A DNA stretch of 64,000 bases from the NCBI GenBank assembly GCA_026392255.1, contig JAPLCJ010000047.1:62001-126000 (forward strand), in the 5' to 3' direction. Position numbers and translations under genes: made by a program. Shown one piece after another: positions 1-64,000 of the stretch (position 1 is the stretch's first letter; the number at the start of each line of letters is the position of its first letter). The notes under the pieces were generated by a model, which was not told where the DNA came from, ran no database searches, and saw nothing but the letters and a program-made list of their open reading frames with translations. Source of the stretch: Solirubrobacterales bacterium. Lineage in GTDB: Bacteria > Actinomycetota > Thermoleophilia > Solirubrobacterales > Solirubrobacteraceae.

Positions 1-858
1 GAAACTGGGAGCGTTGCGCTAGTCGTTACGTCCGACTTCGGATCCCGGCAGATGGGCAAGCCAACTACGGAAAGAGCAACCCAATCAGAGACAGCTATGC
101 GACAGTTGCAGCGCCTAAAGCGAGTAAAGACAAGCTACGGAGGGCGTTTCGTCGAGTCGATCAATGGTCTCTCAGGGGGCTCATCGGGTGGGAGCTCTTT
201 TGACTGGTTCTTCTTCGTAAATGGAGTGGAGTCAGCTGTTGGAGCGGCCGAGGTAACGCTCACCGAAGGGGATGACATTTGGTGGGACCACCGTGACTGG
301 AGCGCGGCAAGCCATGTTCCGGCGGTTGTAGGTGCGTGGCCACATCCGTTCTCCGCTGGACCGTCCGGGAAGCGTCTCCCGACCCGGCTGCTGTGTTCTC
401 CAACCGCAGCCACGGCCTGCGCCCGAGTGGAGGCTGCCCTCGCCGCTGAAGGGATCGTTGCGACGCGGGGCAAGCTAGGCACGGAAGGCAAGTCGAAGGG
501 ACCGATGATCGTCGTCGGGACTTGGGGCGAGATTCGAACCGACCCCGCGGCGAGGCTCCTCCTCGGTGGCCCGGACGAGTCCGGTGTGTATGTGCAGCCC
601 ACGCGGAGCGGGTCAACATTCAATGTCCTAAACCCCAAGGGTTCGCTGGCCGCCGCTTATTCGGCTGGGACAGGCCTAGTTGCAGCCACGGTGGTCGGCG
701 GAGCATCACCGACGTGGTTAGTCACGGGTACAGACACGAAAGGCCTGAACCTTGCGTCTGGGGCACTAAACCTTCGGTCTCTCACTCGCCACTTTGCGGT
801 GGTTGTGACTGACGGCGGCAGGGTTCTGTCGGCGCCGATGCTGGCAGGCAAACGTTGA
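1..858 (+). CDS. DUF4430 (transcobalamin C-terminal-like) protein, 5' partial
   Basis: The reading frame is open from base 1, so the gene starts upstream; 285 residues are visible. The first ~80 residues match the DUF4430 pattern: a beta-rich stretch ending in ETAM, then RYGG-like TSYGGRFVESINGL, then FDWFFFVNGVES and GDDIWWDHRDW. DUF4430 corresponds to the beta domain of animal transcobalamin and intrinsic factor. The remaining ~170 residues form a second domain I do not recognise, containing GTWGEIRTD and TWLVTGTD. The signal peptide, if any, is outside the window. The stop codon overlaps the TTG start of the ECF T-component gene, so translation is coupled. A role as extracytoplasmic ligand-binding partner of the transporter is inferred from the domain and operon. 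Confidence 0.8.
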   Translation, partial: ETGSVALVVTSDFGSRQMGKPTTERATQSETAMRQLQRLKRVKTSYGGRFVESINGLSGGSSGGSSFDWFFFVNGVESAVGAAEVTLTEGDDIWWDHRDWSAASHVPAVVGAWPHPFSAGPSGKRLPTRLLCSPTAATACARVEAALAAEGIVATRGKLGTEGKSKGPMIVVGTWGEIRTDPAARLLLGGPDESGVYVQPTRSGSTFNVLNPKGSLAAAYSAGTGLVAATVVGGASPTWLVTGTDTKGLNLASGALNLRSLTRHFAVVVTDGGRVLSAPMLAGKR

Positions 859-1724
859 GCAACCCTTCCACCCCAACCGCGCTCTCGGCCGCTCGGGCTG
901 GCGTCGCAGCCATCTGGTGCGGGACCCTGATGGCCGCCGCCCTGACTATTGACCATCCGGTTGGCCTGCTCGCACTGCTAGCGGCCGTCATCTGGGCCGG
1001 TTGGCTAGCCGGGGCTGGGGAGCAACTCCGCAAGGCTTCCCGTTTCGCGTTACCTCTAGCGCTGATGGTCGTTGCAATAAACGCGATCGTCTCGCGTGAT
1101 GGCGTGACGGTTGTCGCCCGACTTGGTGAGGTCCCGATATTGGGACGGCTGGATATAACGCTAGAGGGCCTCGTCTATGGGGCCGTGCTTGGACTCCGGG
1201 TGGTCTTAGTCAGCTTGGCCGCCGTTCTGTTCACCGCCGTCGTGGATCAGGATGAGCTGCTCGGCCTAGTTAGGAGGCGGAGCGGCCGCTTTGGGCTAGC
1301 AGCCTCTGTGGCAGGCCGACTGATGCCCCTACTGGCCGCGGACGGGGCTCGGATGGCCGAGGCCCGTAAGGCGGTCCCCAAGACACTTGCAGTATCCCGC
1401 TTTGACCTGGTGTCATCAATCGCGACCGGTGCACTCGACCGTGCTGCGGATGCGGCTGCCGCGCTGGAGCTGCGCGGTCTTGGTGAGGGCCCGTGTCTCG
1501 CACCGCGCGCACACCGCCCATGGTCACGACACGACTTCGGACTACTGATCTCCAGCTTCGCGTGCTGTGTTGTGGTCGCAGCAGCTTTAGTCGGCGGGTG
1601 GGTGGACTTTCAGAGCGCGAGCTCAATACGCGCTGCTTGGGGGCTTGGCCTGGCTGTGACGGTCCTCGCGCTCCCTCTAGTCCTTGTTGCACCGCTGTTT
1701 GAGCGCAGAGGGGTTGGTCAGTGA
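855..1724 (+). CDS. ECF transporter transmembrane component (EcfT)
   Basis: This 289-residue protein has several hydrophobic segments and a cytoplasmic loop around residues 165-215. The loop ends in ALELRGLG, which resembles the coupling-helix A-R-G motifs by which EcfT contacts the two ATPases. It starts at TTG, overlapping the previous stop (TTGA), and ends overlapping the ATPase start (GTGATG). In ECF transporters the T component links ATP hydrolysis to toppling of the substrate-binding S component. The substrate cannot be read from this subunit. The family call is firm from fold-like features plus position before a double ATPase and an S component. Confidence 0.8.
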   Translation: MSNPSTPTALSAARAGVAAIWCGTLMAAALTIDHPVGLLALLAAVIWAGWLAGAGEQLRKASRFALPLALMVVAINAIVSRDGVTVVARLGEVPILGRLDITLEGLVYGAVLGLRVVLVSLAAVLFTAVVDQDELLGLVRRRSGRFGLAASVAGRLMPLLAADGARMAEARKAVPKTLAVSRFDLVSSIATGALDRAADAAAALELRGLGEGPCLAPRAHRPWSRHDFGLLISSFACCVVVAAALVGGWVDFQSASSIRAAWGLGLAVTVLALPLVLVAPLFERRGVGQ

Positions 1725-3361
1725 TGGAAAGGCGCGTCGCGATTCAGCTCATCGATTTCTCCTACAAGCATCCCGAGGGCAGCCGTAAGGCGCTGGATGA
1801 CATCAATGTTTCCATTCGCGAAGGGGAGTTTGTGATCATTGCCGGAGAGTCAGGAGCGGGGAAATCAACCCTGGTCAGGGCAATTGCTGGCCTCGCCCCA
1901 GCCTTTGATGGCGGAACGGCGGCTGGGAGCATTTCGGTCTGCGGTCTGAACACTCGGGATAACGGTCCGGCTGGCATCGCTCGTGTCTGCGGAACCGTTC
2001 TTCAGGATCCGGAGCGTCAAGTTGTGATGAACACCGTTAGGGCTGAACTTGCTCTGCCGCTCGAGAGCCGGGGCAACAGTGCTGCTGCGACGGCGAGGGG
2101 AGTGGAGGAAGTTTCCCTGCTGCTCGGAATCGGGGACCTTCTGGACCGGCGCCTGCAAGACCTCTCTGGGGGAGAGCTTCAACGCGTCTCCATTGCGGCA
2201 GCCCTGGCTGTACGACCCGCGGTTCTGCTTCTGGACGAGCCCACTTCACAACTGGATCCGGTCGCAGCCGATGACCTCGCCTGGAGTCTGCGACGGCTAA
2301 ACGAGGAGCAGGGGATCACCGTTGTGGTCGCTGAGCAGCGGTTGGAGCGGCTTCTGCCAGCGGCGGACAGAGTCTTGGCATTGGCTGATGGGGCGATCGC
2401 CTGTGACTCTGGGCCAGAGGAGTTCCTCCGTTGGGGGAGCGCAGGGACCGCATCGCTCAGCACGCCAGCAGCGCGGCTGTTTGTTGCGAGCGGGCTAACT
2501 GACCTCCCAATCTCGGTTAAGGAAGCTAAAGCCTCGCTGGCTCGAAAGGGCTTCAGCGTGGGTGACCACCCACCAGACGAGAAGATGGAAGCACCAAGTA
2601 AGCGATCAAGGCTAGCTGTGAGACTCTCTCGGAGCAACCCTCCAACAGATGCCGCACTCGAGATCTCAGGGCTGTGGGATGAGCGTCCTGACGGGAGGGC
2701 GATCCTGAAGGGAATCAACCTGTCAGTCGAGCCTGGTGAGGTGATCGCCCTGATGGGTCGTAACGGCGCGGGAAAGTCAACGCTTTTGCGGCATGCAGCA
2801 GGCCTGCTCCAGCCCTCCCGGGGAAGCGCCTCCGTCAGCGGCCGAGTCGCGTACCTTTCTCAGACCCCGGCGGCCTACCTCGCCGGTGAGCGTCTGGGCG
2901 ACTGCGTGCCGATTGAACTTCTAGAGGAGGCCGGCCTAGCTGGACTGGCTGACAGGCATCCACGGGACCTTTCGGGTGGCGAGATTCAGCGAGCAGCGCT
3001 GGCACTTGTCACGGCCTCCGGCGCTGGGGTTGAGCCGCCCACCATGGTGCTCTTGGACGAGCCAACCCGCGGCATGGATCTGGGTAATGCCGAGGGGCTC
3101 CTTGCGCGGATCAGCTACCACGCCAGTCAGGGGGCCGGCGTTGTCGTCGCGACGCACGATCCTGAACTCGCTGCGGCTGCAGCCCAACGAACGGTTCTGA
3201 TGGGGGAGGGCACTGTCCTCGTGGATGCCCCGAGCGTTGAGGTCCTGACCGGCGGCTGGTACTTCGCAACGGAGACTGCTCGGATCCTAGACGGGGCCGG
3301 TGGAGCCTTGCTGCCGCAGCAGGGCGCGGCCGTACTCACGGCGGCAGGGGTAGGACGATGA
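1721..3361 (+). CDS. ECF transporter ATPase, two ABC domains fused (EcfA-EcfA')
   Basis: Two complete ABC ATPase domains lie in one 546-residue chain. Domain 1 has Walker A GESGAGKST (about residues 42-50), signature LSGGELQR and Walker B LLLDEPTSQLD. Domain 2 has Walker A GRNGAGKST (about 346-354), signature LSGGEIQR and LLDEPTRGMD. Most ECF systems use two separate ATPase genes; fusion as here is known in actinobacteria. The start is GTG at 1721 or ATG at 1724; both overlap the ecfT stop. The gene ends in an ATGA overlap with the S-component gene. It powers uptake by the membrane complex encoded around it. Confidence 0.88.
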   Translation: MMERRVAIQLIDFSYKHPEGSRKALDDINVSIREGEFVIIAGESGAGKSTLVRAIAGLAPAFDGGTAAGSISVCGLNTRDNGPAGIARVCGTVLQDPERQVVMNTVRAELALPLESRGNSAAATARGVEEVSLLLGIGDLLDRRLQDLSGGELQRVSIAAALAVRPAVLLLDEPTSQLDPVAADDLAWSLRRLNEEQGITVVVAEQRLERLLPAADRVLALADGAIACDSGPEEFLRWGSAGTASLSTPAARLFVASGLTDLPISVKEAKASLARKGFSVGDHPPDEKMEAPSKRSRLAVRLSRSNPPTDAALEISGLWDERPDGRAILKGINLSVEPGEVIALMGRNGAGKSTLLRHAAGLLQPSRGSASVSGRVAYLSQTPAAYLAGERLGDCVPIELLEEAGLAGLADRHPRDLSGGEIQRAALALVTASGAGVEPPTMVLLDEPTRGMDLGNAEGLLARISYHASQGAGVVVATHDPELAAAAAQRTVLMGEGTVLVDAPSVEVLTGGWYFATETARILDGAGGALLPQQGAAVLTAAGVGR

Positions 3362-5235
3362 GTTGGGGGTTGGCATCAATGGTCCTTCTCTTGGTGGCCT
3401 TGGGGACACAGCTGGTCGCCTTTGAAAGGGGCCAGATGTCAGCTAGGTCGCTGGCTCTAGTCGCAGCGCTCGCAGCCCTGGCCGTTGCTGGACGATTGGC
3501 GTTTGCGCCGTTGCCCAATGTCAAGCCGACAACGGACATTGTTCTGATTGCCGGATTTGCCCTCGGAGCCTCACCCGGTTTTGCAGTGGGTGCTCTTACG
3601 GCGCTGGTATCCAACATGGTCTTCGGGCAGGGCCCCTGGACCCCTTGGCAGATGTTTGCCTGGGGTCTGGTTGGCCTTTTTGGAGCCCTGCTCGCAAAAG
3701 CCACCCGTGGAAGGATCGGACGCTGGCAACTCGCGGCGGCCGGAGCATTGGCCGGCCTTGGCTACGGCGTCGTGATGGATGTCTCACAGTGGCTGCTCTA
3801 CGGCGGGACACCCAAGCAATCGACGCTGATTGCCTACTCCATTACTTCCCTCCCTTGGAACATCGCTCACGCAGCGGGGAATGCTGTCTTTGCGATCGCC
3901 TTCGGTCCTGCTCTGATCTCAGCCGTTCGGCGCGCATCACAGAAGCTCCAGCCAGTCTGGCTTCCACCTGGAGTCCCGATGCACGGGTTTGCCATTCCAG
4001 CCCTCTTAGTAGCTGTGGTCGCGTTCCCGGCTCTGGCTGGGGGAGCGCGCCACGCGGTCTCGTCGGGATCAGCTGGCCAATCAGTCAGGTCCCAAAGTCT
4101 GAGATGGCTCCTAGCAGCGCAGAACCGTGACGGCGGCTTTCCAGAATCCCCGGGCAGCGGGGCGACATCATCCCCCCGCGAGACCGCTTGGGCTGCTCTG
4201 GCACTAGCCGCGGCAGGGAAAGACCTCTCCCGTGTGCGCAAGTCGGGAGGGCGGTCAGTGGTCGAGGCCCTCATTTCTGACTCTCGACAGATGGTGTCCC
4301 AGACGGGTGATTCACCAGAGGAGCGAGCGGGCTGGGAGGAACGGCTGGCACTTGCAGCTGCTGCTGCCGGGGCTAACCCGCATGACTTCGGCGGCCACAA
4401 CTTGGTCGCAGAGGTACGCGCTCGTATCGGTAAGTCAGGGGCAGTCAACTACTACGGGCCGGGTGACCCATCCGTAAACCTGACCGCCTACGCCATTCTC
4501 GCGCTCAGAGCCGGCGGGGTACCGCGCAACGATCGGGCACTCAGCAGAGCAGCGCGCTGGCTGGGCCGTCAGCAGCAACGTGATGGTGGCTTCTCTATCT
4601 CACCGAGAGGAGCAGTCGTGCGCAACGGCGATGTGGATACCACGGGTGCAGTTCTTCAGGCACTCCGTTCGGCGGGCCGCAGCCGCGATTTGGTGGTCGG
4701 TAGAGCACATGCATTTCTGGTTTCAGCCCAGGGAAGTGGTGGAGGCTTTAGCGCCTCAACCAGCTCAGGCGCCAATGCTCAATCGACCGCCATGGGGTTG
4801 CTCGGCCTAAGGGCCTTCCGTCTGGGCGGCTCGGCCTCGTCGATGAATGAGGCCTCAGGCTGGCTCGCGCGCTGTCTTGAATCATCTGGTCGAGTTGACT
4901 ACTCGCCGGCCGCTGGAGGTCGTTCCGCGTCGCGTCAGACGCCGGTCTGGGTCACCGCCCAGGTACTTCTAGCGGAGAGCGGACGCAACTTGCCAATTAT
5001 CACTCCGGTCCGTCCGGGCCGTTTTGGGGTGCCAGGATCAGCTGGGGTGAAAGGCGCCCCTCAGACGAGCGCTGCAAGCGCCGCTGCACGGAAGAAGAGG
5101 GCGAGAAAGGCAGAGGCCATAAGGGTCAAGCGGCTCAGGGTGGAGGCCGGGCGGGTTGCGTCTGTGAGCACCGCGGTCGTCGCAGGACACCTCCTCGGAG
5201 TACTCGTCAGGGCCTTCAGTGGAGCCAACCGCTAG
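3358..5235 (+). CDS. ECF S component fused to terpenoid-cyclase/prenyltransferase-like repeat domain
   Basis: The protein has 625 residues. Residues 1 to ~195 are hydrophobic and carry an S-component-like signature, with LPNVKPTTD near 52-60 followed by GFALGASPGFAVG and GQGPWTPWQM. A further hydrophobic segment (about 210-235) leads to a large alpha-helical region with repeated glycine-rich turns: QNRDGGF (~255), QQQRDGGF (~405) and AQGSGGGF (~456). These are typical of alpha/alpha-barrel prenyltransferase/squalene-cyclase repeats, the fold family of the alpha domain of transcobalamin. Catalytic DxDD-type residues are not evident, so binding rather than catalysis is likely. The C-terminus is Lys/Arg-rich, then hydrophobic. 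It overlaps the ATPase gene by ATGA. Substrate, perhaps a corrinoid, is inferred. Confidence 0.8.
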   Translation: MSWGLASMVLLLVALGTQLVAFERGQMSARSLALVAALAALAVAGRLAFAPLPNVKPTTDIVLIAGFALGASPGFAVGALTALVSNMVFGQGPWTPWQMFAWGLVGLFGALLAKATRGRIGRWQLAAAGALAGLGYGVVMDVSQWLLYGGTPKQSTLIAYSITSLPWNIAHAAGNAVFAIAFGPALISAVRRASQKLQPVWLPPGVPMHGFAIPALLVAVVAFPALAGGARHAVSSGSAGQSVRSQSLRWLLAAQNRDGGFPESPGSGATSSPRETAWAALALAAAGKDLSRVRKSGGRSVVEALISDSRQMVSQTGDSPEERAGWEERLALAAAAAGANPHDFGGHNLVAEVRARIGKSGAVNYYGPGDPSVNLTAYAILALRAGGVPRNDRALSRAARWLGRQQQRDGGFSISPRGAVVRNGDVDTTGAVLQALRSAGRSRDLVVGRAHAFLVSAQGSGGGFSASTSSGANAQSTAMGLLGLRAFRLGGSASSMNEASGWLARCLESSGRVDYSPAAGGRSASRQTPVWVTAQVLLAESGRNLPIITPVRPGRFGVPGSAGVKGAPQTSAASAAARKKRARKAEAIRVKRLRVEAGRVASVSTAVVAGHLLGVLVRAFSGANR

Positions 5236-5238
5236 ATT
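5233..5238 (+). promoter_or_regulatory. Candidate -10 box for pntAA, includes upstream TAG stop
   Basis: TAGATT contains the TAG stop of the preceding gene and ends 9 nt before the pntAA ATG. No Shine-Dalgarno sequence lies in the 12-nt gap, so a leaderless or near-leaderless transcript is possible. I see no good -35 box. Confidence 0.35.
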
Positions 5239-5247
5239 TTCGCGCCA

Positions 5248-6378
5248 ATGAGAATCGGTGTCCCAAAAGAGACAGCAGTAGGCGAGCAGCGAGTAGCTCT
5301 CGTTCCCGACGTCGTTGCCAAGCTGACCAAGAGCGGTCATGAGGTAATCGTTGAGGCAGGGGCTGGCGCTGGGGCAATGTTGCCCGACGCGGCTTACACC
5401 GAAGCTGGCGCCAAGATTGTTTCCTCCCGGAGCGAGGTCATCGCAGCGGACGTCGTTGTCGCGGTTGCCCCACCTTCACTTGAGGAGACCGCAGCACTCA
5501 GGTCAGACTCGGTTCTTGTCGGTTTCCTTCAGCCCCTGAGCAACGGCGAGGGCGTCAAGGCACTTGCAGCTTCTGGCGTAACCGCATTTGCGATGGAGTC
5601 CGTTCCTCGGATCAGCCGAGCGCAGTCAATGGATGCACTCTCCTCGCAGAGCAACGTTGCCGGTTATCGCGCAGCGCTGATTGGAGCACAGGAACTTGGC
5701 CGCTTCTACCCAATGCTTATGACTGCAGCGGGAACCATTCGTCCAGCAACCGTTCTTGTCCTTGGAGCCGGCGTTGCTGGCCTTCAGGCAATCGCCACCG
5801 CTCGGCGCCTTGGCTCTGTTGTCCAGGCCTTCGATGTCCGCGCAGCTGTTAAGGAGCAGGTTGAGTCGCTTGGAGCGAAGTTCCTTGAGTTTGACCTTGG
5901 TGGAGACCTTGAAGGTGAAGGTGGTTATGCCAAGGAGCTCACTGATGAGCAGCGCGCTCGCCAGCAGGAACTTCTTACGGAGGCGATCGGCAAGGTTGAC
6001 GTTGTCATCACAACAGCGCTTGTCCCGGGCCGGCCAGCACCCAAGCTGGTAACCGCTGCTGCGGTTGAGGGCATGAAGCCTGGCTCAGTTGTTGTTGACC
6101 TCGCAGGCGAGGCTGGCGGTAACTGCGAGCTCACTCAGCCGGGCGAGACAATCATTCACTCCGGAGTAAAGATCTGTGCACCGCTCAACATTCCTTCAAC
6201 AATGGCCGAGCACGCATCGCAGCTTTACGCCAAGAACATTGAATCGATTCTTGACCTAATGACCGGTGAAGACGGGAACCTCGCGCTTGACTTTGAGGAC
6301 GAGATTATCTCGGGAGCCTGCATCACTAAGGGCGGGCAGATCGTCAACGAAGGCGCCAAGGCCGCGGCCGGCCAGTAG
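5248..6378 (+). CDS. pntAA: NAD(P) transhydrogenase, alpha subunit part 1
   Basis: This 376-residue soluble subunit binds NAD(H) and, with the next two genes, couples hydride transfer between NADH and NADP+ to proton movement across the membrane, normally supplying NADPH. It begins MRIGVPKET as in the alanine dehydrogenase/PNT family. It carries the Rossmann fingerprint VLGAGVAGLQAIATA followed by acidic FD (about residues 170-195), and a late VVDLAGEAGGN motif. The alpha subunit is split into soluble (PntAA) and membrane (PntAB) parts, the three-gene form found in many actinobacteria and alphaproteobacteria. The ATG start lies 12 nt after the ECF operon. Confidence 0.93.
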   Translation: MRIGVPKETAVGEQRVALVPDVVAKLTKSGHEVIVEAGAGAGAMLPDAAYTEAGAKIVSSRSEVIAADVVVAVAPPSLEETAALRSDSVLVGFLQPLSNGEGVKALAASGVTAFAMESVPRISRAQSMDALSSQSNVAGYRAALIGAQELGRFYPMLMTAAGTIRPATVLVLGAGVAGLQAIATARRLGSVVQAFDVRAAVKEQVESLGAKFLEFDLGGDLEGEGGYAKELTDEQRARQQELLTEAIGKVDVVITTALVPGRPAPKLVTAAAVEGMKPGSVVVDLAGEAGGNCELTQPGETIIHSGVKICAPLNIPSTMAEHASQLYAKNIESILDLMTGEDGNLALDFEDEIISGACITKGGQIVNEGAKAAAGQ

Positions 6379-6390
6379 CCAAAGGAAACC

Positions 6391-6711
6391 ATGGATCTTC
6401 TTACTGAAATCGCAATCCTCGTTCTCGCAGCCTTCGTTGGCTTTGAGGTCATCTCCAAGGTGCCAAACACACTGCACACGCCTCTCATGTCTGGCACCAA
6501 CGCCATCCACGGCATCGTCTTGGTTGGTGCTCTTCTGGTTGTTTCGCAGGCATCGTCGACGCTTTCGAAAGTACTTCTGGTCGTCGCGGTTGCCTTCGGC
6601 ACGATCAACGTGATCGGTGGCTTCCTCGTAACTGACCGCATGCTCTCGATGTTCAAACGCAAGCCGGAACCGGTTAAGGAAGAGGCGCCAGCCGACGAGG
6701 TGGAGTCATGA
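6391..6711 (+). CDS. pntAB: NAD(P) transhydrogenase, alpha subunit part 2 (membrane)
   Basis: A 106-residue membrane protein with about three transmembrane helices, including the conserved region around VPNTLHTPLMSGTNAIHGIV that belongs to the proton channel. The C-terminal tail is acidic. It follows pntAA by 12 nt with a clear AAAGGA ribosome-binding site and overlaps pntB by ATGA. It forms the transmembrane domain together with the N-terminal half of PntB. Confidence 0.92.
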   Translation: MDLLTEIAILVLAAFVGFEVISKVPNTLHTPLMSGTNAIHGIVLVGALLVVSQASSTLSKVLLVVAVAFGTINVIGGFLVTDRMLSMFKRKPEPVKEEAPADEVES

Positions 6712-8168
6712 CCCTCGCCACTGTCTGGTTCCGCAGTCCCGATTTCATCAACGCTCTCTACATCCTTGCCTTCACGCTCTTTATTGTCGGTCTGCGTGGA
6801 TTGACCGGCCCTAATACTGCCGTCCGAGGCAATAAGATTGCGGCCGTTGGCATGGTGATCGCCGTTGTAGCGACCTTGCTGCTCGGCGAGCGACAGGTTC
6901 ATGGCGAGACACTCCCAGCCATCATCAGCGGGTGGAGTGACGTCTGGCTGATCGTCCTCGGCCTTGTAATCGGCACCGCGATCGGTATACCTTCCGCGGT
7001 CAAGGTCAAGATGACGGCGATTCCACAGATGGTCGCTCTTTTTAACGGCGTGGGCGGTGGCGCTGTAGCCCTGATTTCGTGGTCTGAGTACCGGCACGCA
7101 CTCGAGTCAGGTGGTAACCCTGAGCTTCAGATCTTGATCCCTACGCTCTTTGCAGCCATCATCGGATCCGTCTCGTTCTGGGGTTCCAACATTGCATTCG
7201 GCAAGCTCCAAGAGATTCTTCCTGGGCGCCCAATCCAGCTTCCTGGTCAGCAGTTCATCAATCTTGCGCTACTGATCATTTCGGTCGGCTGTGCCGTTCT
7301 GATCGCCACTGGTAGGGAGTCAGAGGCCCTCTTCATCGGCATCCTCGTCTCAGCAGCACTATTGGGCAACCTTGTCGTGTTGCCGATTGGCGGAGCTGAC
7401 ATGCCCGTCGTCATCTCGCTGCTCAATGCGTTCACCGGTCTGTCTGCAGCTGCCGCGGGTATCGCGCTTCAGAACACTGTGCTGATTGTCGCCGGCATGA
7501 TCGTCGGCGCGTCAGGCACCATCCTCACCAACTTGATGGCAGTGGCAATGAATCGCTCGGTACCTTCGATCATCGCCGGTGGATTCGGTGGCGGAACAAT
7601 CGCCACTGGTGGTGGTGACGACGACAACGAGGGCAAGAGCGTCCGCTCCACCAGCGCCCAAGACGTCGCCATCCAGCTTGCATTCGCGCGGCTCGTGGTG
7701 ATCGTCCCCGGATACGGCATGGCTGTGGCCCAAGCCCAGCACGCAGTGAAGGAACTGACCCGTGTCCTCGAAGGCAAGGGTGTCGAGGTTCGGTTTGGCA
7801 TCCATCCAGTTGCCGGCCGTATGCCAGGTCATATGAATGTTCTGCTTGCCGAGGCTGATGTTCCTTACGACCAGCTCAAGGAGATGGACGACATCAACCC
7901 TGAGTTCCCTCGCACCGATGTCGTCTTGGTGATTGGTGCCAACGACGTAACTAACCCTGCAGCCAAGGACTCTCCCGAGTCACCGATCTACGGAATGCCG
8001 ATCCTTGAGGTCAGCAATGCGGGTGCTGTCGTCGTCCTCAAGCGTTCGATGGGAGCTGGCTTTGCTGGCATCGACAACCCTCTCTTCTACGACGAGAAAA
8101 CATCACTTTTGTTCGGTGACGCCAAGGAATCAGTCGGCGAGATCACCGCTGAGGTTCAGTCGCTCTAA
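6708..8168 (+). CDS. pntB: NAD(P) transhydrogenase, beta subunit
   Basis: This 486-residue protein has an N-terminal membrane half of about eight or nine helices, a hinge rich in Gly and Asp around residues 300-320, and a C-terminal NADP(H)-binding domain. That domain has VIVPGYGMAVAQAQ, RFGIHPVAGRMPGHMNVLLAEA and IGANDVTNP, all hallmarks of PntB. It completes the pntAA-pntAB-pntB unit and overlaps pntAB by 4 nt. Length and motifs are those of a complete, working enzyme. Confidence 0.95.
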   Translation: MTLATVWFRSPDFINALYILAFTLFIVGLRGLTGPNTAVRGNKIAAVGMVIAVVATLLLGERQVHGETLPAIISGWSDVWLIVLGLVIGTAIGIPSAVKVKMTAIPQMVALFNGVGGGAVALISWSEYRHALESGGNPELQILIPTLFAAIIGSVSFWGSNIAFGKLQEILPGRPIQLPGQQFINLALLIISVGCAVLIATGRESEALFIGILVSAALLGNLVVLPIGGADMPVVISLLNAFTGLSAAAAGIALQNTVLIVAGMIVGASGTILTNLMAVAMNRSVPSIIAGGFGGGTIATGGGDDDNEGKSVRSTSAQDVAIQLAFARLVVIVPGYGMAVAQAQHAVKELTRVLEGKGVEVRFGIHPVAGRMPGHMNVLLAEADVPYDQLKEMDDINPEFPRTDVVLVIGANDVTNPAAKDSPESPIYGMPILEVSNAGAVVVLKRSMGAGFAGIDNPLFYDEKTSLLFGDAKESVGEITAEVQSL

Positions 8169-8200
8169 ACAGCTTTGTCTTGAGCGCCCGCTTCGCGTTC

Positions 8201-8206
8201 TAATCT
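8201..8206 (+). promoter_or_regulatory. Candidate -10 box upstream of glpD
   Basis: TAATCT lies 9 nt before the glpD ATG in a 47-bp gap. TTGAGC at 8180-8185 could be its -35 box but the spacing is only 15 nt. There is no convincing Shine-Dalgarno sequence, so the transcript would have a very short leader. Confidence 0.35.
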
Positions 8207-8215
8207 GTACGAAGA

Positions 8216-9898
8216 ATGCTCAGCCGAGACCAAGCACTTAAAGCCCTCACGAGCCAGTCCTTCGACGTCCTAGTCGTTGGCGGCGGAATCACAGGGGCAG
8301 GAGTTGCCCTTGATGCGGCTTCGCGTGGATACAGCGTTGCCCTAGTTGAGCGGAACGATTATGCGTCCGGAACGTCAAGCCGTTCTAGCAAGCTAGTCCA
8401 CGGTGGACTGCGGTATCTCCAGAGCTTTGACCTTGGGCTTGTTCGCGAAGCACTGTTGGAGCGGCAGGTCAATGTCCACATGGCACCGCACCTGGTCAAG
8501 CCTCTGAAGATGGTTGTCCCGGCCTTTGAGGGGGAACACCCTGACCGGCTTGTGGGGGTTGCTCTGAACATGTATGACGGCTTGGCCCTGCCGACTCTGC
8601 GCAGTGCCCGTAAGCGCAAAGATGCTGCGGATGTGGAGTCGGACCCAGCTGATTGGAGCCCTGACCGCCATCGGGAGATAACGGGAGAAGAGGTAGTCAA
8701 CCTGCTGCCTGCGCTCAAAGACAGAAATCCAACCGGCGGCTACCTGTTCTATGACTGCCAAACGGACGATGTTCGGCTTGTCCTGACTGCTTTGGAGGAG
8801 GCATGCCGCTGGGGGGCCGTGGTAGCTAACCGCGTCAATGTCACTGGGCTCGTTGAGTCCGGTGGTCGAGCCACAGGTGTCACTGCTGAGATAGCCGGTG
8901 GGGGAGAAGTGAAGATCAAGGCCGCGCATGTCGTCAATGCCACTGGTGTCTGGGCTGATCGGCTGCGTCCTGGTGAGCTCCGCGACGAGGCAGAGGTGCC
9001 ACACATCCGGCCAAGCCGGGGTACTCACATCCTGATTGACAGAGAGCTTCTACCGCTCAACTCTGGAGTAATCGTGCCCGCTGGCGAAGGGCGCTCCATC
9101 TTCGCCCTGCCGTGGCTCGGTCGCTCGCTTATCGGGACGACCGATAACGACTACGAGTCAGAGTCCCTTGAGAATGTTCCGCCATCAGATACTGATGTGG
9201 ACTATCTGCTCAACGCAGTCAATGAGTTCTTCAAAACTGATCTTGGGCCTGGTGATGTGGCCGGCGCCTTCGCCGGCGTGCGGCCTCTGATCGCTCCTGC
9301 TGAGGGTAAGAAGTCAGTCGACATCTCACGCAAGGCTGAGCTCTACGAAACCTCCTCCGGAATGATCACAATCACCGGCGGGAAGCTGACGACCTGGCGA
9401 GCAATGGCGGAGATGACTGTCGACAGGATCGTTGCCCGCGAGGGTGCCGACGCCCCGTGCCGAACGCGTGAGACTACGCTCGGCCGGCCTATAAATCCAG
9501 AGGACCTGCCACGCGTCGAGGGTGTTCCCGATGCCTCTTATGCTGCTCTTGCTGGACGTTATGGCAAGGCCGCGGAAGGTGTCCTTGCGGTCGCGGCAGA
9601 GCGCGGAGAACTGGCGCAGCCGGTGGTTGCTGGGCTTGATGACATCCTTGCCGAGGTTGTATGGGCTGTTCGCGAGCAGCAGGCGGCGACAGTTGGCGAT
9701 GTCCTGCTCCGACGCACGAGATTGGCATTGCTGGCAGGACGGGAGGCAGCTGACATTGACTCCGGAGTTGCCGCACGTGTCGCAGAGGCACTTGGTAACG
9801 AGCTTGGCTGGGATGAAGACCGCAAGGCGCTTGAGGTCGCGGCGTTCATCGCCGAGGCTGAGGCTGAGGGTGTATCGGTCCCAGCCGTTCCAGCATGA
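8216..9898 (+). CDS. glpD: Glycerol-3-phosphate dehydrogenase, FAD-dependent
   Basis: This 560-residue protein oxidises sn-glycerol 3-phosphate to dihydroxyacetone phosphate and passes electrons to the quinone pool. The N-terminus has the FAD dinucleotide motif VVGGGITGAGVALDA and the family signature SRSSKLVHGGLRYL (about residues 50-66). IGTTDNDY and TITGGKLTTWRAMAE occur later, followed by the C-terminal helical domain of aerobic GlpD. The stop overlaps the folP start (ATGA), an unusual pairing that suggests compaction rather than shared pathway. No glpF or glpK neighbour is seen. Confidence 0.93.
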   Translation: MLSRDQALKALTSQSFDVLVVGGGITGAGVALDAASRGYSVALVERNDYASGTSSRSSKLVHGGLRYLQSFDLGLVREALLERQVNVHMAPHLVKPLKMVVPAFEGEHPDRLVGVALNMYDGLALPTLRSARKRKDAADVESDPADWSPDRHREITGEEVVNLLPALKDRNPTGGYLFYDCQTDDVRLVLTALEEACRWGAVVANRVNVTGLVESGGRATGVTAEIAGGGEVKIKAAHVVNATGVWADRLRPGELRDEAEVPHIRPSRGTHILIDRELLPLNSGVIVPAGEGRSIFALPWLGRSLIGTTDNDYESESLENVPPSDTDVDYLLNAVNEFFKTDLGPGDVAGAFAGVRPLIAPAEGKKSVDISRKAELYETSSGMITITGGKLTTWRAMAEMTVDRIVAREGADAPCRTRETTLGRPINPEDLPRVEGVPDASYAALAGRYGKAAEGVLAVAAERGELAQPVVAGLDDILAEVVWAVREQQAATVGDVLLRRTRLALLAGREAADIDSGVAARVAEALGNELGWDEDRKALEVAAFIAEAEAEGVSVPAVPA

Positions 9899-10794
9899 CC
9901 CGGTTCGAAATTCCGGCCTGCGGCCGCACGCTGGTCATCGAGGACCGCCCGTGGCTGATGGGGGTTGTTAACGCAACTCCAGACTCTTTCTCCGATGTTG
10001 GCGGCGCGAAGACGGTAGATGACCGTGTTGAGCTCGCGGCCCGGCTGCTTGCTGACGGTGCGGACATCATCGACATTGGCGGTGAATCCGGGATAACAAA
10101 CAAACCCGCCGTCGATGCTCAGGATGAAGTGGACAGAGTCGTTCCAGTTATTGAGCGGGTGGCCGGCGAATTGGGAGCCATCGTCTCAGTGGATACATAC
10201 AAGCCCTTGGTAGCAAAGGCAGCTATCGCTGCTGGTGCGGTCATCATCAACGACGTCAGCGGCCTGCGGGACCCAGAGTTGGCCGATGTGTGCGCTGAAA
10301 CCGGTGCTGCGCTCGTGATCATGCATACGCGGGCCAAGCCCAAGGAGAAGCTTCTCGATCGCAGCATGGACGGGCGGATGCTCGACGATGTTGTTGTGTT
10401 CCTTCAGGAGAGGATTGCTTTTGCGGTGTCGAGAGGGGTTTCTGTGGACTCGATCATCACCGATCCTGGGCCCGACTTCGGTAAGACACCGGCGCAAACA
10501 TTTGAGGTCTTAAGAGGGCTTGGGAGGGTGGAGGAACTCGGTAGGCCAGTCCTTCTAGCGCTCAGCCGTAAGGACTTCATCGGTGCTGCCACAGGCCGCC
10601 CACCAAGGGAGCGCGATGCGGGCACATTGGCTGCGCTTGGGTGGGGTGCCCGCCGTGGAAATCACATTTTCCGTGTCCACGATGTTGCCGCGTGTCGGGA
10701 CTTCCTCACTGTCCAGAGATTGCTTGACGGTGGGGAGGAGCTCCCATTGGAAGCAGTGCTGGCTGAGGACCTTCGCCGCGAAGAGCAGCCCTGA
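9895..10794 (+). CDS. folP: Dihydropteroate synthase-like protein, variant loop 2
   Basis: This 299-residue TIM-barrel protein joins p-aminobenzoate and a pterin diphosphate in folate synthesis if active. Conserved pieces are VVNATPDSFSD (about 24-34), SVDTYK, INDVSG, MHTR, LSRKDFIG and the C-terminal RVHDV. However, the usual substrate loop GGESTRPG is GGESGITNKP (about 62-71), so the Thr-Arg-Pro-Gly is missing. The DPGxGFGK..N region reads DPGPDFGKTPAQT without the usual Asn. It may be a lineage-typical variant or a paralogue with another role. It overlaps glpD by 4 nt and is followed by the rho leader. Confidence 0.8.
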   Translation: MTRFEIPACGRTLVIEDRPWLMGVVNATPDSFSDVGGAKTVDDRVELAARLLADGADIIDIGGESGITNKPAVDAQDEVDRVVPVIERVAGELGAIVSVDTYKPLVAKAAIAAGAVIINDVSGLRDPELADVCAETGAALVIMHTRAKPKEKLLDRSMDGRMLDDVVVFLQERIAFAVSRGVSVDSIITDPGPDFGKTPAQTFEVLRGLGRVEELGRPVLLALSRKDFIGAATGRPPRERDAGTLAALGWGARRGNHIFRVHDVAACRDFLTVQRLLDGGEELPLEAVLAEDLRREEQP

Positions 10795-10820
10795 GACCGA
10801 CGCTAGGCCCTCAGGGGCGC

Positions 10821-10826
10821 TAGGCT
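10821..10826 (+). promoter_or_regulatory. Candidate -10 box for the rho leader
   Basis: TAGGCT sits 13 nt before the small ATG-initiated leader ORF and would give a 5' leader of about 70 nt for rho. No clear -35 box is visible. Confidence 0.3.
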
Positions 10827-10839
10827 CGAAGACGCAACC

Positions 10840-10899
10840 ATGAGTCGCCGGTCACTGTGTTCAACGTGGCCGGACGCCCACCGATCACACAAGGAGTAA
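10840..10899 (+). CDS. Possible 19-codon leader ORF upstream of rho
   Basis: An ATG at 10840 opens a 19-codon frame that ends at TAA 10897-10899. Its last codons (AAG GAG TAA) form the Shine-Dalgarno sequence of rho, whose ATG is 6 nt after the stop. The peptide is rich in Ser, Arg and His. Terminating ribosomes would sit on the rho ribosome-binding site, so translation of the leader could control rho. Leader peptides and autoregulatory leaders of rho are known in enterobacteria; this specific ORF is inferred from layout only. Confidence 0.35.
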   Translation: MSRRSLCSTWPDAHRSHKE

Positions 10900-10905
10900 C
10901 AACAC

Positions 10906-12120
10906 ATGTCAGTTCTTTCCCGCGAGGCCCTCGAGGCCAGCCCACTTGCAGACCTGCATCAGATCGCATCAGGCTTCGGAATCGACGGTTACCGTCGCCT
11001 CCGTAAGGCCGATTTGATCGACCGCATGATCGAATCTCAAGGCGGAGACCCTTCCGAGGGTAAGTCCGCTGAGCCAGAGTCAACACCGGCACCGCGTGAG
11101 CGGCGTCCACGCTCCCGTGAGCAGCGCGACTCGCGTGAATCACGTGAGCCACGTGACCGGTCTGAGTCCAGGGATAGGTCCGATTCTCGCCGCGATGACC
11201 GCGGCCCGAGGCAAGCAGAGTCAGCCGAGCCAGTTGAAGGAACCCTTAGCGTTCACGGTTCAGGGTCAGGCTTCCTTAAGCCAAAGGGTGGAGGGGCAGA
11301 GGTCTATGTCTCAGCTGCTCAGATCCGTAGGCTTGAACTGAGCGACGGAGACACCATCGGCGGTCCTGTAAGGGCACCGAGGCGTTCCGAGCGGCACCCA
11401 TCGCTGGTGCGCATCGAGACCATCAATGGCTCAAGCGCTGACGATGTGGCCCCAGCGGCACCAACACGTTCGACAAAGCCAGCCCCGATCTCCCTTCCAA
11501 CCGAGCGCATCGCTCTCGGTGGCGACGCGACACTGGCTGAGATAGACAAGGTTGCTCCAATTGGTAAGGGCTCTCGCGTTGTATTCCATGGCGGCCCACA
11601 CTCAGGCAAGAGCACGGCTCTGAGGGCACTTGCAGCGACTCTGAGGGCATCCGACGGGCTTGAGGTCTTCACGGTCCTGAGTGGTGTCCGGCAGGAGGAA
11701 GAGGGCGAATGGGCTCCAGTTGAGCCACTTGCCGTTGAAACCCTCGACAGCTCCCCTGATTCCCGCGCACGGGCCGTTGAGCGTGCGCTAGACAAGGCCA
11801 AGCGTTCTACCTCGCGGGGTGGCGCTGCCGTGGTGCTTGTTGATTCCGTGGATGATCTCCCCGGCGCAGCCGTACGCAAGGCGCTTGCCTCGGCTGGGAT
11901 GAAGCCCAAGGGTGGCTCTCTGACCGTCGTTGTTGTAGCCAGCAGCCCAATTGGTGGCGAGACCACTGTTGTCGCGTTTGATCAGGCCAAGGCCGCAGCG
12001 GCGAAGTTCCCAGCGGTTGACGTCAACCTGAGCTCAACGATCAGGCCGGACCTGTTGCTTGACGGTCGCGGACTGAAGAGCTACCAGAAGGCCCACGCGG
12101 ACGCGCTCAAAAAGCGCTGA
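10906..12120 (+). CDS. rho: Rho-family transcription terminator homologue, reduced ATPase domain
   Basis: The 404-residue protein starts with a Rho N-terminal helical domain (LSREALEASPLADLHQIAS..., residues 4-43). A mixed-charge Arg/Asp/Ser/Glu stretch follows (about 60-106), then the primary RNA-binding OB fold (GTLSVHGSGSGFLKP to about 180) and a RecA-like domain with P-loop GGPHSGKST (229-237) and VVLVDSVDD as Walker B. The usual Rho block between GGSLT and FPA(I/V)D, holding GSRMDEVI..EFKGTGN and the arginine finger region, is collapsed to about 25 residues (SSPIGGETTVVAFDQAKAAAAK). The C-terminus is also shortened. It probably binds RNA; helicase activity is doubtful. The AAGGAG site lies 9 nt before ATG. 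Confidence 0.8.
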   Translation: MSVLSREALEASPLADLHQIASGFGIDGYRRLRKADLIDRMIESQGGDPSEGKSAEPESTPAPRERRPRSREQRDSRESREPRDRSESRDRSDSRRDDRGPRQAESAEPVEGTLSVHGSGSGFLKPKGGGAEVYVSAAQIRRLELSDGDTIGGPVRAPRRSERHPSLVRIETINGSSADDVAPAAPTRSTKPAPISLPTERIALGGDATLAEIDKVAPIGKGSRVVFHGGPHSGKSTALRALAATLRASDGLEVFTVLSGVRQEEEGEWAPVEPLAVETLDSSPDSRARAVERALDKAKRSTSRGGAAVVLVDSVDDLPGAAVRKALASAGMKPKGGSLTVVVVASSPIGGETTVVAFDQAKAAAAKFPAVDVNLSSTIRPDLLLDGRGLKSYQKAHADALKKR

Positions 12121-12156
12121 AGTTCGGCTGGTTGAAGTGCTGCTGAGGGCGTTAAA

Positions 12157-12175
12157 AAAGCGCCCTTGGCGCTTT
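12157..12175 (-). terminator. Intrinsic terminator between convergent rho and the orphan gene
   Basis: An 8-bp perfect stem, AAAGCGCC/GGCGCTTT with a 3-nt loop, lies between the convergent genes. Read on the minus strand it is followed directly by a T-run, so it is a canonical terminator for the gene at 12201-12671. On the plus strand the hairpin is preceded by an A-run and followed by only three Ts, so it is weaker for rho. Confidence 0.8.
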
Positions 12176-12200
12176 CTACAAGTTGCTGCTTAGCTAGTCC

Positions 12201-12671
12201 CTAGTGGTGCTCTTTGGGGATGTAGACCACGCGGCCCCATGACGGTTCGCTCTGGAGTTGTATTGGCTCTCCGCCGCGGGTTGGCTGGATGTAGCGGAAG
12301 CCTCCGAGGTCAGAGTCCCAGCGGATGTCCAGTTCGCCTTCCTTGACTCTCTGATCTAGCCAGGCGCCTCTGAACACAAGCCGCCTGAGCCAATGGACGA
12401 GTGATCGCTCTGAAGGGCCTGTGAGCTGATGCCAGCACTCGTTTACGTGCTCTCCTAAGGCAGATGCGGATTGGGAAACCTCGCCGTTGACGACAAGGTT
12501 GACTAGGTCTTCGCGCTCCTCTGCGCCCAGCCCTGTGCCCACGAACCCCAGCCGCACTGCGGCTTGTTCGCATCTTTCCTCGAAGTCCCGCTCGTTGAAG
12601 GTGAACCGGAGTTCCCCATACTCGAGCACGAACTCGTCACCGGAGTCGTAGTCGCCTCTTATTTCGTTCAT
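12201..12671 (-). CDS. Hypothetical protein, acidic, 156 residues
   Basis: I do not recognise this protein. It is soluble, acidic, without signal peptide or membrane segment. It has a beta-like N-terminus (EFVLEYGELRFTF), a helical middle and a C-terminus rich in aromatic residues ending WGRVVYIPKEHH. It has its own terminator and diverges from the response regulator gene. The ATG at 12671 has no obvious Shine-Dalgarno; on its strand TAGCTA lies 8 nt upstream and could be a -10 box. A gene call rests on length, isolation by regulatory signals and balanced amino-acid content. Confidence 0.6.
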   Translation of the reverse strand: MNEIRGDYDSGDEFVLEYGELRFTFNERDFEERCEQAAVRLGFVGTGLGAEEREDLVNLVVNGEVSQSASALGEHVNECWHQLTGPSERSLVHWLRRLVFRGAWLDQRVKEGELDIRWDSDLGGFRYIQPTRGGEPIQLQSEPSWGRVVYIPKEHH

Positions 12672-12873
12672 TGGATCGATAGCTACCGGCGAAAGAAGAC
12701 ATCTGTTTCCCGACGGCGGCAGCGTCGTGATCCTATGCGGGACTCCTTCTTGTGCCCCTCAGATGCACAGCCCATTGCACCTGTGTGAGCCACGAGATCA
12801 CAGGCCGATTCTGAGCGCTCGCGACTTGGATTCGGGTGGGGCGAAGATTGGAAGTCGCCGCCCTAGGGCTTGC
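12672..12873. other. Divergent intergenic region
   Basis: These 202 bp separate the minus-strand orphan gene from the response regulator and must hold both promoters. The palindrome CCCTAGGG at 12861-12868 lies just before the regulator ATG and may be part of a -10 or an operator. I see no further gene here. Confidence 0.4.
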
Positions 12874-13596
12874 ATGAACGAACAAGAGAAGTTCACAATT
12901 CTGGTGGCCGAGGACGATGACGCGACGAGGACGTTTCTTGCTGACAATCTAACGGCCGATGGTTACGAGCTGTTGGTAGCTGACTGTGCCCGTCACGCAC
13001 TGCGGCTGATGGAAACCAAGTTCCCGGATTTGCTTGTCTTGGACCTTGGTTTGCCCGATCAGGATGGGTTAGACGTCGTGCGGTCAGTCAGAGCAAGCGA
13101 CGGCATTGCGAGCAGGCTTGACCCCTCTATTCCCATGATTGTTGTGACGGGCCGGTCGGGTGAGTTGGATCGCTTGCGAGGATTTGACCAGGGAGTCGAT
13201 GACTATCTCGTTAAGCCGTTCTCCTATCCCGAACTGAGAGCTAGGGTTGCTGCGTTACTGAGGCGCTCTAATCACAGACGCAGCGAAGGCAGAATTCGCG
13301 TTGGGCCGCTTGAAATCGATCCTCCATCCCGGGACGTGACGTTGCGGGGACGGAAGATGGCGCTGTCGCAGAAGGAGTACGCACTCCTGCGGGCGCTCTC
13401 AACGGAACCGACGAGAGTTTTCACCAAGGAGGAGCTTCTTCGTGATGTCTGGGGCTTTAGGTCACTGGGCTCAACCAGAACGCTGGACTCGCATGCCTGC
13501 CGACTGCGGCAGAAGCTCTCGGTTGAGGGGGATCACCTGGTCGTCAACGTTTGGGGCGTGGGTTACCGACTGGTGGACGGGCCGGTTACGGCGTGA
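12874..13596 (+). CDS. OmpR/PhoB-family response regulator
   Basis: Residues 1-125 form a receiver domain with acidic pair EDDD, phospho-acceptor Asp57 (LVLDLGLPD) and Lys114 (LVKPF). Residues ~145-240 form a winged-helix DNA-binding domain (LSQKEYALLRALS ... VWGVGYRLV). The ATG at 12874 was chosen because the receiver fold begins immediately after it; an upstream in-frame ATG would add 49 residues of non-coding character. The stop overlaps the GTG start of the histidine kinase. Because the next four genes are pilus-assembly genes in overlapping frames, this regulator probably controls that system. Confidence 0.9.
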   Translation: MNEQEKFTILVAEDDDATRTFLADNLTADGYELLVADCARHALRLMETKFPDLLVLDLGLPDQDGLDVVRSVRASDGIASRLDPSIPMIVVTGRSGELDRLRGFDQGVDDYLVKPFSYPELRARVAALLRRSNHRRSEGRIRVGPLEIDPPSRDVTLRGRKMALSQKEYALLRALSTEPTRVFTKEELLRDVWGFRSLGSTRTLDSHACRLRQKLSVEGDHLVVNVWGVGYRLVDGPVTA

Positions 13597-14273
13597 CTGG
13601 TTTGAGCTGGCTGCTTATCGGTGTCGGAATGTCCGGGTTTGCAGTAATCAACAGTGTCTTGCTTCACCGGCGGAGGCAGGTGTTGCTCGATGCAATCCAC
13701 GAGGCGAGGCGTCCTCTTGCGGCGGTCATGCTTGGCCTCGACTGCGTCGCGAGGGAGGCGGCCAGCCGGCGAGTGGACTTGCATTGCACGGCGCTCAGAG
13801 TGGAGATAGGGCGAGCTGCTGTGGCTCTGGACTCGATGGTGGGGAGACGACCTTGTCCAGCACTTGTCCCAGTAGACCTGTCGAATCTCGCTGAGCAGCT
13901 TGCCCGTGCGTGGACGCCCCTCGCGGCCCGCCGTGGTCGGCCAATCTCTCTGGGAGCAACTGTCTCGGGCGATTTAGCCGAGGCGCTGGGCGATCCGGCC
14001 GAGGTTGCTCAGGCCGCATCCAACCTTGTTGCCAATGCCGTAGAGCATGGGAGTGGCCCAGTGGAGATTGGCATTCAGAGGCACGCCGACAGGGTTGCTC
14101 TGGTGGTTACCAATCCGAGTCTGCGAGGGGAGCGACTCCAGCTGCCCAACCGAGGTCGCGGTCTGCGGATTGCTTCCCGGCTAGTTCGGCGCAGTGGGGG
14201 ACAGCTCAATATCAGGGCTGGGGCAGTCCATCAGGCGTCGCTCGAGCTGGTCTCAGCTAGCGATCAGCGGTGA
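13593..14273 (+). CDS. Small sensor histidine kinase
   Basis: This 226-residue kinase has one N-terminal hydrophobic segment (about 5-22). The dimerisation/H-box HEARRPLAAVMLGLD contains the likely phospho-His36. A HATPase domain follows with N-box NLVANAVEHG and G-box RGRGLRIASRLVRRSGGQL. The D-box Asp is replaced (VVTNPS), a change tolerated in some kinases. There is no extracytoplasmic sensor domain, so the signal must be sensed in the membrane or by a partner. GTG start 13593 overlaps the regulator stop; its own stop overlaps the cpaB-like start (GTGA). Partner of the preceding regulator. Confidence 0.82.
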   Translation: MTGLSWLLIGVGMSGFAVINSVLLHRRRQVLLDAIHEARRPLAAVMLGLDCVAREAASRRVDLHCTALRVEIGRAAVALDSMVGRRPCPALVPVDLSNLAEQLARAWTPLAARRGRPISLGATVSGDLAEALGDPAEVAQAASNLVANAVEHGSGPVEIGIQRHADRVALVVTNPSLRGERLQLPNRGRGLRIASRLVRRSGGQLNIRAGAVHQASLELVSASDQR

Positions 14274-14890
14274 AGCGCTATCGGCGTCAAATTGTCATTG
14301 GGCTTTTGAGCCTGGCGGTTGGTCTCTGGGCTGAGGGGCGCATGGCGGCGCGTGAGGCGGCCCTGCGGGCGCGGATCGGGCCTGTGACCACAGTGGCGAC
14401 GGTCAAGACCAAGGTTGAGGCCGGGACCACTCTGTCGTCGAGCAATGTAGCGCTGGTGGAGGTTCCGACCCGCTGGGCTGCTCCCGGCGTGGTTACCAGC
14501 GAGGATGCTCTTGCTGGCCTAGTGACCACCGTTGATATGCCAGCAGGCAGTCTGCTCGGGCCCGGTACAACCCGACCGGCCTCTGGTGGGGCACAGGCTC
14601 CTCTGGGCCTAGGTGAGCGAGTTGCGACAGTTGAGGCGGTTGCACCACTGTCTTTGTTGAAGCCGGGAGGACTCGTCGATGTCCTTGTGATGATGCCTGG
14701 CCGCCGACCGCGTTTTCTCGGGCGTCGCATGGAGCTGCTGGGCGTGCGCCGCGCGTTGGATCAGGGTGCGGCCGGTGGCCCCCGGGTGGTCGCAGATCTG
14801 CGGGCGTCCATCAGCTCATCGTTGGCTCTCGCCGGGGCTACCTCCGCTGGAGCAGAGCTCCGGCTCCTTCCACTCGAGCGGTCGGGGTGA
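14270..14890 (+). CDS. cpaB: CpaB/RcpC-like Flp pilus assembly protein (SAF domain)
   Basis: This 206-residue protein has a short N-terminal membrane helix (about 8-22) and a SAF domain (about 43-105: TKVEAGTTLSSSNV, GLVTTVDMPAGSLL), as in CpaB/RcpC proteins of Tad pilus systems. The C-terminal part (VEAVAPLSLLKPGGLVDVLV) fits the RcpC fold. It starts at GTG 14270 inside the kinase stop. CpaB-like proteins are thought to act outside the membrane during pilus assembly. Assignment rests on the SAF domain and the adjoining cpaF-tadB-tadC genes. Confidence 0.78.
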   Translation: MKRYRRQIVIGLLSLAVGLWAEGRMAAREAALRARIGPVTTVATVKTKVEAGTTLSSSNVALVEVPTRWAAPGVVTSEDALAGLVTTVDMPAGSLLGPGTTRPASGGAQAPLGLGERVATVEAVAPLSLLKPGGLVDVLVMMPGRRPRFLGRRMELLGVRRALDQGAAGGPRVVADLRASISSSLALAGATSAGAELRLLPLERSG

Positions 14891-14894
14891 GAAC

Positions 14895-16073
14895 GTGACG
14901 GACGATGTAGTCGCGTGGCTTAAATCCATCGCGCTTGATGAGACCAGCCACGGACAGTTGTTGAGTGTCGAGGAGATCATGGGCCAGGTCGTGTTGAGGG
15001 AGGCATCGGTACTGCCTGAGCAGGCGAGAGAGGCACTCACTGCGCGACTGATTGCGGAGGCCAGGGGACTAGGAGCGGTTGAGGCGCTGATGCGAGACCC
15101 AGCGGTAACCGAGGTGATGATCAACGGGCCTGCTGAGGTCTGGGTGGAGCGAGGGGGTGAGATAGAGCGGACAGATCTCAGCTTTGGCTCGAGGCAGGAC
15201 CTTCGTGAGGCCATTGACCGGATGTTGGCGGGCTCTGGAAGAAGAGCTGACGACTCAGCTCCAATCGCTGATGCCCGACTGCCGGACGGATCGCGACTTA
15301 ACGTTGTCCTTCCTCCGCTTGCTCCTAACGGCCCTCTGGTGACGATCCGGAGGTTTAGGCCCGACGGGATGTCGCTTGATGACCTCATTCAAGAGGGGAC
15401 GATCGAACCGGCGGTTGCGGCGATGCTTAGGGGCGCAGTAGAAAGCGGCCTCAACCTGATGATCAGCGGTGCCACGGGGTCTGGGAAGACGACTACTCTC
15501 GCTGCGCTCGCTAGGTGCATCCCCTCTTGGGAACGAGTAGTGACCATCGAAGACGCAGCTGAACTGCGGTTAGAGCATCCTCATGTTGTTGGTCTTGAGT
15601 CCAGACCTCCCGGCGTGACGTCAAGGGGGGAGGTGTCAATTAGAGACCTTGTCCGCAACGCCTTAAGGATGCGTCCGGATCGAATTATCTTGGGCGAGGT
15701 CAGGGGTGCTGAGGCGCTCGACCTGCTGGATGCTCTGGGCACGGGACACGGGGGTTCTCTCTCGACCATCCACGCTTCATCGCCTGCTGGCGCGGTTGAG
15801 CGACTCACAGGGCTTGTTCATCAGGCCGCATCGGGGCTTCCCCATACGGCCATCGAGACAAGGATTAGGAGTGCCCTCGACCTGTTCGTCCATCAGGATC
15901 GAGACCACGAGGGGATTAGGCGTGTTACCCGCGTGGCTGTTTTTAGGGATTCGGCTGGGTTGGCCACAGATGATGTCTACTTCGATCCGGGTCTTGGGCT
16001 CCCGTCAGAGTGGAGATCATGCGGGGAGCCAAGGGTGGCCGCGCGGTTGAGGATTCCCACTGGAGGTAGTTGA
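14895..16073 (+). CDS. cpaF: CpaF/TadA-type pilus assembly ATPase
   Basis: A 392-residue type II/IV secretion ATPase that powers Tad (type IVc) pilus assembly. It carries the family N-terminal region (ALMRDPAVTEVMINGPAEVWVERGG), Walker A GATGSGKT (192-199), Asp-box near TIEDAAEL, Walker B ILGEVRG and His-box TGHGGSLSTIHASS. The GTG at 14895 was chosen: it follows the cpaB stop by 4 nt with GGGGTGAG upstream, and the conserved protein begins there. The gene ends in a TGATG overlap with tadB. Confidence 0.92.
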   Translation: MTDDVVAWLKSIALDETSHGQLLSVEEIMGQVVLREASVLPEQAREALTARLIAEARGLGAVEALMRDPAVTEVMINGPAEVWVERGGEIERTDLSFGSRQDLREAIDRMLAGSGRRADDSAPIADARLPDGSRLNVVLPPLAPNGPLVTIRRFRPDGMSLDDLIQEGTIEPAVAAMLRGAVESGLNLMISGATGSGKTTTLAALARCIPSWERVVTIEDAAELRLEHPHVVGLESRPPGVTSRGEVSIRDLVRNALRMRPDRIILGEVRGAEALDLLDALGTGHGGSLSTIHASSPAGAVERLTGLVHQAASGLPHTAIETRIRSALDLFVHQDRDHEGIRRVTRVAVFRDSAGLATDDVYFDPGLGLPSEWRSCGEPRVAARLRIPTGGS

Positions 16074-16759
16074 TGGGCGGAAGTGGAATCGCTGCGGCAG
16101 GGCTTCTAAGCAGTCTGCTGGTGGTTGCCTCAAGCTCACCGGCACTCCGCCGTGGGTTCGTTAGAGGGAGGGCTAGCGGTCTGTTCTTGCTCGGCCGTGC
16201 TGCTGGCGGACGCCGCCGGAGAGCAATCCAAAGCTCGGTGCCGGGGCTGGTCAGAGCTCTCGCTGACGGAGTTGAGGCCGGAGAGGCATTCATAGAGGCG
16301 GCCAGGGCAGTGGGTCATTCCGGGAATGGACCGGGGAGTCGAGCGTTACGGGCTCTAGCCACTGACTGCGAAAGGGGGAGTTCGGTTGATCTCTCACTAA
16401 GTCGACTGACCTCCGGTCCCAGTGGAGATCTGTGGGCTCCGGCAGCCTTTTCGATATCGATCCATCAGCGTTGCGGGGGTGACCTCGTCAGGTCACTCCG
16501 TGCGGTCGCATCATCCGCTGAGTCTGCCCAACGCACTAGGGATGATGCCCGGGCTGCCACCGCGCAGGCGCGGTTCACTGCAAATTTGGTCTGCGCAATG
16601 CCCGTGCTGGCACTGCTCGGGTTGGGTCTGGTCGCACCTGGTCGTCTGTCACGGGCCTGCTCGAATCCACTGAGCATCGGGATGCTGTGTCTCGCTTGTG
16701 CCCTGCAAGGCTTAGGACTGCTCGTAGTTCGGCAGCTCGCCTCGTTTCCTCTGCGATGA
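16073..16759 (+). CDS. tadB: TadB-like pilus assembly membrane protein
   Basis: A 228-residue inner-membrane platform protein with a type II secretion F domain (about 55-190; GLVRALADGVEAGEAFIEAARAV and a second helical hairpin) and hydrophobic ends. It is shorter than most TadB proteins (~300 residues). ATG 16073 overlaps the cpaF stop (TGATG) behind GGAGGT. It ends in an ATGA overlap with tadC. It should work with CpaF and TadC to extrude a pilin that is not encoded here. Confidence 0.78.
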   Translation: MGGSGIAAAGLLSSLLVVASSSPALRRGFVRGRASGLFLLGRAAGGRRRRAIQSSVPGLVRALADGVEAGEAFIEAARAVGHSGNGPGSRALRALATDCERGSSVDLSLSRLTSGPSGDLWAPAAFSISIHQRCGGDLVRSLRAVASSAESAQRTRDDARAATAQARFTANLVCAMPVLALLGLGLVAPGRLSRACSNPLSIGMLCLACALQGLGLLVVRQLASFPLR

Positions 16760-17343
16760 GCTCGATTGGTCAGATCGGAGCAGGGCTCGCCGGGCTGTTG
16801 GGATCAGCGGCAGTGATGACAGCAGCGGAAGGGCACACGCGTTTAGGTCGGACCCGACGCCGACGTTTCCCTAGCGCCAGGGTTCAGCGTAACTGGGGGA
16901 AGAGCCGCCGCGTGACTGAGGCCATTCCGGATGTAGCAGCCGACTTAGCCACTGGCCTTGCCGCTGGTTTAGGGCCATTTGATGCCCTGCATTACGCCTG
17001 TAGGCATCGCTCGGACCCACTCTCGTTAGCTGCTCGACGGGCATGCGCGATGGCCGAGGTCGGGGCGCCAGTCCGAGTTGCACTAGACGTGCTTAGTGAG
17101 GTTGGGGCAGATGCCCGCTTGTCGAGCTTGAGGATGGCGCTTGAGTCAGAGCTGAGAAGTGGGGGGTCAGCGCTTGAGCCAGTTACGGCTGTGGCGAGAG
17201 CGGCAGCAGCAGAGCAGACGGTCCGTCGGACCGAGCGGGCCGCCAAGGTTGCTCCGCTGATTCAGCTTGTTGTTGCTCTTGTTCTTGTCCCATCGGCCCT
17301 CCTGCTTGCAGCTGCGGTTGCTGTTGCTGGATTGCCCGGATAG
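16756..17343 (+). CDS. tadC: TadC-like pilus assembly membrane protein
   Basis: A 195-residue protein with a second type II secretion F domain (VAADLATGLAAGLGPFDALHYAC ... SELRSGGSALEPV) and a strongly hydrophobic C-terminus. It starts at ATG 16756 overlapping tadB. The stop codon lies inside a tandem 10-bp repeat (GCCCGGATAG, 17334-17353). No pilin, TadE-like pseudopilin or prepilin peptidase follows, so the pilus subunits must be elsewhere or the system is reduced. Confidence 0.75.
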   Translation: MSSIGQIGAGLAGLLGSAAVMTAAEGHTRLGRTRRRRFPSARVQRNWGKSRRVTEAIPDVAADLATGLAAGLGPFDALHYACRHRSDPLSLAARRACAMAEVGAPVRVALDVLSEVGADARLSSLRMALESELRSGGSALEPVTAVARAAAAEQTVRRTERAAKVAPLIQLVVALVLVPSALLLAAAVAVAGLPG

Positions 17344-17480
17344 GCCCGGATAGGCCCGAAAGAAGGATTGGAACGGGTTACTTGCAAGGAAATGCAGAGG
17401 TAATGCAATAAGCGATCCCACGAGGCAATCCCTTTAGGCACGGGGCGTAGCGGCGTTTCAGAGGCACTAATCAAGAGGTT
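17344..17480. other. Intergenic region upstream of the MraZ boxes
   Basis: This stretch contains no convincing gene. TTACTT (17378-17383) and TAATGC (17401-17406), 17 nt apart, could form an upstream promoter, and ATGCA occurs twice nearby (17392 and 17403). Function is unknown. Confidence 0.3.
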
Positions 17481-17533
17481 GTGGGGCGAAGTGGAAAAGA
17501 TTAGTTGCAAGGTGGGGCAAAGTGGGCTAGTGT
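17481..17533 (+). promoter_or_regulatory. mraZ promoter with four MraZ boxes
   Basis: Four GTGG boxes start at 17481, 17491, 17512 and 17522; each pair has the 10-nt period typical of MraZ operators. The promoter is TTGCAA (17505-17510), 17-nt spacer, TAGTGT (17528-17533), so the second pair of boxes lies inside the spacer. Binding of MraZ here would block RNA polymerase, giving the autoregulation known for mraZ operons. Transcription would start near 17540. Confidence 0.8.
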
Positions 17534-17552
17534 CCCCGCTGTTGGATCGATA

Positions 17553-17590
17553 GCCGGGGCGCGAGGTTCCTCCCAACCAAACGCCCCGGC
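17553..17590 (+). ncRNA. Hairpin in the mraZ 5' leader
   Basis: A perfect 9-bp GC-rich stem (GCCGGGGCG at 17553-17561 with CGCCCCGGC at 17582-17590) encloses a 20-nt pyrimidine-rich loop. It lies about 13 nt downstream of the predicted start site and 21 nt before the mraZ ATG. Its position resembles the actinobacterial mraW RNA motif in Rfam; identity with that family is inferred. Confidence 0.55.
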
Positions 17591-17611
17591 GCCAATCCAC
17601 TCGAGATCAAA

Positions 17612-18046
17612 ATGTCTTTCCTCGGCACCTACGACCACACCTTGGACGCGAAGAACCGGCTCACCGTGCCGGTCAAGTTCCGCGGCCCACTCGGTGAGGG
17701 CGCCATCATCTCCAGGGGGATTGAGACCTGCGTCAGTGTCTGGACTCCCAAGGGCTACGACGAGTGGAGCAAGTCCATGCTCGATGCTCTCGGCGGAATG
17801 ACCCCCGAGGCACGACGCTTTCGCAGGGTGCTATCGGCGAGTGCGTTTGAGACTGAACTTGATGCAGCAGGCCGGATCATGATCCCGGCCAAGCTGATGG
17901 AACACGCGGTGATTGAGCGTGAAGTTGCCGTGATTGGCAACGACGATGCCTTCGAAGTTTGGGACCGCAAGGCCTGGGCTGCCTACGACGCTGAGGTTTC
18001 ACCGACCATCCTCGACCTCACCGATGCAATCGGCGCCGATGCTTGA
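17612..18046 (+). CDS. mraZ: Transcriptional regulator MraZ
   Basis: The 144-residue protein has two SpoVT/AbrB-like halves, each with the DxxxR signature: DAKNRLTVP (about 11-19) and DAAGRIMIP (about 88-96). MraZ forms rings and represses the dcw operon by binding direct repeats upstream of itself; such boxes are present at 17481-17526. No strong Shine-Dalgarno precedes ATG 17612. It overlaps rsmH by 8 nt. Confidence 0.95.
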   Translation: MSFLGTYDHTLDAKNRLTVPVKFRGPLGEGAIISRGIETCVSVWTPKGYDEWSKSMLDALGGMTPEARRFRRVLSASAFETELDAAGRIMIPAKLMEHAVIEREVAVIGNDDAFEVWDRKAWAAYDAEVSPTILDLTDAIGADA

Positions 18047-18986
18047 GATGGTTTCAACGCACGTTCCCGTACTCGCAGGGGAGGTCATTGACCTCCTCGC
18101 ACCGTCACGCGGGGAGTCCGTTGTGGACGCCACCTTTGGTGGTGGGGGGCATGCTGGACTGCTCGCCGACCGGATCGGTGCAAATGGGCATCTGACAGCT
18201 ATTGACAGGGACCCAGCGGCCGAGGAGCGATTTGCTGAATTTGCAGGCCTTTGTCCTGCTGAAGCTACCTTTATCCGATCGGACTTTGTAGAAGGTCTGC
18301 GCGGCCTCGCGGCGAAGGAATTCAGTGCCGACATGGTGCTTCTTGACCTTGGCGTCAGCTCTATGCAAATCGACACACGAGACCGGGGCTTTTCCTATTC
18401 CTGCGACGTACCGCTGGATATGAGAATGGACCCAACAACCGGCCTCACTGCTGCAGATCTGGTTAATGATTGGGATGAGCGCAGGCTGTCGAACACTTTT
18501 AGGGAGTTCGGCGAGGAGCGTCACTCAGTAGTTATCGCCAGGGAGATCGTCAGAACCCGCACCAGGTCGCCGATCACAACAACCGGTGAGCTTGTGTCGT
18601 GTATCGAGCGCGCTGTGCCAGCGCCAGCACTGTTTGCTGGGGGGCACCCAGCCAAGCGAACTTTCCAAGCCCTGCGGATTGCAGTCAACGACGAGCTCGG
18701 GCAGCTGGATCAGGCACTTCCAGCAGCGTGGGAGATCCTCGCTCCGGGTGGACGTCTTGCCGTCATTTCCTTCCATTCGCTTGAGGATCGGCGTGTGAAG
18801 CACTTCCTCGCCAAGCGATGCAAGGGCTGCATCTGCCCGCCAGACCTCCCTGTATGTGGATGTGATCGGACGCCGGAAGGTGAACTGATCACCCGCCGCT
18901 CAGTTGTTCCCACAGCGGGGGAGATCGCAATGAACCCCCGGTCCAGGTCGGCCCGTCTAAGAGTCGTCCGCAAGGTTGAGGCATGA
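18039..18986 (+). CDS. rsmH: 16S rRNA (cytosine-1402-N4) methyltransferase
   Basis: A 315-residue methyltransferase with the SAM-binding motif DATFGGGGHAGLL, LDLGVSSMQID, and PAKRTFQALRIAVNDEL, ending in a Cys-bearing region (CKGCICPPDLPVCGC) and the typical RSARLRVV. It methylates C1402 of 16S rRNA in the ribosomal decoding centre. Start could be ATG 18039 or ATG 18048; both lie inside or just after the mraZ stop. It overlaps the ftsL-like gene by ATGA. Confidence 0.95.
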   Translation: MLEMVSTHVPVLAGEVIDLLAPSRGESVVDATFGGGGHAGLLADRIGANGHLTAIDRDPAAEERFAEFAGLCPAEATFIRSDFVEGLRGLAAKEFSADMVLLDLGVSSMQIDTRDRGFSYSCDVPLDMRMDPTTGLTAADLVNDWDERRLSNTFREFGEERHSVVIAREIVRTRTRSPITTTGELVSCIERAVPAPALFAGGHPAKRTFQALRIAVNDELGQLDQALPAAWEILAPGGRLAVISFHSLEDRRVKHFLAKRCKGCICPPDLPVCGCDRTPEGELITRRSVVPTAGEIAMNPRSRSARLRVVRKVEA

Positions 18987-19906
18987 CACCTTCCGCCGCG
19001 ACAGCAGCCGCACGGACCATGCCCGGAGACGTTGGTTCACGCCGGCGTCACGTCGTGGCACTTGTGGAGGAGCCGCGCCCAGCCCGGCCAGCAAGGCCAT
19101 CCGCACCGGAGCGGAGTAGGCCCGCGCCAGTTCAGCGGGCAGGGGTAAGAGCAGGACGAGGCGGCGCCCGCCGTGCTTCTGGACGTGAGACGCGACCATC
19201 AGTAGTTGCGGCTGTCCTGAGCGCGAGCCCAGCACTCGACGTTTCGCTCCCTGCCGTGGAGCTTCCGAGGATTCAGCTTCCGAGCTTCGATTTGAGCGGG
19301 CTTAGGCCTCGTCGTCCTGCACTTCGAGTCCCGAGGCCCAAAGAGCTTGTCGGTGTCGTCCGGACGGCCCCCGACCATGCAGTTACAGAGTTTCTTGCGA
19401 GCACACGGGTTTGGATCGGAGTGGTCGCAGTGCTCCTTGTAGGTCTCGTATTCATGCAAGTCAAACTGCTCCACATCAACGCTGGAATTGGCGAAAACGT
19501 CGCGAAGATCTCCCTCCTCGAGAGGCAAAACGCTGAGCTTCGCACGGACGTGTCAGCGCTCAGCTCTGATAGCCGGATTGTCGCGGAGGCCCAGCGAATG
19601 GGCTTTGTTGAGCCACCTGTTGGATCAAGCCACTTTGCGTCCTGGAGGGCCGGCTCCGCCAGCCGCGCACTCGCTCTGCTCTCACTATTGAGTACTGACG
19701 GTCCAGGTATGACCGTAGGGAACGACCCCACGGTGTCGAGTCAATCGTCTTCAGCCGTTAGCGAATCCTCGGTCCCACAATCTCAGGAACCGACAACAGT
19801 GGCTACTTCTCAGCCGCAAGCGCCTTCTCCCTCTCACCAAACGCCAAAGACTCCAAGTACGACCGCTGCTGCCACAGATGGCGGCTCGGCTCCGCTCAGC
19901 GGGTAA
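18983..19906 (+). CDS. ftsL: FtsL-like septum protein with long cytoplasmic and extracellular tails
   Basis: Position between rsmH and ftsI, one transmembrane helix (about 142-166) and an adjoining coiled coil (ISLLERQNAELRTDVSAL) identify an FtsL/DivIC-type protein. FtsL bridges FtsQ and FtsI-FtsW to activate septal peptidoglycan synthesis. It is unusually long (307 residues). The ~140-residue N-terminal cytoplasmic part is Arg/Pro/Ala-rich, and the extracellular C-terminus (about 235-307) is Ser/Thr/Pro/Gln-rich. Such extensions occur in actinobacteria. ATGA overlap with rsmH; 3-nt gap to ftsI. Confidence 0.75.
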   Translation: MTPSAATAAARTMPGDVGSRRRHVVALVEEPRPARPARPSAPERSRPAPVQRAGVRAGRGGARRASGRETRPSVVAAVLSASPALDVSLPAVELPRIQLPSFDLSGLRPRRPALRVPRPKELVGVVRTAPDHAVTEFLASTRVWIGVVAVLLVGLVFMQVKLLHINAGIGENVAKISLLERQNAELRTDVSALSSDSRIVAEAQRMGFVEPPVGSSHFASWRAGSASRALALLSLLSTDGPGMTVGNDPTVSSQSSSAVSESSVPQSQEPTTVATSQPQAPSPSHQTPKTPSTTAAATDGGSAPLSG

Positions 19907-19909
19907 AGG

Positions 19910-21586
19910 GTGGCACGTCCGAAGCAACGCAGCTTCGATCTCCGCGCTCAACGGCTTAAGTTCTTGTTGGGGGCTGTTGTTGTGCTCGCAGGGGCAAGGG
20001 CTTTTCAAGTAGGGGTAGTTGACGCAGCAGGGCTGAAGAAGAACGCTGCCGCACAACAGTCCATAACTGCCTCAGTTCCGGCAGCTCGGGGTGACATAAC
20101 TGACCGGAGCGGCGTGGAGCTTGCTGTTTCGCGACCGATGGTCACCGTCACGGCAGACCCCATGATGATCTCTAATCCCGGCGCAGTTGCTGCGCTGCTG
20201 GCCCCACTCTTGGGCCGCAACGTCGCAGACATTCAGGCCAAGCTCTCTGATCGGAAGAAGCAGTATGTAAAGCTCGCACGCAGAGTCTCTGTGGCGGATG
20301 CCAATCGAGTGCGCAAGCTGAAGATTGATGGGATCGATTTTGAGAAGACGATGGGTCGGTCATACCCGAGGGGTGCCCAAGCTGGGCAGCTGATCGGAAT
20401 TGTCGGGGATGAGGGTCACGGCATGTCAGGTCTGGAGTTGTCTTACGACAAGACGCTCGCGGGCTCAGACGGTCAGCGGACAACGGTTACTGACCGGCTT
20501 GGGCAGCCCATCTTGGTTACCGATTCAAAAACGGCGCGATCGGGCGCCACCTTGCAGCTGACGATCGATGCTCCGGTGCAGGACCAGGTGGAGCGCGTTT
20601 TGGCTGGCGTTGGGCGCGTCTTCCAGCCCAAGGGCGCAACCGCCATTGTGATGGATCCAAATACCGGCAATATTCTGGCGCTCGCTAACTGGCCTGCAGT
20701 CAACGCGAACACGATCGGCAATGCGTCGGAATACGCCCAGAGGAATCGGGCCAGTGGCTTCACCTATGAGCCAGGCTCGACCTTCAAAGCGTTTACTGTC
20801 GCTAGTGCCCTAGAGGAAGGCGAGGTGACGCCATCCACCCTCTTTAACCTTCCGACGGTCCTGCACATAGGCGACAAGACGATCAAGGATTCTCATGATC
20901 GCGGGGCGGAGACACTCAGCGTGTCCCAAATTCTCGCCCAGTCCAGCAATGTGGGAGCTGCACTGATCGGCCTCAGGATGAAGCGTCAGAAGCTCGACCA
21001 TTGGATTAGAGAGTTCGGGTTTGCCACTCCAACAAAGTCCGGCTTCCCTGGTGAGGAGCAAGGTCTTGTGCTCCCACTTTCGAAGTACTCGTCTGCCACC
21101 GTAGGAAACGAGTCGATGGGCCAAGGACTATCAGTCACACCGCTGCAGATGGTTCAGGGATATGCGGCGCTGGCCAACGGCGGGATCCTTCGCTCCCCAA
21201 GGATCGCTCAGCGGGCCAACGGTGTGCCTATTCCAGCTACACCCGGGCGTCGGGTTATTTCCGCACGAGTTTCACGTCTGATCCGCGACATGCTCCGTGG
21301 CGTTTTGGCAGAGGGCGGTACGGCCTCCGGCGCAGAGATCCCAGGCTTCGACTTAGCCGGAAAGACCGGGACCGCGCAAAAGGTTGATCCCTCAACGGGA
21401 ACTTATTCAGACTCACGCTACATCGCTTCGTTTGTTGGCTTTGCGCCAGCCAAGAGCCCGAAGCTACTGACGGCCGTTCTTGTAGACGAGCCGCAGGGCG
21501 ACATCTATGGTGGCTCAGTCGCTGCCCCGGCATTCTCGAGGATCATGGCCTTCGCTTTGCCCTACCTGGGCATCTCACCGCGCTGA
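19910..21586 (+). CDS. ftsI: Penicillin-binding protein, septal transpeptidase FtsI
   Basis: A 558-residue class B PBP with a short N-terminal cytoplasmic tail, one membrane helix (about 16-36), a pedestal domain, and a transpeptidase domain. The active-site Ser290 lies in STFK (290-293), SSN is at 345-347 and KTG at 485-487. It cross-links septal peptidoglycan, working with FtsW. No PASTA repeats follow. GTG start 19910, three bases after the ftsL stop, preceded by AAAGGG. Confidence 0.95.
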   Translation: MARPKQRSFDLRAQRLKFLLGAVVVLAGARAFQVGVVDAAGLKKNAAAQQSITASVPAARGDITDRSGVELAVSRPMVTVTADPMMISNPGAVAALLAPLLGRNVADIQAKLSDRKKQYVKLARRVSVADANRVRKLKIDGIDFEKTMGRSYPRGAQAGQLIGIVGDEGHGMSGLELSYDKTLAGSDGQRTTVTDRLGQPILVTDSKTARSGATLQLTIDAPVQDQVERVLAGVGRVFQPKGATAIVMDPNTGNILALANWPAVNANTIGNASEYAQRNRASGFTYEPGSTFKAFTVASALEEGEVTPSTLFNLPTVLHIGDKTIKDSHDRGAETLSVSQILAQSSNVGAALIGLRMKRQKLDHWIREFGFATPTKSGFPGEEQGLVLPLSKYSSATVGNESMGQGLSVTPLQMVQGYAALANGGILRSPRIAQRANGVPIPATPGRRVISARVSRLIRDMLRGVLAEGGTASGAEIPGFDLAGKTGTAQKVDPSTGTYSDSRYIASFVGFAPAKSPKLLTAVLVDEPQGDIYGGSVAAPAFSRIMAFALPYLGISPR

Positions 21587-21594
21587 GGTAACCG

Positions 21595-23028
21595 GTGCGG
21601 CTCGGCGACATTCTTCTGGAGGCTCAAGGCCCGGAGGCTGCGCTTGAGGTGTCCCACTTAGCGTTCGACGATCGAGTGGTTACGAGCGACACCCTTTTTT
21701 TCTGCGTCCCGGGATTCAGGCAGGACGGGCACGATTTTGCTCAACTTGTAGTTGATCGCGGCGCGGTGGCTCTCGTCGTGGAGAGGCCCCTTGGGCTTGG
21801 CGTTCCCGAAGTGCTTGTGTCCAATGTGAGGCAAGCGATGGGGCCCGCGGCGTCCAGATTCCATGGCAATCCATCTGGGGATCTGAGGGTCTTGGGCGTC
21901 ACCGGCACCAACGGTAAGACGACAAGTGCCTACTTAGTGCGCACAATTTTGGAACAGGCAGGGATCAGCTGCGGTCTGCTGGGCACCGTTGAGTCCGTCG
22001 TTGGCGGGGAGGTTCTTGAGGCAGGGAGGACCACTCCGGAGGCGATCGATCTCCAGGCTCTGTTGGCACACATGAGGGATGGTGGCGACAAGGCCGCTGC
22101 CATTGAGGTTTCGTCTCATGCGCTCGATCTGGGGCGGGTGGATGGGGTTGAGTTCGCCGCCTCTATTTTCACGAACTTGACTCAGGATCACTTGGATTAT
22201 CACGGGACAATGGCTCAATATTGGGAGTCAAAGCGACGTCTCTTCACGGAGCTCCCGAGGGGAATACCTGTAATCAACGTCGACGACGTTTATGGCAAAG
22301 AGCTGGCATCTGAATTGGATGACGCAGTGACGTTCGGCATTTCTGGCGGAGCAGATTGGAGTGTGATTGGGCTCGACACTGACATCAGGGGGTCGCGCTT
22401 TGTGCTGGTGGGCCCAGATGGTGAGGCGGCAGTTGAGACAGCGCTACCAGGGACTTTTAACGTCTCTAATGTGCTGGGGGCGGCCGCTGGAGCCCACGCC
22501 CTAGGCGTTGGGTTTGAACAGATAGTCGAAGCCCTACCGCACGCAACTCGTGTCCCAGGGCGGTTTGAGCCGGTCGTCTATGGACAGCCGTTCGCCGTTC
22601 TTGTGGACTACGCCCACACCCCTGATTCCCTCGAAAATGTGCTGCTGGCTGCTCGTCAGATCGCTAGCGGTCGTGTCCTGTGTGTCTTCGGTTGTGGAGG
22701 AGACCGCGATGCTGGGAAACGACCTCAGATGGGGATGATCGCGGGCCGCGATGCGGACGTCGCGATCGTAACCTCAGACAATCCGAGATCTGAGCACCCA
22801 GCCACAATTGCCAAGGCTGTCGCAGCAGGGGCAGAGAAGAGTTGCGAGATCGTGTTGGACCGTCGTGAGGCGATTGAGACCGCCATTGGGCTGGCTGCGG
22901 CAGGGGATGTCGTGGTGATCGCGGGCAAGGGCCATGAGGTAGGTCAGGAGTTTGAGCAGGGCCGGAAGCTTCCATTTGACGACAGGGTTGTTGCGGCGGA
23001 TGCACTCCGTGAGCTGGGCTGGGCATGA
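21595..23028 (+). CDS. murE: UDP-MurNAc-tripeptide ligase (meso-diaminopimelate adding)
   Basis: A 477-residue Mur ligase with P-loop GVTGTNGKTT, the carbamylated-lysine region ending with the MAQYWESKRRLF segment, and DNPRSEHP (about 395-402). The DNPR form of this motif selects meso-diaminopimelate rather than lysine, so the cell wall should be A1gamma-type. It adds the third stem-peptide residue in the cytoplasm. GTG start 21595 lies 8 nt after ftsI; the end overlaps murF (ATGA). Confidence 0.95.
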   Translation: MRLGDILLEAQGPEAALEVSHLAFDDRVVTSDTLFFCVPGFRQDGHDFAQLVVDRGAVALVVERPLGLGVPEVLVSNVRQAMGPAASRFHGNPSGDLRVLGVTGTNGKTTSAYLVRTILEQAGISCGLLGTVESVVGGEVLEAGRTTPEAIDLQALLAHMRDGGDKAAAIEVSSHALDLGRVDGVEFAASIFTNLTQDHLDYHGTMAQYWESKRRLFTELPRGIPVINVDDVYGKELASELDDAVTFGISGGADWSVIGLDTDIRGSRFVLVGPDGEAAVETALPGTFNVSNVLGAAAGAHALGVGFEQIVEALPHATRVPGRFEPVVYGQPFAVLVDYAHTPDSLENVLLAARQIASGRVLCVFGCGGDRDAGKRPQMGMIAGRDADVAIVTSDNPRSEHPATIAKAVAAGAEKSCEIVLDRREAIETAIGLAAAGDVVVIAGKGHEVGQEFEQGRKLPFDDRVVAADALRELGWA

Positions 23029-24377
23029 GCCGCGCAAACTTCACCCCTGAGGAAGTCGCTGACATCACGGGAGCTCAGCTCGTCAACGCCGGGGAAGGAA
23101 ACCCCAGCGGCTTTTCGAGTGATTCTCGGGCGGTCGAGAGCGGGGATCTGTTCATCGGGATCCCCGGGGAACGGATCGATGGGGGCACGAAGACAGCTGA
23201 AGCGATAGCTGCCGGCGCATGGGGCGGGCTTGTATCTCCTGCCGGAGCTGATGGGCTAGTGCTTCCTCAGTCCGGTGGGTTGCTTGTTCACCCTGACCCG
23301 GTTGAGGCCCTGGGCCTTCTCGCTGCGGCCTGGCGGGCACAGCTGAGCTGCCCCGTGATTGCCATCACTGGTTCGACAGGCAAGACGTCCACAAAGGACA
23401 TTCTGGGCGCGATCCTCGAGACATCCGGAACGACATTTACCTCGGCAGGTAATCGCAATACTGAGGTTGGTCTCCCTCTGGAGTTGCTGCGCATTGACTC
23501 CGACGTCTCGTTTGTTGTGCTTGAGATGGCCATGCGAGCAGGGGGTGAGATAGCGCACCTCACCCAGATCGCCTCTCCAACGGTCGGAGTCGTTGTGAAT
23601 GTTGGGCCTGTCCACCTCGAGACTCTGGGCTCGATCGAGGCCGTGGCCAGTGCCAAGGCCGAGCTGATCGCCGGACTCTCTTCAGAAGGCGTCTGCGTGA
23701 CGCCCGCGTTTGATGGGCTGCTAACCCCCCACTTACGCCCTGAGTTGAAGTCGGTCACCTTCGGCCCTGAGGGTGATTGCAGGCTGATTGATGCTGAAGG
23801 GAGGACTTTGACTATCGACGTCCATGCAGATCAATACTTGGTGGAAGTCGACTTCGATCAACCTCACAACAGACTCAATCTCTTGGCAGCTGTCGCTGCT
23901 GCTGACGCAGTTGGTGTCAAACCACCCAAGCAACTTCAGGTGCCTTTCTCAGGCCTCAGAGGGCAGCGAAAGGCCGTTGACGGGGGGATTGTCGTCATCG
24001 ACGACTGCTACAACGCAAACCCTATGTCTATGCGCGCAGCGCTTGCGGATCTTTCCGAGGAGTCACTGCGCCGAGGGGGGAGGGCCGTGGCTGTGCTGGG
24101 CGACATGCTTGAACTCGGACCCGATGAGGTCTCCCTTCACACTGAGCTTGGCAATCAAGTATTGGCTGCCGGCGTTGATGTACTTGTCACCGTTGGCCCA
24201 CTGTCGGCCGCTGCCAGCAAGGTGTTTGGATCTAATGCGGTGGCGCTCGATTCTGCTCAGGAGGCGTCAGAACGCATAGCCGCTTTGCTTCAGCCCGGCG
24301 ACACGGTTCTTATCAAGGGTTCACGCGGTATAGGCCTTGAAGTGCTGGCCCAAAGCCTTGGGGCGGTCGACAGCTGA
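23025..24377 (+). CDS. murF: UDP-MurNAc-pentapeptide synthetase (D-Ala-D-Ala adding)
   Basis: A 450-residue Mur ligase with P-loop AITGSTGKTSTKD, GNRNTEVGLPLELL, MAMRAGGEI and DDCYNANPMSMRAAL, all typical of MurF. It attaches D-Ala-D-Ala to the UDP-MurNAc-tripeptide. ATG 23025 overlaps the murE stop. A one-base gap separates its stop (24375-24377) from the mraY ATG at 24379. Confidence 0.94.
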   Translation: MSRANFTPEEVADITGAQLVNAGEGNPSGFSSDSRAVESGDLFIGIPGERIDGGTKTAEAIAAGAWGGLVSPAGADGLVLPQSGGLLVHPDPVEALGLLAAAWRAQLSCPVIAITGSTGKTSTKDILGAILETSGTTFTSAGNRNTEVGLPLELLRIDSDVSFVVLEMAMRAGGEIAHLTQIASPTVGVVVNVGPVHLETLGSIEAVASAKAELIAGLSSEGVCVTPAFDGLLTPHLRPELKSVTFGPEGDCRLIDAEGRTLTIDVHADQYLVEVDFDQPHNRLNLLAAVAAADAVGVKPPKQLQVPFSGLRGQRKAVDGGIVVIDDCYNANPMSMRAALADLSEESLRRGGRAVAVLGDMLELGPDEVSLHTELGNQVLAAGVDVLVTVGPLSAAASKVFGSNAVALDSAQEASERIAALLQPGDTVLIKGSRGIGLEVLAQSLGAVDS

Positions 24378-24378
24378 A

Positions 24379-25347
24379 ATGGGACGCGTACTGATAGCGG
24401 GCACAGCCTCGTTGCTGATCTGCCTCTTTCTTGCCCCTAGCTTCATTGCGTTCATTGCGCGTCGTGAGTTTGGGCAGAACATTCGCGAGGATGGGCCGCA
24501 AGGCCACATGTCTAAAGCTGGGACTCCGACGATGGGCGGCATCATCATCTTCGCCTCCATCGCAATTCCATTTCTTATTCTGACCGCCGGTGGCTGGGAA
24601 GAGATGGCGGTCTTTGGGACGGCAATCGCGTGTGGTCTGGTTGGTTTTGCTGACGACTACACCAAGATCGTCAAGAAGCGCTCGCTGGGCCTGAGGGCTA
24701 GAACCAAGCTCGGCGTGACGATGATCATCTCTGTTGCCCTTTGGTGGGTTGCAACTCGGAAGGTTGGGCTTCCTGAGACGGTAAGGCTGCGGTTTGTCGA
24801 TGCAGAGGTTGACCTGGGGTGGCTCTATCCAGTCTTCATTTACTTAGTGGTTGCTGGCTCGACCTCTGCGGTCAACTTGACGGATGGACTAGACGGTCTT
24901 GCCGCTGGCTGCTGCGCCATCGTGTTGTTGGCATACATTGGCATCACTTTCCTGACAACCGGGCAATCGGAGCTGGCACTGCTCTGCGGCTGCCTCGTCG
25001 GAGCGTGTGTCGGTTTTCTCTGGTTTAACAGCTTTCCCGCGAGCATCTTCATGGGGGACACAGGGGCACTCGGGTTAGGCGGGGCCTTGGCAGCGTTAGC
25101 GGTGATGACCCAGACCGAGATCCTGCTTGTTCTCCTTGGAGGGATCTTCGTGCTCGAAGCACTCTCCGTTGTGATTCAAGTCATCTCCTTTCGCTTCTTC
25201 CGGCGACGCGTGTTTCTGATGGCTCCGATTCACCATCATTTCGAGCTGAAACAGTGGTCTGAGACCAAGATCATTCTCCGGTTCTGGATAGTGGCCGCGG
25301 CTTTCAGCGCAATTGCTTTCACGCTCTACCAATCGAGCCTTCGATGA
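24379..25347 (+). CDS. mraY: Phospho-MurNAc-pentapeptide transferase
   Basis: A 322-residue polytopic membrane enzyme making lipid I from undecaprenyl phosphate. Motifs: KAGTPTMGG, ADDYTKI, NLTDGLDGLA, FMGDTGALGLGG and APIHHHFE. ATG 24379 was chosen because the first membrane helix begins there (GRVLIAGTASLLICL); an in-frame upstream ATG would run through murF. It overlaps murD by ATGA. Confidence 0.95.
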   Translation: MGRVLIAGTASLLICLFLAPSFIAFIARREFGQNIREDGPQGHMSKAGTPTMGGIIIFASIAIPFLILTAGGWEEMAVFGTAIACGLVGFADDYTKIVKKRSLGLRARTKLGVTMIISVALWWVATRKVGLPETVRLRFVDAEVDLGWLYPVFIYLVVAGSTSAVNLTDGLDGLAAGCCAIVLLAYIGITFLTTGQSELALLCGCLVGACVGFLWFNSFPASIFMGDTGALGLGGALAALAVMTQTEILLVLLGGIFVLEALSVVIQVISFRFFRRRVFLMAPIHHHFELKQWSETKIILRFWIVAAAFSAIAFTLYQSSLR

Positions 25348-26675
25348 TCGGCCATAGAAACCCCCGTCCGGAGATTCCCAGCGGGCCTTGGCTTGTCGCC
25401 GGGCTAGCCCGCTCCGGGCAGGCGGCTGCGCGCGCTCTGGTAGCACGAGGAGAAACGGTAATCGGCGTTGACTCAGGGTCACCGGAGGGAGCTGAAGAGC
25501 TTGAAGACCTTGGAGTAGAGGTTCACCTGCAGCACGACGGAGTTGAGTTTCTTGACTCGGTTGCAGGTGTCATCAAGAGTCCAGGAGTCCCAACCGCAGC
25601 TGGGGTGATTCAGGCCGCGCTGAAGGCCGACATGCTGATCATGGGTGAACTAGAGCTGGGCTGGCGCCTCAGCACTGGTCCAGTCATCGCGGTGACCGGT
25701 ACAAACGGGAAAACGACAACGGTCGAGATGATCGGTCACATCCTCTCCCACGCAGGAATCCCTTGCGATGTCGTTGGGAATGTTGGGCGTCCGATCAGTT
25801 CGCTGGCTGGGCTGCCACATGACGACTCCACCCTGGTCGTTGAGGCCTCTTCGTTCCAGCTGGAGGATGCAGATCAGTTCGCTCCAGAGATCTCGGTTGT
25901 TCTGAATGTCGGCACGGACCACATCGACCGTCACGGCACGATCACTGAGTATCACGAGGCCAAACTTAAAATCCTTGACCGGCAGGGCAAGCAGGACGTA
26001 GCGGTGGTTCCTCCGGGTTTGGATGTCTCCGGCCGCGGGCTAGCGCACCGGGTCACCTTTGGCGCCCCTGACAGCACACTGGCTTTCAGGGAAGGCAATC
26101 TGCTCTGGGAAGGTGAGGCAGTGGCAGCGCAGGACGATGTTGTCATTCCCGGCATACACAACCTGCTCAACGCTCAGGCTGCAGCAGCTGTTTGTCTGAT
26201 TAGCGGAGTGCAGCCAGCCCAGTTGGTAGCCGGGCTCAGAAGCTTCCAGGGTGTTGCGCACCGATTGGAGCTGGTGCTTGAGGCGAGAGGCGTCAAGTGG
26301 TTCAACGATTCGAAGGCCACCAACGTGGACTCCACCCTGACTGCGTTGGAGTCACTTGATGGGCACGTGCACCTCATTCTGGGTGGTGATGGGAAGGGTC
26401 AGGACTTCACTCCTCTACGGGCGGCTGTTGCAGCTAAGTGCCTTTCGTTGCACCTCATCGGCGAGGCTGCTGGTCAGCTTGAAGAGGCACTTCTAGACAG
26501 CGGCGTCCACCTGCAGCACGACGGAGATCTCCGTCTAGCGGTGGCCTCCTGTGCAAGGACCGCTAGAAGCGGTGATGTGGTTCTTCTTTCGCCTGCTTGC
26601 GCCAGCTTTGACCAGTTCAGCAACTTCGAGGAGCGCGGCCTTGCGTTCCGAGCCTTTGTTGAGGCTGCGGAATGA
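25344..26675 (+). CDS. murD: UDP-MurNAc-L-Ala-D-Glu ligase
   Basis: A 443-residue Mur ligase with N-terminal Rossmann region (WLVAGLARSGQAAARAL), P-loop AVTGTNGKTTTVEM, NVGTDHIDRHGT, WFNDSKATNVDST and LSPACASFDQF(S), all typical of MurD. It adds D-glutamate to UDP-MurNAc-L-Ala in the cytoplasm. It overlaps both mraY and ftsW by ATGA. Confidence 0.95.
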   Translation: MIGHRNPRPEIPSGPWLVAGLARSGQAAARALVARGETVIGVDSGSPEGAEELEDLGVEVHLQHDGVEFLDSVAGVIKSPGVPTAAGVIQAALKADMLIMGELELGWRLSTGPVIAVTGTNGKTTTVEMIGHILSHAGIPCDVVGNVGRPISSLAGLPHDDSTLVVEASSFQLEDADQFAPEISVVLNVGTDHIDRHGTITEYHEAKLKILDRQGKQDVAVVPPGLDVSGRGLAHRVTFGAPDSTLAFREGNLLWEGEAVAAQDDVVIPGIHNLLNAQAAAAVCLISGVQPAQLVAGLRSFQGVAHRLELVLEARGVKWFNDSKATNVDSTLTALESLDGHVHLILGGDGKGQDFTPLRAAVAAKCLSLHLIGEAAGQLEEALLDSGVHLQHDGDLRLAVASCARTARSGDVVLLSPACASFDQFSNFEERGLAFRAFVEAAE

Positions 26676-27943
26676 GCACTCGGCCAAAGGCTAAGGCTGC
26701 GCCAGCCCGGCGGGCTAAACGCACTCTGGTGTTCCCTAGCGAACATCGAATAATCAGCACGGTCGTGGCCATACTGGTTTCGCTGGGCGTCGTGATGATC
26801 TACAGCGCCTCCTCGGCTAAGAACGCGCTTCAGTCGGGTGGCAGCGGCAGCCAGCAGCTTGTTCGAACACTGTTTCTAGGTCTACTGCCTGGCTTGATTC
26901 TCTGCTTCTACCTGCAGCGCGTTTCGCTCTCGAAGATCAGGTCATGGGGAGCCCCTTTGATGCTCGGGTCGCTCGGACTTGTGACCGTGGTGCTGATCCC
27001 CGGGATCGGCCAGCAGATCAACGGGGCGAGACGGTGGATCAACGCTGGGTTAACAAACTTCCAGCCAAGCGAACTCGTAAAGGTAGGTTTGATCATCTGC
27101 GTAGCTGATCTGGCTCTCCGCCATAGGGACGCGATGGGCTCGATCACGGAGGCGCTCAAGATGATCCTCTGGCCCGTTCTTCTTGGGGGGGTGCTGATTG
27201 CTGTAGAACCGGACCTTGGGACAGCCATGGTTTGTGTCGTGACAGGGCTGATCATCGTCTGGATGGCGGGTATGCCGTGGCGCGTTCTTGGCCCAATCAC
27301 CGGCGTCATTGTTGGCTCGGGCGTTATTTACGCGGTGATGGAGCCGTACCGTCTAGCTCGCCTTACAGCGTTCCTTGATCCCTGGGCTAGTGGAGCGCGC
27401 AATACCACGGGTTTTCAGTCGGTTCAGGGTCAGATTGCGCTTGGCTCAGGTGGAATCTTCGGGGTTGGCCCGGGGCAGTCCGTGCAGAAAATCTTCTACC
27501 TTCCAGAGGCACATACGGACTTCATCCTCGCGGTTATTGGAGAGGAGTTGGGTCTGCTTGCGGTACTTGCAATCTTGGGACTGTTCGGGGCTCTCATGCG
27601 TGCTGGACTCAACCTCGCTCGGAAGGCCGTGGATCCGTATGCGAAGCTCACTGCTGCAGGACTAACCGCTCTGATCACATGCCAAGCAATGCTCAACATC
27701 TGCGTAGTTCTCGGAATTGCGCCACTAACTGGAGTTCCTCTCCCATTCATCTCTTTCGGACCGACCAATCTGGTGGTACTGCTTGGCTCCACGGGGCTCT
27801 TGCTGAACATTGCGGCAACGGGCGGAGCCGAGTTGCGCTCTGTCTCGGACTCGCGCGGAAAGAGCAGCGGGGAAGCCAATGAGAGTCATGATCGCGGCCG
27901 GGGGTACGGCCGGGCACGTGATTCCAGCGCTCAGCGTCGCTGA
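26672..27943 (+). CDS. ftsW: Septal peptidoglycan polymerase FtsW
   Basis: A 423-residue SEDS glycosyltransferase with about ten membrane helices. It has the conserved GARRWI, FQPSELVK and PEAHTDFILAVIGEE segments, and a late PLTGVPLPFISFG. It polymerises lipid II at the septum with FtsI. The cytoplasmic C-terminus is an Arg/Ser-rich tail whose last 65 nt overlap murG in another frame; this is far longer than the 4-nt overlaps elsewhere in the cluster. The N-terminus is basic. Confidence 0.95.
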   Translation: MSTRPKAKAAPARRAKRTLVFPSEHRIISTVVAILVSLGVVMIYSASSAKNALQSGGSGSQQLVRTLFLGLLPGLILCFYLQRVSLSKIRSWGAPLMLGSLGLVTVVLIPGIGQQINGARRWINAGLTNFQPSELVKVGLIICVADLALRHRDAMGSITEALKMILWPVLLGGVLIAVEPDLGTAMVCVVTGLIIVWMAGMPWRVLGPITGVIVGSGVIYAVMEPYRLARLTAFLDPWASGARNTTGFQSVQGQIALGSGGIFGVGPGQSVQKIFYLPEAHTDFILAVIGEELGLLAVLAILGLFGALMRAGLNLARKAVDPYAKLTAAGLTALITCQAMLNICVVLGIAPLTGVPLPFISFGPTNLVVLLGSTGLLLNIAATGGAELRSVSDSRGKSSGEANESHDRGRGYGRARDSSAQRR

Positions 27944-28937
27944 GCTACTGGCCGCGACAGGCACCGAGGTTGAGTTTGCCGGAGGGGATCGGGCAGAGGC
28001 CGACTTGGTCCCTTCTGCCGGCTTCACATTCCATCAGCTTGATGCCGAGGGGCTTAGCCGTACTTCCTTGCTGAAAGCTCTAAGGGCTGCCCTCCGAGCG
28101 GTGCCAGCGTTTTTCTCTGCGGTCAAGCTGATCCGCGATCGACGCCCTGATGTCGTGATGGGAGGCGGGGGATATGTGGCGGGGATTGTTGGTGCCGCGG
28201 CAGTGGTAACACGTACCCCGCTGGTCCTTACGGAGGCAGACAGTCACCTTGGGATCTCCAACCGGCTAATCGCGCGATTTTCCAAGAAGGTCTGTCTCGC
28301 ATTTCCACTCGAGGGTCGGACCGCACCGCGGTATGTGGTGACAGGTCGCCCGGTCCCGGCGACGGTTATGGATAGGTCCTCGGCTCGGGCGCGATTTGAG
28401 ATCCCGCCCGATGCCACCTGTGTTCTTGTTACTGGGGGGTCCCTCGGTGCTTCGTCGATCAATCAGGCCGCGCTGGATGCTTTTGCTGAGTCAGACTTTG
28501 AGGTCTTGCACCTGGCTGGGGAGCGGGATTTTCCCAGTTTGACAGCGCCTCGAGCGGGTTATCACCTGTTGAGCTACATCGATGACTTTGGCGACGCGGT
28601 AGAGGCCTGTGACCTTGCCGTGGCCCGAGCGGGTGGTTCTGTGTTTGAGCTGGCCTCGCACGGGACGCCGGCAGTCCTTGTCCCATATCCTCAAGCCGCC
28701 GCGGATCACCAGACTGGGAATGCCCGTTGGATGGAGGCTGCTGGAGCGGCAGTGATCATCTCGGATAGCCAGCTGACGGCCGATCTGCTGCGGGAGACCG
28801 TTGAGGGGATCCTTGCTGACCCGACCCTCCTTGGTCAGATGTCGGCGGCAAGCGCAGGGCTAGCGCGGCCCGAGGCGGCCGCAGATGTGGCTGGGTTTGT
28901 CCGCGAGGCAGCAGAGGGTTCGGGGAACACGAAATGA
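27879..28937 (+). CDS. murG: Lipid II synthase MurG, variant acceptor motif
   Basis: A 352-residue GT-B transferase that adds GlcNAc to lipid I on the inner membrane face. Gly-rich loop AAGGTAGH (6-13), MGGGGYVAG (94-102), GGSLGASSIN and the UDP-GlcNAc region RAGGSVFELASHGTPAVLVPYP are present. The usual acceptor-site HEQN reads TEAD (118-121). ATG 27879 is set by the Gly-rich loop near the N-terminus and lies inside ftsW. It overlaps murC by ATGA. Confidence 0.92.
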   Translation: MRVMIAAGGTAGHVIPALSVAELLAATGTEVEFAGGDRAEADLVPSAGFTFHQLDAEGLSRTSLLKALRAALRAVPAFFSAVKLIRDRRPDVVMGGGGYVAGIVGAAAVVTRTPLVLTEADSHLGISNRLIARFSKKVCLAFPLEGRTAPRYVVTGRPVPATVMDRSSARARFEIPPDATCVLVTGGSLGASSINQAALDAFAESDFEVLHLAGERDFPSLTAPRAGYHLLSYIDDFGDAVEACDLAVARAGGSVFELASHGTPAVLVPYPQAAADHQTGNARWMEAAGAAVIISDSQLTADLLRETVEGILADPTLLGQMSAASAGLARPEAAADVAGFVREAAEGSGNTK

Positions 28938-30268
28938 CAGCGGCGAGCCTGCCTTGGGAGGGACGGGAGCTTCACTTCGTCGGCATCGGTGGAGCAGGCA
29001 TGAGCGGGCTTGCGCGTATCGGACTTGAGCTGGGAGCTTCGGTGAGCGGGTCTGATCGAGCTGCTGGGACGGTCCTGCGGGAATTAGGCGCGCTCGGAGC
29101 GGATGTCATGGTTGGCCATCAGGCCGACAATCTTCCCGAATCGGCTGAGCTTGTTTACAGCTCGGCTGTTGGTGAAGATAACCCGGAGCGCTCGGCCGCA
29201 GTTGCTAGAGGCCAGACACAGCTGCATCGCAGCGAGCTTCTGGGCGAGCTGACGCGGCTGAAACCAACCATTGCGGTTACGGGGACTCACGGTAAGACAA
29301 CAACCTCTGCGATGGTGCTGGCAGCCCTTGAAGGCGCGGGTTTGAAACCAGGGTGGGTAATCGGCGCTCAACTCGCTGGTGGGAGACCTTCAGCTGGCTG
29401 GGGATCTTCGCCGTGGCTGGTTGTTGAGGCGGATGAATCCGACAGGTCACTTTTGGCTCTTGACACCGAAATCGCTGTCCTAACCAACTGCGAGCTTGAC
29501 CACCATGAGACCTACTCATCTCTTGATGACCTGAGGGCAACCCTGAGCGAATTTCTTGGCGGCGCTCAGAATGCGGTTGTATGGGATCAGCCCGAGCTTT
29601 TGTCACTGATTCCGAGCGGGACCGCGGCTCATCCGTACGACGCACTGGCCCCTGGAAGTAACGATGGACGGGCGGAGTTCACATGGCGCGGGGGATCGGT
29701 TCGACTCGCGGTTCCAGGTCTCCACAACGGTGTCAATGCCGCCGGTGCGCTTGAAGCAGCGTCGCTGACGGGTGCTGATGCGTCGGGGTTGGTAAGTGGT
29801 ATCGAGGCGTTCCAGGGCACGGCTAGACGCTTTGAAGATATTGGCGTCTCGTCAGCCGGGGCACGGCTCGTGGATGACTACGCGCATCACCCAACTGAGG
29901 TTGCCGCCACCATTCAGGCTGCTCGATCGCTCAATCCCAACAGACTGGTGATCGCATTCCAGCCACACCTCTTTTCTCGTACACAGGAGCTAGCTAATGA
30001 GTTTGGTTCGGCCCTCGGCGGGGCGGATGTCGTGCTCGTGTCAGACATCTACCCTGCTCGGGAGGCGGCCGAGGACTTTCCAGGAGTCGACGCAGCCATG
30101 CTTGTTTCGGCGGTGAAGAGCTCGGGGTTAGGGTCCAGCGCCAGGGCGTCCGGTGACCTGGCCCAGACTCAGGCAGCCCTTGAGGCTGAGATGCAGACCG
30201 GTGATCTCGTAATCCTGATGGGTGCGGGAGACATAGGAAGTCTCGGCGCAGGCTTGGTGGGGGCATGA
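28934..30268 (+). CDS. murC: UDP-MurNAc-L-alanine ligase
   Basis: A 444-residue Mur ligase that starts peptide stem assembly. N-terminal GIGGAGMSGLA, P-loop AVTGTHGKTTTSAMV, EADESDRSLL, ELDHHETY and DDYAHHPTEVAAT identify MurC. The C-terminal GAGDIGSLG is typical. ATGA overlaps with both murG and murB keep translation coupled. Confidence 0.95.
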   Translation: MTAASLPWEGRELHFVGIGGAGMSGLARIGLELGASVSGSDRAAGTVLRELGALGADVMVGHQADNLPESAELVYSSAVGEDNPERSAAVARGQTQLHRSELLGELTRLKPTIAVTGTHGKTTTSAMVLAALEGAGLKPGWVIGAQLAGGRPSAGWGSSPWLVVEADESDRSLLALDTEIAVLTNCELDHHETYSSLDDLRATLSEFLGGAQNAVVWDQPELLSLIPSGTAAHPYDALAPGSNDGRAEFTWRGGSVRLAVPGLHNGVNAAGALEAASLTGADASGLVSGIEAFQGTARRFEDIGVSSAGARLVDDYAHHPTEVAATIQAARSLNPNRLVIAFQPHLFSRTQELANEFGSALGGADVVLVSDIYPAREAAEDFPGVDAAMLVSAVKSSGLGSSARASGDLAQTQAALEAEMQTGDLVILMGAGDIGSLGAGLVGA

Positions 30269-31188
30269 CGGTTCCGTCGCCGAGACGCCTCGCGCTGGCT
30301 GAGTCGATGGCCAGCTACACCACAGTGAGAACAGGCGGCCCTGCTGAGTTCTTCACTCGATGCGGGACAGCCGAGGAGCTAGTGGAGGCGATTGCTTGGG
30401 CCAGCGACGGTCAGCACGCACTGCACATCCTCGGTTCGGGGTCAAACCTTCTTGTAGCTGACGAGGGCGTCTCAGGTCTAGTGATTAAGCTCGACGGAGA
30501 GCTCGCTCGGATTGAGATCAGCGGTCCTCAAGTCACCTGCGGCGGTGGTGCGAGGCTTCCGAGCGTTGCGGCTAAGGCGGCTGCCGCTGGCCTGAGTGGA
30601 ATTGAGTTTGGCGTGAGTATTCCGGGCACGGTCGGTGGTGCAGTTCGGATGAACGCGAATGCTTATGGCGGTGACCTTGCCCGCACGCTTGACTGGGTGG
30701 ATGTTGTGACCGCAGCGGGTGTAGAACGTCGGCTCCCTGACTCGTTTGACTTCGGCTACCGGCGGTCGAACTTGAAGGAAGGGGAGGTTGTCTCAGGTGC
30801 TGGTTTCACACTCGGGCCCGCTGATCCGGAGACCGCGAAGCTCGCGCTTGCGGGGTTGCGCGAGCAGCGCAAGGAGACTCAGCCCTGGGGTGTTAAGACA
30901 TTCGGCTCGACTTTCAAGAACCCAGACAAGGAGGCTTCCGGAGGGAGGTCATCCGGTCAGCTTCTTGACGCGGCGGGCTGTCGGGACTTAAGGATCGGCG
31001 GGGCTGGATTCTCTGAGAAGCACGCCAATTTTGTGATCAACCACGGTGATGCGACAACAGCTGACGTTGTTTCGGTCATGGCAGAGGGGCGTCGACGGGT
31101 GTTTGAGGCGTTTGGGATCGAGCTAGAACCGGAGGTCCAGACGCTTGGGCCGGTCCAGATCCCCGAGGATTGGGGTTGGGGAGCTTGA
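30265..31188 (+). CDS. murB: UDP-N-acetylenolpyruvoylglucosamine reductase
   Basis: A 307-residue FAD enzyme reducing UDP-GlcNAc-enolpyruvate to UDP-MurNAc. TTVRTGGPAEFF, GSGSNLLVAD, GVSIPGTVGGAVRMNANAYGG, YRRSNLKEGEVV and FGSTFKNP are all present, the last including the region that contacts substrate. It overlaps murC by ATGA and ftsQ by TGATG. Its position between murC and ftsQ is common in actinobacteria. Confidence 0.95.
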   Translation: MTVPSPRRLALAESMASYTTVRTGGPAEFFTRCGTAEELVEAIAWASDGQHALHILGSGSNLLVADEGVSGLVIKLDGELARIEISGPQVTCGGGARLPSVAAKAAAAGLSGIEFGVSIPGTVGGAVRMNANAYGGDLARTLDWVDVVTAAGVERRLPDSFDFGYRRSNLKEGEVVSGAGFTLGPADPETAKLALAGLREQRKETQPWGVKTFGSTFKNPDKEASGGRSSGQLLDAAGCRDLRIGGAGFSEKHANFVINHGDATTADVVSVMAEGRRRVFEAFGIELEPEVQTLGPVQIPEDWGWGA

Positions 31189-31928
31189 TGAGGCGCCGAG
31201 CCTTCAAGTGGGCCGCCGGTGCTGCTGCTGTAGGCGTGCTCCTGGTTGGGCTGTTCCTCCTGGTCAGCAATAGCAGTCTGTCCGCGGTCAAGAAGGTCCA
31301 GATCCGGGGGCTCACGGGGGACCGTGCCAGCCGAGTCAAGGCAGCTGCGTTGGGCCAGAGCACACTGTCCTTTGACGAGGGTCCGCTGCGCTACGCGGCC
31401 GCCGGGCACCCTCCGGTTAAGAGCCTGACGGTGCAGACCCACTTCCCTAACTCGGTTGATGTGTCTGTCGTGCTTTATCGACCCGTAGCAGCAGTAGGGC
31501 TTGACGTTAATTCGATGCAGGCGGTTGCCGCCGACGGGACTGTCCTTCCGGACGTACCGACAAATGGGCTTGCGTTCATAGAAGGCAGAGTCGTTGGCGG
31601 ACTCGTATCGGATCGGTTCGTTAAGCAGGCGCTCCTCGTCATAGCCCAAGCAGGCCGAGGATTCCGTACGCGGATTGGGTCTCTTGCGAATGATCCAAAA
31701 TTTGGTCTCTACGTGGTGATGACGCGTGGTCCGAAGATCTACTTCGGCGACTCCTCCGATGCCAAGGCGAAGTGGGCTGCCGTTGCACAGGTGCTTTCGG
31801 ATACTCGCACTCGCGGAGCGTCTTATGTGGATGTCCGGGTTGCGCATCGGCCTGCGGTTGGTGGGCTAAAGGGTGGGGTTCAGGGCGGAATCGATCCAGC
31901 TGATCCCAACCAGCCCGTTTCCCAGTAG
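31188..31928 (+). CDS. ftsQ: Cell-division protein FtsQ/DivIB
   Basis: A 246-residue bitopic protein with a short basic cytoplasmic N-terminus, one membrane helix (about 8-27), and a POTRA domain beginning SAVKKVQIRGLTG, followed by the beta domain (VDVSVVLYRPVAAV ... ADGTVLPD). It scaffolds FtsL and FtsB-type proteins in the divisome. ATG 31188 overlaps the murB stop (TGATG); TTG codons slightly upstream are less likely starts. It is the last gene before a 216-bp gap. Confidence 0.88.
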   Translation: MRRRAFKWAAGAAAVGVLLVGLFLLVSNSSLSAVKKVQIRGLTGDRASRVKAAALGQSTLSFDEGPLRYAAAGHPPVKSLTVQTHFPNSVDVSVVLYRPVAAVGLDVNSMQAVAADGTVLPDVPTNGLAFIEGRVVGGLVSDRFVKQALLVIAQAGRGFRTRIGSLANDPKFGLYVVMTRGPKIYFGDSSDAKAKWAAVAQVLSDTRTRGASYVDVRVAHRPAVGGLKGGVQGGIDPADPNQPVSQ

Positions 31929-31948
31929 GCCTAACCCGTTGACCAAGC

Positions 31949-31965
31949 CTCAACTGCGAGTTGAG
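31949..31965. repeat. Palindrome upstream of ftsZ
   Basis: CTCAACT-GCG-AGTTGAG is a perfect 7-bp inverted repeat; AGTTGAG occurs again 14 nt further on (31973-31979). It could be an operator or a weak hairpin at the end of the dcw transcript. No T-run follows. Confidence 0.45.
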
Positions 31966-32041
31966 TGTTGGTAGTTGAGCCAACCCTCAAGTAAGGGTAG
32001 AGAGTTGGACGGTTGTAAAACGCAATAAACCAACCCATTCG

Positions 32042-32071
32042 TTGACTCGGGAAGGACTTTGGGGCTATCCT
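32042..32071 (+). promoter_or_regulatory. ftsZ promoter
   Basis: TTGACT (32042-32047), 18-nt spacer, TATCCT (32066-32071) is a good housekeeping-sigma promoter. It gives a leader of about 67 nt before the ftsZ ATG. Confidence 0.7.
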
Positions 32072-32085
32072 GCCGAAAGGAGCAG

Positions 32086-32111
32086 GAGTCGCAGAGTCTT
32101 CTGCAGGACTC
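32086..32111 (+). other. Hairpin in the ftsZ 5' leader
   Basis: GAGTC-GCAGA pairs with TCTGC-(AG)-GACTC around a 4-nt loop, making a 10-bp stem with a 2-nt bulge just downstream of the predicted start site. It may stabilise the ftsZ mRNA. No terminator-like T-run follows. Confidence 0.45.
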
Positions 32112-32144
32112 TCAACCCCTACATGAGGGCGGTACTCAGTAACA

Positions 32145-33212
32145 ATGGAAAGCGGCAGTTACTTGGCAGTTATCAAGGTAGTCGGAGTTGGCGGAGGCGG
32201 AACCAATGCGGTTAATCGCATGGTTGAGTCTGGCGTTCGCGGGGTTGAGTTCATCGCCGCAAACACGGATTCGCAAGCCCTCCAGGTCAGCGAAGCCGAC
32301 ATCACCCTTCAGATCGGTCACGATCTGACCAAGGGCCTTGGCGCCGGCGCTAACCCTGAGGTTGGACATGGGGCTGCTGCCGAGTCGCGCGATGAAATTA
32401 AAGAGGCGCTCAAGGGCGCCGACATGGTCTTTGTCACAGCAGGTGAGGGTGGCGGCACCGGAACAGGTGCAGCACCGGTCATTGCCGACATTGCCAAGAA
32501 TGAGATTGGTGCCCTGACGGTTGGTGTTGTCACGCGCCCATTCAGCTTTGAGGGTTCACAGCGGACGCGCTCCGCTGACGCCGGGATCGCGCACCTGCGT
32601 GAGAACGTGGACACCCTCATCGTGATTCCTAACGAACGGCTACTGAGCGTGGTCGAGCGGCGCACAACGATGGTCGAGGCCTTCGAAATGGCCGACAACG
32701 TTCTCCGTCAGGGCGTTCAGGGCATTACTGATCTGATCACCATTCCCGGCCTGATCAACCTGGACTTTGCTGATGTACGGACAATCATGCATAACTCCGG
32801 TTCAGCACTGATGGGTATTGGTACAGCAGGGGGTGAGACGCGGGCCGTTGACGCTGCGAATGAGGCAATCGCTTCGCCACTGCTTGAGGAATCAATTGAC
32901 GGGGCCACCGGCATTCTCCTCAACATCACAGGGGGCAAGGAGCTCGGGCTCTTCGAGGTCAACGAGGCTGCTGAAATTGTTGCCAATGCTGCCGACCCAG
33001 GCGCGAACATCATCTTCGGCTCAGTCGTTGATGAGTCAATGGGTGACAACGTTCGCATCACTGTCATCGCCACAGGATTTGAACAAGGTCGCCGACGCGG
33101 CTCCCGGAGTGCCCCTGCATCAGAGCGTCCGCGCCGCGACAGGGATGACTCCTCGGGGTCATCTGATGTTGGTGACGTTGACGTTCCTGAGTTCCTGCGC
33201 GACGACTCCTAA
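32145..33212 (+). CDS. ftsZ: Cell-division GTPase FtsZ
   Basis: A 355-residue tubulin homologue that forms the Z-ring. It has N-terminal [15 protein letters not shown], the tubulin signature [10 protein letters not shown], NxDFADV ([11 protein letters not shown]), and a variable linker rich in Arg/Ser/Asp ending in the conserved tail VPEFLRDDS that binds partner proteins. ftsA is absent, as usual in actinobacteria; sepF is not next to it either. It has its own promoter after a 216-bp gap. Confidence 0.97.
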
Positions 33213-33251
33213 ATAAGGGTTGGATCGAGGTAGGTCGGCGGGCCCGGATTG

Positions 33252-33257
33252 TATGCT
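33252..33257 (+). promoter_or_regulatory. -10 box for leaderless gcvT
   Basis: TATGCT ends 7 nt before the GTG start of gcvT, which has no Shine-Dalgarno. Transcription would begin at or next to the start codon. The -35 region is weak. Confidence 0.5.
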
Positions 33258-33264
33258 CGCGTGA

Positions 33265-34344
33265 GTGTCTGCCAACGCCCTGCTCCTGACGCCCCTCCAC
33301 GCCCGGCACGGTGCCGCTGGCGCACGCTTGGTTCCTTTCGCAGGGTGGGAGATGCCCGTCCAGTATGTGGGTGTGATGGATGAGCACAGGGCCGTCCGTG
33401 GTGACGTCGGCGTCTTTGACGTTTCCCACATGGGACAGGTACGCAGCTCCGGTCCACAGGCCCTGGACTTCCTTCAGCGGCTGACAAGCAACGACGTATC
33501 TGTCATTCCGGTTGGCGGAGCGCAGTACGGCCTTCTCTGCGCCGAGGATGGTGGGGTACTGGATGACCTCTTCACATATCGACTTTCAGATGACAGCTTT
33601 TTGACTGTCACTAACGCTGGTAATCACCCGCAGGACTTTTCGCGGTTTACCGAGGTAGCCAAGGGCTTTGATGTTGAGGTCACTGATGCTGCGGGTGAGA
33701 CTGCGATGCTCGCGGTTCAGGGTCCTAATGCACGCGCGCTTCTGAGGGGCCTTTGTGAGGAGGACCTACCGGAGCGAATGCAAGCAAGGACACTCTCGGT
33801 AGCCGGCGTCGAGGTCTTTGCTGCTGGCACCGGTTACACGGGCGAGGACGGGTTGGAACTACTCGTTAGTAATGAAGGCGCCGTTGACCTCTGGGACGCG
33901 GTCGTTGCTGCCGGGGCGGTCCCTTGTGGGCTTGGTGCCCGAGACACCCTCAGACTAGAAGCCTGCTTCCACCTCTATGGCAATGACCTGAGCACGGACC
34001 GGAACCCCATTGAGGCAGGTCTTGGATGGGCGTCGAAGGAGGCAACCGGGTTTATTGGATCCGAGGCCATCGCACGGTTTAGGTCCGACGGCACCCCCGA
34101 ACGGCTCGTTGCCTTCAGCATGAGCGGCGAAGGTATTGCGCGCTCAGGTAACGAGGTTGTAGGCGGGGGAGTGGTCTCCAGCGGTACCTTCTCCCCAACG
34201 CTCGAGCTTGGGATTGGCATGGCCTATCTCCCAGCCGAGGCAGCATCTGTTGGTAATGAGTTTGAAATCGACGTTCGCGGCAAGCAGCGCCCAGCAGTGG
34301 TGCGCGACCGACCGCTCTACCGAAAGGCTGACCCAAGTGTCTGA
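33265..34344 (+). CDS. gcvT: Glycine cleavage system T protein (aminomethyltransferase)
   Basis: A 359-residue protein transferring the aminomethyl carbon from lipoyl-GcvH to tetrahydrofolate. [49 protein letters not shown] and [10 protein letters not shown] are diagnostic. The GTG start is supported by a -10 box 7 nt upstream. It is first in a four-gene operon gcvT-gcvH-gcvPA-gcvPB and overlaps gcvH. No glycine riboswitch fits in the 52-bp gap. Confidence 0.95.
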
Positions 34345-34729
34345 AGCTAGCTATCCCGAGGATCTTCTCTACCACCAGGAACATGACTGGGTGCGCTTTG
34401 AGGCTGATGGAGAGACGGCTCTCTTCGGCATCACTTGGTACGCGCAAGACGCACTTGGCGAGGTTGTTTTCTATGACGCCCCAGAGGTTGGAGCAACCCT
34501 TGTGAAGGACGAATCCTACGCCGAGATTGAGTCAGTTAAGGCCGTGTCGGATGTGTTCGCGCCAATGAGCGGAGAGGTGATTGAGGTCAACGCCTCGATC
34601 TCTGACGAGCCCGGCGTTATCAACGAGGATCCTTACGGTGAGGGATGGCTGGTCAAGGTGCGTTTGACATCCGTAGAAGAAAAAGACGCCCTGATGGACT
34701 CGGCGGCTTACACCACGATGCTTGGCTAA
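34337..34729 (+). CDS. gcvH: Glycine cleavage system H protein
   Basis: A 130-residue carrier with the lipoylation site Lys68 in EIESVKAVSD, the N-terminal HDWVRFE and C-terminal GEGWLVKV. It shuttles the aminomethyl group between GcvP and GcvT. GTG 34337 overlaps the gcvT stop by 8 nt; in-frame starts further upstream would lie deep in gcvT. Confidence 0.95.
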   Translation: MSEASYPEDLLYHQEHDWVRFEADGETALFGITWYAQDALGEVVFYDAPEVGATLVKDESYAEIESVKAVSDVFAPMSGEVIEVNASISDEPGVINEDPYGEGWLVKVRLTSVEEKDALMDSAAYTTMLG

Positions 34730-34747
34730 CAAGCCTGAAAGAACTGA

Positions 34748-36124
34748 ATGAGCTCTTACACAGCAGCGACACAGCAGGACATTGAGGAGATGCTCGCCGC
34801 TATTGGCGTCTCGTCTATCGATGACCTGTTTGCTGAGATCCCTGAGGGAGTCAGGTTCGATCGTGCCCTCGATCTCCCAGCCGGTAAGCCGGAGCAGGAA
34901 GTCTTCGCAGAACTTAACGCACTGGCCGCAAAGAATACGAGCGCTGACGATGAGGTCTCCTTCCTCGGAGCGGGTATGTACGACCACTACATCCCTGCTC
35001 TTGTCGACACGCTCACTAGTAGGGCTGAGTTCCTCACCCCTTATACGCCCTATCAGCCCGAGGTATCGCAGGGCAACCTTCAAGTCATGTTCGAATATCA
35101 GACTGCGATCAGCGAATTGACTGGCCTTCCCGTCAGCAATGCATCGGTCTACGAAGGCCCCTCGGCAGTGGGCGCAGCTGCGTACCTGGCGAAGTTGGCT
35201 AATGGCCGCAAGCGGCACCTTGTTTCCCGCGGCGTCCATCCACATTCCAGAGAAACGCTCGAGACACTTGCTGTCGGCTACGGAACAACGATGGAGGAGA
35301 TTCCGCTCTCGGGCGGCATCACCGACCTCGCAGCCCTCAAGGAGATGCTGAGTGACGACGTTGGAGCAGTCATTCTTCAGCAGCCCAATTTCCTCGGCTC
35401 AGTTGAGGACCTTGCGGCACTCGCGGCTGCTGCCAAGGAGCATGGTGCGGTTGTTATCGCCTCGTGCGATCCAATTCCACTTGGGATTCTTGAACCGCCG
35501 GGAGCCCTTGGTGTTGACGTGGCTGTTGGTGAGGGTCAAACGCTCGGTAACCGCCTTGACTACGGCGGGCCATCGTTCGGCTTCTTCGCGGCTAGCCAAG
35601 AGCACATCCGCCGCATGCCCGGCAGGATCGCCGGCGAGACTCGCGACGTTGATGGCCGGCGTGGCTGGGTTCTGACGCTGCAGACACGCGAGCAGCACAT
35701 CCGTCGTGAGAAGGCGACGTCCAACATTTGCACGGCGCAAGCGCTCAATGCTCTCGCTGGGGTGGTCTACCTTGGCTGGCTTGGTAAGCAGGGACTTGTT
35801 GAGCTTGGCGAGCTGCTCGCCCGCAGGACTGCCTATGCGAGGGAGGCTCTCACCGCCATTGATGGTGTGACAGCGCTCCATTCACAGCCAGTCGTTAGGG
35901 AGTTCGCCGTAGAGCTTGATGCTCCGGTTGAGGCGGTCATTGCTCGCTGCCAAGAGCAGGGTGTCAATCCTGGTTATGCGCTCGGCCGTGACTACCCAGA
36001 GTTCTCCAATGGCCTGTTGGTTGCCATTACTGAGCGCCGCGATCGCGCACAGATTGATCGCCTTGCCGAGGTACTCGGTTCAGCCATTGCGGCTGAGCGC
36101 GGAGCTGTGGAGGTAGCCGGATGA
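34748..36124 (+). CDS. gcvPA: Glycine dehydrogenase (decarboxylating) subunit 1
   Basis: A 458-residue N-terminal half of the P protein, encoded separately from the PLP-binding half. It starts with the MLxxIGVSSIDDLFAEIP-type region and contains FLGAGMYDHYIPA, TPYQPEVSQG, and FGFFAASQEHIRRMPGRI. Together with GcvPB it decarboxylates glycine. It is preceded by GAAAGA and overlaps gcvPB by ATGA. Confidence 0.95.
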   Translation: MSSYTAATQQDIEEMLAAIGVSSIDDLFAEIPEGVRFDRALDLPAGKPEQEVFAELNALAAKNTSADDEVSFLGAGMYDHYIPALVDTLTSRAEFLTPYTPYQPEVSQGNLQVMFEYQTAISELTGLPVSNASVYEGPSAVGAAAYLAKLANGRKRHLVSRGVHPHSRETLETLAVGYGTTMEEIPLSGGITDLAALKEMLSDDVGAVILQQPNFLGSVEDLAALAAAAKEHGAVVIASCDPIPLGILEPPGALGVDVAVGEGQTLGNRLDYGGPSFGFFAASQEHIRRMPGRIAGETRDVDGRRGWVLTLQTREQHIRREKATSNICTAQALNALAGVVYLGWLGKQGLVELGELLARRTAYAREALTAIDGVTALHSQPVVREFAVELDAPVEAVIARCQEQGVNPGYALGRDYPEFSNGLLVAITERRDRAQIDRLAEVLGSAIAAERGAVEVAG

Positions 36125-37719
36125 GCGACATGGCATCAGCTCAGACAGCCGCTCAGCATGCTGCTGGTGAGCTTGGCGAAGACACAGTGCAGGTAACCGG
36201 TTCGGTGCCATCAGGTGGTGAGACTCCACAGCAGCGAGACGCCGCAAAAACTATCTACGAGAAGTCCAAGGCAGGACGACGAGCCTTCATGGTCCCTGCA
36301 ACCGATGTTCCGGATACACCGCTTGATCAGCTGATTCCCGGCGCACTGCTCAGGAAAGACCCTGCCAAGCTGCCTGAGGTTGCCGAGCCAGAGCTTGTGA
36401 GGCATTACACGCGCATCAGTAAGCGCAACTTCGACCTCGACTCCGGCTTCTATCCGCTCGGCTCGTGCACGATGAAGCACAACCCACGCCTGCATGAACG
36501 CGTGGCCGCGCTTCCAGGAAACAGCCGCCTCCACCCGCTGCAGTCGGACTCGCACGCACAGGGTGCCTTGGAGCTGATGTACAACCTTCAGCATGCTCTC
36601 GGCGAGATTGCCGGTCTGCCGCATGTCTCGCTTCAGCCATCGGCCGGTTCGCACGGCGAGCTCGCCGGAGTGCTTTTGACGAAGGCCTACCACGAGGATC
36701 GTGGCGACCAGCGCACCAAGGTCCTGACCCCGGACACGGCCCACGGAACCAACCCGGCGACGGTCACGATGTGTGGCTACGAGGTTGTCAAGGTTGGAAC
36801 TAACCCCGATGGCGGCGTTGATTTGGAAGACCTTCGAGCCAAGGCCGATGACCAAGTTGCTTGTCTAATGCTGACCAACCCCAACACGCTTGGTTTGTTT
36901 GATCCCAACATCGAGGAGATCGCCAAGATCGTCCACGACGTTGGCGCGACGCTCTATTACGACGGTGCAAACCTGAACGCTGTGATGGGCAAGAGCAGGC
37001 CTGGCGACATGGGCTTTGACATCGTTCATTTCAACCTCCACAAGTCCTTCACCCAGCCGCACGGCGGCGGCGGACCGGGCGCAGGGCCGATCGCGGTATC
37101 GGAGCGAATCGAGCCTTTCATCACCCGTCCTCAGGTAGTGATGGCGGAGAGCAGCAATGGCGACGGCCCCCGTTTCGAGCTTGACTACGACCGACCTAAG
37201 TCAATTGGCCGCCTGAGAGGCTTCCAAGGCAATTACGGCGTTTTCGTCCGCTCATACGCTTACATCCGTTCATTGGGCGCAGAAGGGCTTAAAGAGGCCT
37301 CTGAGCTGGCAGTACTGAACGCCAACTACCTGCTTGCGCGTCTCAAAGAGGCGGGCGTGGCCGAATATCTTCCTGTTGCCTTCGATCGGATCTGCATGCA
37401 CGAGTTTGTTCTTTCCGGCGCACCCATGAAGAAGGACTTAGGAATCAGGACACTTGACCTAGCCAAGCGGTTGCTTGACCACGGTTACCACCCGCCAACT
37501 GTCTACTTCCCGCTGCTCGTCGAAGAGGCGCTATTGGTTGAGCCAACAGAGACTGAGACCAAAGAGACGCTCGACGCATTCGCCGACGCGGTCGCGGACA
37601 TTCTGAGAGAAGCCAAGGCTGATCCGACGATTGCCCAATCCGCTCCGTACTCAACGCCTGTCCGCAGGCTCGACGAGGCAGCCGCAGCTAAGAACCCAGT
37701 CGTACGCCAACCCCTCTGA
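36121..37719 (+). CDS. gcvPB: Glycine dehydrogenase (decarboxylating) subunit 2
   Basis: A 532-residue PLP-binding half of the P protein. GSCTMKHNPR, HGTNPATV, and the PLP lysine Lys308 in HFNLHKSFTQPHGGGGPG are present. It has an extra ~40-residue N-terminal segment (Ala/Gln/Thr-rich) before the conserved region. It completes the glycine cleavage operon, which feeds one-carbon units to folate. Its stop overlaps the ATG of a small transporter gene (TGATG). Confidence 0.95.
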   Translation: MSDMASAQTAAQHAAGELGEDTVQVTGSVPSGGETPQQRDAAKTIYEKSKAGRRAFMVPATDVPDTPLDQLIPGALLRKDPAKLPEVAEPELVRHYTRISKRNFDLDSGFYPLGSCTMKHNPRLHERVAALPGNSRLHPLQSDSHAQGALELMYNLQHALGEIAGLPHVSLQPSAGSHGELAGVLLTKAYHEDRGDQRTKVLTPDTAHGTNPATVTMCGYEVVKVGTNPDGGVDLEDLRAKADDQVACLMLTNPNTLGLFDPNIEEIAKIVHDVGATLYYDGANLNAVMGKSRPGDMGFDIVHFNLHKSFTQPHGGGGPGAGPIAVSERIEPFITRPQVVMAESSNGDGPRFELDYDRPKSIGRLRGFQGNYGVFVRSYAYIRSLGAEGLKEASELAVLNANYLLARLKEAGVAEYLPVAFDRICMHEFVLSGAPMKKDLGIRTLDLAKRLLDHGYHPPTVYFPLLVEEALLVEPTETETKETLDAFADAVADILREAKADPTIAQSAPYSTPVRRLDEAAAAKNPVVRQPL

Positions 37720-38054
37720 TGGGCCCCTGGCCGCTGCTGGGGATCGCGATCGTGGCCGAGGTTGCCGCGACCACCGCGCTTAGAGCCTCAAATGACTGGG
37801 CTGGTGGGGCTAGAATTGCCGCATTCACAGTCGTCGTTGTCGGATATGGCGCGTCGTTTTGGCTCCTGACGCTGGTGCTCAAGAAGATGGAACTTGGCAT
37901 TTCCTACGCAGTCTGGGCCGGAGTTGGCACAGCACTGGCCGCGATCGTCGGCATCGTGCTGTTTGGGGAGGGCATCAGCCTCGCCAAGTTCGCCTGCATC
38001 GGATTGATCATCCTAGGCGTGGTGGGCCTTGAGCTCAGTGGCGCCCACAGCTGA
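37719..38054 (+). CDS. SMR-family small transporter
   Basis: This 111-residue protein has four membrane helices. The first helix carries the conserved Glu of the family (IVAEVAATTAL), and YAVWAGVG in helix 3 matches the EmrE-type signature. The family exports cations such as quaternary amines, or guanidinium in the Gdx branch; the sequence looks closer to the EmrE branch. It is coupled to gcvPB by TGATG, which may reflect compaction rather than shared function. Confidence 0.85.
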   Translation: MGPWPLLGIAIVAEVAATTALRASNDWAGGARIAAFTVVVVGYGASFWLLTLVLKKMELGISYAVWAGVGTALAAIVGIVLFGEGISLAKFACIGLIILGVVGLELSGAHS

Positions 38055-38070
38055 CCACCGCGCACGAAGG

Positions 38071-38076
38071 TAGCCT
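38071..38076 (+). promoter_or_regulatory. -10 box for leaderless trpS
   Basis: TAGCCT ends 7 nt before the trpS ATG; no Shine-Dalgarno is present. The -35 region is weak. Confidence 0.45.
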
Positions 38077-38083
38077 GCGGGAC

Positions 38084-39070
38084 ATGAGAATCTTTTCCGG
38101 CATTCAGCCGACAGGTCAGAAGCATCTAGGCAACCTGATCGGCGCGATTGATCAGTACGTTGCTGGCCAAGACAGGGGAGAGGGCCTCTACTGCATCGTC
38201 GACCTGCACGCGACGACTGTCGCTTACGACCCCGCTGAGCTTCGGGCAAGAACCTACGACACGGCCGCAATTCTTCTAGCAGCTGGCCTTGACCCTGACC
38301 GCTGCGTGTTTTTCAGACAAGGCGATGTGATGGAACACACCGAACTCTGCTGGCTCCTCTGCTCGGTCACCTCGTGGGGTGACCTCAACCGCATGCACCA
38401 GTTCAAAGAGAAGGCCGGGAACGAGCGTGAACTGGTCAGCGCCGGACTCTTCTTCTACCCCGTCCTTCAAGCGGCAGACGTTCTCGCCTATCGCGCCAAT
38501 GAGGTACCCGTAGGGGACGACCAGCGGCAGCACATCGAACTGATGAGGGACACTGCCGAGCGTTTTAACTCGCGGTTTGGGGACACGCTTGTCGTTCCCG
38601 AGCACCGGATTCCAGAGGTGGGCGCGCGCATCATGGATCTTCAGAACCCAACGATGAAGATGTCCACGTCGGGAGAGGGTGAACAGGGACGCATTCACGT
38701 GCTTGACGATCCGGCTGTGATTCTCAAGAAGTTCCGCTCTGCAGTGACGGATTCGGGCTCAGAGGTGCGACGCGGTGAGGGAAAGGAAGGCATCGCCAAC
38801 CTGATCGACATTCTCGCAGCGGTCAAGGGGACAACCCCGGATGTCATTGAAGCTGAGTTCGCTGACTCACGCTACGGCGACTTCAAAACTGCGGTCGCTG
38901 AGGCTGTCATTGACCGAGTTGCTCCGCTTCAGGCCCGATATACGGAGCTGCGTGCTGATGAAGCGGCCCTCGAAGCTGCGTTTACGAAGGGGGCACAGAA
39001 GGCTCAAGCGATTGCCAGTGCGACCCTTGCCGACGTCAGGGAAGCAATGGGAGTCGGACCCCGCTCCTAA
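38084..39070 (+). CDS. trpS: Tryptophanyl-tRNA synthetase
   Basis: A 328-residue class I synthetase. The HIGH-equivalent is KHLGN in SGIQPTGQKHLGNLIGA (about 6-22), the KMSKS loop is MKMSTS, and the tryptophan pocket GDDQRQHIEL is present. Length is normal for bacterial TrpRS. The ATG is set by a -10 box 7 nt upstream and by the family N-terminus MRIFSGIQPTG. Confidence 0.96.
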   Translation: MRIFSGIQPTGQKHLGNLIGAIDQYVAGQDRGEGLYCIVDLHATTVAYDPAELRARTYDTAAILLAAGLDPDRCVFFRQGDVMEHTELCWLLCSVTSWGDLNRMHQFKEKAGNERELVSAGLFFYPVLQAADVLAYRANEVPVGDDQRQHIELMRDTAERFNSRFGDTLVVPEHRIPEVGARIMDLQNPTMKMSTSGEGEQGRIHVLDDPAVILKKFRSAVTDSGSEVRRGEGKEGIANLIDILAAVKGTTPDVIEAEFADSRYGDFKTAVAEAVIDRVAPLQARYTELRADEAALEAAFTKGAQKAQAIASATLADVREAMGVGPRS

Positions 39071-39099
39071 TCCTTTACGGCGCCGTCGGGTGCCGCCGG

Positions 39100-39105
39100 T
39101 ACCTT
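39100..39105 (+). promoter_or_regulatory. Candidate -10 box for scpA
   Basis: TACCTT lies 8 nt before an in-frame GTG at 39114 and 2 nt before the ATG at 39108. If it is used, scpA would start at GTG 39114. Confidence 0.3.
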
Positions 39106-39107
39106 TC

Positions 39108-39884
39108 ATGCCCGTGAAAGCTGCCGATCTGGACCTCGATCTTGAAGTCTTCACAGGTCCCTTCGACCTGCTGCTGACGCTCGTCCTAAGGGATGAGATT
39201 GACCTGCTCGAGGTCGACCTAGCCGAGATCGTCCTCTCCTACATGGACCACCTCGAACTCCGTGGCGAGATTGACCTAGAGGTCGCAACCGAGTTCCTTG
39301 TTCTGATCGCTGCCCTACTGGAGCTCAAGAGCAGAATGCTGCTGCCTGGCGAGCAGGAGGAGGAGCTTGAATTTGACGCTGGAGAGGCTGCCGAGGAGCT
39401 GTTTGAGCGGCTTATGGCGCAGCATCGCAACAGGGGCGCGGCCGAATGGCTGCGAGAGCGGCTCTCCGAGCAGTCAGGTCATCGCTTCCGAAGTGCGCCG
39501 CTGCCCAAGGGTCTTAGGCGAGCCTCCCTTGAGCACGCAAAGAAGTCGTACGACGCATCGCGTTTGGGTGAGGCAATGGGCACGCTGCTCACTCCGCCAC
39601 CAAAAATTCAAGTTGGACATCTTCACCGTCCCCAGGTCACGGTCGGGGAGCGACTCTCAACCCTTCGCGCACTACTTACCAAGGGCAGCTTTGATTTTGA
39701 GCGTGCGGTTGCCGGCGCAGACAGGGTGACTGTGGCAGTGACGCTCTGGGCGCTGCTGGAGATGTACCGCCGTGGCGAAGCGACCTGGAACCAGAGTGAG
39801 CCGTTCGGCCCGATTCTTGTTGCTGCCGCGCCAACACAAGCCGTTCGACCTGTGCTCTCAGTTGTCTCGGATCAGGCGGCATGA
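39108..39884 (+). CDS. scpA: Segregation and condensation protein A
   Basis: A 258-residue kleisin that bridges the SMC heads in the bacterial condensin. It has the N-terminal FTGPFDLLLTLVLRDEIDLLEVDLAEI, an acidic helical middle (EQEEELEFDAGEAAEELFE) and a C-terminal winged-helix with VTVAVTLWALLEMYRRGE. Start is ATG 39108 or GTG 39114. It overlaps scpB by ATGA, and both act with SMC, which is not in the window. Confidence 0.93.
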   Translation: MPVKAADLDLDLEVFTGPFDLLLTLVLRDEIDLLEVDLAEIVLSYMDHLELRGEIDLEVATEFLVLIAALLELKSRMLLPGEQEEELEFDAGEAAEELFERLMAQHRNRGAAEWLRERLSEQSGHRFRSAPLPKGLRRASLEHAKKSYDASRLGEAMGTLLTPPPKIQVGHLHRPQVTVGERLSTLRALLTKGSFDFERAVAGADRVTVAVTLWALLEMYRRGEATWNQSEPFGPILVAAAPTQAVRPVLSVVSDQAA

Positions 39885-40660
39885 CCGAGGTTGAACCGCT
39901 TGTGCGGAACCTCGAAGCCCTGCTTTTTCTCGCTCCCGAGCCACTCAAGGTCACTGATCTGGCAGAAGCGTGTGAGTCAACAGAGGATGAGGTGCGCGAC
40001 GCGCTGACCGCTGTTGCCAAGGAGCTTGGCGAGCAGGGGCGAGGCATCGTGCTGCGGGAAGTTGCCGGTGGCTGGTCGCTCTCCAGTAACCCAGAGTCCG
40101 AGGACGCTGCCCGTCGAATGTTTGCCGCGCCACGGACACCGCCTCTGACCGCCGCCCAGGCAGAGACCCTCGCGATCGTCGCCTACTTGCAGCCAGTGTC
40201 CCGTCCTGAGATTGCGAGGATTCGTGGAGTTAACGCTGAGTCTGCGGCGGCGACCCTGCTTGAGCGCGGTGTGATCGAAGAAGCAGGCCGCTCTCCGTTT
40301 GGCGCTGTTCTTTATCGCACCAGCGAGCTGTTCCTCCGACTGTTTGGCCTCGGCTCAATTGAGGACCTGCCAGACATTGGTGCTTGGGATCCTGCCCCAG
40401 AGGTGGAGGAGGCCCTGCGTGAGAGGCTCCTCAAGGTTGGCGCTGAGCGATCGGGTGATTCGACTACTGAGGGTCAAGGCACACTTGAGAACACTGAGGA
40501 CGACAGGGAGCTTGCTGCTGTCCCGTCAGACGAGACTGGCGATCCTCAGGATGAGAGCGCTTCGGACCCTGAGGTGTTTGAGGCGGAGGACTCAGATGAG
40601 GATTCGTCTGACGCCGAACCGGAGCTCGATCCGGACACCGACTTGCCCGCAGCTAACTGA
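39881..40660 (+). CDS. scpB: Segregation and condensation protein B
   Basis: A 259-residue protein with two winged-helix domains (residues ~1-175): NLEALLFLAPEPL, RGIVLREVAGGWSL, PPLTAAQAETLAIVAYLQPVSRPEI and LYRTSELFLRLFGL. The last ~70 residues are an acidic Glu/Asp/Ser tail. The final 115 nt overlap rlmN on the opposite strand. ScpB dimers bind ScpA in the SMC complex. Confidence 0.93.
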   Translation: MTEVEPLVRNLEALLFLAPEPLKVTDLAEACESTEDEVRDALTAVAKELGEQGRGIVLREVAGGWSLSSNPESEDAARRMFAAPRTPPLTAAQAETLAIVAYLQPVSRPEIARIRGVNAESAAATLLERGVIEEAGRSPFGAVLYRTSELFLRLFGLGSIEDLPDIGAWDPAPEVEEALRERLLKVGAERSGDSTTEGQGTLENTEDDRELAAVPSDETGDPQDESASDPEVFEAEDSDEDSSDAEPELDPDTDLPAAN

Positions 40661-41616
40661 CCGCAGGCAGCTGCGATGTCTTGGCCGCGAGTCAGGCGCA
40701 CGGTGGCCGTCACGCCCTTGCCGTTCAGGATGGCACTGAAGTTTTCGATCGTGTCCTTATCCGACCCGTCGTAACTGCCAGTCGGGTTGTAGGGGATGAG
40801 GTTGACCTTGTAGGTCTTCGAGTTGAGCAGCTCAGCAAGCTCTAGAGCCAACTCCGGCGAGTCATTTACGCCTTTCAGCATCACGTACTCAATGAACACC
40901 TTGCGGCGGTGCTTAGCTGCGTACTCGTCACAGGCGTCGAGGACCTCGGCGATTGGATGCTTGTCGTTGATCGGCATGATTTTGGACCGCAGAGCGTCGT
41001 TGGGCGCATGGAGGGACAGCGCCAGTCGGATCTGCCCCCCTTCCTGAGTGAGGCGACGGATACCAGGGACCCAGCCGACGGTGCTAATTGCGGTGTGGCG
41101 AGTGGATATCCCTAGGTCGGGCAGGCGTTCACAGGCCTCAAGAACGTTGTCAAGATTCATCATCGGTTCGCCCATGCCCATGAAGACGCAGTGGTCGATG
41201 TCCTCGATGCGCCGCAGGTGGAGGGCTTGGTCCAGGATTTCGTCGGTCGTCAGGTTGCGGCCGAACTTCATTGTTCCCGTGGCGCAGAACGTGCACGTCA
41301 GTGGGCAGCCGGACTGGGATGAAACGCAGATCGAGCGACGGCCATCGCCGTAACGCATCAGCACTGCCTCAACTGGTCGACCATCCTCAGTGTTGAAGAG
41401 GACCTTGACAGTCCCATCCTTTGACTTGGCCTCATCTGTTGCGTTAAGTGTGCTGAGGGGAATAGCTTTGCTGAGATTCTGACGGAGCTCTTTGGAGAGG
41501 TTTGTCATCTCGTCCCAACTGCTTGCCCCACCGGCCAACCAAGCCCAGATTTGATCGGCGCGGTAGGCGGGTTCATTCTGGGCCTCGAGCGCCGAGGTGA
41601 GGAGTTTGTGGTCCAT
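40546..41616 (-). CDS. rlmN: 23S rRNA/tRNA adenine-C2 methyltransferase RlmN, Ser-rich tail
   Basis: A 356-residue radical-SAM methyltransferase with the cluster motif CPLTCTFC, GMGEPMMNLDN, ISTVGWVPGI and the catalytic second Cys in IAAACGQLA. Homologues normally end near that motif. Here a Ser/Gly/Glu-rich tail of about 37 residues continues antisense to the scpB acidic tail, as if the ancestral stop was lost. ATG at 41616 fits the family start (MDHKLLTSALEAQ). It diverges from rluB with only 19 bp between start codons. Confidence 0.93.
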   Translation of the reverse strand: MDHKLLTSALEAQNEPAYRADQIWAWLAGGASSWDEMTNLSKELRQNLSKAIPLSTLNATDEAKSKDGTVKVLFNTEDGRPVEAVLMRYGDGRRSICVSSQSGCPLTCTFCATGTMKFGRNLTTDEILDQALHLRRIEDIDHCVFMGMGEPMMNLDNVLEACERLPDLGISTRHTAISTVGWVPGIRRLTQEGGQIRLALSLHAPNDALRSKIMPINDKHPIAEVLDACDEYAAKHRRKVFIEYVMLKGVNDSPELALELAELLNSKTYKVNLIPYNPTGSYDGSDKDTIENFSAILNGKGVTATVRLTRGQDIAAACGQLAAGKSVSGSSSGSASDESSSESSASNTSGSEALSS

Positions 41617-41621
41617 ACGCC

Positions 41622-41627
41622 TATCGT
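41622..41627 (+). promoter_or_regulatory. -10 box for leaderless rluB
   Basis: TATCGT ends 8 nt before the rluB ATG in a 19-bp divergent gap. On the other strand the overlapping AACGAT lies 6 nt before the rlmN start, so two -10 elements may share these bases. Confidence 0.45.
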
Positions 41628-41635
41628 TGCACCCA

Positions 41636-42340
41636 ATGCGCCTCGGCAAGTACCTCGCACACGCAGGCATCGCATCCCGACGCGGGTCGGAGGATGTGAT
41701 TCGTGACGGCCGAGTCAGCGTCAACGGGCAGATAGTTCTTGATCCAGCTCGCGGTGTCAGCGGCGAGGAAGACATCCGCGTTGATGGCAGCAAGCTCAAG
41801 GGAGCAGAGTCGAGGGTTGTCTATGTCCTCAACAAGCCGGTTGGGATTGTTTCCACGGCGTCTGACCCACAGGGCCGACGGACCGTTGTAGATCTGGTCC
41901 CCGATACAGGCAGGCTCTATCCCGTCGGCAGGTTGGACTCCGACAGCAGTGGACTACTCCTTCTGACCAACGATGGAGAGCTCGCCAACATCCTCACGCA
42001 CCCGCGTTACGGCGTTCCCAAGACCTACCGAGCCAAGGTTGGCGGTCCGTCACTTGGTGCCAATGCGCTGCGGACTCTCAGCGAGGGCGTTGAACTCCAC
42101 GACGGCATCACCCTGCCCGCACATGTCAGCAAGTTGGGGGCGGGGCTGATTGAGATTCAAATCCGCGAGGGCCGCAACCATCAGGTGCGGAGAATGTGCG
42201 AGGCAGTTGGACACCCAGTCCTCCAGCTCGAACGAATTGCGATCGGACCACTACAGCTTGGACGCTTGAAGTCCGGCGGGCACCGCCGACTCCATGCAGG
42301 CGAAGTGCAGGAACTTCGCGATTCGGCTCGTCAGGACTAG
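41636..42340 (+). CDS. rluB: 23S rRNA pseudouridine synthase, RsuA/RluB family
   Basis: A 234-residue protein with an N-terminal S4 RNA-binding domain (MRLGKYLAHAGIASRR...) and a pseudouridine synthase domain. The catalytic Asp is in GRLDSDSSGLLLLTNDG, and the late signature REGRNHQVRRM is present. RluB versus RsuA cannot be settled from sequence reading alone. Placement after scpA-scpB and before an aromatic/cmk/der block is common. The TAG stop forms part of the next gene's -10 box. Confidence 0.88.
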   Translation: MRLGKYLAHAGIASRRGSEDVIRDGRVSVNGQIVLDPARGVSGEEDIRVDGSKLKGAESRVVYVLNKPVGIVSTASDPQGRRTVVDLVPDTGRLYPVGRLDSDSSGLLLLTNDGELANILTHPRYGVPKTYRAKVGGPSLGANALRTLSEGVELHDGITLPAHVSKLGAGLIEIQIREGRNHQVRRMCEAVGHPVLQLERIAIGPLQLGRLKSGGHRRLHAGEVQELRDSARQD

Positions 42341-42343
42341 CAT
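42338..42343 (+). promoter_or_regulatory. -10 box for leaderless aroH, contains rluB stop
   Basis: TAGCAT begins with the TAG stop of rluB and ends 7 nt before the aroH ATG. TTCGCG (42315-42320) is a weak candidate -35 box at 17-nt spacing. Confidence 0.5.
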
Positions 42344-42350
42344 TCCGGCC

Positions 42351-42716
42351 ATGAGCGTTAAGGCACTACGAGGAGCAACACAGGTCGCGGCTAATGATGC
42401 GGTCTCAATTCGCGCAGGCACTGTCGAGCTTGTCGTTGAGCTGCTGTCGCGCAACGGCCTTACCTCGGAGGAGTTGATCTCCTGCATCTTCACGGTGACC
42501 CCTGACTTGGACGCTGAATTTCCCGCGACAGCTGCTCGGGAGGCTGGTCTGGATCAGGTCCCGTTGCTGTGTGCCTCAGAGATTCCTGTGCCCGGCGCGA
42601 TGGAGCGGGTCGTGCGAGTACTTGTCCACTGCGAGTTGGCGGAAGGCCAGGTAGGAGAGCATGTCTATCTCTCTGGTGCCCAAGCTCTCCGCCCAGACCT
42701 CAACAGCGCTCAGTAG
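42351..42716 (+). CDS. aroH: Chorismate mutase, AroH type
   Basis: A 121-residue monofunctional mutase converting chorismate to prephenate. It resembles Bacillus AroH: LRGATQV with the active-site Arg near residue 7, VTPDLDAEFPATAARE, a second Arg in RVVRVLVH (substrate-binding), and HVYLSGAQALRPDL. It opens an aromatic block with hisC-like, aroF, tyrA and aroA genes. Confidence 0.93.
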   Translation: MSVKALRGATQVAANDAVSIRAGTVELVVELLSRNGLTSEELISCIFTVTPDLDAEFPATAAREAGLDQVPLLCASEIPVPGAMERVVRVLVHCELAEGQVGEHVYLSGAQALRPDLNSAQ

Positions 42717-42722
42717 GCAGCC

Positions 42723-43811
42723 GTGGGACTTGAGTTCGCTGATCGAATTGGCCGTATCCCGGTTTATCCGGCTGCTGATGGCTATGCCCTTAGTGAATCT
42801 GTTGCCTTACTGGCAAGCAATGAGGCGCCCTTCGCTCCTCTCCCAGAGGTAGTGGCAGCGGCGGCTGAGGCTGCGCGGACCGCGCATCGTTATCCCGACC
42901 CAGGCGCAAGCGGGCTGCGTGCGGCGGTCGCGAAAAAAACGGGCGTCTCCGTCGACCAGATCGCTACGGGTAACGGGTCATGCGATGTGCTCCTTGCGCT
43001 TGGGGAGGCACTGCTGCAACCGGGGAGGGAGCTGGTTTATGCGTGGCCAGCATTCTCGATGTACCCGCAGCTGAGTGCCACGACTGGCGCAACAGATGTT
43101 CAGGTCCCGCTCGACGCTGATGATCGCCATGACCTGAAGGCTCTAGCAGCGGCCGTCACCCCGGAGACCAGGTTGCTGCTGATCTGTAACCCCAATAATC
43201 CGACATCGACCCTCGTTCCTATTGCGGAGGTAGAGGAGCTTCTGCAATCCGTTGGGGATTCAGTCTGTGTGGTTCTAGATGAGGCCTACCGAGAGTTTGT
43301 TACGTCTGAAGAACCAGACGCGACCCTCGAGCTGCTCTCCCGGTACCCAAACCTCGTGATCCTGCGCACCTTCTCCAAGGTTTATGGCTTGGCTGCATTA
43401 CGGGTTGGCTACGGCCTCTGCGGTGACGCGACTCTCCGCACTGCAGTTGACCAAGTTCGTCAGCCGTTCTTCTGTAACGCCTCAGCGCAAGCTGCAGCAA
43501 TTGAGGCTCTGTCCCACGGTGATGAGGTCGACCGACGTGTTGCCCTGATGGTCGATGAACGCGAGCGGCTGTCGACTGGGCTAGAAGCGCTTGGCTGCCA
43601 AGTTGCCCAATCTCAGGCGAACTTCCTCTGGGTCAGGCTCCCTGACGGTGCCGACGAAAAGGAGACAGTGGCCGGTCTCAGCGCGCGCGACATTCTTGTT
43701 CGGGCTGGCACAGCGCTCGGAGGGGCGGGACATCTGAGGATCACGGTTGGTCTTCCGGAGCAGCACGAACGGCTCCTCACAGCCCTCGCGGAGCTTCTTC
43801 CACAGCGGTAG
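42723..43811 (+). CDS. hisC: Histidinol-phosphate/aromatic aminotransferase (HisC family)
   Basis: A 362-residue fold-type I PLP aminotransferase with LASNEAPFAP, GNGSCDVLLAL, CNPNNPTST, LDEAYREF and the PLP lysine in TFSKVYGLAALRVGYG. HisC-family enzymes act on histidinol phosphate, and some on aromatic oxo-acids. Since all neighbours belong to phenylalanine/tyrosine synthesis, an aromatic aminotransferase role is plausible. GTG start 42723, six nt after aroH. Confidence 0.88.
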   Translation: MGLEFADRIGRIPVYPAADGYALSESVALLASNEAPFAPLPEVVAAAAEAARTAHRYPDPGASGLRAAVAKKTGVSVDQIATGNGSCDVLLALGEALLQPGRELVYAWPAFSMYPQLSATTGATDVQVPLDADDRHDLKALAAAVTPETRLLLICNPNNPTSTLVPIAEVEELLQSVGDSVCVVLDEAYREFVTSEEPDATLELLSRYPNLVILRTFSKVYGLAALRVGYGLCGDATLRTAVDQVRQPFFCNASAQAAAIEALSHGDEVDRRVALMVDERERLSTGLEALGCQVAQSQANFLWVRLPDGADEKETVAGLSARDILVRAGTALGGAGHLRITVGLPEQHERLLTALAELLPQR

Positions 43812-43853
43812 ACCGGTTGCCTGAGCGTCTGCGTCCGCGCTGACCTGCTTGAC

Positions 43854-43859
43854 TAGGGC
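43854..43859 (+). promoter_or_regulatory. Candidate -10 box for aroF
   Basis: TAGGGC ends 7 nt before ATG 43867 and 4 nt before ATG 43864. The spacing favours the second ATG as a leaderless start. Confidence 0.35.
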
Positions 43860-43866
43860 GACCATG

Positions 43867-44910
43867 ATGATCGTGATGACAGAGTCGGCCACCGATGAAC
43901 AGGTGGCAGAGGTAGTTGGGCTGATTGAAGGCACCGGCGCGCAGGTGCACGTCAGCAAGGGGGAAACCCTCACGGTGATCGGTGCCATCGGAGACCAAGA
44001 GCACGACGGACGCGTCTCGGCGCTGGGCCTCGAGCAGCTCGACTCCGTAGACCGTGTTGTGCCCATCGCCAAGCAGTACAAACTCTCTTCCCGCCAGATC
44101 AAGAACGGCCAGGACAGCATTCTCGACATCGCAGGGACCAAGATTGGTGGGAAGAACTTCTCGTTGATCGCTGGTCCATGCACCGTTGAGTCCCGTGACC
44201 AGATGATGACCGCTGCAATTGCCTGCCGTGACGGCGGAGCATCAATGCTGCGCGGTGGCGCATACAAGCCGCGCACATCCCCATACAGCTTCCAAGGCTT
44301 GGGCGTTGAAGGACTGAAGCTCCTCGCAGAGGCTCGCGAAGAGACCGGTCTCCCGATCGTCACCGAGCTAATGGATGCCCGCGACATTGATGATGTGCTC
44401 GAAGTTGCCGATGTGATTCAGATCGGTGCTCGAAATATGCAGAACTACCCCCTGCTGACCGAGCTCGGCAAGGCTGGTCGACCTGTGATCATCAAGCGTG
44501 GCTTCTCCGCGACCCTTGAAGAGCTTCTGATGGCTGCTGAATATGTCCTCAAGGAGGGCAACGAGTCAGTGATTCTTTGCGAGCGCGGGATCCGCACCTT
44601 TGAGACCGCTTACAGATTCACTCTTGACCTGATGGCCGTCCCAGTGCTCAAGGAGATGACCCACCTGCCGGTGATTGTTGATCCGAGCCACGCTGCTGGA
44701 CGCCGTGACCTAGTTGAACCCCTTTCGCTTGCCGCAGCCGCCGTTGGAGCGGATGGAATCATCGTCGAGGTCCATCCGGACCCGCAGAACGCAGTCTGCG
44801 ACGGTCCTCAGCAGATCGAGGCCGTTGACTTCGCTGCGTACGCCGAGAAGGTTGCTGCAGCAGCAGCGCTTGCCGGCAGAGCGCTCGCAGCCCGACCTCA
44901 GAAGGTCTGA
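43867..44910 (+). CDS. aroF: 3-deoxy-7-phosphoheptulonate synthase (class I beta)
   Basis: A 347-residue first enzyme of the shikimate pathway. The N-terminal ferredoxin-like domain ([13 protein letters not shown], about 1-70) is the regulatory-type extension of class I-beta enzymes. The barrel has [56 protein letters not shown] and [13 protein letters not shown] 43867 is preferred over 43864 because homologues begin MIVVM and because of the -10 spacing. Confidence 0.95.
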
Positions 44911-44930
44911 GAGAGGGCACGGTCTTTCCC

Positions 44931-46001
44931 GTGCGACTTGCAATCATCGGAACCGGCCTGATCGGTACCTCGGTGGCGATGGCTGCTGCGCGGATTGACG
45001 GCGTCGAACTTGTCGGTTGGGACACGGATCCAAATGAGCTCAAAATTGCGGCGGACCGATCCGGTCTGAGGGCCGCTCAGTCGCTCGAATCCGCCGTGTC
45101 GGAAGCGGACGCGATTCTGGTTGCAGTTCCCGTTGGAGTTAGTCAGGGCGTTGTCCAGGCAGTCCTGGAGTGCGCTGGGCCCGAGGCACTGATCACCGAC
45201 GCTGGCTCGACCAAGCGCGGTCTTGTGGAGCACACAGACGATGTGCGCTTCGTCGGCGGTCACCCACTTGCTGGTGGCGAAGTTGGCGGGGCAGGCAGCG
45301 CCAGGGCAGACCTGTTCAGTGGGGCGACATGGTTCCTCACCCCAGTTGAGTCGACGGCGGGCGTTCAGCTTGAGCGAGCCTTCAGGTTGGTCAGCGACCT
45401 TGGAGCTAAACCCCGAGCGGTGGCGCCTGACGTACACGACAGAATCCTCGCCACGGTTTCCCATCTGCCACATGTCTTGGCCAACGTCCTTGTCTCCGAG
45501 GCGGCAGGCACAGTCAGCGATGAGGACGAGTCGCTTCCAGCTACAGGTCCGAGCTTTCGGGATGCAACCCGTGTGGCCGGAGCCCCAAGCTCTATTTGGA
45601 CTGACATTTACATCAGCAATGCGGAGGCACTGATTGAGCGACTCGTCTCGGTTGAAGCTCAACTCGCCAAGGTTCGCGAGATGCTCGAGAGTAGAGACAG
45701 CGGGGCCCTCACCGCCTGGAACGATGCTGCTGGATCACAGAAGGCGCGCCTTGCGGGCAGCGGTGTGATCGGTCACGCCGTGCATCAGATCCGGGTTCAG
45801 GTACCAAACAGGCCCGGGGTTCTTGCGGAGATCGCTCTTGCCCTTGGGCAGGCTGGCATTGACCTTGCTGACCTGCAGCTCCATCCAGCTGATGACCGTG
45901 CGACAGGAACAATCGTTCTGGGGATTGAAGGCGGAGAGAATGTGGAGCGGGCTGAGACGCTGATAGCAGGGCTGGGCCACAAGGTTTCCGAGGAGCAGTG
46001 A
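44931..46001 (+). CDS. tyrA: Prephenate dehydrogenase with C-terminal ACT domain
   Basis: A 356-residue protein. The N-terminal NAD(P) fold has IIGTGLIGTSVAMAA and GWDTDP; catalytic-domain motifs are TDAGSTK, VGGHPLAG and ATVSHLPH with the catalytic His. The ACT domain (about 285-350: VQVPNRPGVLAEIALALGQAGI) probably binds tyrosine for feedback control. GTG 44931 is chosen because the Rossmann motif starts six residues later. Part of the aromatic block. Confidence 0.93.
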   Translation: MRLAIIGTGLIGTSVAMAAARIDGVELVGWDTDPNELKIAADRSGLRAAQSLESAVSEADAILVAVPVGVSQGVVQAVLECAGPEALITDAGSTKRGLVEHTDDVRFVGGHPLAGGEVGGAGSARADLFSGATWFLTPVESTAGVQLERAFRLVSDLGAKPRAVAPDVHDRILATVSHLPHVLANVLVSEAAGTVSDEDESLPATGPSFRDATRVAGAPSSIWTDIYISNAEALIERLVSVEAQLAKVREMLESRDSGALTAWNDAAGSQKARLAGSGVIGHAVHQIRVQVPNRPGVLAEIALALGQAGIDLADLQLHPADDRATGTIVLGIEGGENVERAETLIAGLGHKVSEEQ

Positions 46002-46002
46002 G

Positions 46003-47316
46003 TTGAGCGCTCAGCGGTTTGAACCTGCCCAGGGACCACTGTCAGGACGGATCACGACGGCAGCGGACAAATCTATCTCGCACCGGGCGGCGATTCTTGC
46101 GGCGATGGCAACTGGAACCTCGACCATCGACAACTACCTGCTGGGAGAGGACACCCTCAGCACACTGCGTGTCCTCGCTCAGCTTGGTGTGCCAGTCAAG
46201 CGCGAGGGCGCAAGGGTCGTGATCGAAGGCGTTGGGCTGACTGGTCCAAACGAATCAGACTCAGCTCTGGATGTCGGCAATAGCGGTACGCTGCTGCGGC
46301 TTGTCGCGGGCTGGCTTGCCGGGCAGGACGGCTCGTCATGGGTCCTCGACGGCGATGAGTCAATCCGTTCGCGCCCAATGGCCCGCGTTGCGGATCCCCT
46401 CGAAGAGATGGGTGCTAGCTTCGACCTCCAAGCTGGCGGGACGCCACCTCTGACTGTGAACGGCGCATCTCTAGACGCGATCTCTTACGGCAGTCCTGTG
46501 TCAAGTGCCCAAGTTAAGAGCGCAGTCTTGATCGCGGGATTATCGGCCTCAGGCCCGGTCTCTGTGTCAGAGAGCCCTGCGTCCCGCGACCACACGGAGC
46601 GCATGCTTGCCGAGCAAGGGGCGTCCATCACTGTCTCCGATCAAGGCGATCGTCATACGGTCACAGTTGAGCCAACTTCTGGGCTAACGGCCGTCGACAG
46701 AGTGATCCCAGGTGATCCGTCCTCAGCGGCCTTTCCGCTTGTGGCGGCCCTGCTGGTACCGGGGTCTGGGGTGACTGTCGAAAACATCAATCTGAACCCC
46801 TCGCGGACGGGGCTTTTCCGGATTCTCGAGCGGATGGGTGCGCAGATCACAGGATTTAGCTCTGCTGCCGAAGGTGAGGATCCTTTGGCAACAGAGATCC
46901 CCGGAACAATCACCGTCAAGGCGTCCAAACTGCAAGGCGTGGAGGTCGAGGAAGCTGAAATTCCATCGGCAGTGGACGAGATCACGCTGGTTGCGTTGGC
47001 CGGCTGCTTTGCGACTGGACAGACGATTGTGAGAGGGGCTGGTGAGCTGCGCGTGAAGGAGACCGACCGCATAGCTGGCGTCGTCGAACTGCTGAAGGCA
47101 TTGGGTGCGCAGATAGAGGCCACCGACGACGGGTTTGTTGTAGAAGGCACCGGGGGGCTACGTGGTGGCACTGTCGACAGCAATGGGGACCACCGTCTGG
47201 CGATGCTCGCCGCGGTTGCCGGTGTCGCTAGTCACACCGGAGTCACCGTCAATAATTTCGAGGCCGCGGCAGTTTCCTACCCCGACTTCGCCTCAGACCT
47301 AGCCTCGTTGGCCTAG
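46003..47316 (+). CDS. aroA: EPSP synthase (3-phosphoshikimate 1-carboxyvinyltransferase)
   Basis: A 437-residue two-domain enzyme making EPSP, the target class of glyphosate. ADKSISHRAAILAAMA, LDVGNSGTLLRLVAGWLA, DGDESIRSRPMARV, SSAQVKSAVLIAGL, KETDRI and DGNDHR-like SNGDHRLAMLAAVA are present. TTG start 46003 is preceded by GAGGAG. The TAG stop lies inside the cmk -10 box. Confidence 0.95.
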   Translation: MSAQRFEPAQGPLSGRITTAADKSISHRAAILAAMATGTSTIDNYLLGEDTLSTLRVLAQLGVPVKREGARVVIEGVGLTGPNESDSALDVGNSGTLLRLVAGWLAGQDGSSWVLDGDESIRSRPMARVADPLEEMGASFDLQAGGTPPLTVNGASLDAISYGSPVSSAQVKSAVLIAGLSASGPVSVSESPASRDHTERMLAEQGASITVSDQGDRHTVTVEPTSGLTAVDRVIPGDPSSAAFPLVAALLVPGSGVTVENINLNPSRTGLFRILERMGAQITGFSSAAEGEDPLATEIPGTITVKASKLQGVEVEEAEIPSAVDEITLVALAGCFATGQTIVRGAGELRVKETDRIAGVVELLKALGAQIEATDDGFVVEGTGGLRGGTVDSNGDHRLAMLAAVAGVASHTGVTVNNFEAAAVSYPDFASDLASLA

Positions 47317-47319
47317 CCT
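47314..47319 (+). promoter_or_regulatory. -10 box for leaderless cmk, contains aroA stop
   Basis: TAGCCT begins with the TAG stop of aroA and ends 7 nt before the cmk ATG. The -35 region is weak. Confidence 0.5.
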
Positions 47320-47326
47320 GCCACCC

Positions 47327-47941
47327 ATGGTTATCGCAATCGATGGCCCGGCTGGGGCCGGTAAAAGCACAGTGGCAAAGGCGGTTGCTCAAAGCCTTGG
47401 GTTTCTGCACCTCGACACAGGGGGGATGTATCGAATAGTCGCTCTTGCCGCCGTGCGCACTGGGCTTGATCCAGTTGAGGCCGCCGGATCGATCCAGATT
47501 GATGCTGGTCCGCCGCTTCTCATGGACGGCGAAGACCCGGGGGACGCAATCCGGACACCCGAGGTAACAGCAATGGCTTCCAAGGTGGCCGGCGACATTG
47601 AGGTAAGAGCGCTACTGGTCCGCCGCCAGCAGGAGATTCTCTCGCAAGGCGATTGGGTTGCTGAGGGCAGAGACATCTGCCAAGTCGTTGCCCCTGACGC
47701 TGAGGTTCGAGTTTGGCTAACAGCAGATGAGACTGAACGGGCGAGGCGGAGGGCTAATCAGACCGGCGAGTCCGTTGAGGAAGTGCTTGCCGCGCAGCGT
47801 CAGAGAGATGCCGCCGACGAAGGGCACGGGCGCTCCACCTTGGAGGCTCCCGAGGGTGCATTAGTCGTTGACACGACCGCTTTGACTCCCGACGAAGTGG
47901 TTGCCGAGATCCGGGCGCTCGCCAACCGCCTCCGCGACTAA
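47327..47941 (+). CDS. cmk: Cytidylate kinase
   Basis: A 204-residue P-loop kinase that phosphorylates CMP/dCMP. P-loop GPAGAGKSTVA (6-16), DTGGMYR, and GRDICQVVAPDAEVRVWLTA followed by the lid RARRR. It is slightly short for the family. The aroA-cmk-der order is widespread in bacteria. Confidence 0.93.
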   Translation: MVIAIDGPAGAGKSTVAKAVAQSLGFLHLDTGGMYRIVALAAVRTGLDPVEAAGSIQIDAGPPLLMDGEDPGDAIRTPEVTAMASKVAGDIEVRALLVRRQQEILSQGDWVAEGRDICQVVAPDAEVRVWLTADETERARRRANQTGESVEEVLAAQRQRDAADEGHGRSTLEAPEGALVVDTTALTPDEVVAEIRALANRLRD

Positions 47942-47954
47942 CGCCCGACCCGGG

Positions 47955-47960
47955 CATACT
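47955..47960 (+). promoter_or_regulatory. Candidate -10 box for der
   Basis: CATACT ends 8 nt before the GTG start of der. It matches only loosely, and no Shine-Dalgarno is present. Confidence 0.3.
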
Positions 47961-47968
47961 CAATCCCC

Positions 47969-49324
47969 GTGCGTAAGATCGCCGTCGTCGGCTACCCCAA
48001 CGTTGGAAAGAGTTCACTCGTCAACCGCCTGAGCGGAACGAAGGAGACTGTCGTACACGAAATGGCGGGCGTAACTCGCGACCGGAAAGAGGTTGATGCC
48101 GAGTGGAACGGCAAGCGTTTCATCCTCGTTGACACTGGTGGCATTGATGAAGATGACCCCGACACGATGGCCGCGTCGGTCCGCAGGCAGTCGATGACTG
48201 CTCTGAGTGACTGCGACGCCGCTCTACTCGTTGTTGACGCTAAAGCTGGGCTCCGACCCGGCGATGAGGATGTTGCGGACATGCTCCGGCGCTCAGATAT
48301 TCCGGTTCTGTTGGCCGCCAATAAGTGCGACACGGTCAAAGACATTCCCTATTCCGCCGAATTCCACAAGCTCGGGCTTGGCGATCCATTTGCTGTCAGC
48401 GCAGCACAAGGTCTTGGCGTCGGTGACCTGCTGGACCGTCTCAGCGACATGATTGGTGACGACCTCGTCTTTGGTCCTCAGCCCGAGGCCCCAGTGCGGC
48501 TTGCTCTGATCGGACGTCCCAACGTGGGCAAGAGCTCGATGGTCAATCAGCTGACGGGGGAGGACCGCGTGATCGTTTCCCCAATTGCTGGAACCACGCG
48601 AGATTCAATCGACACGCCGCTGATTGTTCCAGCGGATCTTGCCGGTGGCCGTGAACGCCAAGTGCTTCTGGTTGACACTGCAGGCCTGCGCCGCGCAGCC
48701 AAGATTGAGGGCGAGCTTGAACAGGCATCAGCGGCCAGGGCCCGCCGGGCAGCGGAACGGGCAGATGTTGCGCTCGTGGTCTGCGACGCGGTGGAGGGAG
48801 TCACGGCCCAAGATCTTCGGATTGCTGAATTGGCAATGCAGTCCGGCTGCGCAACGGCACTTGTGCTCAACAAGTGGGACCTGATCCGCGATAGTGATCA
48901 GGACGCAGACAAGGTGCTTCAGGCCGCTCAGGACCTAGCTGGGTCCAAACTGCGTCTGCGGCCACGGGTCCTGACTGCAAGTGCCCTCACGGGGCGGCAG
49001 GTCTCCCGCCTTCTGGCTGAAGCTGTTGCGATTGCCGACCGGTCCAAGGAACGCATCCCAACGCCACAGCTGAACCGTTTTCTGGCTGAAATAACTGAAG
49101 CTCGGCAACCGCCGGCAGTTCAGGGCAAGCGCCTTAAGGTTCTTTATGGCGCGCAGACTGAGACAGCACCGCCTAGGTTTGCGATCCAAATCAACAGTCG
49201 GTCCCGAATCACAAAGGCCTACGTTTATTACATCGAGAACAGGCTTCGGGAGCGCTTCCGGCTGGAAGGCGTCCCCATCATCATGGACCTCGTTGAGCAC
49301 CGCTCCAGACGGAGTGAACGCTAG
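47969..49324 (+). CDS. der: Ribosome-associated GTPase Der (EngA)
   Basis: A 451-residue protein with two tandem GTPase domains. G1: [14 protein letters not shown] (N-terminus) and [14 protein letters not shown] (about 178). G3: DTGGI and DTAGL. G4: NKCD and NKWD. A KH-like C-terminal domain ends [17 protein letters not shown]. Der helps 50S subunit assembly. GTG start 47969 fits the family N-terminus ([15 protein letters not shown]). Confidence 0.96.
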
Positions 49325-49370
49325 TAGCGCAAGGATTGCTCCCAGTAGTGGCTAGAGGCCACAGTGCCGC

Positions 49371-49376
49371 TAGTCT
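49371..49376 (+). promoter_or_regulatory. Candidate metK -10 box
   Basis: TAGTCT lies 58 nt before the metK ATG and would give a leader of about 50 nt. A small hairpin (GTGGC/GCCAC) sits just upstream. There is no room for a SAM riboswitch. Confidence 0.35.
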
Positions 49377-49434
49377 TCCCGAAGTTAGTTTTCGACCGCA
49401 TCCGAACCCAACAAAGCGAGCGAGTTACAACCGA

Positions 49435-50649
49435 ATGAGCACCAGCGACAGCACATACCTGTTCACCTCTGAGTCAGTGACCGAAGGTCACCCCGACAAG
49501 GTGTCCGATCAAATTTCTGACGGCGTCCTTGACGCTTGTCTCGCAGTTGACCCAGGCTCACGCGTTGCATGCGAGACACTTGTCAACACAAATCTTGTCG
49601 TGGTCTCAGGTGAGATCACCACTGGCAACGACAACCTCGACATCGAGCAGATTGCCCGTGACACGATCAAGAAGATCGGCTACGTGGACTTCGACCCAGG
49701 CTTTGACGCCAATCTCGTTGAAGTTCTTGTTCGCGTGGACCAGCAGTCAGCCGACATTGCTCAGGGTGTTAACGCCTCCGATGAGGTCCGTTCCGGCAAG
49801 GCTGAGGGCGACGAGGCAGAGCAGGCAGGCGCAGGCGATCAGGGAATGATGTTCGGCTACGCCTCAAACGAGACCAAGAGCCTGATGCCAGTCCCAATCC
49901 ATCTTGCTCACCGTCTCGCAGAGCGCCTCACAAAGGTGCGCAAGGACGGAACACTTTCCTACCTGCGCCCCGACGGCAAGACACAAGTTTCGGTCCGCTA
50001 CGAAAACGGCCGTCCGGTTGAGGTGGAGAAGGTTCTTGTCTCAACTCAGCACGGCCCAGAAGTTGAACGCGAGCAGATTCAGGAAGAGCTCTGGACCAAT
50101 GTGATCCTTCCTGTTCTTCAGGAAGAGGATGTTCCTTTTAACGAGGCCGAGGTCAAGGACAGCCTTCTAGTCAACCCAACCGGCATCTTTGTTGTCGGTG
50201 GTCCAGTTGGTGACTGTGGTCTCACCGGCCGCAAGATCATCGTTGACACTTACGGAGGCATGGCCCGTCACGGTGGCGGCGCGTTCTCCGGTAAGGACCC
50301 ATCAAAGGTTGACCGCTCAGCTGCTTACGCAGCCCGGCACGTTGCCAAGAACCTTGTTTCGGCAGGTCTTGCCGACCGCGCTGAGGTCCAAGTTGCTTAC
50401 GCCATTGGCGTCGCACGACCTGTCTCGGTCATGGTGGAGACGTTCGGTACTGAGAAGATCGGCCGCGGTCGCATTCAGGATCTAGTGGATGAGCACTTTG
50501 ACCTCCGCCCAGGCGCGTTCCGCCGCAGCCTCGATCTACACCGTCCGATCTACGCCCCAACTGCTGCCTACGGCCATTTCGGTCGTGACGGCTTCAGCTG
50601 GGAAGAGACCGATAAGGCCGACGCGCTTCGCGGCGCTGCCGGTCTCTGA
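49435..50649 (+). CDS. metK: S-adenosylmethionine synthetase
   Basis: A 404-residue enzyme making SAM from methionine and [37 protein letters not shown] and [22 protein letters not shown] are diagnostic. ATG 49435 fits the family N-terminus; an in-frame upstream ATG adds 33 residues with no family match. Confidence 0.97.
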
Positions 50650-50685
50650 TCGCGCAAATAGCGCGACGACGTCGCACCTGATCCC

Positions 50686-52839
50686 TTGAGAATCGCCCGG
50701 GTCGAGCCGCTTACGGCGGCCCGGGCCCTCAGGGGTCCGTTTGACTATCTGCTTCCAGATGGTTTCCCAGAAGTGGTCGTGGGTACCCGTCTGTCAGTCC
50801 CATTCGCAGGGCGCAAGCTTGAGGCGGTGGTGACTGAGGTCACGGGTCAGTCTGAGCTTCCCGAGTCACGCTTGGCGAAGCCCACAAAGGTTGTTGAGCC
50901 GTCAATTCCCGCTGACCTTGTCGCGATGGCGCTTTGGATGGCAGGGGCTTACTGCTCCACTCCAGCCCGCGCTCTCGCGCTTGTCTCGCCACCTGGGGCC
51001 ACATCAGGGGTCAGTGCACGAGAGACGCTTGTCGCAGAACTCACTGAGGCGGGGACCGCTGCGCTCGCTGGCGAAGGGCGTCTGACCGAGGGTCAACGGC
51101 TCGGGCTCGCCGAGCTCGTCGACGGTGCCTTACGCGCATCGGATTCGTCGCTGGGGCATCAGGGCTTAAGAAGGCTCGAGAAGCGCGGCCTTGTCGTGGT
51201 GCGGTCGGATCAACTAAGCCGGCGCCCAGCGCCATCCACCATGGAACCGGGCCTTGTCTCCCCGGCACTTAACCAGGAGCAACACGTCGCGCTGCAGCCA
51301 ATTCTGGAGTCCTTGGACAGCGTGGGGACTCCTGCGGGCTTCCTCCTGCATGGCATCACTGGTTCCGGCAAGACTGAGGTCTACATTCATGCCGCGGAGC
51401 GGGCGCTTGAGCAGGGAAGGGGCGTGATCGTCCTTGTTCCTGAAATCGCCTTGACCCCGCAAGCCGTGGCACGGTTCACTGCCAGACTGGGTGACACCGT
51501 TGCTGTCCTGCATTCAGGTCTCTCAATGGGCGAGAGGTTCGATGAGTGGTCGAGGCTCCGTTCTGGTGAGGCCCGGGTCTGTGTTGGACCCCGATCAGCT
51601 GTGTTCGCGCCCATCGACAACCTTGGTCTTGTGATTGTTGATGAGGAGCATGAGTCCTCCTATCGAAATGACGGTGACCCTGGCTACGACGCTCGAGAGC
51701 TGGCAGCGTGGAGGTCTGAGCACTGGGGAGCTGTGCTTGTCGCAGGAAGTGCTACCCCGAGGCCAGAGAGCGTTCGGCGACTTGACCGTCTGCGGCTTGA
51801 TCACCGAGCGGATGGTGCGCCGCTGCCGCCAGTGGAGCTCCTCGACATGAAGGGAGTCAAGGGAGTCCTTCATCCCAAGGCGGTGGAGGCACTCGGGGCT
51901 GTAAGGGCAGAGCAAGCCAAAGCGATCGTGCTCCTCAACAGGCGGGGCTGGTCCAACTTCCTCGCGTGTCAGGACTGCGGTCGGGTGTGGAAGTGTCCGC
52001 AATGTGATGTGTCTCTGGTGCTGCATCGCAGCGAGAACCGCATCACCTGCCATCACTGCGGGCATGGGGAGGTTTTCCCCACAAAGTGTCTGGACTGTGG
52101 CTCTACATCCATTTCCCGACACGGGGCAGGTACCGAGCGGATTGAGGATGAGTTGCGTCGGATCCTTGGGGACGAGTCGTTCCCGATCTTCCGACTTGAT
52201 GCCGATGCGGCAGCTGGCAAAGGAGAGGCCGAACGGATTCTGGGCGAGTTTCAGCGCGCGCCAGCGGGTGTGCTTGTGGGTACCCAGATGGTTGCTAAGG
52301 GCCATGATTTTCCCGATGTGACACTTGGCCTTGTGTTGGACGCGGACTCCACTCTGCGATTCCCCGACTTCCGAAGTGAGGAGCGGACCTTCCAGCTGGT
52401 CACACAGCTGGCAGGGCGGGCAGGGCGCGGGGCAAGGGGTGGGACGGTTTTGGTGCAAACGACATCGCCGGAGGTTGATGTTCTTCAGCTGGCGGCCAAG
52501 CATGACTCGGATGGGTTTCTTGAGTTGGAGCTCGAGCGTCGGGACGGGTTGGGGTATCCGCCGGCTGTTGCTTTGGTGCGAGTCTTTTGCGGTTCTGCGG
52601 ACAGTGAGGCGCTCGACCGTATTTCGGACGCGCTGGTTGAGAGCATCGAGGCTGCAGGTATCGAGGTGCTCGGCCCTGCCCCGCTATTCAGGCTGAAGGG
52701 GCGTGAGCGCAGGCAGTTGGTTGCCCGGTCTGGGGACCGAGAGCGGCTCGTTGCTGCTGTGGACTCGGCCATTTTCACGCACGCCGCTGACGCGTCGAAG
52801 TCTGCGGTCGTGATTGGCACCGAAGTCGACGCGGGCTAG
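50686..52839 (+). CDS. priA: Primosomal replication-restart helicase PriA
   Basis: A 717-residue superfamily 2 helicase. The N-terminal DNA-binding region is RIARVEPLTAARALRGPFDYLLP. Helicase motifs include GITGSGKTEVYI, VPEIALTP and DEEHESSYR. Eight Cys form the zinc sites (CQDC, CPQC, CHHC, CLDC), followed by GTQMVAKGHDFPDV and QLAGRAGRG. Actinobacterial PriA proteins sometimes lack motifs, but this one looks complete. TTG start 50686. The TAG stop lies inside the def -10 box. Confidence 0.95.
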   Translation: MRIARVEPLTAARALRGPFDYLLPDGFPEVVVGTRLSVPFAGRKLEAVVTEVTGQSELPESRLAKPTKVVEPSIPADLVAMALWMAGAYCSTPARALALVSPPGATSGVSARETLVAELTEAGTAALAGEGRLTEGQRLGLAELVDGALRASDSSLGHQGLRRLEKRGLVVVRSDQLSRRPAPSTMEPGLVSPALNQEQHVALQPILESLDSVGTPAGFLLHGITGSGKTEVYIHAAERALEQGRGVIVLVPEIALTPQAVARFTARLGDTVAVLHSGLSMGERFDEWSRLRSGEARVCVGPRSAVFAPIDNLGLVIVDEEHESSYRNDGDPGYDARELAAWRSEHWGAVLVAGSATPRPESVRRLDRLRLDHRADGAPLPPVELLDMKGVKGVLHPKAVEALGAVRAEQAKAIVLLNRRGWSNFLACQDCGRVWKCPQCDVSLVLHRSENRITCHHCGHGEVFPTKCLDCGSTSISRHGAGTERIEDELRRILGDESFPIFRLDADAAAGKGEAERILGEFQRAPAGVLVGTQMVAKGHDFPDVTLGLVLDADSTLRFPDFRSEERTFQLVTQLAGRAGRGARGGTVLVQTTSPEVDVLQLAAKHDSDGFLELELERRDGLGYPPAVALVRVFCGSADSEALDRISDALVESIEAAGIEVLGPAPLFRLKGRERRQLVARSGDRERLVAAVDSAIFTHAADASKSAVVIGTEVDAG

Positions 52840-52842
52840 AAT
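52814..52842 (+). promoter_or_regulatory. def promoter inside priA, -10 contains priA stop
   Basis: TTGGCA (52814-52819), 17-nt spacer, TAGAAT (52837-52842) is close to consensus. The -10 ends 6 nt before the def ATG, so the mRNA should start at the A of the ATG. The first three bases of the -10 are the priA stop codon. Confidence 0.72.
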
Positions 52843-52848
52843 CTTTGT

Positions 52849-53424
52849 ATGGCGATTGACATCGAACCAGAGCGCCCTGAGGGCATGAGTGACGAGGCGT
52901 TTGAGCTGCGCAAGCTCGCGCTGCTCGAAATCCGGCAATGGGGCGACCCAATTCTGCGCTCCCAGACCAATCAGGTAACGGACTTCGGGGCGGATCTCCA
53001 AAACCAGATCGCGCGGATGACTCAGATAATGGAAGACGCTCCTGGTGCTGGGCTCGCGGCACCCCAGGTTGGGTCACTTGCCCGACTTTTCATCTATCGA
53101 GTTGAGCGCGAAGGTCCTGCGACAGCTGTGATCAATCCGCAGATCACATGGAGTAGTGATGAGAAGGACATCGAGCTAGAGGGTTGCCTTAGCCTCGGTG
53201 CCGTAGTGGTGGCCGTGCCTCGGCCCGTCAGCGTCAAAGTTGAGGCTGTCAGCCTGACGGGCGAGCCGGTGGAGATCCTCGCCGAGGGCTTTGAGGCACG
53301 CGTGATTCAGCATGAGTACGACCACCTTGAGGGAGTAATGATCGTTGATCACGCTGAGCGTGAGGAGCGGCGCGAGGCCCTTGAGTTCTTGAGGGAACGC
53401 GCTACTCAGCTAGTTGGCCCATGA
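52849..53424 (+). CDS. def: Peptide deformylase
   Basis: A 191-residue metalloenzyme removing the formyl group from nascent proteins. Motifs GAGLAAPQVG, EGCLSL (metal Cys) and QHEYDHLEG (two metal His and catalytic Glu) are intact. An N-terminal extension of ~28 residues precedes the usual start (IRQWGDPILR). It is leaderless behind a strong promoter and overlaps fmt by ATGA, so formylation and deformylation are co-expressed. Confidence 0.96.
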   Translation: MAIDIEPERPEGMSDEAFELRKLALLEIRQWGDPILRSQTNQVTDFGADLQNQIARMTQIMEDAPGAGLAAPQVGSLARLFIYRVEREGPATAVINPQITWSSDEKDIELEGCLSLGAVVVAVPRPVSVKVEAVSLTGEPVEILAEGFEARVIQHEYDHLEGVMIVDHAEREERREALEFLRERATQLVGP

Positions 53425-54329
53425 CCGGGGTTTTCATCGGGACCGACGCCTTTGCTGCTGGCGTCTTGACCGCAATGATGGGCACAAGCGAAGCGCCGAC
53501 TCTCGTGATTACTAGGCCCGACTCCGCAAAGGGTCGAGGGCGTCAGCTTTCCCCGCCGCCGGTCGCTTTGGCAGCGGCTGAATTGGGAGTTGAGTTCATT
53601 CAGCCAGAGGACATTGGCGCTGCGCCGGTGCTGGCTGCGATAGATGCGATTGACCCGCCGGCTTTGGCGCTGTGCGCTTACGGAGCGATCATCAAGGACC
53701 CGTTGCTGTCAGCCCGTCCGATTCTCAACTTGCATCCATCACTTCTGCCGCGGTGGAGAGGGGCTGCGCCGATTGAGCGTGCCTTGATGGCTGGTGATGA
53801 CGAGACCGGAGTGTCGATCATCCAGCTTGTAGAAGCACTCGACGCTGGGCCGGTCGCGGCTCAGGAGTCGTTCTCTGTCGATTCGGAAGAGGATTTTGCC
53901 TCGCTGTCCGCCCGGCTGATTGACCTCGGCTCGAGGATGCTGGTCTCGGCCCTCATAGAGGCCCGTGAGGGCTCCCTTAGCTTCGCGGACCAGCCAACAG
54001 AAGGACTGACCTACGCAGAGCGGATTGAGGCTGGGGACAGGCTTTTAGCCACGAATGGGGAGGCAGAGCATGCCGCTCGCTTGGTGAGGGCACTTTTTCC
54101 CCATATAGGGGCACGGCTCGAGCTTCCCTCCGGTGATGTCGTTGGAGTCCGAGAGGCTTCGGCACAGGAGGAAGGCCCTGCGGAGGGTGTGTTCGAGGAG
54201 CACGATGGCCACCTGCTAGTGGGCTTCGCGAGTGGAGCCCTACGGGTCACCCGGCTGACTCCACCTGGTGCACGAGAGATGGCATCGGCGGACTGGCTGC
54301 GTGGCCGGCCTGACTTAAGCGCCAGCTGA
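53421..54329 (+). CDS. fmt: Methionyl-tRNA formyltransferase
   Basis: A 302-residue enzyme formylating initiator Met-tRNA. Formyl-tetrahydrofolate domain motifs: FIGTDAFA, VITRPDSAKGRGRQLSPPPV, and the catalytic LNLHPSLLPRWRGAAPIERA with Asn, His and a later Asp in LDAGPV. The C-terminal OB-like domain (from about 205) is complete. It overlaps def by 4 nt. Confidence 0.95.
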   Translation: MTGVFIGTDAFAAGVLTAMMGTSEAPTLVITRPDSAKGRGRQLSPPPVALAAAELGVEFIQPEDIGAAPVLAAIDAIDPPALALCAYGAIIKDPLLSARPILNLHPSLLPRWRGAAPIERALMAGDDETGVSIIQLVEALDAGPVAAQESFSVDSEEDFASLSARLIDLGSRMLVSALIEAREGSLSFADQPTEGLTYAERIEAGDRLLATNGEAEHAARLVRALFPHIGARLELPSGDVVGVREASAQEEGPAEGVFEEHDGHLLVGFASGALRVTRLTPPGAREMASADWLRGRPDLSAS

Positions 54330-54369
54330 CCGACTAGCACCAGTCCGCGAGGACATCCTCAGGATCAGG

Positions 54370-54375
54370 CATGAT
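54370..54375 (+). promoter_or_regulatory. Candidate -10 box for the zinc-ribbon gene
   Basis: CATGAT ends 6 nt before the ATG of the small zinc-ribbon gene, the same spacing as at def. No -35 box is clear. Confidence 0.35.
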
Positions 54376-54381
54376 CGCCCC

Positions 54382-54621
54382 ATGGCTGATGAAAGCTCCG
54401 GAAAGGCGTCCGATTTAGGACCGGTTTGCCCCGGTTGCTCTGAGCCTTGGTTGCGGCCGGCTGCCACTCCGGGCAGGTACAGGTGCGTCTACTGTCTGAG
54501 GCGGTACGAACTGACATCTGTTTGTCCCGGGTGTGGAAATCACTCCACAATCGCGCGAATGAGCTCGGGCGGCCCAATGCAATGCAACCACTGCGGTGTG
54601 AGCATGTTGAAAGAGGTTTGA
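54382..54621 (+). CDS. Small zinc-ribbon protein, 79 residues
   Basis: Four CxxC pairs (CPGC, CVYC, CPGC, CNHC) in a 79-residue basic-to-neutral protein predict two zinc ribbons. The spacing recalls the small YfgJ-type bacterial zinc-ribbon family, but I cannot confirm membership. It lies between fmt and rpe in the same direction; its TGA is 2 nt before the rpe ATG and its last codons contribute the rpe ribosome-binding site. Function unknown. Confidence 0.7.
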   Translation: MADESSGKASDLGPVCPGCSEPWLRPAATPGRYRCVYCLRRYELTSVCPGCGNHSTIARMSSGGPMQCNHCGVSMLKEV

Positions 54622-54623
54622 CA

Positions 54624-55301
54624 ATGAAGACACTTCCATCTGACATCCGCATTGCTCCGTCGATTCTCGCGGCAGACTTCGCAACGCTGGGATCCCAGGT
54701 ACAGAACGTCCTCGATGCTGGCGCGCGCGTCATTCATATCGATGTCATGGACGGACAGTTTGTGCCGCCAATCACGATGGGACCAATTGTGGTCGAGGCC
54801 CTCGCTACTCAGGTCAAAGACCAAGGTGGAGTGCTCGACGTGCATCTAATGATTGAGAATCCTGACCGCCAGATCGAGGCCTTCGCTGCGGCTGGCGCGG
54901 ACACAATCGTTGTTCACTACGAAGCTGACCAGCACTTGCATCGCACCCTTGGCGCGATCCGCGACGCAGGCGTCTTGGCAGGCGTTGCGATCTGCCCCGG
55001 TACGCCGGTGGAGGTACTCGCCGAGGTTGGGGATCTGCTGGATTTGGCACTTGTGATGAGCGTTAACCCTGGCTGGGGTGGACAGAAGTTCATCGAGGGA
55101 AGCGTCGAACGCATTTCACGCCTCAAGGATCTGCTGGGCCCAGAGATCGCAATTGAGGTTGACGGCGGCATTGACGCAGCGACCGCGCCTCTGGTTGTAG
55201 AGGCTGGCGCCAGGTTGCTTGTTGCTGGTTCGGCGATCTTCTCCAAGCCAGATGTTCCGACGGCTTACTCGGCTATCGCAGCTGCTGCTGGCGCTAGCTG
55301 A
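54624..55301 (+). CDS. rpe: Ribulose-phosphate 3-epimerase
   Basis: A 225-residue TIM barrel interconverting ribulose 5-phosphate and xylulose 5-phosphate. IAPSILAADFATLG, HIDVMDGQFVPPITMGP, DVHLMIENP, VMSVNPGWGGQKF and EVDGGID carry the metal and catalytic residues. ATG 54624 follows AAAGAGG; upstream in-frame codons belong to the zinc-ribbon region. Its last 37 nt overlap the flippase gene on the other strand. Confidence 0.96.
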   Translation: MKTLPSDIRIAPSILAADFATLGSQVQNVLDAGARVIHIDVMDGQFVPPITMGPIVVEALATQVKDQGGVLDVHLMIENPDRQIEAFAAAGADTIVVHYEADQHLHRTLGAIRDAGVLAGVAICPGTPVEVLAEVGDLLDLALVMSVNPGWGGQKFIEGSVERISRLKDLLGPEIAIEVDGGIDAATAPLVVEAGARLLVAGSAIFSKPDVPTAYSAIAAAAGAS

Positions 55302-56665
55302 TCATTCGAGAGCAGAGCTGAGTCCTCACGCGGTCTGCGATAGATCGCGGTTAGGAGCACTACGAGAATGAGCGTTCCACCGGCGTAACCTGCCTCTGCA
55401 CGGTGCACGGGGTCAGGCATGACCGATGCCGCGCACCAAGCAATGAATAGGGCGGCAGAAAGGAGCCATGCAAATGCTGCCAGTTTCGCGTGACCTCGAG
55501 CGAGGGCCGCCTGATTAAGGGTGCCGGCTGCCAAGTGGAAGCCCATCCCGATCGCCACCACGCTGAGTCCAACACGGTCATAGGCCCCGTGTCCGCCTGC
55601 GAAGAGAACCGACATGATCCACGGCCCGGCCGCAAGGAACATCAGGGCCACTGCGGCCGTGAAGATCGCAATGGCACCGATTGTCTTGGTGATGGCTCGT
55701 TTGAACGCGTCATGCCCGCCGGTGGCCTCAAGGCCCGCAAGGTGGGGGAGCAGAGAGGTTTGGATTGCTTGGAAGAGCTGAAGGGGTGCACGGGCAATGA
55801 GGAGCGCGTTGAACACCAGTCCTGCGGCCACGGTTCCCGCTGCGGTTGCAGCCACCGCAATCACCGCGCCGTTGAGTAGGGCCTGCTCGGCAAGCATCAC
55901 GCCGAAGACTGCGGCAGCAAAACCGGCTCCACGGCGAAGAGAGAGGTCGCCGGCGGCCTCGCCGGCTGCCTCAGCGCCGGGGCCACCTTCGATCGCTGCG
56001 TCGACGGCTGGAACGATTGCTGCCGCGGGGTTGTGCGGGGTGTCAGCGTTCTTGCGAGCGAAGGCTGCCGGTACCACCAAGAGAGAGACGCAGGGAGCGG
56101 CAAAGATGCCTAGGGCGACGACATTTTCTCCGTCGGCGATGCCGACTACTACGGCAAGCGCGAAAAGGAAGCGGGCGACCGATTCCACAAAGACCAACAG
56201 GCCATAAAGCCCAAATCTGTCGTGTCCGGCTAGCCAGCCGCGAGCAAAGTATGAGGCCGCGTAGGCGAGCGTCGAGCCAACAAGAATCCAGTAGGTCGTT
56301 TCCGAGCCGCTGAAGACTCCATTGACGATGTTGTCCTTGAGGGGCAGCGCAATGGCAAGGAAGACAGCTGCAAATCCAGCTTGGATCATGATTGGGACTC
56401 GAAGCGGATGCCCCTCAAGGCCTCTCGCTCTCCGGTCAGCGATTGTCCGTGAGAGAAGCTGCTCGATCGGCCTGTAAATGACAGAGACGATCACAAAGAG
56501 AATGCTCCAGAGCAGCGCTATCTGGTCGTAGCGCTTGTCCCCGTTGAGGGCATGGCTGGCAACGGTGAAGTAGCCAAAGGTGACGATTCCGGTCGAGGCA
56601 ATCCCGATCGATAGAACCTTCGCGCTCGCCCGATACGAGCGCTCGCTCGTTTTGGCGTCAGCCAT
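55265..56665 (-). CDS. MOP-superfamily polysaccharide flippase-like protein
   Basis: A 466-residue protein with about 12-14 membrane helices and a soluble Ala/Glu/Gly loop near residues 215-245. The pattern (VLSIGIASTGIVTFGYFTVASHAL at the start, paired helical bundles) fits Wzx-like lipid-linked glycan flippases of the MOP superfamily. It is last in a minus-strand operon with a methyltransferase and a glycosyltransferase. It is unlikely to be MurJ, which has a more conserved core. The C-terminus overlaps rpe by 37 nt. Confidence 0.7.
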   Translation of the reverse strand: MADAKTSERSYRASAKVLSIGIASTGIVTFGYFTVASHALNGDKRYDQIALLWSILFVIVSVIYRPIEQLLSRTIADRRARGLEGHPLRVPIMIQAGFAAVFLAIALPLKDNIVNGVFSGSETTYWILVGSTLAYAASYFARGWLAGHDRFGLYGLLVFVESVARFLFALAVVVGIADGENVVALGIFAAPCVSLLVVPAAFARKNADTPHNPAAAIVPAVDAAIEGGPGAEAAGEAAGDLSLRRGAGFAAAVFGVMLAEQALLNGAVIAVAATAAGTVAAGLVFNALLIARAPLQLFQAIQTSLLPHLAGLEATGGHDAFKRAITKTIGAIAIFTAAVALMFLAAGPWIMSVLFAGGHGAYDRVGLSVVAIGMGFHLAAGTLNQAALARGHAKLAAFAWLLSAALFIAWCAASVMPDPVHRAEAGYAGGTLILVVLLTAIYRRPREDSALLSNDQLAPAAAAIAE

Positions 56666-56667
56666 GT

Positions 56668-57282
56668 CTAGCGGCGGACGAGCAGCATCGTCCAGGGAAA
56701 CGGCGACCGTGCTTCGGTCACTTCACCGTGCTGGGCGAGCATCTTGACAAACGAACGCTTGGACCAGTGATTGACGTGGCCAGGAGTGTTACCCAGGCTG
56801 GTCAGGTATTTACCACGGGCGCAGTTGACGATTCTCCAGAGCGGCTCACGGGGAACCGATACAAGAATGTGCCCGGAGGAGCAGCGTGCCATCTCCGCCA
56901 CGGTGTGCTCGGGGTCTGGAACATGCTCCAGGACCTCGATTGCTGTTGCAAGGTCAAACTCGCCGTCAGCAAAGGGGAGGTTTCCTGGCTCAACTGTTAC
57001 GTACTCAAGATTTCCACGTTGGCGCTTGGTCCACTCAGCCTTGAGCTTCGCGTCGTCAAGGTCAACTCCAACAATGCGTCCACCATTGATCTGGTCGGCC
57101 CACTGCTCGGTGAGGACGCCTTCTCCGCAGCCGACATCAAGGATGGACTTAGGGGCTGCCTGCTTGAAGAGTTCCTCAAGGTTGCCTTCGAAGCCGCTCA
57201 TCAGGCTCTTGACGAAGGGGTTTGTTGAGCCGTACTTGTCGAACGTGTTGCCAGTTGGGACGTCTTCGTGCTCGTGGGTCAT
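56668..57282 (-). CDS. Class I SAM-dependent methyltransferase
   Basis: A 204-residue methyltransferase. SAM motif ILDVGCGEGVLTEQWA, acidic VGVDLDD, and LPFADGEFDLATAIEVLEHVPDPEHTVAEMAR place it in the Methyltransf_11 type. Substrate unknown; its place between a GT2 transferase and a flippase suggests a lipid or glycan. Start overlaps the glycosyltransferase stop (ATGA); a 2-nt gap separates it from the flippase gene. Confidence 0.85.
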   Translation of the reverse strand: MTHEHEDVPTGNTFDKYGSTNPFVKSLMSGFEGNLEELFKQAAPKSILDVGCGEGVLTEQWADQINGGRIVGVDLDDAKLKAEWTKRQRGNLEYVTVEPGNLPFADGEFDLATAIEVLEHVPDPEHTVAEMARCSSGHILVSVPREPLWRIVNCARGKYLTSLGNTPGHVNHWSKRSFVKMLAQHGEVTEARSPFPWTMLLVRR

Positions 57283-58301
57283 GCGGGGGTGATCCTTTCA
57301 TCGCTCTCGGCCTGATGAGTCTGAGCCTCCTGCGCTGGGTGGTAGTGGGATGGGGCAACACCGAGTTTGAGTTCGATGCGCCTGATCCGTTCGAGGGTTC
57401 TTACGGAAATGACTCGCTGGGCGGCAAGAAGGTCGCCAATCACGCCAAGCGCGGCCATCAGCGCGGCAGTGTTGAACAGAACGGCTCCGAGAATGAGGGA
57501 CTGAACATGCCCACTGCCCTGCCCGTCAATCAGGGCGATCGAGAAGCGGACCCAGAGAGCGAGAGCGCCAATACCAAGGAGGATGGAGAGGCCCCAGAAG
57601 ATCTTGAGTGGGTGGTACTGCGCATAGATCCGGAAGATCGAGATTGAGTTGCGTCGGACATATGCCCACATGGATGGGAACAGGCGGGACTCCCGGGTCT
57701 TCTCGTTTGTCCTGATTGGAACATCGATGACGGCGAGGTCCTGGTTGCCAGCCTGAATAATGGTCTCGAGCGTGTAGGTAAAGCGAGAGACCACGACAAG
57801 CTGAAGTGCTGCCTCGCGGTTGTAAGCGCGGAACCCCGATGTTGTGTCGGCAACTTCCGTGCGGGAAGCCTGGCGGACAACCCAAGATCCGAGTCGCTGC
57901 AGCTGGATCTTCAGTGGTGAGAAGTGCTCGATGGTGTGCACCTGTCTGTCTCCTACAACCATGTCGGCGTCGCCGGCGACGATTGGGGCGACAAGCTTGA
58001 CGATGTCCCCTCCGTTGTACTGGTTGTCAGCATCGGTGTTGACAACGACGTCTGCCCCGAGCTTGAGAGAGGCGTCCAGTCCTGCCTGGAAACCGGCAGC
58101 GAGGCCTTTGTTAGCGGTGAACTTGACGATGTGATCAACCCCACCGGCCCGTGCTACTTCGATGGTGCGATCGGTTGATCCGTCATCAATGACGAGCCAC
58201 TCAACGGTGTCGATTCCAGGAACGGTGCGGGGGAGATCAGCGAGTGTCTCAGCGAGAGTGTCTTCCTCGTTGAAGCATGGAATCTGGATGATGAGTTTCA
58301 T
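57279..58301 (-). CDS. GT2-family glycosyltransferase with C-terminal membrane anchor
   Basis: A 340-residue GT-A transferase. IQIPCFNEEDTLAETL, VIDDGSTDRT, NTDADNQYNGGDI (DxD metal site), VVGDRQ and TSGFRAYNREAAL resemble dolichyl-phosphate-mannose synthase/ArnC-like enzymes acting on a polyprenyl phosphate. Two membrane helices (about 235-295) anchor the C-terminus. It is first in the minus-strand operon. On its strand CACAAT lies 6 nt before the ATG and could be a -10 box. Confidence 0.88.
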   Translation of the reverse strand: MKLIIQIPCFNEEDTLAETLADLPRTVPGIDTVEWLVIDDGSTDRTIEVARAGGVDHIVKFTANKGLAAGFQAGLDASLKLGADVVVNTDADNQYNGGDIVKLVAPIVAGDADMVVGDRQVHTIEHFSPLKIQLQRLGSWVVRQASRTEVADTTSGFRAYNREAALQLVVVSRFTYTLETIIQAGNQDLAVIDVPIRTNEKTRESRLFPSMWAYVRRNSISIFRIYAQYHPLKIFWGLSILLGIGALALWVRFSIALIDGQGSGHVQSLILGAVLFNTAALMAALGVIGDLLAAQRVISVRTLERIRRIELKLGVAPSHYHPAQEAQTHQAESDERITPA

Positions 58302-58451
58302 GGTGAAATTGTGCGGCGGCCTGTTTGGTCCCGCGGCGCGAGAATACCCGTGTCTGCGGGCGTTGGGGGCACTCGGGCGTCATGGTGCGCCGATGGCCGC
58401 AGTCATCCCGGTCCGGGCCGATGGCCAAAGCCGCGTATCCTCGAAAGGGCA
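58302..58451. other. Divergent intergenic region, glycosyltransferase/ribD
   Basis: These 150 bp contain the promoters of both directions. TATCCT (58436-58441) ends 10 nt before the ribD ATG. I looked for an FMN riboswitch and found none of its conserved blocks. Confidence 0.45.
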
Positions 58452-59576
58452 ATGTCCGCCCTGACATCGACAGACCTTGAATTTCTCGAACGTGCGCTGC
58501 AGCTCGCGGAGCGCGGACGCGGGCGGGTAACTCCCAATCCTCTTGTAGGAGCCCTTGTTGTTCTTGACGGTGCTGTGATTGGAGAGGGATGGCACGCCGA
58601 GCTTGGCGGGGACCACGCTGAGGTCGCGGCCATTAAGGCGGCCGGGGGTCATACGGCCACTCGGGGAGCCACGATGTATGTCTCACTCGAGCCCTGCTGT
58701 CATCAAGGGCGTACGCCGCCATGCAGTGACGCCATCACCGCAGCAGGAATCGCGCGGGTTGTAATTGCTTCGGATGATCCAAGTGAGAAGGCCAACGGTC
58801 GTAGCCTTGGCATCCTTCGCGATGAGGGCATTGAGGTGGCGATGGCTGAGGGTGAAGTCCGGCACCGAGCCGCTGCCATGAATCAGCCATTTCGTAAGCA
58901 CGCCCGCACTGGACGCCCCTGGGTGCTGGTCAAGTTTGCTGCGTCACTGGATGGGAAGGTCGCGTCTTCCTCAGGCGACTCAAAGTGGATTAGTGGAGAG
59001 GAGAGCCGCAAGCTGGTTCACCAGTGGAGGGCAGAGGTGGACGCAGTGGCAGTGGGCATTGGCACCGCGCTAGCTGATGACCCGCGACTGACGGCGAGGG
59101 CCGACGACCTGCAGTCGAAGGCACGCAGATTGATCTTCGACGCCTCAGCCAGACTTCCGCTGGACTCCCTCCTTGTCGCTGAGCCCGATTCACCTCCGCT
59201 GACCGTCATCGTCGGCCGAGGAGCGCAGCGCGCTGAAGTTGACGCGCTTGAGGCCTCGGGAGTGGACGTGATTGTGGCCACTGGGGAAAATGAGGCAGCC
59301 CGCGTGGAGTCTGCGCTTGATCAACTCGGCGAGGTCGGGATCACCTCTCTTCTACTCGAGGGTGGGCCCAAACTCGCCGGCGCGTTCCTTGATGCCGGGG
59401 AAGTAGACGAGCTGAGGATCTTTCTCGCTCCGGTTCTAATTGGAGCCCACGCTGCCAGAGACCCCTTCGAGGGTCGCGGTAGTGAAACCATTGCCGAGGC
59501 ACTCCGCGTGCCAACCCCCGACGTCATGCGTGTCGGGGACGACCTTTTGCTGACCAGCAGACTGAGGGAATGGTGA
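58452..59576 (+). CDS. ribD: Bifunctional riboflavin deaminase/reductase
   Basis: A 374-residue enzyme. The N-terminal deaminase has zinc motif HAEVAAI and PCCHQGRTPPC (about 50-85); the C-terminal reductase begins RPWVLVKFAASLDGKVASSSGDSKWISG. It performs the second and third steps from GTP toward riboflavin. ATG 58452 gives the family N-terminus; upstream in-frame ATG codons lie in the divergent promoter region. First gene of ribD-ribE-ribBA-ribH. Confidence 0.95.
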   Translation: MSALTSTDLEFLERALQLAERGRGRVTPNPLVGALVVLDGAVIGEGWHAELGGDHAEVAAIKAAGGHTATRGATMYVSLEPCCHQGRTPPCSDAITAAGIARVVIASDDPSEKANGRSLGILRDEGIEVAMAEGEVRHRAAAMNQPFRKHARTGRPWVLVKFAASLDGKVASSSGDSKWISGEESRKLVHQWRAEVDAVAVGIGTALADDPRLTARADDLQSKARRLIFDASARLPLDSLLVAEPDSPPLTVIVGRGAQRAEVDALEASGVDVIVATGENEAARVESALDQLGEVGITSLLLEGGPKLAGAFLDAGEVDELRIFLAPVLIGAHAARDPFEGRGSETIAEALRVPTPDVMRVGDDLLLTSRLREW

Positions 59577-59577
59577 A

Positions 59578-60168
59578 ATGTTCACTGGACTGATTGAGGA
59601 ACTTGGCCGGATTAAGGCACGTGAGGCTTCCGCTGAGGGTGGCGCTCGGCTGGTAATAGAGGCCGGCTTCGTTGATGAGCTTGCCGCCGGTGACTCAGTC
59701 GCGGTAAACGGGGTGTGCCTGACGGCAGTAGATCCCAGCAACGGTGTTTTCGCAGCAGATGCGATGGGAGTCACCCTCGACCGCAGTTCGCTTGGTGACC
59801 TAGAGGTCGGGTCAGTGGTCAATCTGGAACGGGCGCTACGCGCTGACGGGCGACTGGGCGGCCACATTGTGCAAGGTCATGTCGATGGTGTCGGAGTCGT
59901 TTCAGCCACCCGCAGGGATGGAAACGCGCTGGTGGTTACAGTTGGGTGCGCGGCCGAGCTTCTGCGGTACATGGTTCCTAAGGGCTCCATTGCTGTCGAC
60001 GGAGTGTCACTGACACTTGCCGAGGTACACGAAGATGGTTTTGACGTATGGCTGATCCCCGAAACCCAGGAGCGCACGAGGATCGGACAGGCTGAATTGG
60101 GAATGCGCGTGAATCTTGAAGTCGACATCCTTGCGAAATACGTAGAGAAATTGAGCACCAAAAAATGA
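59578..60168 (+). CDS. ribE: Riboflavin synthase, alpha subunit
   Basis: A 196-residue protein with two lumazine-binding repeats: [19 protein letters not shown] and the second IAVDGVSLT. It dismutates two 6,7-dimethyl-8-ribityllumazine molecules to riboflavin. One nt separates it from ribD, with GGTGAA upstream. It overlaps ribBA by ATGA. Confidence 0.96.
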
Positions 60169-61460
60169 CCGACACACAGCAAGACAATCCATTCGCATCC
60201 ATTGAGGATGCTGTTGAAGACATCCGCCAAGGCAAGATGGTCATTGTCTGCGACGACGAGGACCGCGAGAACGAGGGCGACCTTGTCCTTGCCGCGCAGT
60301 TCGCTACATCTGAGGCGATCAACTTCATGATCCGCGAGGCCCGTGGACTTGTCTGTCTCGCCCTCACTCCTGAGCGCTGCGATGAACTCGAGCTACCTCT
60401 TCAGGCGGCCAAGAACGAGGATCCGCTGAAGACAGCCTTCACGATTGCGATTGACGCCAAGGAGGGCACCACAACCGGGATTTCCCCAGCTGAGCGGGCG
60501 CACACCATTCAAGTTGCCATTGCGGCTGACACCCGTCCGTCGGATCTGATCCACGGCGGTCACCTCTTTCCCCTCAAGTCGAAGGCTGGGGGCGTGCTTC
60601 AGCGAGCCGGTCATACGGAGGCGTCAGTCGACCTTGCGCGTCTAGCCGGCTTACATCCGTCGGGTGTGATTTGCGAAATCGTCAATGACGACGGTTCGAT
60701 GGCTCGCGTTAACGACTTGATCGAATACAAGGACCGCCACGGCTTGAAGATGATCACGATCCAGGATCTGATCGCATACCGTCGGCAGAACGATCGCCTC
60801 GTAGACAGGGTTGTCTCAACGGCGCTGCCAACAGGATTCGGGGCTTTCACTTGCGTTGGGTACCGATCCCAGGTTGATGGCAAGCACCACGTCGCGATGG
60901 TTAAGGGCGATGTGGCAGGCAAGTCAGATGTTCTGGTGCGGGTTCATTCTGAGTGCCTTACTGGCGACGTCTTCCACTCCCTTCGCTGCGATTGCGGCGA
61001 GCAGCTTGAATCGGCCCTGACAATGATTGAGCAGGAGGGAACTGGAGTCCTGCTTTACCTCAGTCAGGAGGGTCGCGGCATTGGACTCCTCAACAAGTTG
61101 AAGGCTTACAAACTTCAGGAGGAGGGCTACGACACTGTTGAAGCCAACCTTAAGCTGGGTCTTCCAGCCGACCTTCGTGACTATGGAATCGGCGCTCAGA
61201 TCCTCACGGACTTGGGCCTGAGCAGTATCCGAATTCTGACCAACAATCCGAAGAAGATCATTGGGCTGGAGGGCTACGGGCTCTCAGTTAGCGATCAGGT
61301 TCCGATCATCTCCACTCCGAATGTTCATAACGAGGCCTACCTTCGTGCCAAGGAGCAGCGCATGGGGCACATTCTTCATCACCAAGGGACTGAGGTGGAT
61401 GAGGACCTGCTCACTTCGCCCGAAGTTCACCAGCCTGGGACTGACTCGGGGCAAGAGTGA
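60165..61460 (+). CDS. ribBA: DHBP synthase / GTP cyclohydrolase II
   Basis: A 431-residue fusion. The N-terminal half ([33 protein letters not shown]) makes 3,4-dihydroxy-2-butanone 4-phosphate. The C-terminal half ([23 protein letters not shown] with zinc Cys, [15 protein letters not shown]) opens GTP. Both halves keep their active-site residues. Together they supply the two precursors of lumazine. Overlaps ribE (ATGA) and ribH (GTGA). Confidence 0.97.
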
Positions 61461-61897
61461 GTCTGACTGAGCCTACGTTTGCGATTGTTGCGGCAGATTT
61501 CTACGGTGATCTGGCCGAGCGACTCGTGGCCGGTGCCACCGCAGAGCTGAGCGAGGCGGGTGCGGCTTCAATAGAGAACTTTCGAGTACCCGGTGCATTT
61601 GAGCTTCCATTCGCGTCCCGTGAGCTTGCGCTCTCAGGGCGGTTCGACGGGATCATCTGCGTTGGCGCTGTGATTAGGGGAGAGACTGACCACTACGACT
61701 ACGTCTGCTCGGAGGCGGCTCGGGGCATTCTGCAGGTTGGGCTCGAGACCGGCATTCCCGTCGGCTTCGGGGTCTTGACCGTTGACAGTCTGGAGCAAGC
61801 ACTCGCTAGATCCGGCGGGGATAAACGCGACAGCGGCCGTCATGCAGCTAGCGCCGTTCTCGCCCAGCTTGTGATCAAGCGCCAACTCAGCGCCTAG
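61457..61897 (+). CDS. ribH: 6,7-dimethyl-8-ribityllumazine synthase
   Basis: A 146-residue protein with FYGDLAERLVAGA, RVPGAFELPFASREL and CVGAVIRGETDHYDYVCSEAARGI, containing the catalytic His of the family. It forms icosahedral or pentameric shells in many bacteria. GTG 61457 overlaps ribBA. It ends the riboflavin operon. Confidence 0.96.
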   Translation: MSLTEPTFAIVAADFYGDLAERLVAGATAELSEAGAASIENFRVPGAFELPFASRELALSGRFDGIICVGAVIRGETDHYDYVCSEAARGILQVGLETGIPVGFGVLTVDSLEQALARSGGDKRDSGRHAASAVLAQLVIKRQLSA

Positions 61898-61932
61898 CCG
61901 CAGGCGGACTCCCTTCGGAGCGCTGTCGCATG

Positions 61933-61938
61933 TATGCT
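61933..61938 (+). promoter_or_regulatory. -10 box for leaderless rpmB
   Basis: TATGCT ends 8 nt before the rpmB ATG; the same hexamer precedes gcvT. No Shine-Dalgarno is present. Confidence 0.5.
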
Positions 61939-61946
61939 GTTGGTCT

Positions 61947-62138
61947 ATGGCACGTATATGTCACGTCTGCTCGAAGGGCCCTGCCTTCGGAAATAGCCGC
62001 AGCCACTCGATGCGCGCAACTCGTCGACGCTTCGACGCAAATCTTCAGCGTGTCCGAATCAACGACGGTGGGACTCCTCGCAGAGTTAACGTCTGCACAC
62101 GTTGCCTGAAGGCCGGCAAGGTCACTAAGGCCCGTTAG
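61947..62138 (+). CDS. rpmB: 50S ribosomal protein L28, zinc-binding form
   Basis: A 63-residue basic protein matching L28: MARICHVCSKGP, SHSMRATRRRFDANLQRVRI and VCTRCLKAGKV. Two CxxC pairs (CHVC, CTRC) make it the zinc-ribbon (C+) form. The TAG stop is 12 nt before the next gene, which begins the familiar rpmB-fakA-recG order. Confidence 0.96.
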   Translation: MARICHVCSKGPAFGNSRSHSMRATRRRFDANLQRVRINDGGTPRRVNVCTRCLKAGKVTKAR

Positions 62139-62150
62139 AGGGCTTCTGCC

Positions 62151-63809
62151 TTGAGCAGAGTGTCCAAGCACGACAACTCGCTTAGCCGCTTCAGAACTGT
62201 TGTTGCGGCTGCCCTAATTGAGCTTGACTCGCGACGCGAGGAGATCAACGATCTGAATGTCTTCCCGGTTGCCGATGGGGACACAGGAGACAACATGGTC
62301 CGCACACTGCAGAGTGTCGTCACCGAGCTGGACCGTCTGATCGAAAAGCAAGGAGAGGGGTCACTCGACTCCGTTGGTCGAGCAGAGATCGTTGACGCTG
62401 TCACCAATGCCGCCCTCCTTGGTGGGAGGGGAAACAGTGGCGTGATTCTCTCCCAGCTGATCCACGGCGCGGCCGAGGTGATGATCGACGACGACAAGCC
62501 GGTTGATGCGCTGATGCTTGCCCAGGCAATGAACCGAGCTTCAGAGCAGGCTAGGCGTTCGGTCAATGAGCCACGGGAAGGGACGATTCTCACCGTGATG
62601 GACGACATGGCTAAGAGCCTCCTTGCGCTGGTGGACGAGGGAGCGCCTGTTCTTCCGGATGACGTTGATGAGACAACGCAGAATGCGGCGTTGGCGACCT
62701 CACTTGAGGCAGCCGTCTCAGAGGGTGATGCTTCGGTCAGGCGTGGCCCCGACCTCCTCCCAGAGCTGAACGAGTTCGGTGTTACTGCCGATGCGGGTGG
62801 CTACGGGTTGGTTGTGATCTTTGCCGGCATCGTGGCGGCTCTGAAAGACGGGGTTGTCCCAGACGTTCAGCGGCACACAGCGCCTCGCGAGAAGCCTCGG
62901 CCCGCATCCCACGCCTCGTCAACGTTTCAGTACTGCGTCAACTTCGCGGTGGTGGGTGAGGGGCTTGACCGTGAGGCTTTCATTCCCGAACTTGAGCGGT
63001 TGGGGGACAGCTTGATGGTTGTTGACAGCAGGACCGGGTCGGTGCTCCGCGTGCACGTCCACTCGAATGATCGTGCGGCAGTTGAGGCCCTGTTTGAGGG
63101 CAAGGGTGAGATTCGCGACATTGAGGTTGCCGACATGTTTGCTCAGATCGATGCCCGTACGCGCAGACTTCGTGATGCTCGTTCGCTTGTTCTTGCGGTC
63201 GTTGCTGGTGATTCCATGAAGGCCCTGTTTGAGCTGGACACTTCTGTTGTGGTGCTCGATGGCGGCCCCTCGCTGAATCCCTCAACGGAGGAGATTCTCG
63301 ATGCGATTCACGCAGCTCCTGTTGAGGAGATCGTGCTCCTCACCGGCTCCAGGAATGTCACCCCCGCAGCGCTCAAGGCGGCTGAGCTGAGCGGTCGCCT
63401 CGTCGAAGTCGTCGAGACGGGGACTGTTCAGGAAGGTCTGGCGATCCTCCACCACCACTACACAGCGTCCTCGGCTGCTGACAACGCCGCCTCGCTGCGC
63501 GCTGCTCTTAGCAGTGTGACTGCTGGGGGTGTTGCCCCGGCCGAGAAGGATGATCCGCAAGGCCGCTATTCAACGGGAGATGCCGTTGGATTCGTTGAAG
63601 GCGAGCTTGTTGGCTGGGGCGAGCCTGAAGCTGCTCTCGCTGGGGTCCTAGCCGCGCTACCAACTGAGGCTGAGATCGTGACCTTGCTGGAGGGCTCAAC
63701 ATCACCATTTGGCTCCGGGCTTAAGGCCAGCGTGCAGGCCCGATTCCCTGAGGTTGAGCTTCTCAACGTCGACCACCCCGGTTGGTGGCTCCTCCTCGCC
63801 GTCGAATAA
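62151..63809 (+). CDS. fakA: DAK2-domain fatty acid kinase FakA-like protein (YloV family)
   Basis: A 552-residue protein. The N-terminal DAK2 domain has NVFPVADGDTGDNMVRTL and GGRGNSGVILSQLIHG for nucleotide binding. The middle and C-terminal domains are those of YloV/FakA, which phosphorylate fatty acids bound to a FakB partner. No fakB is in the window. Start TTG 62151 or GTG 62160; neither has a strong ribosome-binding site, though AGAGGG lies upstream. The rpmB-fakA-recG neighbourhood is conserved in Gram-positive bacteria. Confidence 0.88.
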   Translation: MSRVSKHDNSLSRFRTVVAAALIELDSRREEINDLNVFPVADGDTGDNMVRTLQSVVTELDRLIEKQGEGSLDSVGRAEIVDAVTNAALLGGRGNSGVILSQLIHGAAEVMIDDDKPVDALMLAQAMNRASEQARRSVNEPREGTILTVMDDMAKSLLALVDEGAPVLPDDVDETTQNAALATSLEAAVSEGDASVRRGPDLLPELNEFGVTADAGGYGLVVIFAGIVAALKDGVVPDVQRHTAPREKPRPASHASSTFQYCVNFAVVGEGLDREAFIPELERLGDSLMVVDSRTGSVLRVHVHSNDRAAVEALFEGKGEIRDIEVADMFAQIDARTRRLRDARSLVLAVVAGDSMKALFELDTSVVVLDGGPSLNPSTEEILDAIHAAPVEEIVLLTGSRNVTPAALKAAELSGRLVEVVETGTVQEGLAILHHHYTASSAADNAASLRAALSSVTAGGVAPAEKDDPQGRYSTGDAVGFVEGELVGWGEPEAALAGVLAALPTEAEIVTLLEGSTSPFGSGLKASVQARFPEVELLNVDHPGWWLLLAVE

Positions 63810-63856
63810 CCGATCTGGCGACCGCGGGCGTCGGCAGACTTGGCCTCCGAAGCGCC

Positions 63857-64000
63857 GTGAAGGACATCAAACCTCCCTACGCATTCGCCTCTAAACAGGC
63901 GGTTGATTCAGACCAGTTGCTGAGCGCTCCTTGGCGCTCGCCGCGGCAGGAGGAGCTGGACGCTCCTCTCGGTGTCAAAGGCCCGAAGGCAACAAAGGGA
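63857..64000 (+). CDS. recG: Probable ATP-dependent DNA helicase RecG, 3' partial
   Basis: A GTG at 63857 opens a frame still open at the window edge (48 codons). The visible end, LDAPLGVKGPKATKG, resembles the start of the RecG wedge domain, where a helix-hairpin-helix-like GVGPK segment follows a P-L pair. The gene order rpmB-fakA supports RecG. No helicase motif is visible yet, so the call depends on context. Confidence 0.55.
   Translation, partial: MKDIKPPYAFASKQAVDSDQLLSAPWRSPRQEELDAPLGVKGPKATKG

What the first reader, a model, noticed from the sequence alone, without database searches (positions are those of the whole stretch)
1..5235. ECF importer carrying both modules of transcobalamin split over two components
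The operon encodes a DUF4430 protein (the beta-domain family of animal transcobalamin/intrinsic factor) and an S component fused to an alpha/alpha-barrel repeat domain (the fold of the transcobalamin alpha domain), plus T and double-ATPase subunits in overlapping frames. I read this as a ligand-capture clamp split between an exported protein and the substrate-binding membrane subunit, perhaps for a corrinoid. The domain signals are in the sequence; the clamp and the ligand are inference.
Basis: partly seen in the sequence, partly recalled or inferred. Interest (0 to 1): 0.8.

Follow-up and report, generated by a model that had tools for sequence, protein, structure and literature searches.

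The report
B12 importer with built-in capture domain
This bacterium, which apparently cannot make vitamin B12, carries a B12-controlled import pump whose substrate-binding membrane subunit is fused to an outer barrel domain and is encoded next to two exported proteins related to the other half of the animal B12 carrier transcobalamin, so the pump probably has its own external B12 trap.

Summary
The operon (window 1-5235, starting about 1.1 kb upstream) encodes a DUF4430 lipoprotein, an ECF T subunit, a double ATPase, and an S subunit fused through a seventh membrane helix to a 12-helix alpha/alpha toroid. Upstream sequence settles the ligand class: the genome's only cobalamin riboswitch (87 bits) precedes the operon, beside a divergent cobalamin adenosyltransferase gene, and a second DUF4430-like exported protein comes first. 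The S domain's best solved relative is CbrT, the proven B12 S component. The genome has MetH and methylmalonyl-CoA mutase; no CbiC, CobS, MetE or BtuC-type permease was found. The operon, usually with the riboswitch, recurs across Solirubrobacterales; sister orders keep S and toroid as overlapping separate genes. A clostridial relative with toroid and DUF4430 in one chain matches transcobalamin, intrinsic factor and haptocorrin best in the PDB. Prior art: Burroughs 2007 predicted B12 scavenging by SLBB/toroid proteins encoded with CbiO/CbiQ. New here: toroid fused to the S component, and the CbrT/riboswitch link. Not shown: toroid-DUF4430 contact or B12 binding; by sequence the window's toroid is closest to squalene-hopene cyclase repeats.

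The parts
1..858 (+). 3' part of the DUF4430 (SLBB, transcobalamin beta-domain family) lipoprotein; the full gene starts at window position -107 (G000:C41:61893-62858, 321 aa, lipobox-like LLAAGC)
   Evidence: Pfam PF14478 49.6 bits, full ORF in L002, 49.3 bits for the full protein
91..288 (+). DUF4430 domain proper
   Evidence: Pfam stretch aa 31-96 of the frame from base 1
855..1724 (+). ECF T component (EcfT/CbiQ family)
   Evidence: PF02361 32.5 bits
1721..3361 (+). double ECF ATPase (two ABC domains in one chain)
   Evidence: two PF00005 stretches; TIGR04520 248.7 bits, below its equivalog cut-off of 315
3358..5235 (+). CbrT-like ECF S component fused to an alpha/alpha toroid, 625 aa
   Evidence: 31 homologous fusions
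3364..3945 (+). S domain (aa 3-196), six membrane helices, CbrT family
   Evidence: best PDB sequence hit 6fnp_A = CbrT, E 7e-16; AF2 helices
3970..4053 (+). seventh membrane helix between S domain and toroid (approx. aa 205-232)
   Evidence: hydrophobic segment present in all 31 fusions; low pLDDT in the model; corresponds to the N-terminal hydrophobic segment or signal peptide of the separate toroid gene in sister orders
4063..4980 (+). alpha/alpha toroid, 12 helices (aa 236-541), predicted outside
   Evidence: AF2 pLDDT mostly above 90; Pfam SQHop_cyclase_C/Prenyltrans; Foldseek to alpha6/alpha6 barrels

Best explanation
A cobalamin-riboswitch-controlled ECF importer for vitamin B12 (dedicated T/ATPase module, CbrT-like S component) with an extracytoplasmic capture apparatus of transcobalamin type. 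Two exported SLBB/DUF4430 proteins (one a predicted lipoprotein) and the toroid hung on the outside of the CbrT-like S subunit gather cobalamin, probably by sandwiching it between toroid and SLBB domain as in transcobalamin, and pass it to the S domain directly below; the T/double-ATPase module then drives its release inside, where PduO-type adenosyltransferase, MetH and methylmalonyl-CoA mutase use it. Shown: gene content, order, homology, riboswitch, no match for key biosynthesis enzymes or a BtuC-type importer in the draft genome, predicted toroid fold. Inferred: outside location of the toroid (from the seventh helix), ligand identity, clamp, hand-over.
For: Riboswitch RF00174 87.4 bits directly upstream, the only one in the genome; divergent PduO-type adenosyltransferase; S domain closest to CbrT, proven cobalamin/cobinamide S component (PMC5997447); B12 users MetH and MCM present; no CbiC, CobS, FecCD/BtuC or MetE match; riboswitch at the operon head in 18 of 20 Solirubrobacterales loci with that end held, in 5 of 5 sister-order loci and in several Bacillota; toroid + DUF4430 + T + ATPase + S association across Actinomycetota and Bacillota; natural toroid-DUF4430 fusions, one of which gives transcobalamin/IF/haptocorrin as its top 15 PDB fold matches.
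Against: No binding or transport data. The fold match of the fused relative does not reproduce the transcobalamin domain orientation. The window's own toroid matches SHC-type barrels first, with no transcobalamin in the top 50 nor in the profile hits shown. The draft genome is 92.8% complete, so absences are not proof. Topology rests on hydropathy and a low-confidence helix.
Confidence: 0.72

Rival explanations
1. B12 ECF importer, but toroid and DUF4430 proteins do not form a joint clamp: each binds corrinoid on its own, or they serve as surface scavengers or cell-wall tethers in series.
For: Two DUF4430 proteins for one toroid; in some related genomes the toroid lies at another locus; the fused model does not show the transcobalamin orientation.
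Against: Repeated fusion of toroid to DUF4430 in one chain, including the domain order of transcobalamin; conserved operon association.
Confidence: 0.3
2. The toroid is a membrane-bound class II terpene-cyclase-like enzyme that happens to be fused to the S component.
For: Best sequence and fold matches are squalene-hopene cyclases and type II cyclases; relatives keep a DxDDTA motif like the SHC catalytic motif.
Against: The window itself reads DVDTT, so the acidic motif is degenerate; most Bacillota toroids read DxDxT; predicted extracytoplasmic; constant company of DUF4430, CbrT and B12 riboswitch.
Confidence: 0.04
3. The importer takes up a B12 precursor or another corrinoid (cobinamide) rather than complete cobalamin.
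For: CbrT also binds and transports cobinamide (PMC5997447).
Against: No CobS match in the genome, so cobinamide could hardly be completed; MetH and MCM need complete cofactor.
Confidence: 0.12
4. The fusion is only a translational convenience: signal peptidase cuts after the seventh helix and the toroid is released as a separate protein.
For: In sister orders the toroid is a separate gene overlapping S by 4-10 nt with its own N-terminal hydrophobic segment; one has a clear signal peptide (L102).
Against: AxA motifs after the helix are hardly more frequent than composition predicts, 29 of 31 against 26.1 expected; many fusions show no C-terminal anchor, so a cut toroid would be lost.
Confidence: 0.25

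Closest known systems
ECF-CbrT (Lactobacillus delbrueckii, PDB 6FNP)
   Same: S component family, T and two ATPases, B12 context with PduO adenosyltransferase
   Different: 6FNP CbrT is 182 aa without an outer domain and shares its ECF module with other S components; here a dedicated module plus fused toroid and exported DUF4430 proteins
Bacterial transcobalamin-like SLBB/toroid proteins in CbiO/CbiQ operons (Burroughs et al. 2007, PMC1796856)
   Same: DUF4430/SLBB plus toroid plus ATPase and CbiQ-like T in operons, predicted B12 scavenging, second paralogous SLBB protein
   Different: The parts of the paper read here do not describe the toroid as part of the S component, nor name the S component or a riboswitch
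Animal transcobalamin, intrinsic factor, haptocorrin
   Same: alpha/alpha toroid plus DUF4430-type beta domain for B12
   Different: single secreted chain with no membrane transporter attached; the window toroid is nearer to SHC repeats by sequence
BtuCDF
   Same: B12 import with an extracytoplasmic binding component
   Different: unrelated permease and binding protein; no FecCD match in this genome

Membership tests
ECF transporter with dedicated module (group I) | S, T and two ATPase domains encoded together | tested here: met
CbrT S-component family | sequence similarity to CbrT over the membrane domain | tested here: met
   6fnp_A E 7.1e-16, aa 29-193
CbrT S-component family | cobalamin binding and ATP-dependent uptake | not testable with these tools
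   no wet-lab data; inferred from riboswitch and genome context
B12 riboswitch regulon | RF00174 aptamer at the 5' end of the operon | tested here: met
   87.4 bits at G000:C41:60900-61080, start codon of the first gene at 61107
Transcobalamin-like SLBB clade (DUF4430) | PF14478 above gathering score, exported | tested here: met
   49.3 bits for the full protein, lipobox-like N terminus
Transcobalamin proper | PF01122-type alpha domain | tested here: not met
   window toroid hits SQHop_cyclase_C/Prenyltrans, not PF01122; only a sub-threshold PF01122 hit in fused relative L065
Transcobalamin proper | both domains in one secreted chain | tested here: not met
   separate genes in the window
Transcobalamin-like clamp mechanism | ligand sandwiched between toroid and beta domain | tested here: inconclusive
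   fused relative: both domains align to TC/IF/HC (E about 1e-9) but orientation differs, rmsd about 23 A; the two window proteins were not modelled together
Squalene-hopene/class II cyclase | DxDD acid motif | tested here: not met
   window reads DVDT; of the motif only D427 and T429 are invariant in the fusions

The most novel reading that the evidence does not exclude
An ECF importer whose S component carries its own covalently attached extracellular half of a transcobalamin-type clamp, closed by a partner lipoprotein, so that the B12-loaded receptor and the translocating subunit are one molecule, although ECF transporters are generally taken to work without soluble binding proteins.
Probability: 0.42. 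Interest if true: 0.8.

Novelty: new variant of a known kind. Interest (0 to 1): 0.6.

Why it matters
How Gram-positive-type bacteria capture B12 outside the cell is poorly known. This operon ties three things together: the characterised CbrT importer family, the bacterial relatives of animal transcobalamin predicted in 2007, and cobalamin riboswitches. The fused form gives an experimentally simple test (one protein contains receptor half and translocator) of whether ECF importers can use an outer capture clamp, and offers a bacterial model for the origin of the animal B12 carriers.

Tried and rejected
Transcobalamin homology of the window toroid by sequence profile: only SHC, prenyltransferase and complement-type barrels in the 60 rows shown. 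DUF4430 profile against PDB sequences: nothing significant; the link to transcobalamin rests on Pfam/literature (PMC4350170, PMC1796856) and on the fold match of a relative. Signal-peptidase motif after the seventh helix: not clearly above chance. Single-sequence PDB search with fused L065: nothing. Some riboswitch positions mapped from the whole-genome search were discarded because a direct scan of the locus did not confirm them (L059, L053, L028). Streptomyces-like SCO2321-type locus (L101): toroid, T, ATPases and a weaker S match are present, but no riboswitch was found. Rodionov 2009 could not be read. A lead from memory only: the invariant D427 may correspond to a corrinoid-contacting Asp of transcobalamin; not verified.

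Full report
Observation. The window begins inside the operon. It is C41:62001-126000 of a 1.66-Mb draft genome, 92.8% complete. Full order on the + strand (contig C41): cobalamin riboswitch 60900-61080; exported DUF4430-like protein with an Ig-like tail 61107-61883; DUF4430 lipoprotein 61893-62858 (window -107 to 858); T component (window 855-1724); double ATPase (1721-3361); S-toroid fusion (3358-5235). The last three junctions overlap by 4 nt. A PduO-type cob(I)alamin adenosyltransferase (60245-60814, minus strand) is divergent to the operon. The closest named relatives are Solirubrobacterales metagenome genomes.

Ligand. The riboswitch scores 87.4 bits and is the only one in the genome. The S domain's best solved relative is CbrT of L. 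delbrueckii (6fnp, E 7e-16), shown to bind and import cobalamin and cobinamide (PMC5997447). The genome encodes MetH and methylmalonyl-CoA mutase, but no CbiC, CobS, MetE or FecCD-type permease was found, while each of these searches hit in 7 to 13 of the 14 control genomes. This points to a B12 auxotroph that needs intact cobalamin and has no BtuC-type importer. The incomplete draft is the caveat.

Conservation. Of 80 related loci, about 30 are Solirubrobacterales with the same fused S-toroid gene, and those whose contigs reach far enough show the order DUF4430-like, DUF4430, T, ATPases, S-toroid, often with the adenosyltransferase nearby; most others are Bacillota. A riboswitch sits at the operon head in 18 of the 20 Solirubrobacterales loci examined whose 5' end is held: 16 mapped by contig coordinates (L019, L023, L024 and L034 confirmed directly), plus L013 and L018; L007 and L028 lack one. 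It is also present in five sister-order loci (L098, L099, L100, L102, L103) and in Bacillota such as L048, L051, L060 and L073.

Origin of the fusion. In a survey of 150 genomes of the class, 21 show one continuous S-toroid match, all of them marked as the window's own genome, genus, family or order, while other families show S and toroid as adjacent pieces or at separate places. In the five sister-order loci the toroid gene starts 4 or 10 nt inside the end of the S gene and encodes an N-terminal hydrophobic segment, in L102 a clear signal peptide. All 31 fusions have a hydrophobic segment at this junction. The simplest reading is that two translationally coupled genes fused and the signal peptide became membrane helix 7, which places the toroid outside. 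Whether it is ever cut there is open; the signal-peptidase motif is not clearly above chance.

Structure. AlphaFold2 of the fusion (31-sequence alignment) gives a six-helix S domain, a poorly defined helix at 212-226, and a 12-helix toroid at 236-541 mostly above pLDDT 90. Foldseek places the toroid with SHC-like and prenyltransferase barrels; transcobalamin is not among the 50 matches listed. A natural clostridial protein with toroid and DUF4430 in one chain (L073:3495-4760) was modelled at mean pLDDT 90.4, pTM 0.68. Its 15 best PDB matches are all transcobalamin, intrinsic factor or haptocorrin, aligned over about 430-450 columns, but with TM-scores around 0.4 and rmsd about 23 A: the two domains match, their relative placement does not. 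So the domain pair is transcobalamin-like, and the closed clamp is unproven.

Second SLBB protein. The first protein of the operon is a divergent DUF4430 homologue: profile-profile probability 96.5%, E 9.5e-10, and 9 of 15 relatives hit PF14478.

Prior art. Burroughs et al. 2007 (PMC1796856) described SLBB plus toroid proteins in bacterial operons with CbiO/CbiQ, inferred B12 scavenging, noted second paralogous SLBB proteins, and proposed that animals acquired transcobalamin from Gram-positive bacteria. No paper found in the held library describes such a fusion, but the library is partial.

Verdict. A real, conserved, B12-linked ECF importer with extracytoplasmic transcobalamin-type modules: B12 uptake very likely, clamp plausible and testable.

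Noticed in passing
L037, L038, L040, L052, L060, L062 and other loci, mostly Bacillota (28 in all): The double ATPase and the CbrT-like S component are one open reading frame (about 800-1150 aa), which ties S to the motor and is at odds with models in which S leaves the ECF module during transport.
   Followed up: partly
L082:3-2816: A protein with several toroid-profile matches in a row (about four), in the same operon type.
   Followed up: no
L052:10662-16847 (minus strand): A 2061-aa protein with several DUF4430-profile stretches and a toroid, encoded convergently to the importer operon and with a possible riboswitch of its own.
   Followed up: no
L101 (Streptomyces-like SCO2321-type locus): The toroid gene has a C-terminal hydrophobic anchor and lies upstream of T, ATPases and a weaker S match without a detected B12 riboswitch.
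   Followed up: partly
window 5248-8168: Directly downstream are genes that look like NAD(P) transhydrogenase subunits (named from the sequence, not searched); the first starts 13 nt after the operon.
   Followed up: no
L057 (archaeon, DHVE2 group): An archaeal DUF4430-T-ATPase-S operon without a toroid in the stretch held.
   Followed up: no
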